Part shown: one piece after another, positions 1-54,534 of the stretch
How positions within the stretch are numbered: the stretch's first letter is position 1
Layout: the number at the start of each line of letters is the position of its first letter
From: Alphaproteobacteria bacterium MarineAlpha3_Bin2
GTDB lineage: Bacteria > Pseudomonadota > Alphaproteobacteria > Rhodospirillales > Casp-alpha2
NCBI GenBank assembly: GCA_002938315.1
Contig: PTLL01000008.1
Coordinates: forward strand, 1 to 54,534
DNA: 54,534 nt
Direction: 5' to 3'
Notes under the pieces: generated by a model
Told to the model about the DNA's origin: nothing
Databases searched by the model: none
The model's input: the letters and a program-made list of their open reading frames with translations, nothing else
Position numbers and translations under genes: made by a program

Positions 1-1
1 T

Positions 2-1018
2 GTCGCCGATGGGTCGATTGAGCGGACGATCCTTCCGTTAATGAGCATTTTGGCGATGTCAGCGTTTCTGCCGGTCTCCGAAATCGCCAATATTGGCCGC
101 CAGTTGGCGGATACCCTGGGGTCCACCCGTCGCCTTCATGCGGTAGAGCAGGAAGTTGTTACGGTCACCGATGGGGCAGGCGTGGACGACGCGGCCGCCA
201 GACGAAGCGGCGGCGTGTCGTTAAGCCTGGACCACGTCTATTTTTCCTATGCCGGCACCAATCGCCCGGCCTTGGCGGATGTCTCCCTCGATCTGCCGGC
301 GGGCAGCACGGTCGCCCTGGTCGGCCCATCGGGTGCCGGCAAGACGACGACGGCGAATCTGTTCATGCGTTTCTGGGACCCGGACCGGGGGGTGATCCGC
401 ATGAACGGCCGGGATTTGCGGGACTATGAACTCGACGACTTGCGCGAACGCATCGCGCTTGTCGCGCAGGACACCTATCTGTTTAACGACACCTTGCGCG
501 CCAATATCCTGATTGCCCAACCGGACGCGAACGATACTGACCTCGCCGAGGCGCTGGAGCGGGCCTCGTTGACGGCGTTCGTCGCCGGACTGCCCGACGG
601 ATGGGACACCCCGGTCGGCGAGCGCGGCATGCGCCTGTCTGGCGGACAACGCCAGCGGGTGGCGATTGCCCGCGCCTTTCTGAAGGACGCGCCGGTCTTG
701 ATCCTGGATGAAGCCTCCTCCCATCTCGACGCCATCAACGAGCAGGCCGTCCGTGCCGCGCTGAGGGAATTGATGAGCAAAAGGACCACAATCGTTATTG
801 CTCACCGCCTTTCGACGATCCGCAACGCCGATTTTATCGTCGTAATGGCGGATGGGCGAGTCGCTGAAACCGGAAGCCACGATACCTTGCTCGCTAGGAG
901 GGGCCTCTATGCGCGGCTCGTGGCGCACCAGCTTGCCGGGAACCGTGCGGTCTTTGAAGCGCACGGCAAGGTGCCGCAAGACACCTTGGACAAACTCGAT
1001 GGGCCAATCCTGCCATGA
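2..1018 (+). CDS. ABC exporter, C-terminal part (end of membrane domain plus ATPase)
   Basis: The reading frame is open from the window edge, so the 5' end is missing. The first ~50 residues look like the last transmembrane region and linker of an exporter-type membrane domain. The rest is a full ABC ATPase: Walker A GPSGAGKT at 323-346, a Q-loop VAQDTYLFND, the signature LSGGQ at 635-649, Walker B VLILDEASS and a switch His in IAHRLST. Half-transporters of this kind (CydC/MdlB/MsbA-like) dimerise and export small molecules, peptides or lipids across the inner membrane. The substrate cannot be told from this piece. The stop overlaps the ATG of a decayed gene (ATGA), so the two were once an operon. 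Confidence 0.9.
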   Translation, partial: VADGSIERTILPLMSILAMSAFLPVSEIANIGRQLADTLGSTRRLHAVEQEVVTVTDGAGVDDAAARRSGGVSLSLDHVYFSYAGTNRPALADVSLDLPAGSTVALVGPSGAGKTTTANLFMRFWDPDRGVIRMNGRDLRDYELDDLRERIALVAQDTYLFNDTLRANILIAQPDANDTDLAEALERASLTAFVAGLPDGWDTPVGERGMRLSGGQRQRVAIARAFLKDAPVLILDEASSHLDAINEQAVRAALRELMSKRTTIVIAHRLSTIRNADFIVVMADGRVAETGSHDTLLARRGLYARLVAHQLAGNRAVFEAHGKVPQDTLDKLDGPILP

Positions 1019-1149
1019 CAATCTTCACCCGATACATCGGCATCGACTAATCCGGGGCGTAGACGCCGACCACCAGCCTCAAGGGCCTGCGCGTCTATCT
1101 GGCCGAGGACGACGCGATGGCGGCGACTTCATATTTGTGCAGAAGAAAT
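1015..1149 (+). pseudogene. Relic of a DUF429-like (RNase H-fold) hypothetical gene
   Basis: Starting at an ATG that overlaps the ABC gene stop, the frame reads MTIFTRYIGID, stop, SGA, stop, TPTTSLKGLRVYLAEDD, and then loses similarity. From memory, a family of about 240-residue alphaproteobacterial hypotheticals begins IGIDYSGA(E/Q)TP..SLKGLRVY, often placed with the DUF429/RNase H-like group. Here the Tyr codon has become TAA and the Gln/Glu codon TAG, and only about 40 codons remain. The two internal stops are direct observations. The family name is recall without a database search, so it should be treated as probable. Confidence 0.6.
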
Positions 1150-1179
1150 AGGGCACACAAGCGCTTCTTTGCAGCACAC

Positions 1180-1252
1180 CTGTGTAGCTAGCGCAATAAA
1201 ACTGCAAGCCATGGCATCGCAGCTACAAAAAACTACGAACCTAGCTACACAG
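1180..1252. repeat. 12-bp perfect inverted repeat, 49 bp apart
   Basis: CTGTGTAGCTAG at 1180-1191 is exactly mirrored by CTAGCTACACAG at 1241-1252. The stretch between carries no ORF. It lies just past the gene relic and before yicC, in a gap of about 220 bp that is clearly richer in A and T than its surroundings. It could be the ends of a small non-autonomous element or a recombination scar. No target-site duplication was recognised. Confidence 0.6.
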
Positions 1253-1313
1253 AGCATACCAGATGGCATTGGACAAACGCAACCGGCATAAGACTATAAT
1301 TCATTGATTTTGC

Positions 1314-1337
1314 TAACTTTACACACATGTAAAGTTA
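1314..1337. repeat. 24-bp palindrome downstream of yicC
   Basis: TAACTTTACA, four bases CACA, then TGTAAAGTTA form perfect 10-bp arms. It sits 34 bp beyond the yicC stop. It has no T-run on either strand, so it is a poor intrinsic terminator. An AT-rich dyad of this shape could be an operator, a recombinase site or an mRNA 3'-end hairpin that protects yicC mRNA. Confidence 0.55.
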
Positions 1338-1370
1338 CGAAGACGCTAGGCCAGAAAACGCTTAAAAACC

Positions 1371-2261
1371 TTATTCGATATTCTGCACCTGCTCTCGCAA
1401 TTGTTCAATGGCGGCTTTCAATTCCAGACCGATCCGAGTTAGGTCGATGTCTTGGGATTTGGAACATAATGTATTGGCCTCTCGGTTGAATTCCTGACAC
1501 AGGAAATCCAGTTTGCGGCCAACGGCACCTTTCCCTTTCATCAATTCCTGTGCCGCTTCCTGGTGTGCCTGAAGCCGGTCCAGTTCTTCGCGCAAATCGG
1601 CCTTGCTCATCAGCAGCGCCGCCTCCTGGGCCAAGCGCTCTTCCGAAATCGCTGGGATATCCTCCAGCAGCTGCTGCACTTGCGTCTTTAAACGCTGACG
1701 AAGTGCGTCGGGTTGCATTACCGACAGTTTTTCAGCTTCCGCGCAAAGCCCGGCAATATCATCAAGGCGGGCTTGCAAAGTTTCAGCCAGCCGCGCCCCT
1801 TCTTCATCGCGCATGGCGCCCAGTGCATTCAAGGCAGTGTCTAAATCGTTAAGGATTTCGGCTTCCAATGCCTTGCGCGCCTCATCGTTCAGGTCTTCCT
1901 CAACCGGTTCGACGACGCCCCGCAACGCCAGCAAACCGTCGAGGCTAGGTTCACGGGCATCCGCAACCCGTTTTCGAATTTCGGGCAGCGTCGCCAGCAA
2001 CTCCTCTAACACCGCATGGTTGACCCGGACACCGGCGACCCCTTCTTGCCGGCGGAGATTCAACGCCGCCGACACGTTGCCGCGTTTTAACCGTTTCGCG
2101 GCCCGGTCTCTGAGCGGTTTTTCCAAACTCTCGAAGCCATTGGGAAGGCGGCAACGCACATCCAACCCCTTGGCGTTGACGCTTTTAATCTCCCAAGTCC
2201 AGGAACTGGTGTCTTTTCTGCCCTCTGCGCGGGCAAAACCGGTCATCGATGAAATGGACAC
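1371..2261 (-). CDS. yicC: YicC/YloC-family endoribonuclease
   Basis: This 296-residue protein starts MSISSMTGFARAEG, the typical YicC/YloC opening (SMTGFA), and ends in the conserved C-terminal block (GRKLDFLCQEFNREANTL..KS.D) of DUF1732. Members of this family are RNA-cleaving hexamers linked to stationary-phase growth and small-RNA turnover. Length is normal. In many alphaproteobacteria yicC lies directly after mltG. Here the order and strand are kept but a plus-strand dehydrogenase and a broken ABC gene separate the two. It probably has its own promoter in the 120-bp gap shared with the divergent dehydrogenase gene. Confidence 0.92.
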   Translation of the reverse strand: MSISSMTGFARAEGRKDTSSWTWEIKSVNAKGLDVRCRLPNGFESLEKPLRDRAAKRLKRGNVSAALNLRRQEGVAGVRVNHAVLEELLATLPEIRKRVADAREPSLDGLLALRGVVEPVEEDLNDEARKALEAEILNDLDTALNALGAMRDEEGARLAETLQARLDDIAGLCAEAEKLSVMQPDALRQRLKTQVQQLLEDIPAISEERLAQEAALLMSKADLREELDRLQAHQEAAQELMKGKGAVGRKLDFLCQEFNREANTLCSKSQDIDLTRIGLELKAAIEQLREQVQNIE

Positions 2262-2381
2262 GCGGCCTCCGTCATATAATCACTGGCAAGATTTATACGC
2301 CGGGTGGGCGGCGGCAACAAGGTGAGCCGGGGCGCAACCCACTCGCCACCGAGATCAAACCACCCTATAAATTTAATCATC

Positions 2382-3155
2382 ATGTCAAAGAAAGTCCTTA
2401 CTCCCGCCGCCGTCCTAATTACCGGGGCTTCAAGCGGTATCGGTGAGGCCCTGGCCCGCGAATACGCCGGGCCGGGCCGGTTTTTGGCCCTATCAGGCCG
2501 TCACCAAGAACGCCTGAAGGACGTCGCCAATGCGTGCCGCGGATTCGGCGCGGATGTCGAGGCCAAGGTCGTGGATGTCGCGGACCGCGACGCCATGGCG
2601 CGATGGATAAAGGCTGTCGACGCCAAACACCCCCTGGACCTGGTCATTGCCAACGCCGGAATATCTTCAGGATCGGGCGGGCGCGGAGAAAGCGAAACCC
2701 AAGCGCGGGATATTTTCGCCGTTAATCTTGCTGGTGTCCTAAACACCATTTGGCCGGCCATTACGCCGATGCGGGAACGCGGCACCGGACAAATCGCCAT
2801 CGTCAGTTCGGTGGCGGCGTTTAGGGGACTGCCCGGCGCCCCCGCTTATGCGGCCAGCAAGGCAGCGGTCAAAAACTATGGCGAGGGCCTGCGCGGCTGG
2901 CTGGCCGCCGACGGCATCGGCGTATCGGTGATCTGCCCCGGCTTCGTCCACACCCGAATGACCGAAAAGAACACCTACCCAATGCCGTTCCTGATGGATG
3001 CCAACAAAGCCGCCCGCATCATCCGCAAGGGCGTGGAACGTGACAAACCTCGGATCGCATTCCCGTGGCCGACCTACATCCTCGCTTGGCTGGCCGGCGC
3101 CTTGCCGCCAGGTTGGACGGACGCTGTGTATAATCGACTTCCGAAAAAGGACTGA
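2382..3155 (+). CDS. Short-chain dehydrogenase/reductase
   Basis: A classical SDR of 257 residues when started at ATG 2382; an upstream in-frame start at 2304 would add a non-family leader. The cofactor motif TGASSGIG is at 14-21, NAG at 91-93, and the catalytic set is Ser143, Tyr156 and Lys160 (YAASK). The C-terminal ~50 residues (FPWPTYILAWLAGALPP) are hydrophobic, as in membrane-associated SDRs acting on lipid or aromatic substrates. The substrate is unknown. It is followed 3 bp later by the broken ABC exporter, suggesting a former two-gene unit, and lies between yicC and mltG, which are usually neighbours. Confidence 0.88.
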   Translation: MSKKVLTPAAVLITGASSGIGEALAREYAGPGRFLALSGRHQERLKDVANACRGFGADVEAKVVDVADRDAMARWIKAVDAKHPLDLVIANAGISSGSGGRGESETQARDIFAVNLAGVLNTIWPAITPMRERGTGQIAIVSSVAAFRGLPGAPAYAASKAAVKNYGEGLRGWLAADGIGVSVICPGFVHTRMTEKNTYPMPFLMDANKAARIIRKGVERDKPRIAFPWPTYILAWLAGALPPGWTDAVYNRLPKKD

Positions 3156-3158
3156 GGG

Positions 3159-4941
3159 ATGGAAACAGCCAAATCATCGAATCCGCGAAGCGGCGCAAGC
3201 TATTCCGCGCTGCGCTTGTTGAGGACCGTCCTGCCCTGGGGCGAAAGCACGTTCCGCAACCGCTTTTTTCTGACGTTGGTGTTGCTGTTAGCGGCAGCGC
3301 TGTTGAACGCCACCGTTCCCAACTTTTTTGCCGCTGCCGTCGACGTGTTTTCCGGCGGCCCCGCCTGGGCGGTTGCGCCAGCCACCATCCTAGCCGCTTA
3401 CGTGTTTACCTATTGGTTATCCAAAATGTTCAACGAAGCCCGTTGGATGCTGTATGGGCCCATCGAACAACGTGCCCAACGCACCCTGGCGTTGCGTTCC
3501 AGCCAACATCTCATTGGGGTTTCACCTCAGCCGCAACACCGGCGAAATCAGCCGCGTCATGGACAACGGGCTTAGGGGATTACGCGAATTCGTGTTTGAC
3601 GCGATTTTTCTGATCCTGCCGTTTGGGGCTGAAATTTTGTTCGTCACCGGCTACATGTTGGTTCGTCTGGATTTTGTATTCGCCCTTGTTTTACTGGTGA
3701 CCATCGTTTTATACGCTTTCGTGTTGATTATCGGATCGGACCGTTTGCGAAAGCACCAACGGCTTGCAATTTCCAAAGGGGCGACAGCCCACGGCGAGGC
3801 CATCGACGCCTTAATCAACTATGAAACCGTTAAATATTTCGGTAATGAACAGTTCGTCGCCGAACGCTATGACACCAGCTTGGCTGATGTCGAACGGTTG
3901 ACCATCCGCGCCTTCACCTACCGCAGTTTCCTGGGCTTCATCATGATGACCATCATGACCGGCGGCATGCTATCAATTTTCATGCTGGCCGTGGGCCGGC
4001 TCGAGGCCGGAACCATGACCCTGGGTGAGCTTGTCCTGGTCAACGCCTACCTGCTTCAATTAGTCTGGCCGCTGGAGCGACTGGGGAACCTCTATCGGGC
4101 GATCAAGCAGGCGCTGGTCGAACTGGAACAATTGGTCGAGCTCCTGGAAGAAACGCCAGACCTTCCCGACCGCAAGGACGCGATTGCGTTGCCGATGGGT
4201 CTAGGCGCTGTTCGTTTCGAAAATGTGGAGTTTCCCTACCGAAACGGGTTACAGACCTTAAACGGCCTCGATTTTCAGGTGCCGTCCGGCACCAAGGTCG
4301 CCCTGGTCGGCCCCACCGGGGCTGGAAAAACTACCATCGCCCGGCTTTTATACCGCTTCTACGACCCTGACCGGGGCGGGGTATTCGTGGACGATTGTGA
4401 AGTCCGCAGCCTGACCCTGAACAGCCTACGCAGCGCAATCGCCGTAGTCCCGTAGGACCCGGTTCTGTTTAACGACACCATCGGCTACAACATTGCCTTC
4501 GGACGCCCTACGGCAGGCCAACCGGCGATCGAAGAGGCGGCCCGTTCGGCCCATATCCATGAATTCATCCAAGGGCTGCCGGATAAATACGCGACCCGGG
4601 TCGGCGAACGCGGATTGAAGTTATCGGGAGGCGAAAAACAACGCGTCGCCATCGCCCGGGCATTGTTGAAAAACCCCCGTATATTCATTCTTGATGAAGC
4701 CACATCGGCACTGGACAGCACTACCGAACAGAGCGTTCAGGCTTGCCTAAAGAATCTCGGCGCCACCATCACGACCCTGGTCATCGCCCACCGATTGTCG
4801 ACCATCATCGACGCCGACATGATCCTAGTTCTTGACAAGGGCCGCATTGTTGAGCGCGGCGTTCACACCGACCTGTTGAGCCAGAAGGGCTTATACGCGG
4901 AGCTTTGGCAGCGCCAAGCCCGGGAAATGACCCGTCATTGA
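3159..4941 (+). pseudogene. Broken ATM1/HMT1-type ABC exporter (frameshift plus stop at the Q-loop)
   Basis: Three reading-frame pieces together make one ABCB-type half transporter. The first (3159 to about 3510) carries the N-terminal membrane helices up to ..EQRAQRTLALR. The frame then changes between about 3500 and 3525, and FHLSRNTGEISRVMDNG continues in the next frame. Family spacing suggests about 11 bases are missing there. Walker A GPTGAGKT is at 4309-4332. At 4453-4455 a TAG stands where the invariant Q-loop Gln belongs (AVVP, stop, DPVLFNDT), a one-base change from CAG. The same frame then resumes with LSGGE at 4621 and Walker B. Two independent lesions make this a likely dead gene. 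ATM1-like proteins export glutathione-linked sulfur or metal compounds. Confidence 0.85.
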
Positions 4942-5915
4942 TTGGCCCGGTTTAATTTCCGCCATTTGGCGACATTGCGGTTGTGTTCGGCAAGGGTCTT
5001 TGAGAACACGTGGCCACCGGAGCCGTCTGCAACGAAGTAAATTTCCTGGCTTTTCGCCGGTCTCAGAACTGCCTCCAGCGCGGCGGCGCCGGGGTTACTG
5101 ATGGGTAACGGCGGCAAGCCATTAATCACATAAGTGTTGAAGGGGGATGGTTTTTTAAGGTCTGCCCCCAACAATTTACGACCCAGAGGGCGTTTGCCGT
5201 CGTTCAAACCATAAACCACGGTCGGGTCCGATTGCAGGCGCATGCCCTTTTTCAGACGATTAATAAAAACCGCGGCGATGCGAGGCCGCTCCACCGCCAA
5301 GGCTGTTTCCTTTTCGACGATGGAGGCTAATACAAGGGCTTCTCCGGGCGATTTCAACGGCAAGCCCTCGTCCCGGTTGTTCCACAGGTTGGCGACTAAA
5401 TCCTGCATGGCATTGGTCATTCGGCGGAGTATGTCTCTGCGTTTGTCGCCATAGGAAAAATGATAAGTTTCCGGTAACAATGTCCCTTCGCCGGGGGAAA
5501 TACTGACATTGCCAATTAGGCCAGGGGTGCGGGCCAATTGAGACAGCATTTCCACCGTACTCAGGCCCTCGGCGAAGGTCACCCGGCGGACAACCGTACG
5601 TCCAGACCGCAACAGTTCGAGCACGGATTCGGGGCTAATCCTGGCCGGGAAAGCATATTCTCCGGCCTTCAACGGCTTACCCGCCCCCGAAAGCCTGACG
5701 GCGAGGCGAAACACCAGCGAATTTGTAAGAACCCCTGCCCGGTTCAGATCGCGGGCGATGGCAGTAGTGCTGGCGCCACGCTCGATTACGACGATTCTTT
5801 CGGTGGCCAAGGGTCCCGGTTGTTTGAACTCAGCATTACCCCAATACATGGCGCCGCCGCCGGCTACGATCAGCACGGTTAGGAAGAAAAATAGAATTTT
5901 ATGAGTGCGGCCCAT
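4935..5915 (-). CDS. mltG: Endolytic murein transglycosylase MltG
   Basis: This 326-residue protein has an N-terminal membrane anchor (residues 6-25) and a periplasmic YceG-like domain. The conserved SIVEKET block puts the catalytic Glu at about residue 201, followed by [11 protein letters not shown] and SPFNTY...[10 protein letters not shown], all MltG hallmarks. It cuts nascent glycan strands and is thought to set their length. It is the last gene of the fabD-fabG-acpP-fabF-mltG series, 13 bp after fabF. Its 3' end overlaps the 3' end of the broken ABC gene on the other strand by 7 bp, so that gene arrived, or was trimmed, right up to it. Confidence 0.95.
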
Positions 5916-5928
5916 GGGCCAGCTTACA

Positions 5929-7191
5929 CTAGTCCACCGCTTTTAAAACAAGCGATGCGTTTGTACCGCCGAAGCCAAAGGAATTGGACAACACCGCCTT
6001 GATGGAGCGTTCCTTGGGCTGATGGGGAACCAATTCGATGCCGCCGTCGACCGAGGGATTGTCCAAGTTCAAGGTCGGCGGCGCCACCCCGTCGCGCATG
6101 GCGAGGATCGAAAAGATCGCCTCGACCGCGCCTGCGGCACCCAATAGATGGCCGATCGCCGATTTCGTCGATGACATAAAAATATCGTCGGCGGCCGCGC
6201 CGAACACTTTTTGCACGGCCCCGTATTCAATTTCATCGCCCAGGGGTGTCGAGGTGCCATGCGCATTGACGTAATCGATGTCTTCCGGATTGAGGCCCGA
6301 GCGCTTCAATGCCGCCGACATGCAGCGCTGGGCGCCGTTGCCATCAGGGGCGGGGGCGGTGATATGATGGGCATCGCCGGACATTCCGTAGCCGACAACC
6401 TCGGCCAAAATATTGGCGCCGCGCGCTTTAGCGTGTTCCAATTCCTCCAACACGACGACCCCGGCCCCGTCGCCCATGACGAAACCGTCGCGGTCTTTAT
6501 CCCATGGCCGCGACGCCTTTTCGGGGGTGTCGTTAAAGTTGGTCGATAACGCCCTGGCCGAACAGAACCCGGCCATACCGAGGCGGCAAATGGCGGCTTC
6601 GGCGCCGCCGGCAACCATCACGTCGGCATCATCCCACATGATGATCCGGGCGGCGTCGCCGATGGCGTGCGAACCGGTGGAACACGCCGTCACCACGGAA
6701 TGATTGGGACCCTTGAATCCGTATTTGATCGACACATGGCCCGAAACCAGGTTGATCAGGCAGGCGGGAATGAAAAACGGGCTGATGCGCCGCATTTTTC
6801 CGGTTTCGGCCATGATCGCGTTTTTGGCGATCTCATTCAGGCCACCGATGCCGGAGCCGATCATGACGCCGGTACGGAACAGATCTTCTTCGCCTTCCGG
6901 CGCCCAGCCAGAATCCGTTACCGCCTGGGTCGCCGCGACCAAGCCGTAAACGATGAAATCATCTATACGGCGCTGTTCCTTGGTGCCGACCCAATCATCG
7001 ATGCAAAAAAGACCATCAGCGGTATCGCCGACAGGCACTTGTCCGCCGATCTTTGAAGCCAAATCGCTGGTATCAAAGGTTTGGATGGAGCCGATACCGG
7101 ATTTTCCGGCAAGCAGGCTTTTCCAGTTCTGTTCTACCCCGCACCCCAAAGAGGTTACGAGACCCATTCCGGTAACGACAACACGTCTCAT
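5929..7191 (-). CDS. fabF: 3-oxoacyl-ACP synthase II (KAS II)
   Basis: A 420-residue condensing enzyme that adds malonyl-ACP to a growing acyl-ACP in type II fatty-acid synthesis. The catalytic triad is visible: Cys170 in VVTACSTGSH, His311 in NAHGTSTPLGD and His348 in KSAIGHLLGAAG. The C-terminal SFGFGGTN loop is present. Length and order match FabF. It sits downstream of acpP across a 99-bp gap that contains a strong hairpin and terminator-like element, so its expression is probably lower than that of acpP. Confidence 0.97.
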   Translation of the reverse strand: MRRVVVTGMGLVTSLGCGVEQNWKSLLAGKSGIGSIQTFDTSDLASKIGGQVPVGDTADGLFCIDDWVGTKEQRRIDDFIVYGLVAATQAVTDSGWAPEGEEDLFRTGVMIGSGIGGLNEIAKNAIMAETGKMRRISPFFIPACLINLVSGHVSIKYGFKGPNHSVVTACSTGSHAIGDAARIIMWDDADVMVAGGAEAAICRLGMAGFCSARALSTNFNDTPEKASRPWDKDRDGFVMGDGAGVVVLEELEHAKARGANILAEVVGYGMSGDAHHITAPAPDGNGAQRCMSAALKRSGLNPEDIDYVNAHGTSTPLGDEIEYGAVQKVFGAAADDIFMSSTKSAIGHLLGAAGAVEAIFSILAMRDGVAPPTLNLDNPSVDGGIELVPHQPKERSIKAVLSNSFGFGGTNASLVLKAVD

Positions 7192-7207
7192 GGTTTCTCG
7201 CTAGTCG

Positions 7208-7283
7208 AAAACAAAAAGCAGCAAGAATTCTTGCTGGGATAAGCAACCGGGACAAGCCCGCCGAACGTCCGGCGGATCCCGGT
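7208..7283 (-). terminator. Attenuator between acpP and fabF
   Basis: Read on the minus strand just after acpP there are two hairpins. The first (7246-7283) has outer arms ACCGGGA/TCCCGGT and inner arms CCGCCG/CGGCGG. The second (7220-7235) is the perfect dyad AGCAAGAA/TTCTTGCT, followed by GCTTTTTGTTTT (7208-7219). The second is a standard intrinsic terminator shape. As fabF still follows without an obvious new promoter, I infer partial read-through, giving much more ACP than FabF. Confidence 0.75.
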
Positions 7284-7290
7284 CAAGCTT

Positions 7291-7527
7291 TTAAGAACTT
7301 TGAGATTCGATAAATGTAATAGCGTCTTTAATGGTCTGAATTTTCTCGGCGTCCTCATCGGGAATTTCACAACCAAATTCTTCTTCGAAGGCCATGACCA
7401 ATTCAACGGTATCCAGGCTATCGGCACCAAGATCGTCAATGAAGCTGGTCCCTTCGGCGACCTTTGATTCATCAACGCCCAGGTGTTCAACAACGATCTT
7501 TTTAACGCGATCAGCGACGTCACTCAT
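7291..7527 (-). CDS. acpP: Acyl carrier protein
   Basis: A 78-residue acidic protein started at ATG 7527, preceded by AAGGAAT; longer in-frame starts add a basic leader not seen in ACPs. Ser37 in [10 protein letters not shown] is the 4'-phosphopantetheine attachment site. It carries the growing acyl chain for FabD, FabG and FabF encoded around it. The 140-bp gap upstream, before fabG, is long enough for a separate promoter, as is usual for this very abundant protein. Confidence 0.98.
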
Positions 7528-7667
7528 AGTCTTTAATTCCTTGACAAATTTAATGGTGAAATTCGTTCCTTTGGGTGGATATCGGGCCACTCAGACGTTC
7601 ATTCGTAGGGAAAGTGCCGCTACGTAACACACTTTTTTTGCCTTGGCCAGTGGTTAAGAATTCAGCG

Positions 7668-8405
7668 CTATATCATCGCCATTCCACCGTTGACATGTAA
7701 TGTCTGGCCGGTGACGTAAGACGCCTCCTCGCTGGCCAGATAAACGCATGCGCCGGCGATGTCGGCGGGGTCTCCCATTCTTGCGGCGGGAATGCGTCCG
7801 GTGATGGCGTCTTTCTGATCGTCGCTCAAGGCGTCGGTCATCGGGGTGGCGATGAAACCCGGCGCCACACAATTGACGGTGATGGACCGGCTGGCAACTT
7901 CTTGAGCTAGGGATTTGGACATGCCGATCATCGCCGCCTTCGACGCCGCGTAATTGGCCTGGCCCGGGTTGCCGGTAACCCCGACAATAGAGGTAATGGA
8001 AATGATCCGCCCCCAACGCTTTTTCATCATCGGGCGCAGGCACGCCTTCGACAGCCGAAAAGCCGCCGTCAGATTAACCTCCAGAACCTGGCTCCAATCT
8101 TCGTCGGACATCCGCATGGCCAGTTGATCGCGGGTTAGACCGGCGTTATTGATCAGAATATCGATTCCGCCCATGGCCGCCTCGGCATCTTTGATAAGCC
8201 CTTCCGTGGCATCGGACGAGGAAAGATCGGCGGGCAACGAATAGGCACCGTCACCTAAGTCCTTGGCCAGCCCCTCAAGAGCGTCGATGCGGGTGCCGGA
8301 CAGCCCGACTCTGGCACCGCCGGCGTGGAAAGCCCGGGCAATGGCACCGCCGATGCCGCCCGATGCCCCGGTGATCAACGCGCATTTTTCGCTCAGGTCA
8401 AACAT
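7668..8405 (-). CDS. fabG: 3-oxoacyl-ACP reductase
   Basis: A 245-residue SDR, starting at ATG 8405 (MFDLSEKCALITGASGG); a longer in-frame start runs into fabD and is unlikely. The cofactor loop TGASGGIG is at 12-19, NNAG at 86-89, and the catalytic residues are Ser139, Tyr152 and Lys156. It performs the NADPH-dependent first reduction in each round of fatty-acid elongation. It follows fabD by 10 bp and precedes acpP, the standard alphaproteobacterial arrangement. Confidence 0.96.
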   Translation of the reverse strand: MFDLSEKCALITGASGGIGGAIARAFHAGGARVGLSGTRIDALEGLAKDLGDGAYSLPADLSSSDATEGLIKDAEAAMGGIDILINNAGLTRDQLAMRMSDEDWSQVLEVNLTAAFRLSKACLRPMMKKRWGRIISITSIVGVTGNPGQANYAASKAAMIGMSKSLAQEVASRSITVNCVAPGFIATPMTDALSDDQKDAITGRIPAARMGDPADIAGACVYLASEEASYVTGQTLHVNGGMAMI

Positions 8406-8415
8406 GGCTGTCCTT

Positions 8416-9357
8416 TTATAGTCCCTTAAGAAATTCTTCGATGCTGTCCGGGGTGCCGACTGAAATGGCACTGAGTTCCTTGTCGATCCGCCGCGCTAGA
8501 CCCGCCAACACCTTACCGCCGCCGACCTCAATCAAGCTATCGACACCTTCATTTTTCATTGTAAGCACACATTCGCGCCACCGCACCATGCCGGTGACCT
8601 GATCGACTAAATGCGAGCGGATGTCCGCCAGGTCGGCAACTACGTCAGCGGTGACGTTGGCGATTAATGGCACCGTCAATGGCTGCATGGCCACTTCGCC
8701 CAACGCTTCGGCCATGACCTTGGCAGCGGGCGCCATCAATGGGCAATGAAAGGGTGCGGAAACCGGCAGCAGGATCGCCCGCTTGGCGCCTTTTTCCTTG
8801 GCGATTTCGATGGCCTGCTCGACCGCGGCGGCATCGCCGGACACCACTACTTGGCCCGGTGCATTATCGTTTGCAGCGGCACAAACACCATCCACAGATG
8901 CGGCGGCGGCGATGGCAATCACATCGTCCAGGTCAAGCCCCATCAACGCCGCCATGGCGCCTTGGCCGACGGGAACCGCCTCTTGCATGGCACGGCCACG
9001 GGTTTTCAATAACCCGGCGGTGTCGGCAAGGGAAAAACACCCGGCGGCGGCCAGTGCCGAATATTCACCCAGTGAATGACCGGAAACGAAAGCCGCCGTA
9101 GCCGCTAGGTCGACACCACCCTCGGATTTCAACACCTGCATCACCGCCATGCTGACGGCCATAATTGCCGGTTGCGCGTTTTCTGTCAGGATCAATTCTT
9201 CGTCGGGGCCTTCGAACATCAACCGAGACAGGTTCTGGCCCAGCGCCTCATCAATTTCCTCGAATACTTCGCGGGCACAGGCAAAGGCCTCGGCCACGTC
9301 ACGCCCCATGCCGACGGCTTGGCTGCCCTGACCGGGAAAAACAAACGCTCGAGACAT
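8416..9357 (-). CDS. fabD: Malonyl-CoA:ACP transacylase
   Basis: A 313-residue acyltransferase that loads malonate onto ACP. It starts MSRAFVFPGQGSQ, the family signature. The nucleophile Ser95 lies in GHSLGEYSALAAAG, and PVSAPFHCPLM supplies the active-site His region. It is the first gene of the lipid operon and divergent from rpsF. The 258-bp gap between them holds the promoters of both. Confidence 0.97.
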   Translation of the reverse strand: MSRAFVFPGQGSQAVGMGRDVAEAFACAREVFEEIDEALGQNLSRLMFEGPDEELILTENAQPAIMAVSMAVMQVLKSEGGVDLAATAAFVSGHSLGEYSALAAAGCFSLADTAGLLKTRGRAMQEAVPVGQGAMAALMGLDLDDVIAIAAAASVDGVCAAANDNAPGQVVVSGDAAAVEQAIEIAKEKGAKRAILLPVSAPFHCPLMAPAAKVMAEALGEVAMQPLTVPLIANVTADVVADLADIRSHLVDQVTGMVRWRECVLTMKNEGVDSLIEVGGGKVLAGLARRIDKELSAISVGTPDSIEEFLKGL

Positions 9358-9495
9358 TAATTATCCCCTTTTTGAAACAATCCGAAACTGGCAGGTAAAG
9401 GGCCCTGGCGTGGCTGTCAAGCGTGACCGTCAAAACGGAAAATATCAAGCCTTGCCGGGCGCCGTCCATTGTCAAGACCAGGGCGCTTTCGACGC

Positions 9496-9523
9496 TTGCG
9501 CCACCCCGGCAAACCTGTATAGT
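9496..9523 (+). promoter_or_regulatory. Sigma-70-type promoter for the rpsF operon
   Basis: TTGCGC (9496-9501) and TATAGT (9518-9523) are spaced by 16 bp, and a TG just before the -10 box makes it an extended -10 element. The predicted start lies near 9530, leaving a leader of about 85 nt before the GTG of rpsF. This is the best promoter match I see in the window. Confidence 0.65.
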
Positions 9524-9548
9524 GCGCGCGCTTTGAATAAAGCTTCCT

Positions 9549-9565
9549 GCCGGGATGGTCCCGGC
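9549..9565 (+). promoter_or_regulatory. Leader hairpin before rpsF (possible S6:S18 site)
   Basis: GCCGGGA, TGG, TCCCGGC forms a 7-bp stem with a 3-nt loop in the rpsF 5' leader. Many bacteria regulate rpsF by binding of the S6-S18 complex to a leader hairpin with an exposed CCG. Placement fits, but I cannot confirm the bulged CCG geometry, so the assignment is tentative. Confidence 0.4.
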
Positions 9566-9615
9566 TATACCCGCCAAATTTGGGGGTTGAGATAATCCAA
9601 AGGGAGAAGAATATC

Positions 9616-10143
9616 GTGCCTTTTTACGAAACCGTGTTTATCGCACGCCAAGACCTGACTACGGCCCAGGCTGACGGCCTGATCGAAACCTTTGAAAAAG
9701 TCATCACCGACCAGGGCGGCACCGTGCCGAAGAAAGAGTCCTGGGGTCTTCGGTCCATGGCCTACAAGATTAAGAAAAATCGCAAGGGCCATTACGCGCT
9801 GATGAATATCGACGCCACCGGCCCCGCCATTCAGGAGCTGGAACGCCAAATGCACCTGCATGAGGACATTCTTCGCCACTTGGTGACCCGGGTTGACGAG
9901 TTTGAGGAAGGACCGTCTGCCGTGCTTCGCGCTAAAGAACGGGGCGATGATCGTGGCCGCCGCGGCGATCACGATGGTGACAGGAAATTTTCTAAAACCG
10001 ACGACAAACCCAAGGTCGAGGCTAAAGCGGACGACCCTAAGGCTGAAAATGCTAAGGCTGAAAATGCTAAGGCTGAAAATGCTGAGACTGAAGACTCAAA
10101 GGCAGGTGACGCCGAAACCAGAGACGAAGGAGATGAAAAATGA
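9616..10143 (+). CDS. rpsF: Ribosomal protein bS6 with long acidic tail
   Basis: A 175-residue bS6 started at GTG 9616, with AGGGAGAAG 7 bp upstream; the alternative TTG at 9580 lacks such a site. Residues 1-95 form the S6 fold ([11 protein letters not shown].., [20 protein letters not shown]). The last ~75 residues are charged low-complexity sequence, including KAEN repeats encoded by a 15-bp tandem repeat. E. coli S6 also has a tail, which receives added glutamates, but this one is far longer. The stop overlaps rpsR by ATGA, so the S6 and S18 partners are translationally coupled. Confidence 0.96.
10039..10083 (+). repeat. Three exact 15-bp tandem repeats in rpsF tail
   Basis: The unit AAGGCTGAAAATGCT occurs three times without change (10039-10053, 10054-10068, 10069-10083), encoding K-A-E-N-A. 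Identical copies point to recent slippage expansion and to likely length differences between strains. Diverged copies (GCTGAGACTGAAGAC) follow. Confidence 0.95.
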
Positions 10144-10439
10144 CCCCTCCTTATGGCGGCCCCCCTCGTGGCGGACCCGGTGCTGGTGGTTTCGGCGGCG
10201 GAGGTCCTGGCGGCAAGCGGCCGTCGTTTTTCCGTCGCCGCAAGTCCTGCCCGTTTTCCGGACCGAATGCGCCAAAAATTGATTATAAGGACGCAAAATT
10301 GCTGTCCCGGTATATTTCGGAACGAGGCAAGATCGTGCCCAGCCGTATTACCGCTGTATCGGCTAAAAAACAGCGTGAATTGGCCAGGGTGATCAAAAAA
10401 GCCCGTTTCCTGGCATTGATTCCCTACCTTATCAAATAA
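10140..10439 (+). CDS. rpsR: Ribosomal protein bS18
   Basis: A 99-residue bS18 whose core ([12 protein letters not shown], then [19 protein letters not shown] and [23 protein letters not shown]) is typical. The first ~27 residues are an unusual Gly/Pro-rich extension ([18 protein letters not shown]) not needed for the fold. bS18 binds bS6 on the small-subunit platform. The ATG overlaps the rpsF stop. Confidence 0.96.
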
Positions 10440-10469
10440 TTCACCCCGGGATTTTACAGGGATAAAGCC

Positions 10470-11438
10470 ATGCCCAAGAAAACGCTGATCGCCATTGGCG
10501 CCGGCGTTTTAAGTGCTTTCGCCGCCACGGCGTTCCTAAGCCAGGCGCCGGGGGCGCTGATGCTGGTCTATTTCGCCGACCTGCCATTGTTTTTGGCCGG
10601 TTTTGGCCTTGGCCCCCAGTCCATGGTCATCAGCGGCGCCGTCGGCTTTATGGCTGCCGGCTTGATTGGCGGCGGCATCGCTGCCGGTGTTTTCGGCATG
10701 ACCCAGGTACTCCCGGCCTGGCTGGTGGTTCGCCAATATCTGCTACAGCGGCCCCAAGGAAGCTCCGGCGCCGCGGACGGTGCTGATACCGTGGGGGCGG
10801 CCGTCGAATGGTATCCCATCGGCAATATTCTTTGCTGGCTGACAATGCTGGCTGCCGCCGCTTTGGTGGCGGGAACGATGGCTGCTATGGGCGGCGCCGA
10901 AGGCTTGTCGGTGCTGGTTTCAACCAACTTGGAAAATCTGTTACAAGCCATGGCGCCACAATGGGAACCCGACCACCTGGCCCGGATGGTGGGGATCATG
11001 ACACCAATGTTTCCAGGCGCCATCGGCGTTTCATGGATAATCATGACCATCGTCAACGCGACCTTGGCCCAGGGCTTAATGGTCAAGTGGGGCAGCGCCC
11101 AGCGGCCGTCCCCGGCCTATATCGACCTCGAGCTTCCGCAATGGATATCCTGGCCGATGATCGCCGCTGCGCTATTGGCATTGATGGGATCGGGGGAAAT
11201 GGAGTATACCGGCCGCAACCTGGCAATGATCCTGGCCGTCCCGTTCTTTTTTTTAGGACTGGCCGTGGTTCACACCTGGGCCAGGCGGAAGGCCCACACT
11301 ACAATGATGCTGGTGGCTTTCTACCTAATCCTGGTGATGTCAGGATGGGCGACATTGTTTGTCACCGGAATTGGCATCATTGAACTTTGGAACGGGCTAC
11401 GCCGATATATGGACGGGCCTTTGAACGATAACGATTAA
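10470..11438 (+). CDS. DUF2232 family membrane protein
   Basis: A 322-residue protein with about eight hydrophobic helices (for example residues 8-28, 32-50, 55-80, 112-135, near 180-200, 230-250, 255-275 and 285-310). It is the DUF2232 protein commonly found between rpsR and rplI in alphaproteobacteria. A substrate-transport or membrane-scaffold role has been guessed for related folds, but none is established here. It starts 30 bp after rpsR and runs 55 bp before rplI, so it is most likely co-transcribed with the ribosomal genes. A TCCGGGC/GCCCGGA hairpin (11442-11458) lies in the gap to rplI. Confidence 0.8.
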   Translation: MPKKTLIAIGAGVLSAFAATAFLSQAPGALMLVYFADLPLFLAGFGLGPQSMVISGAVGFMAAGLIGGGIAAGVFGMTQVLPAWLVVRQYLLQRPQGSSGAADGADTVGAAVEWYPIGNILCWLTMLAAAALVAGTMAAMGGAEGLSVLVSTNLENLLQAMAPQWEPDHLARMVGIMTPMFPGAIGVSWIIMTIVNATLAQGLMVKWGSAQRPSPAYIDLELPQWISWPMIAAALLALMGSGEMEYTGRNLAMILAVPFFFLGLAVVHTWARRKAHTTMMLVAFYLILVMSGWATLFVTGIGIIELWNGLRRYMDGPLNDND

Positions 11439-11493
11439 CCTCCGGGCAGCGCCCGGAACAGAAAACCCAAACGGGGATTAAGGAGCGAACACA

Positions 11494-12243
11494 ATGGAAG
11501 TCATTTTACTGGAACGGATCGACAAACTCGGCCAGATGGGTGACGTGGTCAACGTCAAGTCGGGCTATGCCCGCAATTTTCTTCTACCCCAAAAAAAGGC
11601 GCTGCGCGCCACCGATTCCAACAAGCAACATTTCGAGGCCGATCGCGCCCAGTTGGAAGCTTCAAATCTGGAGCGCCGCACCGACGCGGAAAAACTGGAC
11701 AACAAGATGGATGGCCTGTCCGTCACCATGCTCCGGCAAGCCGGTGAAGCCGGACAGCTCTATGGCTCCGTCAATGCCAGGGATATCGCGAACGGCGTCA
11801 CCGAAGCCGGATTCACTGTTTCCCGACAACAGATTGAATTAGCTCACCCGATCAAGAACCTCGGCCTTTTTGACGTCAAGGTGACCTTGCATCCAGAAGT
11901 CCAGGTGACGGTTGTCGCCAATGTCGCCCGTTCCGAGGCTGAGGCCAAAACCCAGGCCAAGACCGGCAAGGCCGTCGTCAGCACCGAAGAGGAAGAAGCG
12001 CAAGCCGCTCAAGCCCAAGCAGAAACCGCCGAAACCGAGGACGAGGCCAAGCCGAAGACGAAGAAAAAGGCAAAGCCTACCGAAATCGGTGAGGAGGAAG
12101 CCAAGGTTGTTGAGGAAGCCGCCGATGAAGCCGCCGCTGAACAGGCCGAGGAAATCTTCGAAGAAGGAGCCGCGCCTCAGCCGGAACCAGAAGATGCGGC
12201 CGCGGATAAAGCCGCCGACGATGCCGGAGACAAAACCGAATAA
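11494..12243 (+). CDS. rplI: Ribosomal protein bL9 with long acidic tail
   Basis: A 249-residue bL9, compared with about 150 in E. coli. It starts [19 protein letters not shown] with the signature [13 protein letters not shown], followed by the long connecting helix and the C-terminal RNA-binding lobe up to about residue 150. The last ~100 residues are Glu/Ala/Lys-rich ([20 protein letters not shown] and similar) with no fold. It is preceded by AAGGAGCGAACACA. Alphaproteobacterial L9 proteins often carry tails, but this one mirrors that of bS6 in the same operon. Confidence 0.95.
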
Positions 12244-12280
12244 ACCCGGACTTCACATATATTTTGGCCAAACGGCCGAG

Positions 12281-12317
12281 ACGGCGTGCCCTCAAGCGGC
12301 GCGCCGTTTTGGTTTTT
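12281..12317 (+). terminator. Intrinsic terminator after rplI
   Basis: ACGGCGTGC (12281-12289) pairs with GCGCGCCGT (12299-12307) over nine positions including one G-T wobble, followed by TTTTGGTTTTT. It lies 38 bp beyond the rplI stop and ends the ribosomal-protein transcript before dnaB. Confidence 0.8.
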
Positions 12318-12478
12318 GGCCAATGGGAGTAAATGATGGGCCCAGCAAGGCCCTGCGTTGGTTGCCCACCGCCGTTTCCTTCCGTCAACATTTATTGCCC
12401 AGCGTTATACACAGAAAACCGCCTTTATCCCCGCTATTCTAGGTAGCCCGACTCAGTCAATTTCCCTAGCTTCGTGCG

Positions 12479-13993
12479 ATGGCAACGACGACGGCAACAA
12501 CCCCCAATGATAACGGCCCGATCCCGGCTGAATCCCAGGATAGACAACATCCGTTTCGGACCATGCCGCACAACCCTGAGGCCGAAAAAAGCCTTCTCGG
12601 CGCCATCTTCGTCAACAATCGCGCCTATGAAACGGTGTCGGAATTCCTTAAACCCGAACATTTTTCCTATCCCCAGCACGGCCGCATTTACGAGGCCTGC
12701 GCCAAACTGATTGATCGCGGCCAAATCGCCGACCCGATCACGCTGAAACGATATTTCGAGGCCGACGAGAACCTGGCCAATATTGGCGGCCCGGCCTATC
12801 TGGCGGAATTGGCTGGCTCTGCGGTGACGGTGATCAACGCCGGCGAATACGGGCACCTGGTTTACGACTTGTTTCTCAAACGGGAACTAATTGCCTTGGG
12901 CGAGGATGTGGTGAATAGCGCCTATGGCGGCGAGGTCGATGAATCGGCGACAACCCAGATCGAAAATGCCGAACAAGGTCTTTATGACCTGGCAACCGCA
13001 GGCGAATACGAAGGCGGCTTCCAGGCGTTTAAGGATTCCGTGATCGCCGCCATCGATATCGCCACCGTGGCCCATAACCGCGAAGGCGGGCTGGCCGGCG
13101 TCGGCACCGGGTTCCGCGACTTGGACTCCCTGTTGGGCGGCTTACATTCATCGGACCTGTTGATCCTGGCCGGACGGCCCGGCATGGGCAAAACCGCGCT
13201 CGCCACCAATATCGCCTATAACGCGGCCTATACGTACCAACATTCCGAGGGCCGCGAAGGCGCCGTGGTCGGGTTCTTTTCCCTGGAAATGTCGGCCGAA
13301 CAGTTGGCCAGCCGCATCCTTTCCGAACAATCGGATATCTCGTCCGACCGTATGCGCAAGGGCGAACTGGCGAACGAGGAATTCAACCGCCTGTCTGCCG
13401 CCTCGACCACGCTTCATCAAATCCCGATTTTTATCGACGATACCCCAGCATTGACAGTCAGCGCCCTTCGCACCCGCGCCCGGCGGCTGAAGCGCCAGCA
13501 TAATTTAGGGCTCATCGTCGTCGATTACCTGCAATTGATTTCCGGGGCCGGAACAAACCGAAACGACGGCCGTGTCCAGGAGGTCTCTGAAATTACCCGT
13601 GGGCTCAAGACCCTGGCAAAGGAATTGGAGGTGCCGGTGCTGGCGCTGTCGCAGCTATCGCGCGCCGTCGAACAACGCGAGCCGCCCCGTCCGCAATTGT
13701 CCGATCTTCGTGAATCAGGGTCCATCGAGCAAGACGCCGATGTGGTCGCCTTCATCTATCGCGAGGAATATTATTTGGAACGCAAAAAACCCGGACATCG
13801 CAGCGACGAGGACTCGGGAAAGTACGAAGAACGGATACAGCGGTGGGAAGAAGCCAAGGAGAAGGTCGCCAATCTGGCCGATGTTATCGTCGCCAAACAG
13901 CGGCACGGTCCCATCGGCGATGTACCCATGCGATTCACCGGCGCCTTTACCCGCTTCAGCGATCTGGACCTCCACCACATTTCCGAAGATTAA
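12479..13993 (+). CDS. dnaB: Replicative DNA helicase
   Basis: This 504-residue hexameric helicase unwinds DNA ahead of the replisome. The N-terminal domain opens with MPHNPEAEKSLLGAI. The RecA-like domain has Walker A GRPGMGKTA at about residues 232-240, a Walker B region LIVVDYLQL and the LSQLSR..E.R motif. Length is normal. The start at ATG 12479 gives a 25-residue leader before the family core. It follows the rplI terminator by about 160 bp and is 22 bp upstream of alr. Confidence 0.97.
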   Translation: MATTTATTPNDNGPIPAESQDRQHPFRTMPHNPEAEKSLLGAIFVNNRAYETVSEFLKPEHFSYPQHGRIYEACAKLIDRGQIADPITLKRYFEADENLANIGGPAYLAELAGSAVTVINAGEYGHLVYDLFLKRELIALGEDVVNSAYGGEVDESATTQIENAEQGLYDLATAGEYEGGFQAFKDSVIAAIDIATVAHNREGGLAGVGTGFRDLDSLLGGLHSSDLLILAGRPGMGKTALATNIAYNAAYTYQHSEGREGAVVGFFSLEMSAEQLASRILSEQSDISSDRMRKGELANEEFNRLSAASTTLHQIPIFIDDTPALTVSALRTRARRLKRQHNLGLIVVDYLQLISGAGTNRNDGRVQEVSEITRGLKTLAKELEVPVLALSQLSRAVEQREPPRPQLSDLRESGSIEQDADVVAFIYREEYYLERKKPGHRSDEDSGKYEERIQRWEEAKEKVANLADVIVAKQRHGPIGDVPMRFTGAFTRFSDLDLHHISED

Positions 13994-14015
13994 CGGCGGG
14001 GGTTAAGCCACCGCC

Positions 14016-15173
14016 ATGCCCACCACTCCTGCCCCCGCACCCATTTCAGACGCTTATGCCGGCGCTATCCTGACTATCGATCTGGATGCCATCGTCGCCA
14101 ATTACAGGCTGCTATCGGGCAAGCTTTCAGGCGCCTCCTTATCCGCCGTGGTCAAGGCCGATGGATACGGCTTGGGCGCCGAGCCGGTGGCAGCGGCGTT
14201 GGCCGGGGCCGGGTGCAGGGTATTCTATGTCGCCCATATCGAAGAAGGCATCAGGCTTCGCCAAGCCCTCAACGATACCGGCAACAGCGACTTCGTTCAG
14301 GCCGAAATCCATGTCTTGGGGGGTCTTCTGCCCAACACCGAGGACGCCTATGACGCCAGCCGCCTAATTCCGGTGCTGGGCAGCCTGGACCAAATCCATA
14401 ACTGGAAAAGTTATTGCCAACGGCTCGAACGTCCTCTGCCCTGCGATATTCACGCCGATACGGGCATGGCCCGCTTAGGCCTACCCCCCGTGGAAGTCGA
14501 AAAGCTGGTGGAGGAACCCAGCCGCCTCGATGACCTCAATATCCTCACCGTCATCAGCCACCTTGCCTGCGCCGATGAACCGGACAACCCCAAGAACGCC
14601 GAACAATTGGACGCCTTCCGGGAACTCCGCCGGCATCTTCCACAGGGCTTGGCAAGTTTCGCCAACTCATCGGGAATTTTCCTAGGCCCCGATTATCACT
14701 TCGATCAGGCCCGTCCAGGGGCCGCCCTTTTCGGGGTCGCGCCGGTACCCGGAGACCCCAATCCAATGGCGCAAGTCGTTAAATTACAAGGGAAAATCGC
14801 CCAAGTGCGTGCCGTTGACACCCCCCAAACCGTTGGCTATGGTGCCAGCCATCGCATCGAGAGCCCGGCCCGGATCGCCACCGTGATAATAGGGTATGCG
14901 GACGGTTTTTTACGGTCTCTCAGCAACAAAGGGACCGGGTATATCGGAAATATTCCGGTCCCGGTAGTGGGGCGCGTATCCATGGATCTCATTACCCTCG
15001 ACGTTACCGGCGTTCCCGAACACCTTTGCCCCGTCGGCGCCCTGGTCGATTTGATCGGCCCCAACAATCCCATTGACCAAGTCGCAGCCGCCGCCGGCAC
15101 CATCGGCTACGAAATTCTCACCAGCCTCGGCCATCGCTATCACCGGGCCTATGTGGGGGGTGGGAGCACGTGA
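14016..15173 (+). CDS. alr: Alanine racemase
   Basis: A 385-residue PLP enzyme that makes D-alanine for peptidoglycan. The PLP-binding Lys47 is in AVVKADGYGLG, and the second catalytic base Tyr275 is in VGYGASHRIE. The C-terminal beta domain has GRVSMDLITLDVT and a late EILTSLGHRY.R.Y. Length and gene order (dnaB-alr) are standard. In related genomes radA commonly follows, but here two extra genes intervene. Confidence 0.96.
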   Translation: MPTTPAPAPISDAYAGAILTIDLDAIVANYRLLSGKLSGASLSAVVKADGYGLGAEPVAAALAGAGCRVFYVAHIEEGIRLRQALNDTGNSDFVQAEIHVLGGLLPNTEDAYDASRLIPVLGSLDQIHNWKSYCQRLERPLPCDIHADTGMARLGLPPVEVEKLVEEPSRLDDLNILTVISHLACADEPDNPKNAEQLDAFRELRRHLPQGLASFANSSGIFLGPDYHFDQARPGAALFGVAPVPGDPNPMAQVVKLQGKIAQVRAVDTPQTVGYGASHRIESPARIATVIIGYADGFLRSLSNKGTGYIGNIPVPVVGRVSMDLITLDVTGVPEHLCPVGALVDLIGPNNPIDQVAAAAGTIGYEILTSLGHRYHRAYVGGGST

Positions 15174-15240
15174 ATTTTGTGGGCAACATCAGTCGGTTGG
15201 CGACCCTGGCTGAATCGGCATTGCGCAACGAGGAAACTTC

Positions 15241-17730
15241 ATGACGTCTCGTATCGTGCAGGCCTATGACAAGTTGGTGCTCACCAATCCTAAGTTAGTT
15301 CTGGTCCTGCTGCTCTCGATTCTGGTTTTCTTCGGCTATCACACAAAAGATTTCAAGTTGGACGCATCCGCCGATTCCCTGTTACTGGAAGACGATGCGG
15401 ACCTCAAGTTGTTCCGCAAAATCCACGCCCGATATCCGAGTAACGACCTACTCATTGTGACCTATACCCCCAACGAAGATCTCTTCTCGGACCAAGCCTT
15501 GGAACCTTTGAAACAACTCCGTGAAGAACTTAAGAAAGTCGGCAGCGTGGACACGGTGTTCACGATACTCGATGCCCCCCTGTTCAACAGCTCGGACGAA
15601 TCGATTGAAGAAATGATCGAGGACATGCCAAGCCTAGAAAAACCCGGCATCGATAGGGCCAAGGCCAAGGACGAGTTGATCAATAGCCCTATTTACCGGG
15701 AACTCATCATCAGCGGAGATGGTCGGACCACGGCATTACTGTTGGGGATGGTCAACAATCAACGCTACAACAGCTTACTCACATCTCGAAATGAGCTGCG
15801 CGACAAGCGACGAGATACCGGCCTTACAGATAAAGAAGCGCAAACCCTAGCTGGCATCACCGCCGAATACGATCAGGCCCATGATGCGTTAAATGAGCAA
15901 CGCCACCTTGACGTTGCCCAAATCAGAGACATCATCGAGCCGTACCGCCAGCATGGCGTTTTATATCTCGGCGGTGTGCCGATGATTACCGACGACATGG
16001 TGACGTTTGTACGCAACGACCTGATTGTCTTCGGTGGTGGGGTTCTTGCGTTTCTGATCATTGTTCTCACCGTCATTTTCCGGGAAGTACGCTGGATCGC
16101 ACTCCCACTGGTCAACTGCTTTTATGCCGGAACAATCATGATTGGTGTGCTGGGATTGATCGGGTGGAAGGTCACCGTTATCTCATCCAATTTTCTTGCC
16201 CTGATGCTGATCATCACCATCTCAATGAACATTCATTTGATCGTGCGATACCGGCAGCTCAATCGAGATTATCCCGATGACGATCAGGTGGCGCTGGTCG
16301 GAACCACCACCCATAAGATGGTAAAACCCTGTTTATACACCGCGCTAACAACCATCATGGGTTTTAGCTCTCTGGTGGTGAGCGAAATCAAGCCGGTCAT
16401 CGACTTCGGGTGGATGATGAGCGCCGGTTTGGCGGTGACGTTTATCACCTCGTTTCTCCTGTTCCCCACGTTGTTGTTGGTGATGGGGAAAAAGGAGTCC
16501 AAATCCACCGTAGAGAAAGACCGGTTTCTCTTACCAGCCTTTTTGGCCCGTATGACCGAGACTCAAGGCAATAAGATCCTGGTGTTGGCGGTGTTGTTGA
16601 CTGTCGTCAGTGCTGCGGGAATCATACAGCTGCGTGTCGAGAACAGTTTCATTAACTACTTCAGCGACGACACGGAAATTTATCAAGGCCTTAAGCTCAT
16701 CGATGAGAAGCTTGGCGGCACGACGCCTCTGGAAATACTGATAAGATTCGAACCTGAACTCCTCGAAGAACTAACGCCCGAGGACCTTAAGGAGATGACT
16801 CCGGAAGAAATCCAAATGGAGCGCGAGTACATTGCGGCACGCGCTAACTCACCGGAATTATGGTTTACCCCCTCCAAGATCCAGGTCGTCAAGACCGTGC
16901 ACGACTATCTCGATGGACTGCCCGAAATCGGCAAAGTGCTCTCGCTCGCTTCTCCGGTGCGGGTTGTCGAAACCCTTGCCGAAAAGAAGCTGGACGCAAT
17001 GGAATTGGCAATCCTCTATACCAAGGTTCCCCCCGAGATGAAAACAGGCCTCATTGACCCCTATGTTTCCATCAAGGACAACGAAATGCGGCTGATGGCG
17101 CGTGTGTTGGATTCAAAACCGGATTTACGCCGCAAGGAATTACTGGAAACAGTGCGCAGTGACCTGGTGAATAAGCTCAAGTTTGAGGAGAAGGACGTGA
17201 CCGTGAGTGGGCTGCTCGTTCTCTACAACAATATGCTGCAGAGCCTGTTTAAATCGCAGATCAAAACCATCGGTGTCGTGATGCTGGGGATTGCAATCAT
17301 GTTCCTGGTGTTGTTCCGGTCAGTCACTTTGTCGATTATCGGCATTCTGCCAAACCTGTTAGGTGCCGGGGTGGTTTTGGGCGTTATGGGTTGGGCGAAA
17401 ATCCCCATGGATATGATGACCATCACGATCGCCGCCATCACCATCGGTATCGCGGTAGACAACGGCATTCACTATATCTATCGCTTCAGAGAAGAATACG
17501 CTCTGAACAACGATTATGTGGAAACCCTGCATATTTGCCATTCCAATATCGGCAAAGCGGTGTTCTTCACGACCATGACCATCATTTTCGGCTTCTCGAT
17601 CCTGATGTTTTCCAATTTTATTCCCACTATTTATTTTGGTGTTTTAACCGCGGCGGCTATGTTCATCGCCCTTTTGGCGGCACTTACGGTGCTGCCAAAA
17701 CTGATATTACTGTGGAAACCATTTGGCTGA
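15241..17730 (+). CDS. RND/MMPL-family exporter
   Basis: An 829-residue proton-driven exporter of the RND superfamily (COG1033/MMPL type). It has one helix near residues 16-34, a large periplasmic loop, five helices at about 255-425 (sterol-sensing-like), another near 445, a second periplasmic loop, and a final five-helix set at about 675-825 ending LPKLILLWKP. The internal duplication is typical. Relatives export lipids such as hopanoids or mycolates. The substrate here is unknown. No periplasmic adaptor or outer-membrane channel is adjacent, which fits a lipid exporter. Its stop overlaps the TTG start of the glycosyltransferase gene. Confidence 0.88.
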   Translation: MTSRIVQAYDKLVLTNPKLVLVLLLSILVFFGYHTKDFKLDASADSLLLEDDADLKLFRKIHARYPSNDLLIVTYTPNEDLFSDQALEPLKQLREELKKVGSVDTVFTILDAPLFNSSDESIEEMIEDMPSLEKPGIDRAKAKDELINSPIYRELIISGDGRTTALLLGMVNNQRYNSLLTSRNELRDKRRDTGLTDKEAQTLAGITAEYDQAHDALNEQRHLDVAQIRDIIEPYRQHGVLYLGGVPMITDDMVTFVRNDLIVFGGGVLAFLIIVLTVIFREVRWIALPLVNCFYAGTIMIGVLGLIGWKVTVISSNFLALMLIITISMNIHLIVRYRQLNRDYPDDDQVALVGTTTHKMVKPCLYTALTTIMGFSSLVVSEIKPVIDFGWMMSAGLAVTFITSFLLFPTLLLVMGKKESKSTVEKDRFLLPAFLARMTETQGNKILVLAVLLTVVSAAGIIQLRVENSFINYFSDDTEIYQGLKLIDEKLGGTTPLEILIRFEPELLEELTPEDLKEMTPEEIQMEREYIAARANSPELWFTPSKIQVVKTVHDYLDGLPEIGKVLSLASPVRVVETLAEKKLDAMELAILYTKVPPEMKTGLIDPYVSIKDNEMRLMARVLDSKPDLRRKELLETVRSDLVNKLKFEEKDVTVSGLLVLYNNMLQSLFKSQIKTIGVVMLGIAIMFLVLFRSVTLSIIGILPNLLGAGVVLGVMGWAKIPMDMMTITIAAITIGIAVDNGIHYIYRFREEYALNNDYVETLHICHSNIGKAVFFTTMTIIFGFSILMFSNFIPTIYFGVLTAAAMFIALLAALTVLPKLILLWKPFG

Positions 17731-20170
17731 AGCCGAAGAAATCTATCGCCAGGCGACTGCCCACCTCCATCAAGGCCGTCTGGATGAGGCCGAGGCGCTT
17801 TACCGACAAATCCTAGACGCCGATCCCCACCACGCCGATGCCAATCACATGCTTGGCGTCGCCGCCTGCCAGCGGGGTGAATTCGAGCAAGGCATCGAAT
17901 GTATCTCCAAGGCCATTCAGACGTCTCCCAAGAACGCCTATTTCCATAACAACTTGGCCAACGCGCTGTTGTTTCTTGGGCGAGAAGACGAAGCGTCGGC
18001 GTCCTACGCGGCGGCTTTGGATATCGACCCCAAACTGGCCGAGGCCCATTACAACACCGGAAATATTTTAAAAGACCAGGATCGGCCTGAAGAGGCCGCT
18101 CAACGGTATGAGCGAGCGCTGGCGATTAATCCTGAGTATGCCGAAGCCAGGAGTAACCTGGGTAACGTGCTCAAAGAAATAGGCCACTTGGAAGAGGCCG
18201 TCGATTGTTATGAGACTATCCTCGCCGCACGACCCGATTTAGCCGAAGTTCATTTCAACCTGGGCAACACTCTGATTGACCTGGGCCGATCGGCAAACGC
18301 CACTGACTGCTACCAAAAGGCGCTGGCCATTAACCCGAACTATGCCGAGGCCCACGCCAACATGGGCAACGCGTGTATGGAACAAGGTCTTCTGGACGAC
18401 GCCGCCGATTGTTACCAAAAGGGGCTGGCGATCACCCCGGATAACGTCGAGGCGCTGAACAACTTAGGCGCCGTGCGAAAGGAACAAGACCGTTGGGACG
18501 ATGCCATCGCCTGTTTCCGCAAGGCGCTTGAATCCGACCTGAACTATCTTGAAGCCCTGCATAACCTGGGTGCCGTTTACGGGGATTTGGGCCATATAGA
18601 AAAGGCCGCAGACTGCTATCGCCAGGCCGGAAAGCTAGAGGGCGAAAGACCCGATAAATCCATCAGGGCCAATATTAAAGCCGCCCTGTTGCTGCCGCCG
18701 ATCCTGCCCGGCATCGACGCCATCGACCCGTTGCGCCAGGCCCTGGCCGAAAAGGTCCAGGCAATCGGCGGTAACGGCGATGACCTTAATGACCCCCACC
18801 GGGCCATCGGAAAGACCGGGTTTTTCCTAGCATACCACGGTCTCAACGACCGCGATGTGCAGCGCCAGATCGCCGATATGTACCTGCGCGTTGCGCCCAG
18901 TTTGGCCTTCGAGAAACCGCACCCCCCTGCCCCGGCGATGAATCGTCGGATCCGTGTCGGCATTGTGTCGGCGCACCTACACAGCCACACCATCGGCAAG
19001 ATTTATTTAGGCGTCATCGAAAACCTCGACCGGGAGCGGTTCGACGTCATCATTTTCAGGACACCGCAACAACAAGACGCCGTGGCCGACGCCATCGACA
19101 GCGTGGTCACCATTTTCAATGACCTGGACCTGGCACGGCGGAGGATTGCCGAGGAAGATCTCGATGTCCTTTTCTATCCCGACATCGGCATGGAGCCTTT
19201 TACCTATTTCCTGGCATTTGCCCGCCTCGCGCCGGTTCAGCTAGCGGGCTGGGGCCACCCGGTGACAACCGGTATTGCCAATGTCGATTACTTTTTGTCG
19301 TCGGAGGATTTAGAGCCGCCGGGGGCCGACGAACATTATACTGAACGGCTGGTCCGGCTGCGCCACCTGCCGGCGTTCTACACACGCCCACCGCCGGTCG
19401 CCACCGTCGAGCGTGCGTATTTCGGGCTTCCTGAAGACGGCCAGCTGTATATTATCCCGCAGACGCTGTTTAAGTTTCATCCCAGTTTCGACTTGGTTCT
19501 AGGCGATATTTTGCGCCAGGACGAGGACGGGCGGCTGGTGTTGATCTCCGGAAACCGGAAAAATTGGGATACCCTGCTTCTAAACCGGTTCAGGGAATCC
19601 TTCCCCGATGAAGCTGACCGGGTCTTATTCGTGCCGCGCATGGGCAGCGAGGATTTTATCCGCCTGATGGGGCTAGCCGATGCGCTGTTGGATACCTCCC
19701 ATTTTTGCGGCGGGTTTTCGAGCACCGAAGCCTTCGCCGCCGGACTGGCCATCGTTACCTGGCCGGGCGCGTTTATGCGCGGTCGCGTGGCCGCCGCCCA
19801 ATACCAGGCCATGGGCATCACCGATCTAATTGCCGATGACGGAGACAGTTACGCCCAATTGGCGCTACGCCTGGCCCAGGACAGGGAATTTCGCCACGAC
19901 ATTAAGAATCGAATCGCCGAAAACAGTGCTGTTTTATTCGAAAACATCGAGGTTGTCCGCGAAATTGAACGGTTTTTCAAATCCGCCCTGGATGCCGCCA
20001 ATCGAGAACAGGCCTTGGAAGGTTGGCAAGCCCCCCATGAACAGCACCCATTCCCGACACACGCCTTGTTTTCGGCTTGCGAATCCCGTAAACGACGAAG
20101 GCTCCGAATGGACCTTAAAACGTTCATGAACCAACCGCCGGAGGCCCCTCTTTGGCCGGAAAAACCTTGA
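17723..20170 (+). CDS. TPR protein with SPINDLY/OGT-like glycosyltransferase domain
   Basis: An 815-residue protein with nine back-to-back TPR repeats of 34 residues (about 5-310) and a C-terminal GT41-type domain. The catalytic part has RVGIVSAHLHSHTIGK near 408, VQLAGWGHPVTTGIANVDYF near 505, FKFHPSF, and DALLDTSHFCGGFSSTEAFA near 655, matching O-GlcNAc-transferase/SPINDLY-like enzymes. It most likely transfers a sugar to protein Ser/Thr or to a lipid acceptor. The start is TTG 17723, inside the end of the RND gene; no other early in-frame start is seen. The 3' end overlaps radA by 19 bp. Donor and acceptor are unknown. Confidence 0.85.
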   Translation: MAEAEEIYRQATAHLHQGRLDEAEALYRQILDADPHHADANHMLGVAACQRGEFEQGIECISKAIQTSPKNAYFHNNLANALLFLGREDEASASYAAALDIDPKLAEAHYNTGNILKDQDRPEEAAQRYERALAINPEYAEARSNLGNVLKEIGHLEEAVDCYETILAARPDLAEVHFNLGNTLIDLGRSANATDCYQKALAINPNYAEAHANMGNACMEQGLLDDAADCYQKGLAITPDNVEALNNLGAVRKEQDRWDDAIACFRKALESDLNYLEALHNLGAVYGDLGHIEKAADCYRQAGKLEGERPDKSIRANIKAALLLPPILPGIDAIDPLRQALAEKVQAIGGNGDDLNDPHRAIGKTGFFLAYHGLNDRDVQRQIADMYLRVAPSLAFEKPHPPAPAMNRRIRVGIVSAHLHSHTIGKIYLGVIENLDRERFDVIIFRTPQQQDAVADAIDSVVTIFNDLDLARRRIAEEDLDVLFYPDIGMEPFTYFLAFARLAPVQLAGWGHPVTTGIANVDYFLSSEDLEPPGADEHYTERLVRLRHLPAFYTRPPPVATVERAYFGLPEDGQLYIIPQTLFKFHPSFDLVLGDILRQDEDGRLVLISGNRKNWDTLLLNRFRESFPDEADRVLFVPRMGSEDFIRLMGLADALLDTSHFCGGFSSTEAFAAGLAIVTWPGAFMRGRVAAAQYQAMGITDLIADDGDSYAQLALRLAQDREFRHDIKNRIAENSAVLFENIEVVREIERFFKSALDAANREQALEGWQAPHEQHPFPTHALFSACESRKRRRLRMDLKTFMNQPPEAPLWPEKP

Positions 20171-21579
20171 ATTACGTCTGTCAGGAATGCGGCGCCTCTT
20201 CGCCTAAGTGGTCGGGGCGGTGCGACGGGTGCGGGGAATGGAATACCCTGGTCGAAGAAGCAGCGCCCGAGTCCGCGCCCAAGGGGTTGGGCCGGAAAAA
20301 GGGCCGGAAAATCCAATTCCAGGGACTCAAGGGCGAAACCGAACACCCGCCTCGGCAAGTCAGTGGAATCAAGGAATTCGACCGCGTCACCGGCGGCGGC
20401 ATGGTCGCCGGATCGACTTTGTTGGTCGGCGGCGACCCTGGAATCGGAAAATCAACGCTGCTGATGCAAGTCGCGGCCGCGGTTTCAAAAACTCAGACAC
20501 CGGTCTACATCTCCGGCGAGGAAGCCATTGACCAGCTCAGGCTGCGCGCCGACCGCCTGGATGTGGCCGGCGCCACCGTTGCCTTGGCAGCTGCAACATC
20601 GGTTCGTGATATTGTATCGTCGCTGGACGATGCCGGTGGCCCGGACTTGGTAATTATCGACTCCATCCAGACCATGTATGTAGACAACCTGGATTCGGCA
20701 CCCGGCACAGTCGCTCAGGTTCGCACCTCGGCTCAGGAATTGATCCGCTTGGCTAAACGCCGGGGGTTCGCCTTAATCCTGGTCGGTCACGTTACCAAGG
20801 AAGGCCAGATCGCCGGACCCAGAATTTTAGAGCACATGGTAGATACCGTGCTTTATTTCGAAGGCGACCGCAGCCATCAGTTCAGGATTTTAAGATCAGT
20901 CAAGAACCGCTATGGGCCGACCGACGAAATCGGCGTGTTCGAGATGACCGGCAAGGGCCTTGCCGAAGTCGCCAACCCGTCGGCGTTGTTCCTGGCCGAT
21001 CGCGAAGACGAGGTCGCCGGCGCCAGCGTCTTCGCCGGTATGGAAGGGAGCCGGCCGTTATTGGTGGAAATTCAATCGCTCTGCACGCCGTCGTCGCTTG
21101 GGACGCCCAGGCGCGCGGTGGTCGGTTGGGATTCTGGCAGATTGGCGATGATTATGGCGGTTCTCGAAACCCGTGCCGGCCTCGCCCTTGGCGGCATGGA
21201 TGTTTACATGAATGTCGCCGGCGGCTTGAAGATTTCCGAGCCAGCCGCCGATCTGGCCGTCGCAGCGGCCTTAATGTCCTCGTTAAGCGGCGTTCCGATG
21301 CCGCCGGGAACCGTCGTCTTCGGTGAAATTGGACTTTCCGGGGAAATTCGCGCCGTGCCGCAATTAAATGCCCGCCTAAAAGAAGCCTCAAAACTGGGGT
21401 TCAACCGCGCCGTTATACCTACTCCACCGCGATCTAAGACTGAAAAAAGTCCTCGTGAAGGAGGCATGTTAATTACTGAAGTCTCTCGCGTTGAAGACTT
21501 ACTTTCCCTGTTCGCCGACGGCGCCGAATCCGCCCCATCGGCCATCAAACAGGATAGAAAGCAATTCCGCCATGGATAA
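20152..21579 (+). CDS. radA: DNA repair protein RadA
   Basis: A 475-residue RadA/Sms. It has a Cys4 zinc finger (Cys10, 13, 24, 27), a RecA-like ATPase with Walker A GGDPGIGKST near residues 93-102, the RadA-specific KNRYG motif at about 249-253 (KNRFG in E. coli), and a C-terminal Lon-protease-like domain with the GGLKISEPAADLAVAAAL block. It promotes branch migration of recombination intermediates. The start is a TTG at 20152, which overlaps the preceding gene, and its stop overlaps cvpA by 8 bp. Confidence 0.96.
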   Translation: MAGKTLNYVCQECGASSPKWSGRCDGCGEWNTLVEEAAPESAPKGLGRKKGRKIQFQGLKGETEHPPRQVSGIKEFDRVTGGGMVAGSTLLVGGDPGIGKSTLLMQVAAAVSKTQTPVYISGEEAIDQLRLRADRLDVAGATVALAAATSVRDIVSSLDDAGGPDLVIIDSIQTMYVDNLDSAPGTVAQVRTSAQELIRLAKRRGFALILVGHVTKEGQIAGPRILEHMVDTVLYFEGDRSHQFRILRSVKNRYGPTDEIGVFEMTGKGLAEVANPSALFLADREDEVAGASVFAGMEGSRPLLVEIQSLCTPSSLGTPRRAVVGWDSGRLAMIMAVLETRAGLALGGMDVYMNVAGGLKISEPAADLAVAAALMSSLSGVPMPPGTVVFGEIGLSGEIRAVPQLNARLKEASKLGFNRAVIPTPPRSKTEKSPREGGMLITEVSRVEDLLSLFADGAESAPSAIKQDRKQFRHG

Positions 21580-22285
21580 TCCGGCGGACCCAGCCATCGT
21601 CCCATCCATCGTCAATGCACTGGATATCGGTGTCGGGGTATTGCTGCTGATATCGGCGGTGTTCGCTTATTTGCGGGGCCTGGTGCACGAGATTTTGTCC
21701 ATCGCCGGCTGGATCGGGGCTATATTCGCAACCGTCTACGGCTTCCCCTATGCCCAGTCCTTCGCCCGGCAATTGACTACCATCAACATCCTCGCCGACT
21801 TCGCCGCCGGCATTGTCATCTTTGTCGTCGCCCTGGTCTTTCTGTCCCTGTTGACGCGGCGGATATCAAAAAAGGTCAAGGACAGCGCGCTTGGCGCCGT
21901 CGACCGGTCGCTGGGATTCTTGTTCGGCTTGGCCCGTGGCGCCCTTATCGTGGTGGTCGGTTATGCCGGCTTAGGCATGGTCTATCCAGAGGACCAGCAG
22001 CCCAAATGGGTCCGCGAAGCACGGTCCATGGAACTGATTGCGCCGGGGGCGGTGGCATTAGCAGCGTTGATTCCTGAAAACCTTGGTGCCATAACGGGGG
22101 CTGGCGACAAGGACGCCGATGGGAACGATGCCCAAAAGGGCAAAAAAACCGACGGCAAACGCAAGATCTCACAGGATTTGGTGATGCCCCAGCCGAAAAG
22201 CGGGAACACCGAAGACCCGGATGGCTACGGTGGTAAGGAACTCCAGCAAATGGATCGCCTACATGACAACATTAAAAACCAGTAA
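21572..22285 (+). CDS. cvpA: CvpA family membrane protein
   Basis: A 237-residue protein started at ATG 21572 (MDNPADPAIVPSIVNALDIG); a longer in-frame start lies deep in radA. It has four hydrophobic helices within about residues 15-145 with the CvpA pattern (RGLVHEILSIAGWIGA, then VDRSLGFLFGLARGA). A hydrophilic, lysine-rich tail follows. CvpA is needed for colicin V production and bile or envelope-stress tolerance in enteric bacteria; its molecular role is unsettled. It sits between radA and purF, as is usual, and overlaps purF by 23 bp. Confidence 0.88.
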   Translation: MDNPADPAIVPSIVNALDIGVGVLLLISAVFAYLRGLVHEILSIAGWIGAIFATVYGFPYAQSFARQLTTINILADFAAGIVIFVVALVFLSLLTRRISKKVKDSALGAVDRSLGFLFGLARGALIVVVGYAGLGMVYPEDQQPKWVREARSMELIAPGAVALAALIPENLGAITGAGDKDADGNDAQKGKKTDGKRKISQDLVMPQPKSGNTEDPDGYGGKELQQMDRLHDNIKNQ

Positions 22286-23720
22286 GAACCTCCTGCTCCC
22301 AGAAGAGGAATGCGGCCTGTTCGGTATCTACGGCATGGATGATGCTGCTACCCATACCGCCCTTGGCTTACACGCTTTACAGCACCGGGGTCAGGAAGCC
22401 GCCGGCATCGTCGCCTACGACGGGGAACAGTTCCACAGCCACCGGGCGTTGGGACTGGTCGGCGACAACTTTAATTCGGCCGAAACCATGTCACAGCTTA
22501 AAGGTAACATGGCCATCGGCCACGTCCGCTATTCGACTACCGGCGGCACGTTGCTCCGCAATATTCAGCCGTTGTTCGCCGACTTCAAATTCGGTGGCCT
22601 GGCCATCGCCCACAACGGCAATCTCACCAATGCCTACAAGATTCGCCAGGAACTGGTCCAACGAGGTTGCCTCTTCCAATCCACCAGCGACACCGAAACC
22701 ATCATTCACCTGATTGCGATCAGCGAATATGGACGCGTCGTTGACCGCATCACCGATGCATTAGGCCAGATCGAAGGCGCCTATTCCCTACTCACCATTA
22801 CCCAGAAAAAAATGATTGGGCTGCGCGATCCGTACGGGGTCCGGCCTTTGGTTTTGGGAAGGCTGGACGAAGCTTGGATTTTGTCGTCAGAAACATGCGC
22901 GCTGGACATCATCGGCGCAGAATTCGTCCGTGATGTAGAACCCGGAGAGATTGTCGTCATCGACGACAAAGGCCTTCATAGCTTGAAACCTTTCAACAAA
23001 TCCCCCAACCGGTTCTGTATTTTTGAATATATTTACTTCGCCAGACCCGACAGCATCATGGAAGGCCGGAGCGTCTACGACGTGCGCAAGGCCATCGGCG
23101 CAGAATTGGCCCGCGAAACACACGTTGAAGCAGACCTGGTTGTACCAGTCCCTGATTCCGGCGTGCCGGCGGCCATTGGCTATGCCCGCCAGGCCAAGGT
23201 GCCGTTCGAATTGGGAATCATTCGCAATCATTATGTCGGGCGCACGTTTATCGAACCTAGCGATCAAATCCGCCATCTCGGCGTACGCCTTAAACACAAC
23301 GCCAACGCTGCTGGTTTAAAGGACAAACGAGTGGTGTTGGTGGATGATTCCATTGTTCGCGGCACCACCAGCGTCAAAATCGTCGAAATGGTCCGCAGCG
23401 CCGGGGCTAAAGAGGTGCACATGCGGATTTCCAGCCCGCCAACGGCCCACCCCTGCTTCTACGGCATTGATACCCCCCAGCAAAGCGAGCTGCTGGCCGC
23501 CCAATATGACCTGGAAGCCATGGCCAAGCATATCGGCGTCGACACATTGGCGTTCATTTCTAGTGACGGCCTGTACCGGGCACTGGGAGAAAAAGGCCGC
23601 GAGATGACAGCCCCGCAATACTGTGATGCCTGTTTCACCGGCGATTATCCGATTCCCCTGGTCGATCACGACCAAGACCCCGCCCACCACCAGTTATCGC
23701 TGCTCGACGAGCACGATTAA
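22263..23720 (+). CDS. purF: Amidophosphoribosyltransferase
   Basis: This enzyme catalyses the first step of purine synthesis, PRPP plus glutamine to phosphoribosylamine. Started at ATG 22263 it is 485 residues. A 16-residue propeptide ends in EEE, exposing Cys17 (CGLFGI) as the Ntn nucleophile. The PRPP loop VVLVDDSIVRGTTS is at about 357-370. Cys252, Cys398, Cys454 and Cys457 match the [4Fe-4S] ligands of the B. subtilis-type enzyme, so this is the oxygen-sensitive iron-sulfur class. Its stop overlaps the following SDR start (TAATG). Confidence 0.97.
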   Translation: MTTLKTSKNLLLPEEECGLFGIYGMDDAATHTALGLHALQHRGQEAAGIVAYDGEQFHSHRALGLVGDNFNSAETMSQLKGNMAIGHVRYSTTGGTLLRNIQPLFADFKFGGLAIAHNGNLTNAYKIRQELVQRGCLFQSTSDTETIIHLIAISEYGRVVDRITDALGQIEGAYSLLTITQKKMIGLRDPYGVRPLVLGRLDEAWILSSETCALDIIGAEFVRDVEPGEIVVIDDKGLHSLKPFNKSPNRFCIFEYIYFARPDSIMEGRSVYDVRKAIGAELARETHVEADLVVPVPDSGVPAAIGYARQAKVPFELGIIRNHYVGRTFIEPSDQIRHLGVRLKHNANAAGLKDKRVVLVDDSIVRGTTSVKIVEMVRSAGAKEVHMRISSPPTAHPCFYGIDTPQQSELLAAQYDLEAMAKHIGVDTLAFISSDGLYRALGEKGREMTAPQYCDACFTGDYPIPLVDHDQDPAHHQLSLLDEHD

Positions 23721-24445
23721 TGTCCGAACCGGGAGCCACCGGAGGCCGCCTTGAGGGCCGAATTGCGCTGATCACGGGGGCTTCGCGCGGCATCGGCGCC
23801 GCCGTCGCCAAGCGCTTCGCCGAGGAAGGCGCCCGCCTTGTACTGACCGCCCGGACCCCGGGCGCGCTGGAAGAAATTGACGACGAAATTCAGAAAATCA
23901 CTGGTGAACCGGCGACTTTGGTACCCTTGGATTTGACCGATTTTGACGCCATCGACCAAATGGGCGCCGCTATCTTTGAACGTTTCAAGAAACTCGACAT
24001 CCTGGTCGGCAATGCCGGTCAACTTGGTACCCTCAGCCCTATGGGCCATCTCAAGCCTGAGGTCTGGGCGGGAGTGATGGATGTTAATCTCACCGCTAAC
24101 TGGCGCCTGATCCGATCCATGGACCCGTTGTTGAAGGCTTCCGATGCAGGGCGCGCCATGTTCGTTAGTTCCGCCGTCGGCCGCAAGGCCCGTGCCTATT
24201 GGGGTGCGTACGCGGTATCCAAGGCGGCGCTGGAAATGATGGCGTTGATTTACGCCGCCGAAGTGGAAAAAACCAATGTCCGGGTCAATCTGATCAACCC
24301 CGGCGCTACCCGCACCGCAATGCGGGCCAAAGCCTTCCCCGGAGAAGATCCCAATACCCTACATACGCCGGAAAGCATTACCGGAACATTCGTCGAGCTT
24401 GCGGAAGCGTCCTGCACCCGCAACGGCGAGTTGCTAGTCGCCTAA
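23720..24445 (+). CDS. Short-chain dehydrogenase/reductase
   Basis: A 241-residue SDR with TGASRGIG at 19-26, NAG at 98-100, Ser151, Tyr164 and Lys168 (YAVSK). It lacks membrane helices. It is translationally coupled to purF, an association common in alphaproteobacteria although the substrate is not known. The sequence resembles YciK-like SDRs. Nothing ties it to purine synthesis beyond position. Confidence 0.88.
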   Translation: MSEPGATGGRLEGRIALITGASRGIGAAVAKRFAEEGARLVLTARTPGALEEIDDEIQKITGEPATLVPLDLTDFDAIDQMGAAIFERFKKLDILVGNAGQLGTLSPMGHLKPEVWAGVMDVNLTANWRLIRSMDPLLKASDAGRAMFVSSAVGRKARAYWGAYAVSKAALEMMALIYAAEVEKTNVRVNLINPGATRTAMRAKAFPGEDPNTLHTPESITGTFVELAEASCTRNGELLVA

Positions 24446-24558
24446 AAAGTACGATATTGTAGCCTTGACCCTGCGATTTTTTCGCCGATTTTAGCCCGAA
24501 GGACCTTTTGTCCTCGGAAAGGGTGTTTATTTGCGGGTTTTCTGTGGAGGGAAAAAAC

Positions 24559-25221
24559 ATGGAACTAACCAAGAAAATTTCAATGTTCGGCCGCACCCAT
24601 GCCCTTGAAGGGGAGATCGACGATTTCCTGGATAAATTGTCGCAATGTGCGCTGTTGTTCAAGATCGCCATCAAGGTCTATCTGAACGAAGGCTGCACGG
24701 ACGAATTCGAGCGCAAGCTCCAAGACGTCAACAAGATGGAAAGCGATGCCGACTATCTCCGCCGCGCCATTGAGACTCAGCTTTACGCGCAAACCCTGAT
24801 CCCGGAATCCCGCGGCGACGTTCTCGGGCTAATTGAAAACCTGGATCAATTGCTGAACCTGTTCGAAAGCTCGCTGTGGGCCTTTTCCATCGAACAGCCG
24901 GATATCCCGGAGGAATTCCATAACGATTTCGATGCCCTGACCGATATGGCGGTGCAATCGGTGGAAACCCTGGTGCTGGCGTCCCGGGCATTTTTCCGCA
25001 ACATCGATGCCGTCAGCGATCACAACCACAAGGTCATGTTTTATGAGAAAGAGGCCGACAAGGTTTCCACCAAGCTGAAGAAGGCAATTTTCAGCTCTGA
25101 GCTGGACCTTTCCCGGAAATCCCAACTTCGCAATTTCGTCGAACACATCGACAACGTCCCCGATTGGGCCGAGGACGTCGCCGACCGCCTCGCCATCTAT
25201 TCCATCAAGCGGACCTTCTAG
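24559..25221 (+). CDS. DUF47 family phosphate-transport regulator (PhoU-like)
   Basis: A 220-residue, largely helical protein started at ATG 24559 with GGAGG 8 bp upstream; a longer in-frame start is unlikely. It belongs to the TIGR00153/DUF47 family, PhoU-like bundles encoded next to PiT transporters and thought to control them. Key features are the acidic helices and the C-terminal NVPDWAEDVADRLAIYSIKR block. It is 35 bp upstream of the PiT gene. Confidence 0.88.
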   Translation: MELTKKISMFGRTHALEGEIDDFLDKLSQCALLFKIAIKVYLNEGCTDEFERKLQDVNKMESDADYLRRAIETQLYAQTLIPESRGDVLGLIENLDQLLNLFESSLWAFSIEQPDIPEEFHNDFDALTDMAVQSVETLVLASRAFFRNIDAVSDHNHKVMFYEKEADKVSTKLKKAIFSSELDLSRKSQLRNFVEHIDNVPDWAEDVADRLAIYSIKRTF

Positions 25222-25256
25222 GCGATCCAGTGGCGATGGTTTAAAGGCGGCGGTTT

Positions 25257-26381
25257 ATGGACATTTCAATCCTCCTTTTCCTGACCAGCGGATTGTTCCT
25301 GGGCTGGGCGCTAGGCGCCAACGATGCCGCCAATGTCTTTGGTACCGCGGTCGGCACCCGCATGATCCGATTTTCGACGGCGGCGACGATCTGCACCATT
25401 TTTGTCATCCTAGGCGCCGTCTATTCAGGCGCCGGCGCCGCCGGAACATTGGGTAAGCTGGGCGCCATAGACGCCTTGGCCGGTTCCTTCGTGGCGGCAC
25501 TTTCGGCGGCCTTGGCGGTATACCTGATGACCAAGGCGGGATTACCGGTTTCCACCACCCAAGCCATCGTCGGCGCCATTATCGGCTGGAACCTGTTCAG
25601 CGGCACCACCACCGATACAAACTCCCTGGTTAAAATTTTAACCACCTGGTTGGTCTGCCCGTTGCTGGCCGCGGTCATTGCCATGGGGTTGTTCAAACTG
25701 ACGGCGGCGGTGTTATCCAGGGTTAAGTTGCACCTGCTGCGCACCGACGCCTGTACGCGACTGGGGCTGTTGTTGGCCGGCGCCTTCGGGTCTTACAGCC
25801 TGGGCGCCAATAACATCGGCAACGTCATGGGGGTGTTCGTGCCGTCATCACCGTTCATCGATTTCGAAATCGCCGGGTTGTTCACATTTTCTTCGACCCA
25901 ACAGCTTTTCCTGTTGGGCGCCATTGCCATCGGCGTCGGCGTCTTGACCTATTCCAAGCGGGTCATGATGACCGTCGGCAGCAATATCATGCCGTTATCA
26001 CCGGTCACCGCCTGGGTCGTGGTGATGGCGCATTCGCTGGTTTTATTTCTGTTTGCCAGCCAGGGACTGGAAAGTTTTCTGATTTCCCATGGCCTGCCGT
26101 CCATTCCGCTGGTTCCGGTATCCTCATCGCAGGCCGTGGTCGGTGCCGTCCTCGGCATCGCCCTGCTCAAGGGCGGTCGCCGCATCCGTTGGCGGGTCTT
26201 GGGCAGCATCGGCGCCGGATGGATGGTAACGCCCATGATCGCCGGCATCGTCTGTTTCATCAGCCTGTATTTCATGCAAAACGTCTTCGATCAGAACGTT
26301 TATGCCGGGGGCCCGGGCAAGGCCCCCGTCGAGATGGTAGGCTTTTCTTCCCCCGAAATTCCATTCCGGAGACCGAAATGA
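25257..26381 (+). CDS. PiT-family inorganic phosphate transporter
   Basis: A 374-residue carrier with about ten helices. The duplicated PiT signature is clear: GANDAANVFGT at 20-30 and LGANNIGNVMG near 182-192. It imports phosphate (usually as a metal-phosphate complex) with protons or sodium and has low affinity compared with Pst. It is a short form compared with E. coli PitA (about 500). The gene is paired with DUF47 and its stop overlaps the next gene start (ATGA). Confidence 0.93.
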   Translation: MDISILLFLTSGLFLGWALGANDAANVFGTAVGTRMIRFSTAATICTIFVILGAVYSGAGAAGTLGKLGAIDALAGSFVAALSAALAVYLMTKAGLPVSTTQAIVGAIIGWNLFSGTTTDTNSLVKILTTWLVCPLLAAVIAMGLFKLTAAVLSRVKLHLLRTDACTRLGLLLAGAFGSYSLGANNIGNVMGVFVPSSPFIDFEIAGLFTFSSTQQLFLLGAIAIGVGVLTYSKRVMMTVGSNIMPLSPVTAWVVVMAHSLVLFLFASQGLESFLISHGLPSIPLVPVSSSQAVVGAVLGIALLKGGRRIRWRVLGSIGAGWMVTPMIAGIVCFISLYFMQNVFDQNVYAGGPGKAPVEMVGFSSPEIPFRRPK

Positions 26382-26989
26382 CAAAAATCTCGAGCCAAGA
26401 TGACCTGCGTCGTCTTTATAAAATGCCCAAGGGCCGGCCCGTCGATAAACAGCTCGACCACATTGACCCCCATGACCAGCGATTTATCGAGTTGTCGCCT
26501 TTTGTGGTCATCGCATCCAGTGACAGCCAAGGCCACGCCGACACCTCACCCCGCGGCGAAGCCCCCGGTTTCGTCCACGTCATTGACGCCCATACCCTGG
26601 CCATTCCCGACCGGCCCGGCAACAACCGCCTAGACACCATGGAAAACCTCCTGGAGAACCCGGAGGTCGGCCTGATTTTCCTGATCCCCGGCGTCAACGA
26701 AACGCTCCGCGTCAACGGAACCGTTGAAATTCGTGATGACGACGAACTGTGCAAACGTTTTGAGGTTAACGGCAAACGCCCGGTGACAGTGATCATTGTT
26801 AAAGTGCGCGAATCCTTCCTGCATTGCGCAAAGGCGTTGATGCGCTCCCACCTTTGGGAAGACGACGTTAAACACGCAGATCGCCCGATCCCGACCATGG
26901 GCGAAATGATCCGCGATCAGATCGGTAGTACGGAGACGCCCGAAAGCAACGAAGACATGACCCATCGTTATCGCAAAGTCCTTTATTAG
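26378..26989 (+). CDS. Pyridoxamine 5'-phosphate oxidase-fold flavoprotein
   Basis: A 203-residue protein starting at ATG 26378, overlapping the PiT stop. It has the split-barrel flavin-binding fold of the PPOX family: FVVIASSDSQGHADTSPRGE, then IPDRPGNNRLDTMENLLENP, then VGLIFLIPGVNETLRVNG. This pattern is the MSMEG_1061/DR2398-like subgroup, which binds FMN and is not the vitamin B6 enzyme. Its reaction is unknown. Coupling to a phosphate carrier and position just before the phosphonate genes suggest, but do not show, a link with phosphorus metabolism. Confidence 0.82.
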   Translation: MTKISSQDDLRRLYKMPKGRPVDKQLDHIDPHDQRFIELSPFVVIASSDSQGHADTSPRGEAPGFVHVIDAHTLAIPDRPGNNRLDTMENLLENPEVGLIFLIPGVNETLRVNGTVEIRDDDELCKRFEVNGKRPVTVIIVKVRESFLHCAKALMRSHLWEDDVKHADRPIPTMGEMIRDQIGSTETPESNEDMTHRYRKVLY

Positions 26990-27177
26990 AGCCGTTCTTT
27001 TCCTTCCGCCCGGCCCCGATATTTGTGGAAAAAAAATCCTAGGTATGGAACAATGCTTGCCACTTCCAGGTGGTTTCTAACATCAATATCCGCCGGGACA
27101 GAATTTATAAAAACGGGCATGCGGACCCATTTCAATCGGGCCGCCAGCCATAACCCAGGGAGATGGAGAAACATTTC

Positions 27178-28224
27178 ATGCGTAGTAAATTTCTGAAGCA
27201 ATTGGTGGCCGTGACCGCCGGGGGACTGATGGTCCTCGGCCTTGGGGCCGGTAGTGCACAAGCTAAAACCGACCTTCTTGTCTACACCGCCATAGAGGCC
27301 GACGAGTTGTCCATGTTCAAGAAGGCCTTCGAGAGCGATTACCCCGACATCAACATCAAGTGGGTGCGCGATTCAACCGGCATCGTAACCTCGAAGCTGA
27401 TGGCCGAAAAAAACAACCCCAAAGCCGATATCGTCTGGGGCCTGGCTGCCACCAGCCTGATGATGCTGGGCAACGAAGGTTACTTTCAGGGCTATGCGCC
27501 GAAGGGCCTTAAAAAGCTCGACAAGCTCTATTACGATCAAGCCAACAACCCACCGCAGTGGGTTGGCCAACGCGCCTGGATCGCGTCGGTCTGCTTCAAC
27601 ACGGTTGAGGCAGCCAAATACAAACTGCCGATACCAACCTCCTGGGCCGATCTGACTAAGCCGGTCTACAAAAACCACGTGATCATGCCGAACCCAAATT
27701 CGTCCGGCACCGGGTTTCTGGATGTGTCCAGTTGGATGCAATTGATGGGCGAGAAAAATGCCTGGAAATTCATGGACAACCTGCACGTCAATATTGCGCG
27801 GTACACCCATTCGGGTTCTGCGCCGTGCAAGATTGCCGCTAAGGGCGAAATCCCCATTGGCATTTCGTTTGCCTATCGTGGCGCCAAGTCCAAAAACGCC
27901 GGCGCCCCGATAGAGGTTATAGCGCCTAGTGAAGGCATCGGTTGGGATTTGGAATCCTTTGCCATCGTCAAGAACACCAAGAAACTGGCCGCCGCACGCA
28001 AACTGGCAGACTGGTCAGTGACCAGGAAGGCGATGGAGATCTACAACAGGGAATACGCGGTCGTCGCCATGCCGGGTGTCGCCAAGCCGGTGAAGAATTT
28101 CCCGCCGGGCATCCTGAACAAGATGATTCGGAACGACTTCGCCTGGGCAGCTAAAAACCGCGTCCGTATTCTCAACATGTGGCGCGATAAATACGACTCC
28201 AAGTCGGATCCGAAGAAAAAATAA
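27178..28224 (+). CDS. 2-aminoethylphosphonate ABC transporter substrate-binding protein
   Basis: A 348-residue periplasmic binding protein. ATG 27178, with GGAG 9 bp upstream, is preferred over ATG 27163. It begins with a signal peptide (RSKFLKQL, then VTAGGLMVLGLGAG, then SAQA cleavage). The mature part follows the iron/AEP-type binding-protein fold (LLVYTAIEADEL.., ADIVWGLAATS, MPNPNSSGTGFLD, YRGAK). It matches my recollection of the TIGR03261 (PhnS2) family for 2-aminoethylphosphonate. The ATPase, permease and PhnW genes that follow support the substrate. A strong hairpin terminator follows the stop. Confidence 0.88.
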   Translation: MRSKFLKQLVAVTAGGLMVLGLGAGSAQAKTDLLVYTAIEADELSMFKKAFESDYPDINIKWVRDSTGIVTSKLMAEKNNPKADIVWGLAATSLMMLGNEGYFQGYAPKGLKKLDKLYYDQANNPPQWVGQRAWIASVCFNTVEAAKYKLPIPTSWADLTKPVYKNHVIMPNPNSSGTGFLDVSSWMQLMGEKNAWKFMDNLHVNIARYTHSGSAPCKIAAKGEIPIGISFAYRGAKSKNAGAPIEVIAPSEGIGWDLESFAIVKNTKKLAAARKLADWSVTRKAMEIYNREYAVVAMPGVAKPVKNFPPGILNKMIRNDFAWAAKNRVRILNMWRDKYDSKSDPKKK

Positions 28225-28253
28225 CGCCTCTGGCGAACGTAGTCCAAAAAGCA

Positions 28254-28298
28254 CCCCAGCCGTCCTCTTTGACCGGACGGCTGGGGTTTGCTTTATTT
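28254..28298 (+). terminator. Strong terminator/attenuator inside the AEP operon
   Basis: CCCCAGCCGTCC (28254-28265) pairs perfectly with GGACGGCTGGGG (28275-28286), a 12-bp stem with a 9-nt loop, followed by TTTGCTTTATTT. It lies between the binding-protein gene and the ATPase gene. Partial termination here would keep the binding protein in excess over the membrane complex, a common arrangement for ABC importers. Confidence 0.88.
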
Positions 28299-28349
28299 GA
28301 ATATCCCCTGCGGTAAAGCAGGGGGTTGGTGGTGTGCGAAGGGAAACCG

Positions 28350-29459
28350 ATGGCTGATAGCGGCGCATATCTCAAGGTTGAAAACCTGACCAAGAAATTC
28401 GGCGACTTCACAGCGTTAAAAGACATCTCGCTGGAAATCTTCGAGGGCGAATTCGTCTGCTTCCTGGGCCCGTCCGGCTGTGGCAAGACAACGCTGCTCC
28501 GTGCCATCGCGGGCCTTGACATACAGACCCATGGCCGTGTTGAACAGGCTGGCCTGGATATTTCCGGTTTGCCGCCGTCGGAACGTAACTTCGGTATTGT
28601 GTTCCAATCCTACGCCCTGTTCCCCAACTTGACGGTCAACCGGAACGTCGCTTATGGGCTGGAAAACCGCAAAACCCCGAAACCAAAAATCGACGCCAAG
28701 GTCACCGAGCTTTTGCAACTGGTGGGCCTGCCCGAACAGGGCCAAAAATACCCTGCGCAATTATCCGGTGGACAGCAACAGCGCGTCGCCCTGGCCCGCG
28801 CCCTGGCGACATCCCCAGGCCTATTGCTGCTGGACGAACCCTTAAGCGCCTTGGATGCTAAGGTCAGGGCCAGACTGCGCCACGAGATCAAGGACCTACA
28901 GCTCAAGGTCGGCGTGACCACGATCATGGTCACCCACGACCAAGAAGAAGCTCTAACCATGGCCGATCGCATCGTGGTCATGAACGAAGGGATTATCGAA
29001 CAGGTCGGCACGCCCGAAGACATCTATAGCCGCCCCGAAAGCCCCTTTGTCGCCGATTTCGTCGGTACCATGAATTTTCTCACCGGCACCGCCGCCGGCA
29101 ATGGAAATGTCAAACTGGATGGTGTCGAATTGGCCGCGATTGGCGCTACCGATAGCGCCGCTGACGGCAATCCGATCACCATCTGCATCCGCCCCGAAGA
29201 TATTGTCACCCGCGGCGTGACCAAGGATACGGACAATGCAGTTCCGGCCGTGGTGGAAACGCTGGAATTCTTAGGCTCTTTCTATCGGGTCACACTGCAT
29301 ACCCAAGGGCCGGAGAGGACCGAATTCCGCGCCGATTTTTCTATCAACCTGATGCGGGATCTAGATTTTTTCGAAGGCGGTAACGTGGTCGTTTCCCTGC
29401 CCGCCGATCATATTCGAGTCTACGGAGAAGCCGTCACCCACAGCGACGAGGCGGTCTAA
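28350..29459 (+). CDS. 2-aminoethylphosphonate ABC transporter ATP-binding protein
   Basis: A 369-residue importer ATPase started at ATG 28350 behind GAAGGGA. Walker A GPSGCGKT is at 40-47, the Q-loop in FQSYALFPNLTV, LSGGQQQR near 139, Walker B LLLLDEPLSALD near 160, and the switch His in THDQEEAL. The last ~120 residues form a TOBE regulatory domain. It is of the Fe3+/polyamine/AEP (FbpC/PotA-like) subclass and corresponds to PhnT2 by context. It is four bases from the permease gene. Confidence 0.9.
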   Translation: MADSGAYLKVENLTKKFGDFTALKDISLEIFEGEFVCFLGPSGCGKTTLLRAIAGLDIQTHGRVEQAGLDISGLPPSERNFGIVFQSYALFPNLTVNRNVAYGLENRKTPKPKIDAKVTELLQLVGLPEQGQKYPAQLSGGQQQRVALARALATSPGLLLLDEPLSALDAKVRARLRHEIKDLQLKVGVTTIMVTHDQEEALTMADRIVVMNEGIIEQVGTPEDIYSRPESPFVADFVGTMNFLTGTAAGNGNVKLDGVELAAIGATDSAADGNPITICIRPEDIVTRGVTKDTDNAVPAVVETLEFLGSFYRVTLHTQGPERTEFRADFSINLMRDLDFFEGGNVVVSLPADHIRVYGEAVTHSDEAV

Positions 29460-29463
29460 ACCC

Positions 29464-31176
29464 ATGATCGAAACCGCCGCCCTCTCCCCCCCGCTTCCTG
29501 GCCATGTGGTGAAGGAGAAGGTCAGCCGCGAAGATTGGATTATGCGCGGTGTCCTGCTGGCTATTGCGTTGTTCCTGACCGTTTCCATCCTGTTGCCGCT
29601 TTATTCCTTGATGTCAAAAGGCTTCGAGGACAAAGACGGAAACTTCACCGGGCTTGCCAATTTTACAGAATTCTTCTCTACCCCGGCACTGTCTTATTCG
29701 ATACTGAACAGCCTGACCATTACACTTTGGACATCGGCCATCGTTCTAATTTTGGCATTCACCTTTGCCTATGGGCTGACCCGGTCTTGCATGCCGTTAA
29801 AGAGCCTGTTCAAAGGCATCGCCCTGGTCCCAATCTTGATGCCGTCATTGTTGCCAGCGATTGCGCTGGTTTATTTCTTCGGCAAGCAAGGCATCATCTC
29901 AAGCTGGCTATTAGGCTATGAGCTATACGGCCCCATCGGGATCGTCATGGGAGAATGCATCTATGTCTTTCCCCATGCCCTAACCATTATGTTGATCGCC
30001 ATGGCAATGAGCGACGCCCGGTTGTTAGAGGCTTCCGAAGCGCTCGGCGCCAGCAAGATCAAGACTTTCTTCACCGTTACCCTGCCGGGCATGCGCTATG
30101 GCTTGGTGTCGGCGTTTTTCGTCACTTTCACCTTAGTGATTACCGATTTCGGCGTGCCCAAGGTTTTGGGTGGCAAGTACAACGTGCTCGCCACTGACGT
30201 CTACAAACAAGTCGTCGGCAGGCAGGACTTCGAGATGGGGGCGGTGGTCTCCATGGTTTTGCTGGTGCCTGCCGTACTGGCCTTTTTTGCCGACCGCATC
30301 GTCCAGCGCAAACAGGTGGCTATGCTGTCTACGCGGGCGGTCCCCTACGTGCCAAAGCCATCCAAGGGATACGACATGGCGATGTTGGGGTTTTGCTGTC
30401 TTGTTGGTTTTATCATTCTGTCGGTCCTGGGCATGGCCTTCTTCGCCTCTTTCATCAAGTTCTGGCCCTATAACATGACCCTGGGGTTGGACCATTATCA
30501 GTTCGACCTGATGGATGGCGGGGGATGGGCGTCTTATTTCAATTCCATCGAACTGGCGTCTTGGACTGCCGTCGTCGGAACCATAATGATTTTTATCGGC
30601 GCCTACCTGGTTGAAAAAAGCAAAGGCTTCAAAACCGGACGCAACTTGATGCAGTTCCTCTGTATCATTCCGATGGCAGTGCCTGGGTTGGCGTTAGGGC
30701 TCGCTTACATCTTCTTCTTCAATCACCCCGATAATCCGCTCGGCTTCCTGTATCACACCATGCCGATCCTGGTCATCTGTACCGTCACCCACTTTTATAC
30801 TGTCAGCCACCTGACCGCGGTGACGGCCTTAAAACAGATGGACCCGGAATTCGAATCCGTCTCGGCGTCATTGAAGGTGCCATTTTACAAAACCTTCCGC
30901 CGCGTCACGGTGCCGGTGTGCGTGCCGGCGATTTTGGATATTTCCATGTACCTATTCGTCAATGCCATGACCACCGTGTCCGCCGTGGTGTTCCTGTATT
31001 CCCCGGACACCACTTTGGCCTCGGTGGCGGTCCTGAATATGGACGACGCCGGCGATACCGCACCCGCCGCCGCCATGGGTATGATGATCGTCTTCACTGC
31101 CGCCGCCGTCCGCCTGATCCATTCGGTACTCACCCGCGGTTTAGCGCGCCGAACCCAGGCGTGGCGTAATCGATAA
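29464..31176 (+). CDS. 2-aminoethylphosphonate ABC transporter permease (fused double permease)
   Basis: A 570-residue inner-membrane protein with two MetI-like permease halves in one chain. Each half has about six helices and an EAA-type coupling loop: EASEALGASKIKTFFTVTLP near 190-210 in the first and ..SASLKVPFYKTFRRVTVP near 460-480 in the second. Fused permeases of this sort (FbpB-like; PhnU2/TIGR03262 as I recall) serve AEP uptake. It follows the ATPase gene by 4 bp and precedes phnW by 19 bp. Confidence 0.88.
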   Translation: MIETAALSPPLPGHVVKEKVSREDWIMRGVLLAIALFLTVSILLPLYSLMSKGFEDKDGNFTGLANFTEFFSTPALSYSILNSLTITLWTSAIVLILAFTFAYGLTRSCMPLKSLFKGIALVPILMPSLLPAIALVYFFGKQGIISSWLLGYELYGPIGIVMGECIYVFPHALTIMLIAMAMSDARLLEASEALGASKIKTFFTVTLPGMRYGLVSAFFVTFTLVITDFGVPKVLGGKYNVLATDVYKQVVGRQDFEMGAVVSMVLLVPAVLAFFADRIVQRKQVAMLSTRAVPYVPKPSKGYDMAMLGFCCLVGFIILSVLGMAFFASFIKFWPYNMTLGLDHYQFDLMDGGGWASYFNSIELASWTAVVGTIMIFIGAYLVEKSKGFKTGRNLMQFLCIIPMAVPGLALGLAYIFFFNHPDNPLGFLYHTMPILVICTVTHFYTVSHLTAVTALKQMDPEFESVSASLKVPFYKTFRRVTVPVCVPAILDISMYLFVNAMTTVSAVVFLYSPDTTLASVAVLNMDDAGDTAPAAAMGMMIVFTAAAVRLIHSVLTRGLARRTQAWRNR

Positions 31177-31195
31177 TAAAAATGAAGAGCCTCAC

Positions 31196-32317
31196 ATGAC
31201 CACATCCGATAATGACCCCTGGCTACTCACTCCCGGCCCGCTGACTACTTCGGCCAAGACTAAGGAAGCGATGCTGCATGATTGGGGATCGCGCGACGCC
31301 GCCTTTATTGAAACCAATAAGCGTGTCCGCGACCGCCTGATTGCCATCGCCGGTGGCGACCGCAGCCACGTATGCGTCCCAGTGCAGGGCAGCGGTACCT
31401 TCGCTGTCGAAGCGACGCTGGGAACCATGATTGCCAAAAATGAAAAGACCCTGGTGCTGGTCAACGGGGCATACGGCCAGCGCATGGCCAAAATCCTGGA
31501 CTACGCCGGGCGCGCCTATGATACCCTGGAAACGCCCGAGGATACGCCTCCCGGCCTGGATGACCTGGATGCCGCCCTGAAGGCAGATCCGGCCCTCGCT
31601 CATGTGGTCGCCGTCTATTGTGAGACGACATCCGGAATTCTCAACCCCATCGCCGACATTGCCCGCATCACCGCGGACAACGGTCGTCGCCTGATCATCG
31701 ACGCCATGAGTGCCTTCGGGGCGCTGCCCATCGATGCCGCCGACGTCCCCTTTGACGCCTTGATGGCATCATCCAATAAGTGCCTGGAGGGAGTGCCCGG
31801 CTTGGGCTACGCCATTATCCGCCAATCGGCGTTGGAGGGCTGCCAAGGCAACGCCCATGCCCTTAGCCTCGACCTCTATGAACAATGGGTGGCGATGGAA
31901 AATAACGGCCAATGGCGGTTCACCCCGCCGACCCATGTGATCTGCGCCTTCGATGCGGCGCTGGACCAATTCGAGGCCGAAGGCGGCGTCGAAGGCCGCC
32001 ATGCGCGCTATGCCGCCAATTGCAAAATCCTGGTCGACGGCATGCGGGCGTTGGGGTTCGAGACTCTGTTGCCGGTCGACCTGCAGGCGCCGATCATCGT
32101 CACCTTCAAGATGCCTGCCGATAAGGCGTTTGACTTCCAGGCCTTTTACGATGCCCTGGCCGGACGCGGCTACGTCATCTATCCCGGCAAGCTGACCGTC
32201 GCCCCAAGTTTCCGCATCGGCTGCATCGGCCATTTGGACGACACCGTCATCAACGGTGCCCTGGACGCCATCAGGGCAACCTTGAAAGACTTAGGAGTCG
32301 CCAGCGGCGCGCCCTAG
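31196..32317 (+). CDS. phnW: 2-aminoethylphosphonate:pyruvate transaminase
   Basis: A 373-residue fold-type I PLP enzyme. It converts 2-aminoethylphosphonate plus pyruvate to phosphonoacetaldehyde plus alanine. The opening LLTPGPLTTSAKTKEAMLHD, the QGSGTFAVEATLGT phosphate-binding loop, DAMSAFGALPI and the PLP-Lys195 in ASSNKCLEGVPG are PhnW hallmarks. Length is normal. It directly follows the AEP importer, so uptake and transamination are one unit. Two dehydrogenases for the aldehyde product follow. Confidence 0.93.
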   Translation: MTTSDNDPWLLTPGPLTTSAKTKEAMLHDWGSRDAAFIETNKRVRDRLIAIAGGDRSHVCVPVQGSGTFAVEATLGTMIAKNEKTLVLVNGAYGQRMAKILDYAGRAYDTLETPEDTPPGLDDLDAALKADPALAHVVAVYCETTSGILNPIADIARITADNGRRLIIDAMSAFGALPIDAADVPFDALMASSNKCLEGVPGLGYAIIRQSALEGCQGNAHALSLDLYEQWVAMENNGQWRFTPPTHVICAFDAALDQFEAEGGVEGRHARYAANCKILVDGMRALGFETLLPVDLQAPIIVTFKMPADKAFDFQAFYDALAGRGYVIYPGKLTVAPSFRIGCIGHLDDTVINGALDAIRATLKDLGVASGAP

Positions 32318-32331
32318 AGGTATAGACCCCC

Positions 32332-33723
32332 ATGACCGGCAAATTGAAAACCATTTCCCCCGTGGACGGCAGCGTCTACGTGGAGCGTTCGTTTGCGGAC
32401 GAAGGGGAAATCGTCCGTGCCCTGTCTCTAGCCGTGCGCGCAGTCGAGGTATGGCGCGAGGTCCCACTTGAGGAACGCGCCGCGATTTGCGGACGTGCGA
32501 TCGATGCCATGATCACCGCCATGGACAGAATCGCCGAAGAGATTACCTGGCAGATGGGCCGGCCGATCCGCTACACCGCCGGTGAAATCAAGGGGTTGGA
32601 GGAACGTGCCCGGCACATGATCGCCGTCGCGCCTGACGTCTTGCATGATACCCAAGCCGAGGAAAAAGACGGCTTCACCCGCTTCATTCGGCATGAGGCC
32701 TTGGGCGTGGTTTTCGTCATCGCGCCTTGGAACTACCCCTACCTGACATCGGTGAATTCGGTCATTCCGGCGTTGATGGCGGGGAATACAGTGATCCTGA
32801 AGCATTCGGGGCAGACGCCGCTGGCCGCCGAGCGTTATGCCGAAGCCTTCGCCGCCGCCGGTTTGCCGACCGGCGTTTTCCAATTCCTGCACCTGGATCA
32901 TGCCGCCACCGAACGCATTATCAAGGATGCGCAAGTTAACTTCGTCGCCTTCACCGGTTCTGTTCCCGGTGGTGAAATGGTTGAGGCCGCCGCGGCCGGG
33001 CGTTTCATCGGCGTCGGGCTGGAGCTGGGCGGCAAGGATCCAGCCTATGTGCGCGCCGACGCCGACATCGGCCATGCGGTGGAGAATTTGGTTGATGGCG
33101 CTTTTTTCAATTCCGGCCAGTCGTGCTGCGGCATTGAGCGCATCTACGTTGAGGACGCGGTTTATGACGATTTTGTCGACGGTTTCACCGACCTTGTCGG
33201 CCAATACGTTCTTGGCAACCCCACCGACCCCGAAACCACACTGGGGCCGATGGTTCGGGCCGACGCCGCCGATTTCATCCGCACCCAGATCGACGCCGCC
33301 TTACAATCAGGGGCCAAACCCCTGATCGACTCCAAGACGTTCGCCGCTGACGCCCCAGGAACACCCTATATGGCGCCGCAAGTGCTGGTGAATGTCGATC
33401 ACACCATGGCGGTGATGACGGAGGAAAGTTTCGGTCCGGTGGTCGGGATTATGAAAGTCGGCTCCGATGACCAGGCCGTCGAATTGATGAACGATAGCCG
33501 CTTTGGCCTGACTGCCTCGGTGTGGACCACCGACGATAATGCTGCCATTAGCATCGGCGATCAGATTGCCACCGGCACCTGGTTCCAAAACCGCTGCGAT
33601 TATTTGGACCCGGCGCTGGCCTGGACCGGCGTCAAACAGTCAGGTCGCGGTTGCACATTGTCGTCCATGGGGTATGACAGCCTCACCAGACCCAAATCTT
33701 TCCACCTCAAAACGAAAATCTGA
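32332..33723 (+). CDS. NAD(P)-dependent aldehyde dehydrogenase of the phosphonate cluster
   Basis: A 463-residue ALDH with the family signatures: PWNYPYLTSVNSVIPALMAGN near 130-150, FTGSVPGG, the general base Glu231 in GLELGGKD, and nucleophile Cys265 in NSGQSCCG. The likely substrate from context is phosphonoacetaldehyde (or the aldehyde left after C-P cleavage). The active-site block GQSCC differs from the GQRCT I associate with characterised phosphonoacetaldehyde dehydrogenase (PhnY), so I leave the symbol blank. It lies 14 bp after phnW. Confidence 0.85.
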   Translation: MTGKLKTISPVDGSVYVERSFADEGEIVRALSLAVRAVEVWREVPLEERAAICGRAIDAMITAMDRIAEEITWQMGRPIRYTAGEIKGLEERARHMIAVAPDVLHDTQAEEKDGFTRFIRHEALGVVFVIAPWNYPYLTSVNSVIPALMAGNTVILKHSGQTPLAAERYAEAFAAAGLPTGVFQFLHLDHAATERIIKDAQVNFVAFTGSVPGGEMVEAAAAGRFIGVGLELGGKDPAYVRADADIGHAVENLVDGAFFNSGQSCCGIERIYVEDAVYDDFVDGFTDLVGQYVLGNPTDPETTLGPMVRADAADFIRTQIDAALQSGAKPLIDSKTFAADAPGTPYMAPQVLVNVDHTMAVMTEESFGPVVGIMKVGSDDQAVELMNDSRFGLTASVWTTDDNAAISIGDQIATGTWFQNRCDYLDPALAWTGVKQSGRGCTLSSMGYDSLTRPKSFHLKTKI

Positions 33724-33732
33724 GGAGCTTCG

Positions 33733-34908
33733 TTGACCGAGACCCCTATTCTAACCGGCAACTGGAATTACCCGACCTCCATTCGTTTTGGTGTCGGTCG
33801 CATTTCCGAATTACCTAAATGCTGCAAGAACCTGGGCATGTCGAGGCCGTTGCTAGTGACGGATCCGGGGTTGGCAGACCGCGACATGGTTGTTGATGCC
33901 AAAACCGCCAACATTGATGCCGGGCTGCCGACACAGGTATTTTCCGACATCAAGGCCAACCCGGTGGGCAAAAACATTTCCGACGGTTTACGGGCTTTCC
34001 ACGAAGGCGGCCACGACGGGGTAATTGCTTTCGGTGGCGGCAGCGCCATGGACGCCGGCAAAACCATCGCCTTCATGGCCGGGCAAAAACGCGGACTTTG
34101 GGATTTCGAAGATATTGGCGATAATTGGAAACGCGCAGAAACCGATGCCATCGCCCCCGTCGTTGCGGTGCCGACGACATCGGGCACCGGATCGGAAGTC
34201 GGTCGCGCCACCGTCGTCATCGACGAAAACAATGAAACCAAAAAAATCCTGTTTCACCCCCGGATGCTACCGGAACTGGTGATCTGCGACCCGTTTCTGG
34301 TAACCGGCCTGCCCCCCCACCTGACGGCGGCCACCGGCATGGACGCCCTGGCCCATTGCCTGGAGGCGTATTGCGTCAATGCCTATCATCCCATGGCCGA
34401 CGGAATCGCTTTGGAAGGCCTGCGGCTGGTCCACGATTGGCTGGAAAAAGCCGTCAAAGACGGCCAGGACCTGGAGGCCCGCGCCCATATGATGGCCGCC
34501 GCCACCATGGGGGCTACGGCGTTCCAAAAAGGCCTGGGCGCCATTCACAGTCTCAGCCATCCCGTCGGCGCCGTCTTCGACACCCATCACGGGCTGACCA
34601 ATGCCGTGTTTACGCCCTATGTGCTGGAATTCAACCGCACCGCTATCGAAGATAAAATGACCCTGCTCGGCCGTTTCATCGGCCTCAAGAAACCATCCTT
34701 TCAGGCGGTCCTGGACTGGACGCTGAAACTCCGCCGGGAATTTAACATCGTCCATACCGCTGCTGAGCTTGGTGTCGATCCTGACCGGCTTGACGATATC
34801 TCCGAGATGGCGGCCAAGGATCCGACGGCGCCGACCAATCCGGTCCCCGCTGGGGTCACGGAAATGCGTGGGATCCTGAACGCGGCCATGGAAGGCCGGG
34901 TAGGGTAA
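33733..34908 (+). CDS. Iron-containing alcohol dehydrogenase of the phosphonate cluster
   Basis: A 391-residue group III alcohol dehydrogenase started at TTG 33733 behind GAGGAG. The NAD loop GGGSAMDAGK is near 100-109, and the metal ligands are Asp204, His208, His272 and His286 (TGMDALAHC, AIHSLSHPVGA, THHGLTNA). Related enzymes such as PhpC reduce phosphonoacetaldehyde to 2-hydroxyethylphosphonate; others oxidise alcohols. As the last gene of the AEP operon it may work on the PhnW product, or may feed an alcohol phosphonate into the ALDH. Direction cannot be told from sequence. Confidence 0.87.
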   Translation: MTETPILTGNWNYPTSIRFGVGRISELPKCCKNLGMSRPLLVTDPGLADRDMVVDAKTANIDAGLPTQVFSDIKANPVGKNISDGLRAFHEGGHDGVIAFGGGSAMDAGKTIAFMAGQKRGLWDFEDIGDNWKRAETDAIAPVVAVPTTSGTGSEVGRATVVIDENNETKKILFHPRMLPELVICDPFLVTGLPPHLTAATGMDALAHCLEAYCVNAYHPMADGIALEGLRLVHDWLEKAVKDGQDLEARAHMMAAATMGATAFQKGLGAIHSLSHPVGAVFDTHHGLTNAVFTPYVLEFNRTAIEDKMTLLGRFIGLKKPSFQAVLDWTLKLRREFNIVHTAAELGVDPDRLDDISEMAAKDPTAPTNPVPAGVTEMRGILNAAMEGRVG

Positions 34909-34982
34909 AAAATAACCAAAGAAGGTTTTATCCAGCCGACATAGGATATTTTCGGACTGGAATAATAACATTAGAGGTATCC

Positions 34983-35445
34983 ATGCGAGCATTGTTTAGG
35001 TGCATCAAGGTTTTTTTGGCCCTTGCCATCTTCTTAGTGGCCTTGTTGCCCCCGGGTGCCGGTGCGGCTGAAAAAATTGGGGCAAAGATGTGGCTCGGGC
35101 AAAGGACATGATCGCCGCCGGCAAAGGTAAGGAGATGGCGAATTTCGATGACATTAACCAGCGCAAGACGAGTTCGCGGGAAATGACAGCTTAAATATAC
35201 CAGAGCTGGTTCGATAAGGGGGGCCGGCCAACATGCGGAATAACGCCGCTAGCCTTCCTGGCGACTTACCTGTGTTGTGGGTCGCCGACAAGCAAGACAA
35301 GGTTGCGTCCAAGGTGTTGAAGAGGTTGGCCTACGACAAGATGGTCGGCAATCCTAAGAACCGCTTCGTGATCGTCGATGGCGGGCACAAGGTTACCCCG
35401 GACAATGCAGTGTCAACGGTTATCGACTGGCTGAAGGGGCTTTAG
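34983..35445 (+). pseudogene. Relic of a secreted alpha/beta-hydrolase
   Basis: ATG 34983 opens a signal peptide (MRALFRCIKVFLALAI.., ending GAGAAE). One base is missing in the A-run at 35069-35074; restoring it gives NWGKDVARAKDMIAAGKGKEMANFDDI. A TAA at 35193-35195 interrupts TA-IYQSWFDK. One G is missing from the run at 35218-35223; past it the frame reads GPANMRNNAASLP, then PVLWVADKQDKV, then VDGGHKVTP with the late Asp and His of the hydrolase triad. The central part with the nucleophile elbow is absent, so an internal deletion also occurred. Confidence 0.75.
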
Positions 35446-35449
35446 ACCC

Positions 35450-36313
35450 TTAACGCCGTTCCGCCATCGTCGGCAGGACCAGGTGTTTGATCCAGTTGCG
35501 GGTCTCAGTCTGGCGAAATTCCTGGTCCATGACGTCGTCATCGATGCCGAGCCTCCAGGCGATATCCTTATTATCCGGATCCTTTGAAAGCGCCTCCAGC
35601 ATGTCGACGTGGGCTTCACCGGCCTCGCGGTTGGGGAAGAATCCCAATCCGATCATCTTGTCGATGCGGCACCAGGTCAGCCGCGCCATTTCGTGAAGGT
35701 CGTATTCCGGGTGGTATTGCAGCCCCCAGAAAGTACCGCCGTTAAAGTCCACCGAAACCGACTGAACATGGCTGAATGCATTTCCAGATAGCCGCACCGC
35801 ACCTCCGGGAAGCGTGGTGATTACATCATCATGGCTGATGAATGCATCAAAGACGTCGGATTTTCCTTCGTACAAAGGATGAGCGCGGCCTTCCGGCGTC
35901 AGGGTAATCTTGCGGGCGATGCCCATTTCACGGCCCTTGGGATTGGCCGCACAGGCGCCGCCGGCGACGACGACGGCTATTTGTGCAGCCCAGCAGCTTC
36001 CGAACGCAGGAATACCGCCCTTAAAACACGCTCGGGCGAATTCGATCTGGGCGCGGACCTCGGGGATATCGTCGAAAACGGTCAGGCTGCACCCGGTCCA
36101 GGCGATGCCGTCATACCCCGAAAGCGCCTCGCCGGACGGCAGAACGCTTACGGCATCACAGGGGTAGATGATATCGAAGGAGGATCCGGGCGACGCTTTT
36201 TTCAGCATCGCCCCATAAAGATCGCCGGCAACCTCGGCACCGCCGGCGGCCAATTCGTCGCGGGATTTCTTAAGATACCCGTCCACCACCAAAAATCTAG
36301 GTTCATTACTCAT
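35450..36313 (-). CDS. Class I glutamine amidotransferase-like protein
   Basis: A 287-residue protein started at ATG 36313, overlapping the stop of the HAD gene (ATGA). It has the class I GATase triad: Cys107 in FGSCWAAQ, His201 and Glu203 in GLQYHPEYD. There is no attached synthetase domain, so it either hydrolyses gamma-glutamyl compounds like PuuD or serves an unlinked partner. The C-terminal ~70 residues (EAHVDMLEALSKDPDNKDIAWRLGID) are typical of an uncharacterised alphaproteobacterial subgroup. The substrate is unknown. Confidence 0.85.
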   Translation of the reverse strand: MSNEPRFLVVDGYLKKSRDELAAGGAEVAGDLYGAMLKKASPGSSFDIIYPCDAVSVLPSGEALSGYDGIAWTGCSLTVFDDIPEVRAQIEFARACFKGGIPAFGSCWAAQIAVVVAGGACAANPKGREMGIARKITLTPEGRAHPLYEGKSDVFDAFISHDDVITTLPGGAVRLSGNAFSHVQSVSVDFNGGTFWGLQYHPEYDLHEMARLTWCRIDKMIGLGFFPNREAGEAHVDMLEALSKDPDNKDIAWRLGIDDDVMDQEFRQTETRNWIKHLVLPTMAERR

Positions 36314-37068
36314 GATGCAAGACCGTCGATAATTCCCGGAAGATCGGCATGGCGTTCGCAAATGGCGTCAGCGGACGTAGTATCCTTGTCATCATCGCGG
36401 GCCGCCGTGAACAACACCGCCTTCATGCCCAGGGCCTGTGCCCCTTTGATGTCGTTATGGTCACGGTCGCCGATGTGGATCATCTCTTCGACATCAACGC
36501 CCAACTGGCGAGCGGCGGAGAGGAACATGTCGGCGTGCGGTTTGGAATGTCCGGCTTCGTCGGAAAAGGAGAAGCCCTGGAAATATTTCTTGATGCCGTG
36601 GCCGTCCAGCAATTTGCGTAATCCATCCGCCGGCGTGACGATGGTATCCGACACGACGCATAACTTATAGCACCGGGACAGGTCTTCGAGCGCATTGGCG
36701 ATCCCGTCAATAAGATCAGGCGGGAGATCGACCTCCATCCGGCCCATCTCGTCAGCTAGCTTCGCGAGTTCTGCGTCGGGTAGGGTGCGGTCCAATTCCA
36801 TCAACACCCGGGCCAGCCGGTCGGCGACCTTCCAGGTGATGGAATGGCCCATCCAAGCCTTTTTGAAGGCTGCGTCGGCGGCGGCGTAGGCAGCATTGAC
36901 GTCTTCAAGGGCTATTTCCTGATGCCGGTTTAACGCTTCCCACAACAAATGGCGGCGCTCTTCCGGCTTCGGGCGCAAGCCCTGAGCGAGCCGTTTCGGT
37001 TCGTCAGAATCATCGTCGATGATGGTATCCCAAAGGTCAAATGTGACCGCTTTAATCGGTGCACTCAT
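36310..37068 (-). CDS. HAD-superfamily hydrolase
   Basis: A 252-residue HAD protein. Motif I is FDLWDT with nucleophile Asp11 and Trp in place of the usual +2 Asp, a pattern shared with dehalogenase-like and some phosphonatase-like HADs. Motif II is VVSDT, motif III GHSKPHADMF and motif IV IGDRDHNDIKGA. An alpha-helical cap fills residues about 20-105. It forms a two-gene unit with the GATase. It is close to the phosphonate genes but on the other strand, and it lacks the DWAGT start of PhnX. The substrate is unknown. Confidence 0.85.
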   Translation of the reverse strand: MSAPIKAVTFDLWDTIIDDDSDEPKRLAQGLRPKPEERRHLLWEALNRHQEIALEDVNAAYAAADAAFKKAWMGHSITWKVADRLARVLMELDRTLPDAELAKLADEMGRMEVDLPPDLIDGIANALEDLSRCYKLCVVSDTIVTPADGLRKLLDGHGIKKYFQGFSFSDEAGHSKPHADMFLSAARQLGVDVEEMIHIGDRDHNDIKGAQALGMKAVLFTAARDDDKDTTSADAICERHADLPGIIDGLAS

Positions 37069-37115
37069 AGCCGGGGAATGTGAGGCAAGTCCCCATGTTG
37101 GTCAATAGGCTCAAC

Positions 37116-37834
37116 CTATTGCGGAAGGAATATTTCGGCCGCCTCGCGGGCGCGTTTGATCTGGTTCCGGTTCATGCCCGCCGCCAATCGTGAGAGTGCG
37201 GCTTCGGGATTGAACCTGGAATCATAGGCGATGATTTGGTTTTTTCCCTTCATGGCCAGGGTGAACCATTTGTAAGCTTCGACGGCATTAAGACCCCCAG
37301 CATAGCCCTCGGCATACATAGCACCGAGGCGATACTGGGCGACTGGATGCCCCAGCAGGGCGGACTTCTGTACCAGGAAAGGGCCTCGGCATAACCGTGA
37401 GGAACACCCTGCCCTTTGAAATAAAGGTCGCCCAATGCCAGTTGGGCATCAGCATGCCGACCCAGATTAGACACAAGGCGGTACCATTCCGAGGCGCGGA
37501 AATTATCCTGGCGGACGGCTTCGCCACTGGCGTACATGGTGCCGACGAAATACTGGGCCCGACATGGCCAGTTTCGGCGGCCATCGAATACCACTTAAAT
37601 GCCGCCTTCGGGTCCGCCTCAATATGGTCGGCATTGTGATAAAGCTGCGCCAACTCAAACTGAGCATTGATGTTTCCGGCCTCGGCGGCGGGAATTTTTA
37701 CTTCAATACGTTTAATGTGAGCGTTCATGGCGCGCCACGTTGGATCGTCCTTCGGGCCCGCCGAAGAAAAACCACCCGGCGAAACCCGAAAGCCCCAGAA
37801 CCGCCACCGCGAACAGGATCAGCATCCATCTCAT
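37116..37834 (-). pseudogene. Membrane-anchored Sel1-repeat protein with three frameshifts
   Basis: Three one-base changes join four frame pieces into one protein of about 240 residues. It starts at ATG 37834 with a hydrophobic anchor (MRWMLILFAVAVLGLSGFAG). A frame change at about 37761-37764 leads to DDPTWRAMNAHIKRIEV. One base lost in the GGG-CCC run near 37558 separates ETGHVG from AQYFVGTMYASGEA. One base lost near 37371 separates EALSWY from QKSALLGHPVAQYRLG. Sel1 repeats (A..LG..Y..G....D...A..WY..A) are clear throughout and end KRAREAAEIFLPQ. Such proteins scaffold complexes. It is broken here. Confidence 0.8.
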
Positions 37835-37900
37835 GGACGTAGTTTTAGCCGCCGCCGAATGAAGGCGGGAGTCCAAAAATCGAAAAGTAGCTGGGATAGC

Positions 37901-38212
37901 TTATTTAGCGAGGTTGTGCTCGTTGAGATCGACCCGCTTGCGACCGGGGTTGGGATCGGGCCGGTCTTAACACGTCACCCTGGCCAGGGTCCTATAACAA
38001 AAGATGTTCTGTTTGATCTTTGGCTCGTCCTCTTCGCAGTAGGTCAGATCCTTTTCTTTGCGGATGCTCGAACAGTTCTTGCCGCTCGTCATCGATATCA
38101 CGTGATCGGTCATGGTATTGTCAGTGCCGATAACGAAGGCCCCTTCCACAGGGACATAGGTGGTGCATCCGCCAAGAATAAATATAAAGACCAGAACCGC
38201 GATGAGACGCAT
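37901..38212 (-). pseudogene. Small lipoprotein gene with a premature stop
   Basis: ATG 38212, behind AAGGGAG, opens a lipoprotein signal with lipobox LGGC (Cys16). The body is YVPVEGAFVIGTDNTMTD.., with KNCSSIRKEKDLTYCEEDEP. After CYRTLARVTC comes TAA (37967-37969), but the same frame continues DRPDPNPGRKRVDLNEHN and ends at a second TAA at 37901. The continued composition suggests a Tyr codon mutated to TAA. The truncated form keeps most of the protein and might still be made. The family is unnamed. Confidence 0.7.
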
Positions 38213-38369
38213 GGTCGACTCCCTTCAGAATCACACTGAATCATGCCCCTCGCAGAGTTAAGGACAGGTAAACAATACCACATTTTGCTGGAAGACGTTG
38301 TTGATCGAAGCCCCGGTTTGGGCTAATAAACCGTCCCAACACCCCCAAGGAACAAGAAAGGGCTCCGAT

Positions 38370-38924
38370 ATGGTGTCCACGACAACACCGGTTTGTGATT
38401 TCGGCTGGAAAGCCCCTGATTTCTCACTCACCGGCACCGATGGCAAAACTTACACGCTGGAAGGTATTAAAGGCGAAAAAGGCACGCTGGTGATGTTTAT
38501 CTGCAATCACTGTCCCTATGTGAAAGCGGTGCACGAACGCTTGGTTCGGGATATCAAGGAAATTCAGGGCTTAGGCTTCGGCGTTATCGCTATCATGTCC
38601 AACGACCCCGAGGATTATCCCGAGGATTCCTTCGAAAATATGAAGGCGGTGGCAAAGGAAAAGGGCTTCACCTTTCCCTACGTGATCGACGATACGCAAG
38701 ATGTCGTCCGCGCCTACGGCGCCATCTGTACCCCCGACTTCTACGGTTTCAATGCGGGCCAGGAACTACAATACAGGGGCCGTCTGGATGCCTCAGGCAG
38801 AAACCCTGAGGCCCCCGATACCCGTCGCGAACTGTTGGAAGCCATGACCCAGATAGCCGAAACCGGTACTGGTCCCACTGAACAAACTGCCAGCATCGGA
38901 TGTTCCATCAAGTGGCGGGAATAA
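38370..38924 (+). CDS. Thioredoxin-fold (AhpC/TSA-like) protein
   Basis: A 184-residue redoxin started at ATG 38370; a longer in-frame start at 38298 lacks a site. The fold opens CDFGWKAPDFSLTGTDGKTY, followed by VMFICNHCPYVKA with Cys45 and Cys48 as a CxxC pair. It has no signal peptide, so it is cytosolic. Members of this group are common thioredoxin-family proteins of unproven role, with disulfide reduction or peroxide removal likely. It stands alone between the decayed zone and the YfgM-bamB-der group. Confidence 0.87.
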   Translation: MVSTTTPVCDFGWKAPDFSLTGTDGKTYTLEGIKGEKGTLVMFICNHCPYVKAVHERLVRDIKEIQGLGFGVIAIMSNDPEDYPEDSFENMKAVAKEKGFTFPYVIDDTQDVVRAYGAICTPDFYGFNAGQELQYRGRLDASGRNPEAPDTRRELLEAMTQIAETGTGPTEQTASIGCSIKWRE

Positions 38925-39030
38925 CAGGAAAATATCGCTAACCGATGTTTGCCTTCCCGGCACGGTGAGACTATTTTAGCCTCGAAATTAGTGAATTGAA
39001 GGCTCCTTAAACGCCTTTCGGAGTTACCCT

Positions 39031-39699
39031 GTGGCCGAAAAAACAGAAGACGACATCCTTTTCCAAGAAATCGATGATGAACTGCGCCAGGATCGCGCCC
39101 AACAGCTGTGGAAAGCCTATGGAAAATATGCGATCACCGCCGTTGTCGTCCTTGTCGCTTCTGTCGCCGGGTACCAGGGGTGGCGTAATTACGACCTTTC
39201 CACCCGGCTCGCCGCCGGCGAGCGTTTCAGCGCCGCCATGGAGCTTGCCGCCAACGAAAAAATTGATGAGGCGTTTAAGGCTTTCGCCGACATCGCCACT
39301 GACGGAAATAAGGGATACCAACTGTTGGCGCGCTTCAGCCAAGCCCGGCTTTTGGCCCAAAACGGAAACTCGCGGGATGCCTCGTTGGCCTATCGGGTTT
39401 TAGCCGATGATGTTTCCATTGATACGCTGTACCGGGAATTAGCTGTAATCCTCAGCGCTTATGAAGATTTAAATACCCCCGGCACCGATATCGCGGCACT
39501 GAAAGAACGATTGCTGCCGTTAATGGCCAAAACCAACCCCTGGCGGTTCAGCGCCAAAGAAATTACCGGCCTTTTGTTTAGGCGGTCTGGCGATAAAACC
39601 AAGGCGCGGGAACTGTTTTCGGCCCTGGCCGAAGACAGGAATACCCCTCAAGGGGTTCGCACCAGGGCCCTGGAAATGCTATCCATTCTGGGCAAGTGA
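39031..39699 (+). CDS. YfgM-like membrane-anchored TPR protein
   Basis: A 222-residue protein started at GTG 39031 behind CGGAG. A short cytosolic N-terminus rich in acidic residues is followed by one helix (about 37-55, YAITAVVVLVASVAGYQGW) and a periplasmic TPR-like region (ANEKIDEAFKAFADIATDG.., ALKERLLPLM). This is the TPR_21/YfgM-like partner usually encoded just before bamB. YfgM is an ancillary factor of the Sec translocon that works with periplasmic chaperones. It is 9 bp upstream of bamB. Confidence 0.83.
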   Translation: MAEKTEDDILFQEIDDELRQDRAQQLWKAYGKYAITAVVVLVASVAGYQGWRNYDLSTRLAAGERFSAAMELAANEKIDEAFKAFADIATDGNKGYQLLARFSQARLLAQNGNSRDASLAYRVLADDVSIDTLYRELAVILSAYEDLNTPGTDIAALKERLLPLMAKTNPWRFSAKEITGLLFRRSGDKTKARELFSALAEDRNTPQGVRTRALEMLSILGK

Positions 39700-39708
39700 T
39701 TCCCGAAT

Positions 39709-41085
39709 ATGGAATTTAAGTCAATGACGGCACCCGACTTAAAATTTGAATGGTTGGCAAAATCCCCGGCTTTTGCTTTCGCCGCCCTGTTGTTGCTGGC
39801 GCTCGGCGGCTGCACCAACCCCACCAAATGGTTCGAGAAAGACAAAGATCCTCCCCTGCCGGGAGATCGGATTGCGGTACTGCTTCACCAACGCACCCTC
39901 AGCCCCGACCCGAAACTGGCAAAAGTTCAAATTCTTCTGCCCGCGCCCGCTCCTAACGACGACTGGCCGCAATCGGGGGGATACCCCAACCATGCCATGC
40001 ACCACATGCAGGTGCCGGAAACCATCAAGGAAGCCTGGTCTGTTGATGTCGGTGAAGGTTCCGATGATGAAGAGCGTCTGGTCTCATCTCCGGTGGTCGG
40101 AAACGGGCGAGTATACGTTATTGATTCATCCTCAGTTGTCAGCGCCTACGGCATTGCCGGTGGAAAGCAACTGTGGAAAACGAATTTGACCCCGGACGAG
40201 GAAGACGAAGGCCACATCCCCGGGGGTGTCGCTTTTCAAAATGGGCGAATTTTCGTCAGCACCGGGTTCGCCCAGGTCATTGCCCTGAATGCCGCCAATG
40301 GTGCTGAAATTTGGCGCGAAAACATTGCCAGCCCGGCACGCAGCGCGCCGACGGTCCGTGCCGGACGGGTATTCGTGACCACTATCGACAATAGGCTGTT
40401 CGCCATCAACGCCGAAAATGGCGAAGGGCTGTGGACCCACACTGGCCTTTCGGAAGCCGCAAGTCTTTTGGGTAGTGCCAGCCCGGCGGTCGGCAACGGC
40501 GTCGTGGTAGTTCCCTATACGTCTGGAGAGCTTATCGCCCTGAAAGCTGAAACCGGCCGATTGCTTTGGCAGGAGAGCCTGAGTTCGATCAAACGTACCG
40601 ACGTGGTTTCCAATTTGGCCCATATCCGGGGCCGCCCAGTGATTGATAGGGGCCGAGTCTTCGCCATCAGTCACGGCGGCATCATGGGTGCCTTCGACCT
40701 GCGCAACGGACGTCGCCTTTGGCAGAAAGAAATCGGCGGATCACAAAGCCCCTGGGTCGCCGGTGATTATATTTTCGTCATCACCAATGATGCCGAGATC
40801 GCAGCCGTTTCACGTAAGACCGGCGGCATTCACTGGGTCCGGGCGCTACCGCGTTACAAAGACCCCGATGACCAGGAGAATCCCATTGTATGGACCGGGC
40901 CGATCCTGGTCAGCGACCGCCTGATCGCCGCCGGGTCGCACGGCGAGGCCCTGGCCATTTCACCATACACCGGGCGCATCCTCGGTAGCGTCGAATTACC
41001 GTCGGGGATTTCGGTTCCGCCCATCGTCGCCGGCGATACCGTCTATTTCCTTGCCGACGATGCCGATTTGGTCGCCTATCGCTAA
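39709..41085 (+). CDS. bamB: Outer-membrane assembly lipoprotein BamB
   Basis: A 458-residue lipoprotein with lipobox LGGC near residue 35 and an eight-bladed PQQ-like beta-propeller (repeated V.NGRVYVID...G..LW patterns). It is the BamB subunit that helps BamA insert beta-barrel proteins. ATG 39709 and ATG 39724 are both possible starts, giving signal peptides of slightly different length. It is followed 51 bp later by der, the same order as in E. coli (yfgM-bamB-der), which supports the call. Confidence 0.93.
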   Translation: MEFKSMTAPDLKFEWLAKSPAFAFAALLLLALGGCTNPTKWFEKDKDPPLPGDRIAVLLHQRTLSPDPKLAKVQILLPAPAPNDDWPQSGGYPNHAMHHMQVPETIKEAWSVDVGEGSDDEERLVSSPVVGNGRVYVIDSSSVVSAYGIAGGKQLWKTNLTPDEEDEGHIPGGVAFQNGRIFVSTGFAQVIALNAANGAEIWRENIASPARSAPTVRAGRVFVTTIDNRLFAINAENGEGLWTHTGLSEAASLLGSASPAVGNGVVVVPYTSGELIALKAETGRLLWQESLSSIKRTDVVSNLAHIRGRPVIDRGRVFAISHGGIMGAFDLRNGRRLWQKEIGGSQSPWVAGDYIFVITNDAEIAAVSRKTGGIHWVRALPRYKDPDDQENPIVWTGPILVSDRLIAAGSHGEALAISPYTGRILGSVELPSGISVPPIVAGDTVYFLADDADLVAYR

Positions 41086-41136
41086 CGGTTTCCATCGCTC
41101 CCGTCCCGTCAACATGGGCTACGATTGCTTCATATC

Positions 41137-42510
41137 ATGTCTTTCACCGTCGCCGTCATCGGCCGCCCCAATGTGGGAAAGTCCACGCTCTTTAACCGCC
41201 TGACCGGTAAACGGCTGGCCATCGTTGATGACACGCCAGGCGTTACCCGTGACCGCCGTGAAGGCGCCGCCGGCATCGCCGATCTCGATTTCACCCTGAT
41301 CGATACCGCCGGGCTCGACGATTCGAAGAATGAAAGCCTGGAAGCCCGCATGCACGGCCAAAGCGAACGCGCCATCCAGGATGCCGATGTTGCCTTGTTT
41401 CTGATCGATGCCCGCGCCGGCGTAATGCCGCTGGACAAATACTTCTCCGATTGGCTGCGTAAGCATTCGACACCGGTGATCCTGGTCGCCAACAAGTGTG
41501 AAGGCGGCGCCGGGCAAGGCGGTCTGATGGAAGCCTTCAGCCTCGGCCTGGGCGAGCCCATTCCGGTTTCCGCCGAACATGGCGAAGGACTGGACGGTCT
41601 TTACGAGGCGTTATTGCCGTTCGGCCCCATCACCGATGATCCTGCCGTTGACGAGCCTGTAGACGAGGAAGTTGAGGAAGATGATTGGGAATCCCGGCCC
41701 CTGCAACTGGCCATCGTCGGGCGGCCCAATGTCGGCAAATCGACCATCGTCAACAAGCTTCTCGGCGAAGACCGGGTGCTGACCGGGCCCGAGGCCGGCA
41801 TCACACGGGATTCCATCTCGATTTCATGGGCATTCAATGACCGCGCCATTCGCCTCATCGACACCGCCGGACTGCGCCGCAAAGCACGGGTGAAAAAGAA
41901 GCTGGAGGGACTATCGGTCGGCGATACGCTCAATGCCATCCGCTTCGCCGAGGTCGTGGTATTAGTGCTGGATGGCACCCTCGGCCTAGAAAAACAGGAC
42001 CTCTCCATCGCCCGCCTGGTCATCGAGGAAGGCCGGGCGCTAATTATCGCCGTCAACAAATGGGACATCACCGAAGATAAAAAGAAAGCCATGGGCGGCA
42101 TCCAAGACCGGCTGCAAACCTCCATGCCACAGGTCCGTGGGGTTCCCGTCGTCACCTTTTCCGCGCTCAAAGGGAAGGGCCTGAATAAACTGCTGCCGGC
42201 GGTACTTAAGGTCCACAAGATTTGGAATCAACGGGTTGATACCGGGTCGCTCAACCGCTGGCTCGAAGGAATGACGGCAAGCCATCCGCCGCCGGTGGTC
42301 AAGGGCCGGCGCTTCAAGCTGCGCTACATGACCCAGGCCAAGGCGCGGCCACCGACCTTCATCCTATTCACCAGCCGCAAGGACGGTTTGCCGGAAAGCT
42401 ATTTACGCTACCTCACCGGCGGCTTGCGCGTAGCCTTCGGATTGGATGCCGTACCGATCCGCATCCACCTGCGCGCCGGCAACAATCCTTACGCGAAGGA
42501 TAAGAAATAG
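41137..42510 (+). CDS. der: Ribosome assembly GTPase Der (EngA)
   Basis: A 457-residue double GTPase. The first G1 motif GRPNVGKST begins at residue 9 and the second near 194. NKCEG and NKWDI are the two base-recognition motifs, and a KH-like domain fills the C-terminus (from about 360, [20 protein letters not shown]). An acidic linker ([12 protein letters not shown]) joins the domains. It matures the 50S subunit. ATG 41137 is preferred over TTG 41125. Its stop is 6 bp from the stop of the convergent coxM. Confidence 0.96.
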
Positions 42511-42516
42511 CCTCCC

Positions 42517-43311
42517 CTAGCCGCAAGCCTCGACCGCGCGTATGGCCATGACCTTGACCAAATTAGCCCGATATTCGGCACTCGCGTGAATGTCCGAATT
42601 CAGACCGTCCGCCGGGATTGTTACGCTATCCAGCGCGGAAGGGGAAAAGTCGTTGCCAAGCGCTTCCTCCAACACTTCAGCCCGGTGGGCATGGGAAGAA
42701 GCACCCGTAACGGCAACCCGTACCCCGTCAGGAGTTTGCGCAACGAAAACGCCGACCAGAGCAAAGCGGGACGCCGGTTGCTTAAACTTCTTGTAGGCTG
42801 CTTTCGACGGTTGCGGAAATGAAACCGAGGTAATCATCTCGCCCTCTTCCAGGGCAGTTTCAAACAGGCCAACAATGAAGTCGTCTGCAGCGATCTGACG
42901 TTTGTCAGTCGTGATGGTCGCTCCCAACGCCAAAATGGCTGCCGGGTAATCCGCCGCCGGGTCATTATTAGCCAGCGACCCACCAAGGGTTCCCGAATTG
43001 CGGACCTGTCGATCTCCGATGACGCTTGCAAGGGACGCAAGTGCCGGAATGGCACCCTGAACATCGGCCGATGAGTTGACTTCCGCATGGGTCGTCATTG
43101 CGCCAATAGTTACTGCCCCCCCCTTAACCTGAATGCCCTTGAGATCGGCAATTCCTCCAAGGTCAACCAGATCCGAGGGTGCCGCCAGACCTAGTTTCAT
43201 GACCGCGAGCAAGGTTTGGCCACCGGCCAGAAACTTGCCATCATCAGCCCCGCTGATCGCAGCGGCCGCATCGGTGACGCTGCCAGGACGGTGATATTCG
43301 AAAGAGTTCAT
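42517..43311 (-). CDS. coxM: Molybdenum hydroxylase, FAD subunit (CoxM-like)
   Basis: A 264-residue medium subunit started at ATG 43311; longer in-frame starts run into coxL. It has the FAD-binding motifs [15 protein letters not shown] near 31-45 and [16 protein letters not shown] near 107-122, then the CO-dehydrogenase flavoprotein C-terminal domain. It passes electrons from the iron-sulfur clusters to an acceptor. It is last in the S-L-M order. The substrate depends on the large subunit and is not certain to be CO. Confidence 0.88.
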
Positions 43312-43324
43312 ACTGCGGTCCTCC

Positions 43325-45676
43325 TTATTCAGCAGCCTGGCAAGCTTGCCAGACTTTTTCCGGGGTTGCGGGCATTTCGATGTGGGCAACGCCGCAAGCG
43401 TCTGTAATCGCGTTGATGACAGCGGGTGGGGCGGCAATCGCGCCGGCTTCGCCGCAACCTTTGGCGCCGAGCGGATTCAACGGAGACGGCGTTGACGTGG
43501 TTCCAACATCAAAGGACGGCAGGTCATCGGCGCGCGGCATGGTGTAATCCATGTACGACCCTGTAACCAACTGACCATTTTCGTCGTATTTGGCGGCTTC
43601 AAGCATGGCCTGGCCAACTCCCTGACCTATACCTCCGTGAATTTGACCCTCCACAATCATCGGATTGATGATCGTGCCAAAATCATCCACCGCCGTGTAG
43701 CGTACGATGTCAGTCTCGCCCGTGGCCGGGTCTACTTCCACTTCGCAAATGTGAACGCCGGCCGGGAATGAGAAATTGACCGGGTCGTAGAAGGCCTGTT
43801 CATGCAGTCCAGGCTCCAGCCCCTCGGGGTAATTGTGCGGCACATAAGCCGTAAAGGCCACTTCACCGATCGTCAACGACTTGTTGGTGTTCTTCACGGT
43901 GAAAATACCGTCAGCGAATTCGATGTCCTCTTCCGCTGCTTCGAGGCTATGGGCCGCAATGATCTTGCCCTTGGCGACGATCTTATCCGCCGCTTTCACA
44001 ATAGCTGAACCGCCAACGACGAGTGACCTTGAGCCATAGGTGCCCATGCCAAACGGTCCCTTGTCGGTATCTCCTTCGACGACCTCGATATTTTCCATGG
44101 GAACACCGAGTTGCTCGGAGACGACCTGAGCAAATGTGGTTTGATGGCTCTGGCCCTGGCTGTGGGTTCCAGTCATGACCGTGACATTGCCGGTGGCGTT
44201 AAAGCGGATATCGGCGGATTCGTACAGTCCAACGCCGCCGCCAAGAGCGCCCACTGCCGCCGATGGCGCGATTCCACAGGCCTCGATATAGGACGAATAC
44301 CCCAGACCCCGACGTTTGCCATTGGCTTCGCTTTCCTTCCGGCGCGCATCAAAACCAGCCACATCGGCCATTTCACAGGCCTTGTCCAGGCTCGCCCCGT
44401 AATCACCAATGTCGTACTGATGCACGACGGGGGTTTGGTAGGGGAAGGCATCCGGCTGGATATAGTTTCTGCGACGCAGTTCCGCCGGATCGATCTTCAA
44501 TTCCCGGGCAGCCGTTTCGACCGCGCGTTCCAGCAGATATGTGGCTTCCGGACGACCGGCGCCGCGCAAGGCATCAACGGGCGCTGTATTGGTAAACACA
44601 CCTTGAACATCACAATAGATTGCGGGAGTGGTATAATTTCCGGCCAGCAACGTCGCGTAAAGGTAGGTCGGAACAGCCGTGGCGAACGTCGAGAGATAGG
44701 CGCCAAGGTTGGCTTTGGTGTTGACCCGAAGCCCTAAGAACTTGCCGTCGGCATCCAGGGCCAGTTCGGCCTTGGAAACATGATCACGGCCGTGGGCATC
44801 CGAAAGGAAGCTTTCTGAACGCTGTGCCGTCCATTTTATCGGGCGCCCTATCTTGCGCGTCGCCCAGGTGCAGACAACCTCTTCGGCATAGATAAATATC
44901 TTTGACCCAAATCCACCGCCAACATCGGGCGCGATGACCCTCAGTTTGTGCTCTGGCGCCACCTGATTAAAGGCCGATATGACCAGACGATGCAAATGCG
45001 GGTTTTGCGAGGTGACATACAGCGTCCAGTCACCGGTTCCCTTGTTGAATTCCGCCAGACAGGCCCGGGGCTCGACGGCGTTCGGGATGAGGCGATTGTT
45101 GATGACCTCGATGGTCGTGACATGGGCGGCATCGGCGAAGGCCGCATCGGTTGCTTCCGCGTCGCCAATTTCCCAATCATAACAAAGATTCGCGGGCGCC
45201 TCGTCATGGATTTGGATGGTGTTATCTTGGGCGGTCGCTGTGTCGACAACCGCGGTCAAAACCTCATAATCAACTTCAACGGCTTCTGCGCCATCATCGG
45301 CCTCAGCCTTGGTGTCGGCGATCACAACGGCGACATGGTCGCCGACGTAGTTGACCTTGCCGACTGCAAGAGCATGGTGGGGAGGTGAATTATGGGCTTC
45401 GACGCCGTGTTTGCCGGCAATATTCCAACCGCAGATCAGCGGCCCGATGCCATCGGCGACCAGCTCTTCGCCTGTCAATACGGCGAGGACTCCCGGCATC
45501 GCCGCGGCCGCAGAGGTATTGATGCCTTTGATCTTGGCATGAGCGTGAGGTGAGCGGACAAACGACGCGTATGATTGTCCGCGGAGATTGATATCGTCGA
45601 CAAAGTTGCCTGCTCCTGTTAAGAAGCGTTGGTCTTCGGTGCGCTTTACCGCAGCGCCAATTCCTGTTTCAGACAT
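43325..45676 (-). CDS. coxL: Molybdenum hydroxylase, large catalytic subunit (CoxL-like, form II type)
   Basis: A 783-residue catalytic subunit started at ATG 45676. It has the aldehyde oxidase/xanthine dehydrogenase hammerhead N-terminus and the molybdopterin-binding region, with GGGFGSK near 255, [10 protein letters not shown] near 520 and GAKGCGEAG with the catalytic Glu near 742. The active-site loop reads ALRGAGR near 370. Form I, true CO dehydrogenases have AYxCSFR, and form II have AYRGAGR. So this is a form II-like hydroxylase. Oxidation of CO is doubtful; other small carbonyl or N-heterocyclic compounds are as likely. Confidence 0.9.
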
Positions 45677-45680
45677 TCCG

Positions 45681-46148
45681 TCATCCTCCCATCCGTGAAG
45701 CGCCGTCTTGGATCGCTTTGACAATGTTGTGATAGCCAGTGCAACGGCAGATATTGCCGTCCAATTGTTCGCGGATCGTTGCTTCATCCGCACCCGGATT
45801 ATTGTTCACCAGATCGATCGCGCTCATGACCATGCCCGGCGTGCAAAAGCCGCATTGCAAACCATGGTGCTCCTTGAATGCGGCCTGCATCGGGTGCATC
45901 TCATCGCCGCTTGCCAGACCTTCGATGGTAGCGACGTCCGCCCCTTCGGCCTGAACAGCCAGCATGGTACATGATTTAACGGATTTGCCTCCGACGTGCA
46001 CCACACAGGCGCCGCATTGGCTAGTATCACAACCGACATGTGTGCCGGTCAGACCAATATTATCTCTAATGAAATGGACGAGCAAAGTCCTTACATCAAC
46101 ATCCGCTGAAACAGCGTTGCCGTTCACCGTCATGGATATGGTGGGCAT
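45681..46148 (-). CDS. coxS: Molybdenum hydroxylase, iron-sulfur subunit (CoxS-like)
   Basis: A 155-residue small subunit with two [2Fe-2S] clusters. The plant-ferredoxin-type cluster uses Cys40, 45, 48 and 60 ([10 protein letters not shown]); the second uses Cys99, 102, 134 and 136 (QCGFCTPG and CRCTGYHNI). It is the first gene of the S-L-M set, started at ATG 46148 behind GGGGAGGAT and 4 bp before coxL. The gap to serA carries a terminator, so a separate promoter lies in about 46150-46275. Confidence 0.92.
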
Positions 46149-46279
46149 GAGTATCCTCCCCTTTGAAAGCCTGTGGAAAGGACCGAAGCAACCCGCGCGG
46201 AACCGCCGGACTAGACCCCAGGGCGGTTACACCGCCACCCTCCCATGGCATTTTGCCCGCTTAGTCGCAACGAGCTTGG

Positions 46280-46311
46280 AAAAAAGTCTAACACTACAAA
46301 GGACAAGTGTT
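46280..46311 (-). terminator. Terminator after serA
   Basis: On the minus strand AACACT pairs with AGTGTT (46306-46311 and 46290-46295) around a 10-nt loop, followed by AGACTTTTTT. The stem is short, but a T-rich run follows on both strands, so it may work in both directions. It separates serC-serA from the cox genes. Confidence 0.55.
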
Positions 46312-46339
46312 GAATCTTTTTTTAGGCCCAGGGCCGCCC

Positions 46340-47914
46340 CTAAAATTTCATCGCCACCGCCGTCACCACGTGTGGCAGTGCCGCAATCCTTTGCAACAGT
46401 CCGGCATCGGGGTCTCCATCGACCTCAATCAAGGCGATGGCGTCGCCGCCCAGATCGGAGCGGCCGAGGTGGAAGGTGGCGATGTTGAGGCCGGCGTCGC
46501 CTAAGATGGTGCCGACGCCGCCGATGATGCCGGGTTCATCACCGTTGGTAATGTAGATCATATTCGGCCCCAACTTGGCGTCGATGGGGATGCCCTTGAT
46601 CTGAACAACACGCGGTTCCTCGTTAAAAAGGGTTCCGGCGATGGTGCGAGTCTGGGTTTCCGTGGTCACCGTCAACGTAATCAATGTTTGGAAGTTGCCG
46701 GCATCATCGGAGCGAATCTCACGGATGTGGATATCACGATCCTTGGCGATGGTTGGGGCGTTGACCATGTTGACGCCTTCCATCAACGGCGACAACAGCC
46801 CCTGCAGGACGACCGCCGTTAAGGGCCGGCAGTTCAACTGCCCGCACAGCCCTTCAAAGGCGATGGTGACCTCCCTAATTGCAGAATTGGTCGCCTGTCC
46901 GGCGAAACTCCCCAATTGTTGCGCCAGTGTCATATAGGGTTTGAGGCGGGGCGCTTCTTCCGCCGACACGGATGCCATATTGAGGGCATTGGCGACGGCA
47001 CCGGTGTTCAGAAAGTCGGCCATTTGTTCGGCCACCTGTTCGGCTACCTTTTCCTGGGCCTCCGTCGTCGCCGCGCCCAGGTGCGGGGTGGCGATGACGT
47101 TTTCCATGCCGAACAGCGGGTTTTCCTCGGCCGGTTCCTGCGCAAACACGTCGAGTGCGGCGCCGGCGACGTCGCCGCTTTCAAGGGCCTTTTTGAGGTC
47201 GCCTTCGACAATCAGGCCGCCGCGGGCGCAATTGATGATGCGCACCCCTTTTTTCATTTTCTTGATGGCGCGGGCATTGATGATGTCACGGGTGGCGTCA
47301 GTCAACGGCGTGTGTAGGCTGATAAAATCGGCGCGTTTGAACAATTCCGGCAATTCGACCTTTTCGACGCCGATGGCATCGGCCCGTTCTGGGGTCAGGA
47401 AGGGATCATACGCGACGACCTTCATCTTCAGGCCCTGGGCGCGGTCGGCGACGATCGAACCGATGTTCCCGCAGCCAATGATGCCGAGCGTCTTGGCCAT
47501 CAATTCAACCCCCATAAATCGCGATTTTTCCCACTTGCCGGCATGGGTGGAGGTGTTGGCCTGGGGGATTTGCCGGGCCACGGCCAGCATCAAGGAAATT
47601 GCGTGCTCGGCGGTGGTGATGGAATTGCCGAACGGCGTATTCATGACGACAATGCCCTTGGCGGTGGCAGCTTCAACATCAATATTATCAACACCGATAC
47701 CGGCGCGGCCGATGACCGTGAGCTTGGTTGCCGCCTCGATCACCTTCGCCGTCGCCTTGGTCGACGAGCGAACCACCAAACCGTCATAGTCTCCGATGAT
47801 GTCGAGAAGGCCGTCCTTGTCCAGGTCGGTGATAACATCGACCTTGATACCGGCTTGCTTCAGGCACGCTTCGGCCAGCGGGCTCATTTTATCGGAAATC
47901 AGAACCTTGCTCAT
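46340..47914 (-). CDS. serA: D-3-phosphoglycerate dehydrogenase
   Basis: A 524-residue type I PGDH, which starts serine synthesis by oxidising 3-phosphoglycerate. It has the NAD-binding GCGNIG near 150, catalytic Arg in NCARGG near 233, Glu in AQEPAEE near 262 and His in ATPHLGAAT near 282. An ASB intervening domain (about 315-445) and a C-terminal ACT domain (about 450-524) for serine feedback follow. The start overlaps the serC stop by 4 bp. Confidence 0.96.
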   Translation of the reverse strand: MSKVLISDKMSPLAEACLKQAGIKVDVITDLDKDGLLDIIGDYDGLVVRSSTKATAKVIEAATKLTVIGRAGIGVDNIDVEAATAKGIVVMNTPFGNSITTAEHAISLMLAVARQIPQANTSTHAGKWEKSRFMGVELMAKTLGIIGCGNIGSIVADRAQGLKMKVVAYDPFLTPERADAIGVEKVELPELFKRADFISLHTPLTDATRDIINARAIKKMKKGVRIINCARGGLIVEGDLKKALESGDVAGAALDVFAQEPAEENPLFGMENVIATPHLGAATTEAQEKVAEQVAEQMADFLNTGAVANALNMASVSAEEAPRLKPYMTLAQQLGSFAGQATNSAIREVTIAFEGLCGQLNCRPLTAVVLQGLLSPLMEGVNMVNAPTIAKDRDIHIREIRSDDAGNFQTLITLTVTTETQTRTIAGTLFNEEPRVVQIKGIPIDAKLGPNMIYITNGDEPGIIGGVGTILGDAGLNIATFHLGRSDLGGDAIALIEVDGDPDAGLLQRIAALPHVVTAVAMKF

Positions 47915-49095
47915 GCCCCGTCTCCCTCACCGCTGGCCTCCGCCTTGATCGTCGCCCAGGCCCAATCCAGCCACGGAAACAAGGCTTCTAGGTCTGACGT
48001 TTCCACCGTCATCCCGTTCCAGATCCGCAGGCCCGGCGGCGCCGATACGTAATGCTTGATGTCGTAGGCGACGCCTTCTTTTTCCAGCAGATCGGCAATT
48101 ATCTTGCCGATGTCGGCCTGGAAATTATCATTCTGTGTTTGCAGCCACGGGTCAGTAACCGACAGGCAAACCGACGTGGTCGAACGGGCAGTAGGGTCCT
48201 TCGCCAAAAATTCTATCCACGGGGCAGTGTCAGCCCAGGCGAAGGTCGCCGACGCGTTGGCCTCGACCCTGGCCATCATGCCCTTGAGTCCGCCCTCTGC
48301 CTCGACCCATTCTAGGCTCATCAGGGCATCCTCGACACATAACATTGATGGCGTGTTGATGGTGAGGCCTTCAAAAATGTCCATGGTGACCTTGCCGCCC
48401 TTGGTCATGCGGAAGACCTTCGGCAGCGGCCAGGGCGGCGTATAACTTTCCAGCCGCTCGACGGCGCCTGGGCTGAGAACGATCATGCCGTGCGCGGCCT
48501 CACCGCCCATCAGTTTCTGCCATGACCAGGTGGTGACGTCCAATTTGTCCCAAGGCAGGTCCATGGCGAAGACGGCCGACGTGGCGTCGCAAAACGTCAG
48601 CCCCTCGCGGTCGGCATCGATCCAGTCCGCGTTAGGAACCCGAACGCCCGAAGAGGTGCCGTTCCAGGTAAAGACCACGTCCCGGGCGCTATCGACTTGG
48701 GATAGATCCGGCAGATCGCCATAGGGAGCGTCGATGACGCGGACATCAACCAGCTTTAATTGGCCGGTGACGTCGGCGGCCCAGGTGGCGCCGAAATTTT
48801 CCCACGCCAGCATATCGACGCCGCGCGCGCCCAGCATCGACCACATCGCCATTTCGATGGCGCCGGTGTTGCCGCCCGGCACGATGCCGATAAGGTGGCT
48901 GTCCGGAATGCCGAGAATGGCGCGGGTGCGGGTAATCACATCCTTCAGCTTGGCCTTGCCGGTGGCGTGGCGGTGGGAACGTCCGAGGAAGGCATCCTTG
49001 AGCTGATCCACGGACCAACCAGGAATTTTCGTACACGGACCGGATGAAAAAAGGGGATTTGCCGGACGGGTGTCCGGTTTCGTCAATGCGTTCAC
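47911..49095 (-). CDS. serC: Phosphoserine aminotransferase
   Basis: A 394-residue PLP enzyme for the second step of serine synthesis. It is the alphaproteobacterial form (TIGR01365-like), recognised by FSSGPCTKIPGW, SHRH, and the PLP-Lys194 in WSWQKLMGGEAAHG. The start is GTG 49095 with AAGGAGA upstream, and the ribosome site lies inside a leader hairpin (next entry). It is first in the serC-serA operon. Confidence 0.95.
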   Translation of the reverse strand: MNALTKPDTRPANPLFSSGPCTKIPGWSVDQLKDAFLGRSHRHATGKAKLKDVITRTRAILGIPDSHLIGIVPGGNTGAIEMAMWSMLGARGVDMLAWENFGATWAADVTGQLKLVDVRVIDAPYGDLPDLSQVDSARDVVFTWNGTSSGVRVPNADWIDADREGLTFCDATSAVFAMDLPWDKLDVTTWSWQKLMGGEAAHGMIVLSPGAVERLESYTPPWPLPKVFRMTKGGKVTMDIFEGLTINTPSMLCVEDALMSLEWVEAEGGLKGMMARVEANASATFAWADTAPWIEFLAKDPTARSTTSVCLSVTDPWLQTQNDNFQADIGKIIADLLEKEGVAYDIKHYVSAPPGLRIWNGMTVETSDLEALFPWLDWAWATIKAEASGEGDGA

Positions 49096-49099
49096 AATC

Positions 49100-49152
49100 T
49101 GTCTCCTTCCTTACAGAAGGTCGCGCCCCGTTGGGGGGACGTGGCCCAGGGC
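49100..49152 (-). promoter_or_regulatory. serC-type leader RNA element
   Basis: Just before serC, on the minus strand, there is a C/G-rich hairpin (CCCC at 49136-49133 pairing with GGGG at 49129-49126, plus flanking pairs). It is followed by CCTTC, TGTAAG, GAAGG (49120-49105), which pairs over the ribosome-binding GGAAGGAG. Two short hairpins directly before serC, the second masking the ribosome site, match the serC RNA motif described in alphaproteobacteria (Rfam serC, by recall). It likely controls translation start. Confidence 0.65.
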
Positions 49153-49218
49153 GAACATACTGATTAGAAAGAAAAGAACAAGCCCCGAAATAAAACAAAC
49201 TAGAAAGTAACTAAGGGC

Positions 49219-49253
49219 ACGGGGTACGGACCCTCAAGTAGTCCGTAGCCCGT
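49219..49253. repeat. Hairpin-forming inverted repeat upstream of serC
   Basis: ACGGG-gt-ACGGAC (49219-49231), nine bases, then GTCCGT-ag-CCCGT (49241-49253) forms 11 bp with one internal loop. No T-run follows on either strand, so it is not an obvious terminator. It lies about 125 bp upstream of serC, possibly in the promoter or the 5' leader. Function unknown. Confidence 0.6.
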
Positions 49254-49489
49254 CATGTCCCTGCCCTCTGCTTTAAGCGGAAGTGAAAATGAGGCCCTAA
49301 ATTGGCTCACTCCTGACCCGAACCGGATGTTTCAGCCATTCAGAAAATAACCGTTAGTTGATCATCGTGGCCTTCGCCCCACCGACGTCGCCGACTATGG
49401 TGAGCTGAGGCGATGGCGGTGATTTTGTCTCGGTTAGCTAGTCAAGCGGGGCAATTGTTAGAATCAAGTGGAATTTCGGCTCACGGTAC
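49254..49489. other. Non-coding stretch, nothing recognised
   Basis: Between the hairpin above and the enolase-superfamily fragment I see no ORF with family character, no RNA gene and no repeat. It probably contains decayed sequence from the same event that truncated the fragment. Confidence 0.5.
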
Positions 49490-49981
49490 TCAAATTACGC
49501 GCTCGCCATATTTTTTTATGGCGTTTTCTGACAGCGTTAATCCTAATCCCGGCGCATCATTCAAGGTCAGCCATCCATTGGTAATTTTAGGTGCGTTTTC
49601 GAATAATTCAGCCTGCAAAGGATCGCGTTCCGGATTGGTGAAAGCCTCTACGAAGCATCCGGCCGGGGTAGATGCGACCAAATGGGCATGGATGAAACAA
49701 TCGTGATGTGGCGTTACCTGAACATGATTAAGCTCGCAAAGTGCCGCCATTTTTCGTCCTTCGGTGAAGCCGCCAAACTTGGTCACGTCAAACTGCAGGA
49801 TTTGTATCGCGTGTTCCTCAAGCAGGGAACGGCAGCCATAACTGGTCAGTTCGCTTTCTCCAGCAGACAGGGGGACTTGCGTACGCTGAGACAACAACTT
49901 GAGTTGGCGCCGGTCATCAGCCCAACGCAGTGGTTCTTCGAGCCAGCGCAGATGGAATGGTTCGATCGCCGGCAAGCCTGC
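49490..49981 (-). pseudogene. C-terminal half of a mandelate racemase/muconate-lactonising-like gene
   Basis: About 163 codons match the C-terminal half of the enolase superfamily barrel. WLEEPLRW carries a metal-binding Glu pair; SAGESELTSYGCR has the next Glu; QFDVTKFGGFTEGRKMAALCE and VTPHHDCFIHAHLVAS carry later catalytic-face residues. A TAA lies in frame at 49982-49984, and 20 bp further upstream is the stop of the SLC13 gene, so the N-terminal half is gone. No start site is evident. It is a truncation relic. Confidence 0.82.
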
Positions 49982-50004
49982 TTAGAACCGTTTATGGCCC
50001 CCGG

Positions 50005-51867
50005 TTAAATCCCATAGTACCAGGGCGCGAATAATGAGAATACAATCCACATCAACACGATCAGGGGGGTCCCGGCGCGGACGAAATCAATAAACTTGTA
50101 ATGGCCCGGACCCATCACCAACAGGTTGGTCTGGTACCCCAACGGCGAGGCAAAGGAGCAGTTGGCGGCGAAAACCACAGCGACGGCAAAGACCTGAGGC
50201 TCGACGCCCACCGCCACCGCCAAGTCAACTGCGATTGGCGTAAACAGAACGGCGGCGGTCTTGGTGCTGATGATATTGGATAGTCCGGCCACCAGCAGAA
50301 AGAATAGCGACAGGATAGTCGCCGGGCCTGCGTCCCCTAGCGTCGTTAATAGCCCCTGAGCAATGTATCTGGCGCCGCCCGTTTCCTGCAAGGTGACACC
50401 CAGCGCCAAAGCCGCCCCAATGGTGGTGACGATTTTAGGGTCCACGGCCTGGAAGGCCTGACGCACATTCAACACGCCCACCACCACCATCGCCGCAGCC
50501 CCCGTGAGGGCCGCCACCACAATCGGCACCACACCCGAGGCCGCCAACGCGAGGACGGTAATAAAAATTAAAGTTGCCCGTTTGGCGTGGTCCAGCACCG
50601 GCAATTCCTCGGCCGACCATTCCAACAAGACCACATCCCGAAAACGTTTCAACGCTGCGATGTCGTCAGGCTGCCCCTGGACCAACAGCACGTCGCCAGC
50701 ACGCAGACGGATTCCGGTGATGCGCTCGCGGACCATTCTTGACCGGCGCTGTAGGCCGAGCACAATGCAGTGGGTCTTATAGCGAAAACCGATTTGCGGC
50801 AGGGTCAATCCGGCCAGACCCGACGCCGGCGCGACCATCACTTCGGCGAGCGCTTGGCCACCTTCCAGCCAACGGCCGCCCGACGTCACTTGTCCGGGAA
50901 CATCGCGGTCTTCCTCCAAGTCCGGATACAACAACCCCGGATCCTCAGCTAGGAAATTGCCCAGCGCCTTACGGGTCGCCGAAACCACCAGGATGTCGCC
51001 GGGACGGACCGTGAAATCCTCGAACGGTGGCAGAATTGCCTGTTCGCCGCGCTGCACCATACGAAGGGTTTTATCCGGCAGGACCGAAAAATGGCCTCCC
51101 GGCGCACCTTTACCAACCAATTTGGATTCCGCCGTAACGGTGATCTGAGCGACGAAGTGCTTACCGTCACCGTCAACGATGCTATCGGCCATGCCAGAGC
51201 GGTCGGGTAGCAACCGCGGAGCGACCAGAAGGACATAGATAAGTCCCACCGATGCCATGACCAGACCGGGAATGGTAAAATCAAAAAACCCGAACGGCGT
51301 CGCCTTGACTTCGATCAGGGCTGAATTGACGAGAAGATTGGTCGAAGAGCCGATCAGCGTCGTCATACCGCCCAGCACAGAGCCGTAACTCAAGGGGATC
51401 ATCAGCTTCGAGGCTGAGCGCCCATATCGGTGAGCCAGGGCCTGCATGATCGGGATAAAGATGACGACGACCGGAATGTTGTTCAGAAACGCGCTGACCG
51501 CCATCGCCGCCACTAGAATTAACAGCAGCGAAACGGTCAGGCTTCCGCCGCCGACACCTAACAACAAGTTGGCGCCCCGGTCCAAGACCCCAGTCCGGAC
51601 CATGCCCTGACCCATGACCAAAAGCGCCAAAACCGTAATTAACGCGGGATTTGCGAAACCCTGAAGAATTCGCCCCGGGGTCAGTGCCGGAACGCCATCG
51701 TGAATGACCGGGAAGAAATGGAAAAAAATCAATAGGGCGCAAATAATTCCGAGCGACGTCACCTCCATGGCGGCACGCTCGAACACATAAAACACCAAGC
51801 CGACCAGGATGAAGGCGAAAACCGCCCACATCTGGAATTCCATCCCTGATCCCACTTCCAAAGTCAT
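50005..51867 (-). CDS. SLC13/DASS-family carrier with two RCK_C (TrkA-C) domains
   Basis: A 620-residue membrane protein. Helices fill residues about 10-215 and 430-620, including the DASS hallmarks SAFLNNIPVVVIFIPI and SSTNLLVNSALIE. Between them lie two soluble RCK_C domains (about 225-305 and 320-400). Such carriers move dicarboxylates, sulfate or other anions with sodium, and the RCK parts probably sense a ligand. The anion is unknown. ATG 51867 and ATG 51843 are both usable; the second has GTGGGATCAGGG before it. A CRP-like site lies about 105 bp upstream. Confidence 0.9.
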   Translation of the reverse strand: MTLEVGSGMEFQMWAVFAFILVGLVFYVFERAAMEVTSLGIICALLIFFHFFPVIHDGVPALTPGRILQGFANPALITVLALLVMGQGMVRTGVLDRGANLLLGVGGGSLTVSLLLILVAAMAVSAFLNNIPVVVIFIPIMQALAHRYGRSASKLMIPLSYGSVLGGMTTLIGSSTNLLVNSALIEVKATPFGFFDFTIPGLVMASVGLIYVLLVAPRLLPDRSGMADSIVDGDGKHFVAQITVTAESKLVGKGAPGGHFSVLPDKTLRMVQRGEQAILPPFEDFTVRPGDILVVSATRKALGNFLAEDPGLLYPDLEEDRDVPGQVTSGGRWLEGGQALAEVMVAPASGLAGLTLPQIGFRYKTHCIVLGLQRRSRMVRERITGIRLRAGDVLLVQGQPDDIAALKRFRDVVLLEWSAEELPVLDHAKRATLIFITVLALAASGVVPIVVAALTGAAAMVVVGVLNVRQAFQAVDPKIVTTIGAALALGVTLQETGGARYIAQGLLTTLGDAGPATILSLFFLLVAGLSNIISTKTAAVLFTPIAVDLAVAVGVEPQVFAVAVVFAANCSFASPLGYQTNLLVMGPGHYKFIDFVRAGTPLIVLMWIVFSLFAPWYYGI

Positions 51868-51970
51868 ACCCTAACTTTAGCCCATTCCGCTATTTTAGCC
51901 ACCCGTCCTTAACCTCCGGAAATTCCTATAAAACGGCCATTTTCGGCAAAATTTAAAAATAATCGCCGGC

Positions 51971-51986
51971 TGTGACCACCGTCACT
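51971..51986. promoter_or_regulatory. CRP/FNR-like operator
   Basis: TGTGA, six bases, TCACT matches the TGTGA-N6-TCACA pattern of CRP-type regulators at nine of ten positions; a nested perfect dyad GTGAC-CACC-GTCAC is at 51972-51985. It lies between the divergent SLC13 gene and a candidate small RNA. Its centre is about 44 bp before the predicted small-RNA start, a usual activator distance. No regulator gene is in the window. Confidence 0.4.
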
Positions 51987-52021
51987 GTGAGAACCGGAAA
52001 ACAAAGGCATTATCATCCTCA

Positions 52022-52110
52022 AGAGATCGAAAGATTTTCAACTCTTCCAACTCTCCCATCTCTCCCTGTCCTTCCCACCGAGCCCCTCCCCAGGGGCCCG
52101 GATTTTTTTT
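52022..52110 (+). ncRNA. Candidate C/U-rich small RNA
   Basis: About 89 nt with no ORF. A possible -10 box TATCAT is at 52011-52016; the -35 is weak. The transcript would hold a small GAUC-GAAA-GAUU hairpin, then a long unstructured C/U run with repeated UCUCCC and CUUCC elements (52041-52079), and end in a terminator. C/U-rich loops complementary to Shine-Dalgarno sequences are typical of alphaproteobacterial trans-acting small RNAs. No family name was recognised. Confidence 0.5.
52078..52110 (+). terminator. Intrinsic terminator of the candidate small RNA
   Basis: CCG-A-GCCCCT (52078-52087), loop CCCC, AGGGGC-C-CGG (52092-52101) forms nine pairs with one A-C mismatch, followed by A and eight T. 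It faces plus, although both flanking genes are on the minus strand, so it must end a transcript other than those genes. Confidence 0.75.
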
Positions 52111-52160
52111 AGCGCAGGTCATCAACAATGCGGCCAACGGCGGCTTAACTTATTTCCCCG

Positions 52161-52688
52161 TTATCCGTCGGACCGGCCTCCTTGCTCCGACCGCGGCCAG
52201 GGGTTCAGGCGGGGAAGCCAGCGAGGCACGTTGGCTTTATAGGCCACGTACTCATCGCCGAATCGGCGCTCCAGCGCCTTTTCTTCACTGAGGAGAAAGT
52301 AAACAAAATTGACGGCGAAAAAAAACAACCCCCACCCGCCAATCGGCCAGGATTGAAAAATCAACGCTTCGCCCAGCAACATAAACAGCACGCTTGAAAT
52401 CATCGGGTTTCTGACATGTCGGTAGGGGCCGCGAACGACAAGATTTTTCGGCGGGTCCCACGGCGCCGGGGTGCCTTGACCGACACGAACAAACAGCGAG
52501 GCCGTCCAGAATCCGAGAGCTAAGCCAACGCCCATGGCCGCAAGCCCTACCCAAAATTGAATCTGCCCCGACGATGAAAGACGCCCGGCGTATGTCAAAC
52601 CCGCCGTCGCCCAATAAATCCCCCCGGGGACCAGGACCACCGCCGTGCACGGCAAGATCAGAACGGCCTTGACCATACGCCACATCAT
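52161..52688 (-). CDS. Isoprenylcysteine carboxyl methyltransferase-like membrane protein
   Basis: A 175-residue protein started at ATG 52688, because AAGGGAGAAGG lies just before it (a GTG at 52706 would put that site inside the gene). It has four or five helices and the C-terminal SAM-binding signature GPYRHVRNPM, then LSEEKALERRFGDEYVAYKANVPRWLP. This is the ICMT/phospholipid-methyltransferase-like family. Bacterial members methylate unknown small or lipid substrates. It stands alone on this strand. Confidence 0.85.
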   Translation of the reverse strand: MMWRMVKAVLILPCTAVVLVPGGIYWATAGLTYAGRLSSSGQIQFWVGLAAMGVGLALGFWTASLFVRVGQGTPAPWDPPKNLVVRGPYRHVRNPMISSVLFMLLGEALIFQSWPIGGWGLFFFAVNFVYFLLSEEKALERRFGDEYVAYKANVPRWLPRLNPWPRSEQGGRSDG

Positions 52689-52772
52689 CGCCTTCTCCCT
52701 TGCCACCCGTTACCGGAACGCGCATCAATAGTCATACGCCCCCAACCGGAGGACGAAAAGAAAGGATAAGGA

Positions 52773-53096
52773 ATGATCGCGGTGATTTTCGAAGTGATCC
52801 TCGACCCCGAACAAAGCGATCGGTATTTTGACCTTGCCGCCGCGCTTCGAAAAAAGCTCGAAACGGTTGACGGATTCATATCCATCGAACGGTTTCAAAG
52901 CCTGGCCGATGAAACCAAGTACGTGTCGCTATCGTTTTGGCGCGACCGCGAAGCGGTCGAGGCCTGGTATCAAGTGCCCGAGCATAAAAACGCCCAGGAT
53001 GAGGGCCGGCAAGGCATCTTCCTGGATTACCGTATCCGCGTCGCCGAGGTCTTTCGCGATTATGATATGGCCCAAGGGCGCCCTTCTTCCGATTAG
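52773..53096 (+). CDS. Antibiotic biosynthesis monooxygenase (ABM)-fold protein
   Basis: A 107-residue ferredoxin-like-fold protein started at ATG 52773 behind AAGGATAAGGA. The motifs FISIERFQSLADE and LSFWRDREAVEAWYQVPEHKNAQDEGR are typical of the ABM family, which includes small cofactor-free oxygenases and heme-degrading enzymes. The substrate is unknown. It is divergent from the methyltransferase gene, with an 84-bp gap. Confidence 0.85.
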   Translation: MIAVIFEVILDPEQSDRYFDLAAALRKKLETVDGFISIERFQSLADETKYVSLSFWRDREAVEAWYQVPEHKNAQDEGRQGIFLDYRIRVAEVFRDYDMAQGRPSSD

Positions 53097-53104
53097 AGCC
53101 GCGC

Positions 53105-53132
53105 AAAAAAAAGCCGGGTTCGAAAACCCGGC
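53105..53132 (-). terminator. Intrinsic terminator of the minus-strand small RNA
   Basis: GCCGGGTT (minus, 53132-53125), loop TTCG, AACCCGGC (53120-53113), then eight T (53112-53105). It is a perfect 8-bp stem with a stable tetraloop. The T-run is only on the minus strand, and no minus-strand gene lies upstream of it in the window, so it ends a non-coding transcript. Confidence 0.85.
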
Positions 53133-53235
53133 GAGTTTAACAGGGAGGAGGTCAGGAGCGAGGGGTGTGGCCCCTGACCAAGAGTTGCTGCCATCTTAGG
53201 GGGGGCAATAAGGGAGGCGGCAACTCGATTGCTTA
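53105..53235 (-). ncRNA. Candidate small RNA with a CCUCCUCCC motif
   Basis: On the minus strand, stem I is GTTGCCGCC (53224-53216) with GGCAGCAAC (53192-53184), one mismatch, around a C-rich loop. Stem II is GGTCAGG (53179-53173) with CCTGACC (53156-53150), with an inner GGGG/CCCC pairing. Then CCTCCTCCC (53151-53143), a short linker and a strong terminator follow. CCUCCUCCC is the anti-Shine-Dalgarno motif I recall from Rhodobacter stress small RNAs (CcsR/cuckoo RNAs). The 5' end is not defined, and no DUF1127 gene is beside it. Confidence 0.55.
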
Positions 53236-53358
53236 CACACTAGAGTATTTATGTTTCCTGAATTTTTCGATCCGGTTTCAAAATGTTACAACATGTATCA
53301 TCATTGATTTATTTTAACCCGTTGAAACTAATTAATTTTTTTAACTTTTACGGCCCCA

Positions 53359-54387
53359 ATGAATAAAAAACCCGTTGAATTCCTGAAAATGTTGCACCGG
53401 GCCGGACTGGCGGACGAAGGCGAATCGCCGGTTTTCGAGGAATTGACCGGCGGTGTAGCTTCCGATATCTGGCTCGTCCATCTCCGACGGGGACCGGTTT
53501 GCGTCAAAAGGGCGCTGGCCAAACTGAAGGTGGCCCAGGACTGGCGGGCGTCCGTAGACCGCAACACCTTTGAGGCCGCCTGGTTGGAAACAGCCGCCCG
53601 CATCGTGCCCGGCGCCGCGCCCCGCGTACTCGCCCACGACGCCGACGCCGGAATGTTCGCCTTGGAATACCTGGACCCGGCACACTTCAAATCCTGGAAG
53701 GATGAATTACTGGATGGCCGCGCCATCCCCGCTTTTTCTGCCGAGGTCGGTTGGCGGTTGGGGCGAATTCATTCGGCCACCGCCGGCGACGGGGACATCG
53801 CCAAGCGATTTTCCACCGATGACATTTTTCACGCCATGCGCCTGTCCCCCTACCTGGAAGCCACCGCCACCGCACATCCCGCCTTGGCCGGACCACTGAT
53901 GGCCTTACTCGAAACGACCGCCGCCAACCATTTTGCCCTGGTCCACGGCGACGTCAGCCCTAAGAACATCCTCAACGGCCCCGAAGGCCCAGTGTTCCTG
54001 GACGCAGAATGCGCCTGGTACGGGGATCCGGCCTTCGATCTAGCCTTTTGCCTCAAACACCTAATGTTGAAATGCCTGGTCGTCCCGGCCTCGGCGGCGG
54101 AACTGCTGAAATGCTATGATGCCATGGTGGACGGTTATCTTGACACGTTGACCGATGAGCTTCGGGGCACCGGAAAGGAAGGCATCGAAGCCCGCACGGC
54201 GCGCCTGTTGCCCGGATTATTGCTAGCCCGCGTTGACGGTAAGTCGCCGGTTGAATACCTGACGCAAGAAACCGACAAGGACCGGGTGCGCCAGGCCGCG
54301 ACCGGGTTGCTGCTTGAACCGGTGTCCCGATTGGGTGATGTTCGCCGCGTCTGGGAGGAAGAGCTTTCCAAAGGGCAGAAGCGGTGA
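53359..54387 (+). CDS. Aminoglycoside-phosphotransferase-fold small-molecule kinase
   Basis: A 342-residue kinase of the APH/choline-kinase fold. The catalytic loop is [12 protein letters not shown] with Asp198 and Asn203; the metal-binding Asp215 is in [18 protein letters not shown]; the N-lobe Lys is likely in VCVKRAL. Its arrangement is closest to sugar or methylthioribose-type kinases rather than to drug resistance enzymes. The 262-bp upstream region is AT-rich. Its stop overlaps the GTG of the enolase-like gene (GTGA), so the two are coupled and probably act in sequence. Confidence 0.85.
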
Positions 54388-54534
54388 GCAAAACATCCAT
54401 CAAATCGACCCATGCGCGCCGGGTCTGGGACTCCCGGGGGCGTCCGACCGTCGAGGTCGAAATCACGCTGCGGTACGGCGCCCAGGGCCGGGCCATCGCC
54501 CCGGCCGGCGCTTCCATGGGCACCGGCGAGGCGG
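54384..54534 (+). CDS. Enolase-like gene, N-terminal part (cut by window edge)
   Basis: Fifty codons from GTG 54384. [17 protein letters not shown] matches the enolase N-terminus (..EILDSRGNPTVEVEV). The flexible metal-binding loop reads [12 protein letters not shown], where housekeeping enolase has VPSGASTGxxEA; Ser44 of GAS, the Mg ligand, is kept. The variant loop and pairing with a kinase suggest a second, specialised enolase rather than the glycolytic one. The rest lies outside the window, so no symbol is given. Confidence 0.75.

Follow-up and report, generated by a model that had tools for sequence, protein, structure and literature searches.

The closest described counterparts of the RNA reported here are small RNAs of Rhodobacter, Caulobacter and Sinorhizobium. 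SorX of Rhodobacter sphaeroides is cut by RNase E from the RSP_0847 mRNA (PMC6238624) and is described as an RNA of 3'-UTR origin (PMC6238624, PMC9275681). MmgR and SisA-D, of the alpha-r8 group, are small RNAs acting on mRNAs; in SisA-D the seed UUUCCUCCCU is unpaired and lies between a hairpin and the terminator, as is predicted for the seed of the RNA described here, and SisA of Caulobacter represses reporters via such a linker (PMC12559287). According to the same source, alpha-r8 genes usually adjoin an N-formylglutamate amidohydrolase gene, with extra copies elsewhere in Caulobacter. NfeR1 of Sinorhizobium pairs with mRNAs at their start region and so silences them (PMC10746234), and the alpha-r14 or cuckoo RNAs carry the motif CCUCCUCCC repeatedly, in unpaired stretches of three hairpins (PMC3927594, PMC10746234). 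A further RNA, CcsR, shares its transcript with a DUF1127 gene (PMC10253847). Alpha-r14/NfeR1 and CcsR have anti-Shine-Dalgarno seeds in common with an RNA encoded in the window, by which we mean the whole stretch of 54,534 nucleotides of contig PTLL01000008.1 that was analysed. The features of this locus are collected in Table 1.

Table 1. Features at and around the small-RNA gene (positions of the window).
Feature	Position	Strand	Remarks
Small RNA gene	53105..53230	minus	~126 nt; ends predicted from the -10 element (5') and the terminator (3')
Stem I with C-rich loop	53182..53226	minus	loop CCCCCCC at 53205-53199; fold and covariation
Stem II with C-rich loop	53150..53179	minus	loop CACACCCCTC at 53169-53160; fold and covariation
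Linker UCCUCCCUGUUAAACUC	53133..53149	minus	single-stranded, likely anti-Shine-Dalgarno seed; fold prediction and conservation
Intrinsic terminator	53105..53132	minus	8-pair stem 53132-53113, loop of 4, eight T at 53112-53105
-10 element TAGTGT	53237..53242	minus	TAnnnT in 15 of 15 orthologs
Half-site GAAACA	53252..53257	minus	in phase with the box; conserved across orthologs
Conserved box TGTAACATTTTGAAAC	53275..53290	minus	putative response-regulator site; two half-sites 10 bp apart
APH-type kinase gene	53359..54387	plus	divergent neighbour; beside 10 of 15 orthologs
Enolase-like gene, start (enolase N-terminal domain)	54384..54534	plus	truncated where the window ends; beside 14 of 15 orthologs
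ABM-domain gene	52773..53096	plus	convergent; beside all 7 genus orthologs and 0 of 8 others
CitMHS/TrkA_C transporter gene	50005..51867	minus	beside 10 of 15 orthologs

The reality of the small-RNA gene is settled by its conservation and covariation; judged from these comparisons it is a genuine gene of about 126 nt with a predicted start. The two stems, the motif CCUCCUCCC and the terminator with eight U that the initial annotation had placed on the minus strand are all present and agree with the predicted fold, and its reading as a structured minus-strand small RNA is supported, with a conserved promoter footprint of the RNA's own. Within the window no gene on the minus strand was recognised upstream of the RNA, as had also been stated there: the genes at 53359-54387 and from 54384 onward lie on the plus strand. 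The RNA as a whole is beyond chance, its fold reaching -54.6 kcal/mol against a shuffle mean of -38.7 (sd 3.7; z -4.27; 0 of 200 shuffles as good). Taken singly, neither motif nor terminator is: a terminator scan of 53500-52700 found one where 1.3 are expected from shuffles, and the 2.27-Mb genome contains 14 copies of CCTCCTCCC, the form of the motif at 53151-53143 of the minus strand, and 7 copies of the reversed control. Stem I contains one C.A mismatch in the window RNA, the position being C-G in the other five genus sequences. The possibility that the RNA hides a protein was rejected; reading frames of at least 10 codons, judged by eye, are not common to the 15 orthologs.

When 100 relatives, among them the window genome, were searched at the DNA level, near-full-length matches appeared in five sister genomes (80-87% identity); the majority of the remaining matches are confined to about positions 88-135 of the 136-base query, and in G002 a 45-base match covers the stem I part. 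With a covariance model built from six genus members (R1), the whole RNA was recovered at E 6.2e-29 or better in seven of the ten genus genomes, the remaining three (G002, G008 and G009) giving weak matches only. R1 matches occur in 20 of 48 family genomes at E 1e-7 or better, in 63 of 387 genomes of the class (90% complete or more) at E 1e-5 or better, and in 81 of the 100 relatives at E 0.001 or better, these last being mostly matches of the 3' module. Orthology was assigned by gene neighbourhood at 64 loci no longer than about 3 kb, so that more distant neighbours are missed; 15 of these loci, one per genome, carry the neighbours of the window RNA and the other 49 show none of those genes. 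The syntenic orthologs thus number 15 in the 48 family genomes and are spread over five genera (seven in g1, four in g3, two in g9, one each in g5 and g6). None was found in the other 33 family genomes, including G002, G008 and G009 of the genus; several of these assemblies are incomplete.

Two of the orthologs, in G030 and G035, have decayed, with minimum free energies of -24.9 and -24.0 kcal/mol, an altered seed and a weakened terminator. These decaying copies, of genus g3, lie at L094 1501-1616 and L098 820-935; in L098 the transporter matches fall in two separate pieces. A scan with the kinase gene gave at least 562 loci, and two of the best 80, which were examined, have an R1 match. The sequence L124 is the G013 locus, and L195 holds a weaker R1 match (39.4 bits) some 3.5 kb from the kinase gene and in the other orientation, which was excluded from the orthologs. 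By their record titles, the kinase relatives among the at least 562 stretches span several proteobacterial classes and some other groups.

Covariation of the stems in relatives, proposed earlier as the check on the structure, was examined, and compensatory changes were found in all three helices. Among the 15 orthologs 94.6% of the cells pair and both sides have changed in 17 of 30 pairs (9 of 11 in stem I, 3 of 10 in stem II, 5 of 9 in the terminator), rising to 27 of 30 pairs in 32 matches from 30 loci, both totals coming from alignments fitted to the model and hence biased towards it. The 15 orthologs reach a covariation score of 0.394; shuffles give 0.220 (0 of 500), and sliding gives no more than 0.132. 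RNAalifold on a MAFFT alignment of the same 15 sequences yields 24 pairs, 14 of them changed on both sides, and retains all of stem I and the terminator together with four pairs of stem II, where this alignment has a one-base slip in several genera.

CcsR itself carries CCUCCUCCC in loops, and the initial annotation, which took CCUCCUCCC as the defining motif, had compared it with the CcsR stress RNAs of Rhodobacter. The motif is present in the window genome, as a CcsR- or cuckoo-type RNA would require, but in a single copy outside the hairpin loops, lying partly in the base of stem II and partly in the linker, and in one of the 15 orthologs only, namely that of the window. No DUF1127 match was obtained among 10 reading frames scanned around the RNA, which bears out the remark that no such gene is visible and, together with the placement of the motif, leaves membership in the CcsR/cuckoo type with next to no probability. 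The first two C of CCTCCTCCC are paired in stem II in the predicted fold, so that UCCUCCC is its free part. What the orthologs conserve, rather than CCUCCUCCC, is the open linker CCUCCCUGU before the terminator: CCTCCCTGT is kept in 13 of 15 orthologs, and in those 13 its mean unpaired probability is predicted at 0.77-0.99. The exposed anti-Shine-Dalgarno stretch proposed earlier is in this form supported by the predicted fold. As a marker of further RNAs CCUCCUCCC was tried and discarded; nine other copies, of the 14 in the genome (L001-L008 and window 714-722), were inspected by eye and lack a terminator-like T run. Two of these nine resemble the antisense of a Shine-Dalgarno site.

At their own cut-offs the Rfam models gave no match at the RNA; the one match in the window is a serC leader (RF00517) at 49100-49151 of the minus strand, with 51.6 bits. 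The nearest family is SorX (RF02784), which aligns over the whole model at 41.3 bits (cut-off 46.6; E 1.2e-8 for 551 bases searched). A diverged copy of this Rhodobacter singlet-oxygen RNA, belonging to the SorX family proper, would explain the whole-model match, the 44.0 bits of the G004 ortholog and the arrangement common to both, in which a ACCUCCCUGUU-like linker separates a hairpin from the terminator; both RNAs have a hairpin, a CCUCCCUGUU linker and a strong terminator. However, the 14 other orthologs also stay below 46.6 bits (12 are listed at 25.2-44.0 bits, two are unlisted), and the three of 100 relatives that pass the SorX cut-off do so at other loci. Unlike SorX, the window RNA has an extra 5' stem I and its own conserved promoter footprint and lies outside a 3' UTR, no gene having been recognised before it on its strand in the window. 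We therefore regard true membership in the SorX family as unlikely.

The alpha-r8/suhB model (RF00519) scores the window RNA at 23.3 bits, against a cut-off of 41. Separate alpha-r8 genes above the cut-off are found in G003, G006, G007, G008 and G009; three of these genomes have the window RNA as well, and the alpha-r8 gene of G003 adjoins an N-formylglutamate amidohydrolase gene. The window RNA is situated elsewhere than the usual alpha-r8 copy, between the ABM and APH-type genes. Its earlier designation as a possible distinct family holds insofar as the ortholog group lies below every Rfam cut-off; the layout then given as the distinction, in which the motif occupies the linker separating a hairpin from the terminator, is that of SisA-D (PMC12559287) and SorX. 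The window RNA would work like these RNAs, and membership in none of the tested families is supported.

The alignment of the sequences upstream of the 15 RNAs is free of gaps over columns 47-119. The consensus GWWACATTTnGAMA recurs about 46-59 bp before the predicted start, the G or GA at its ends being invariant and its inner letters conserved in 13-15 of 15 orthologs. Another conserved G is located at 53268 (13 of 15), so that G stands at four positions spaced by 10, 11 and 11 bp in 15, 15, 13 and 15 of the 15 orthologs, respectively. A scan of 53500-52700 by strict consensus found no sigma-70-type promoter. OmpR-family regulators bind phased half-sites (PMC9275681), and the box is most likely, from its sequence, the site of a response regulator of this family. 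It does not match the ChvI motif of Caulobacter, given as TTGC-N3-GCAA (PMC9731502), and differs from the CenR motif TGA-N8-TGA in spacing and in the second half-site (PMC9275681); GlnR boxes of the form GTnAC-n6-GTnAC/GAAAC are similar in look (PMC3087709). ChvR of Caulobacter and OmrA/OmrB of E. coli are different RNAs from the window RNA; they are under OmpR-family response regulators (PMC6237742, PMC12559287), a control of the sort that probably applies here too. Six sites with at most two mismatches to the box occur in the genome, as compared to two for a control. The five other than the one described here (1-2 mismatches) gave no recognisable regulon: two are in genes, two at reading-frame starts and one between genes. 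The promoter footprint is clear enough to hunt for the regulator.

Outside the genus of the window, in the orthologs of the four other genera, the transporter gene comes immediately after the RNA and has the same orientation, an arrangement that would suit a cis-acting leader or attenuator of this gene. Yet in the genus of the window the RNA is intact although other genes separate it from the transporter, and by eye TAnnnT occurs 6-7 nt before the ATG in seven of eight transporter starts, that of the window included (the G035 start has TGCATT, and that of G013 is ambiguous). This pattern suggests that the transporter has a separate promoter and a leaderless mRNA. Since the transporter has an apparent promoter of its own and the RNA persists where genes intervene, we take the RNA to be free-standing, and a leader or attenuator function is highly improbable. 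The gene, as far as its sequence indicates, comprises its own promoter footprint and its own terminator.

We consider it probable that this free-standing gene encodes a trans-acting small RNA which, under a response regulator, covers ribosome binding sites. An activator, most likely an OmpR-family response regulator, would bind the phased half-sites and drive transcription from TAGTGT, giving an RNA of about 126 nt with two stems bearing C-rich loops, the open linker UCCUCCCUGUUAAACUC and the terminator. The seed CCUCCCUGU of the linker, conserved in 13 of 15 orthologs and predicted to be exposed, would pair, perhaps together with the C-rich loops, with the Shine-Dalgarno regions of several mRNAs and thereby block the initiation of their translation. 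The isolated linker piece binds a fully matching site at a calculated -18.5 kcal/mol and GGAGGA at -9.8. The U tail would recruit Hfq in those carriers that have it. Hfq was found in eight of the ten genus genomes and in 49 of 61 relatives; the same search of the ten genus genomes did not find it in the window genome or in G001, where its absence is perhaps due to assembly gaps. NfeR1 (PMC10746234) and ChvR (PMC6237742) indicate that such RNAs can work without Hfq.

Sites of the form ACAGGGAGG-N3-10-ATG number 27 in the ten genus genomes and nine for the reversed control, an excess that any Shine-Dalgarno-like word might give, and this search picked out no single target. Three genes recur among these sites in two species each; two have no Pfam match in their first 70 residues and one is of the aconitase family, which we take to be leuC. 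The seed might instead engage other G-rich RNAs, the window RNA acting as a sponge or decoy. Such linkers do meet RNA partners, since the CrfA RNA of Caulobacter pairs with the linker of SisA-D (PMC12559287), but in that case the sponge is the G/A-rich RNA, whereas the C-rich RNA regulates mRNAs (PMC12559287), and for the C-rich window RNA we consider a sponge role very unlikely. Regulation of mRNAs at their ribosome binding sites is the preferred reading.

With this function the RNA would add a conserved regulator, below every Rfam cut-off, to an alphaproteobacterial group of mostly metagenomic genomes. That 81 of 100 relatives have R1 matches, for the most part to the 3' module, suggests that SorX, SorY and alpha-r8 may be branches of one superfamily. 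A more far-reaching reading combines two parts, namely a new ortholog family of anti-Shine-Dalgarno RNAs under direct OmpR-family control via the four phased half-sites, and its being at the same time a branch of a class-wide superfamily of CCUCCCUGUU plus terminator that links SorX, SorY and alpha-r8 by descent; in this combination we advance it tentatively, as possible but rather more apt to fail than to hold. In the literature searched, whose coverage leaves out most subscription journals so that an earlier description is possible, CUCCCUGUU led to cancer topics only, and small RNAs of Rhodospirillales led to work on Pelagibacter only. The literature retrieved with CCUCCUCCC includes rhizobial RNAs.

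Further R1 matches of the window genome lie at G000:C36:63827-63967 (plus strand, 36.0 bits) and G000:C83:3715-3836 (minus strand, 44.7 bits); several genus genomes contain 61-nt SorX-type counterparts of the former, scoring about 30.7 bits. Additionally, the same 3' module, consisting of CCTCCCTGTTnAAC and a terminator, is found at G000:C47:13237-13315 on the plus strand (L204, about 1738-1816) and at L039 1501-1567 on the minus strand. In the window genome and in G077 this module follows a LysR-type gene of the same strand at a distance of 200-250 bp, and the G077 copy passes the SorX cut-off with 52 bits. The LysR-adjacent CCTCCCTGTTnAAC module perhaps represents a second RNA family of the order, of the 3'-UTR type.
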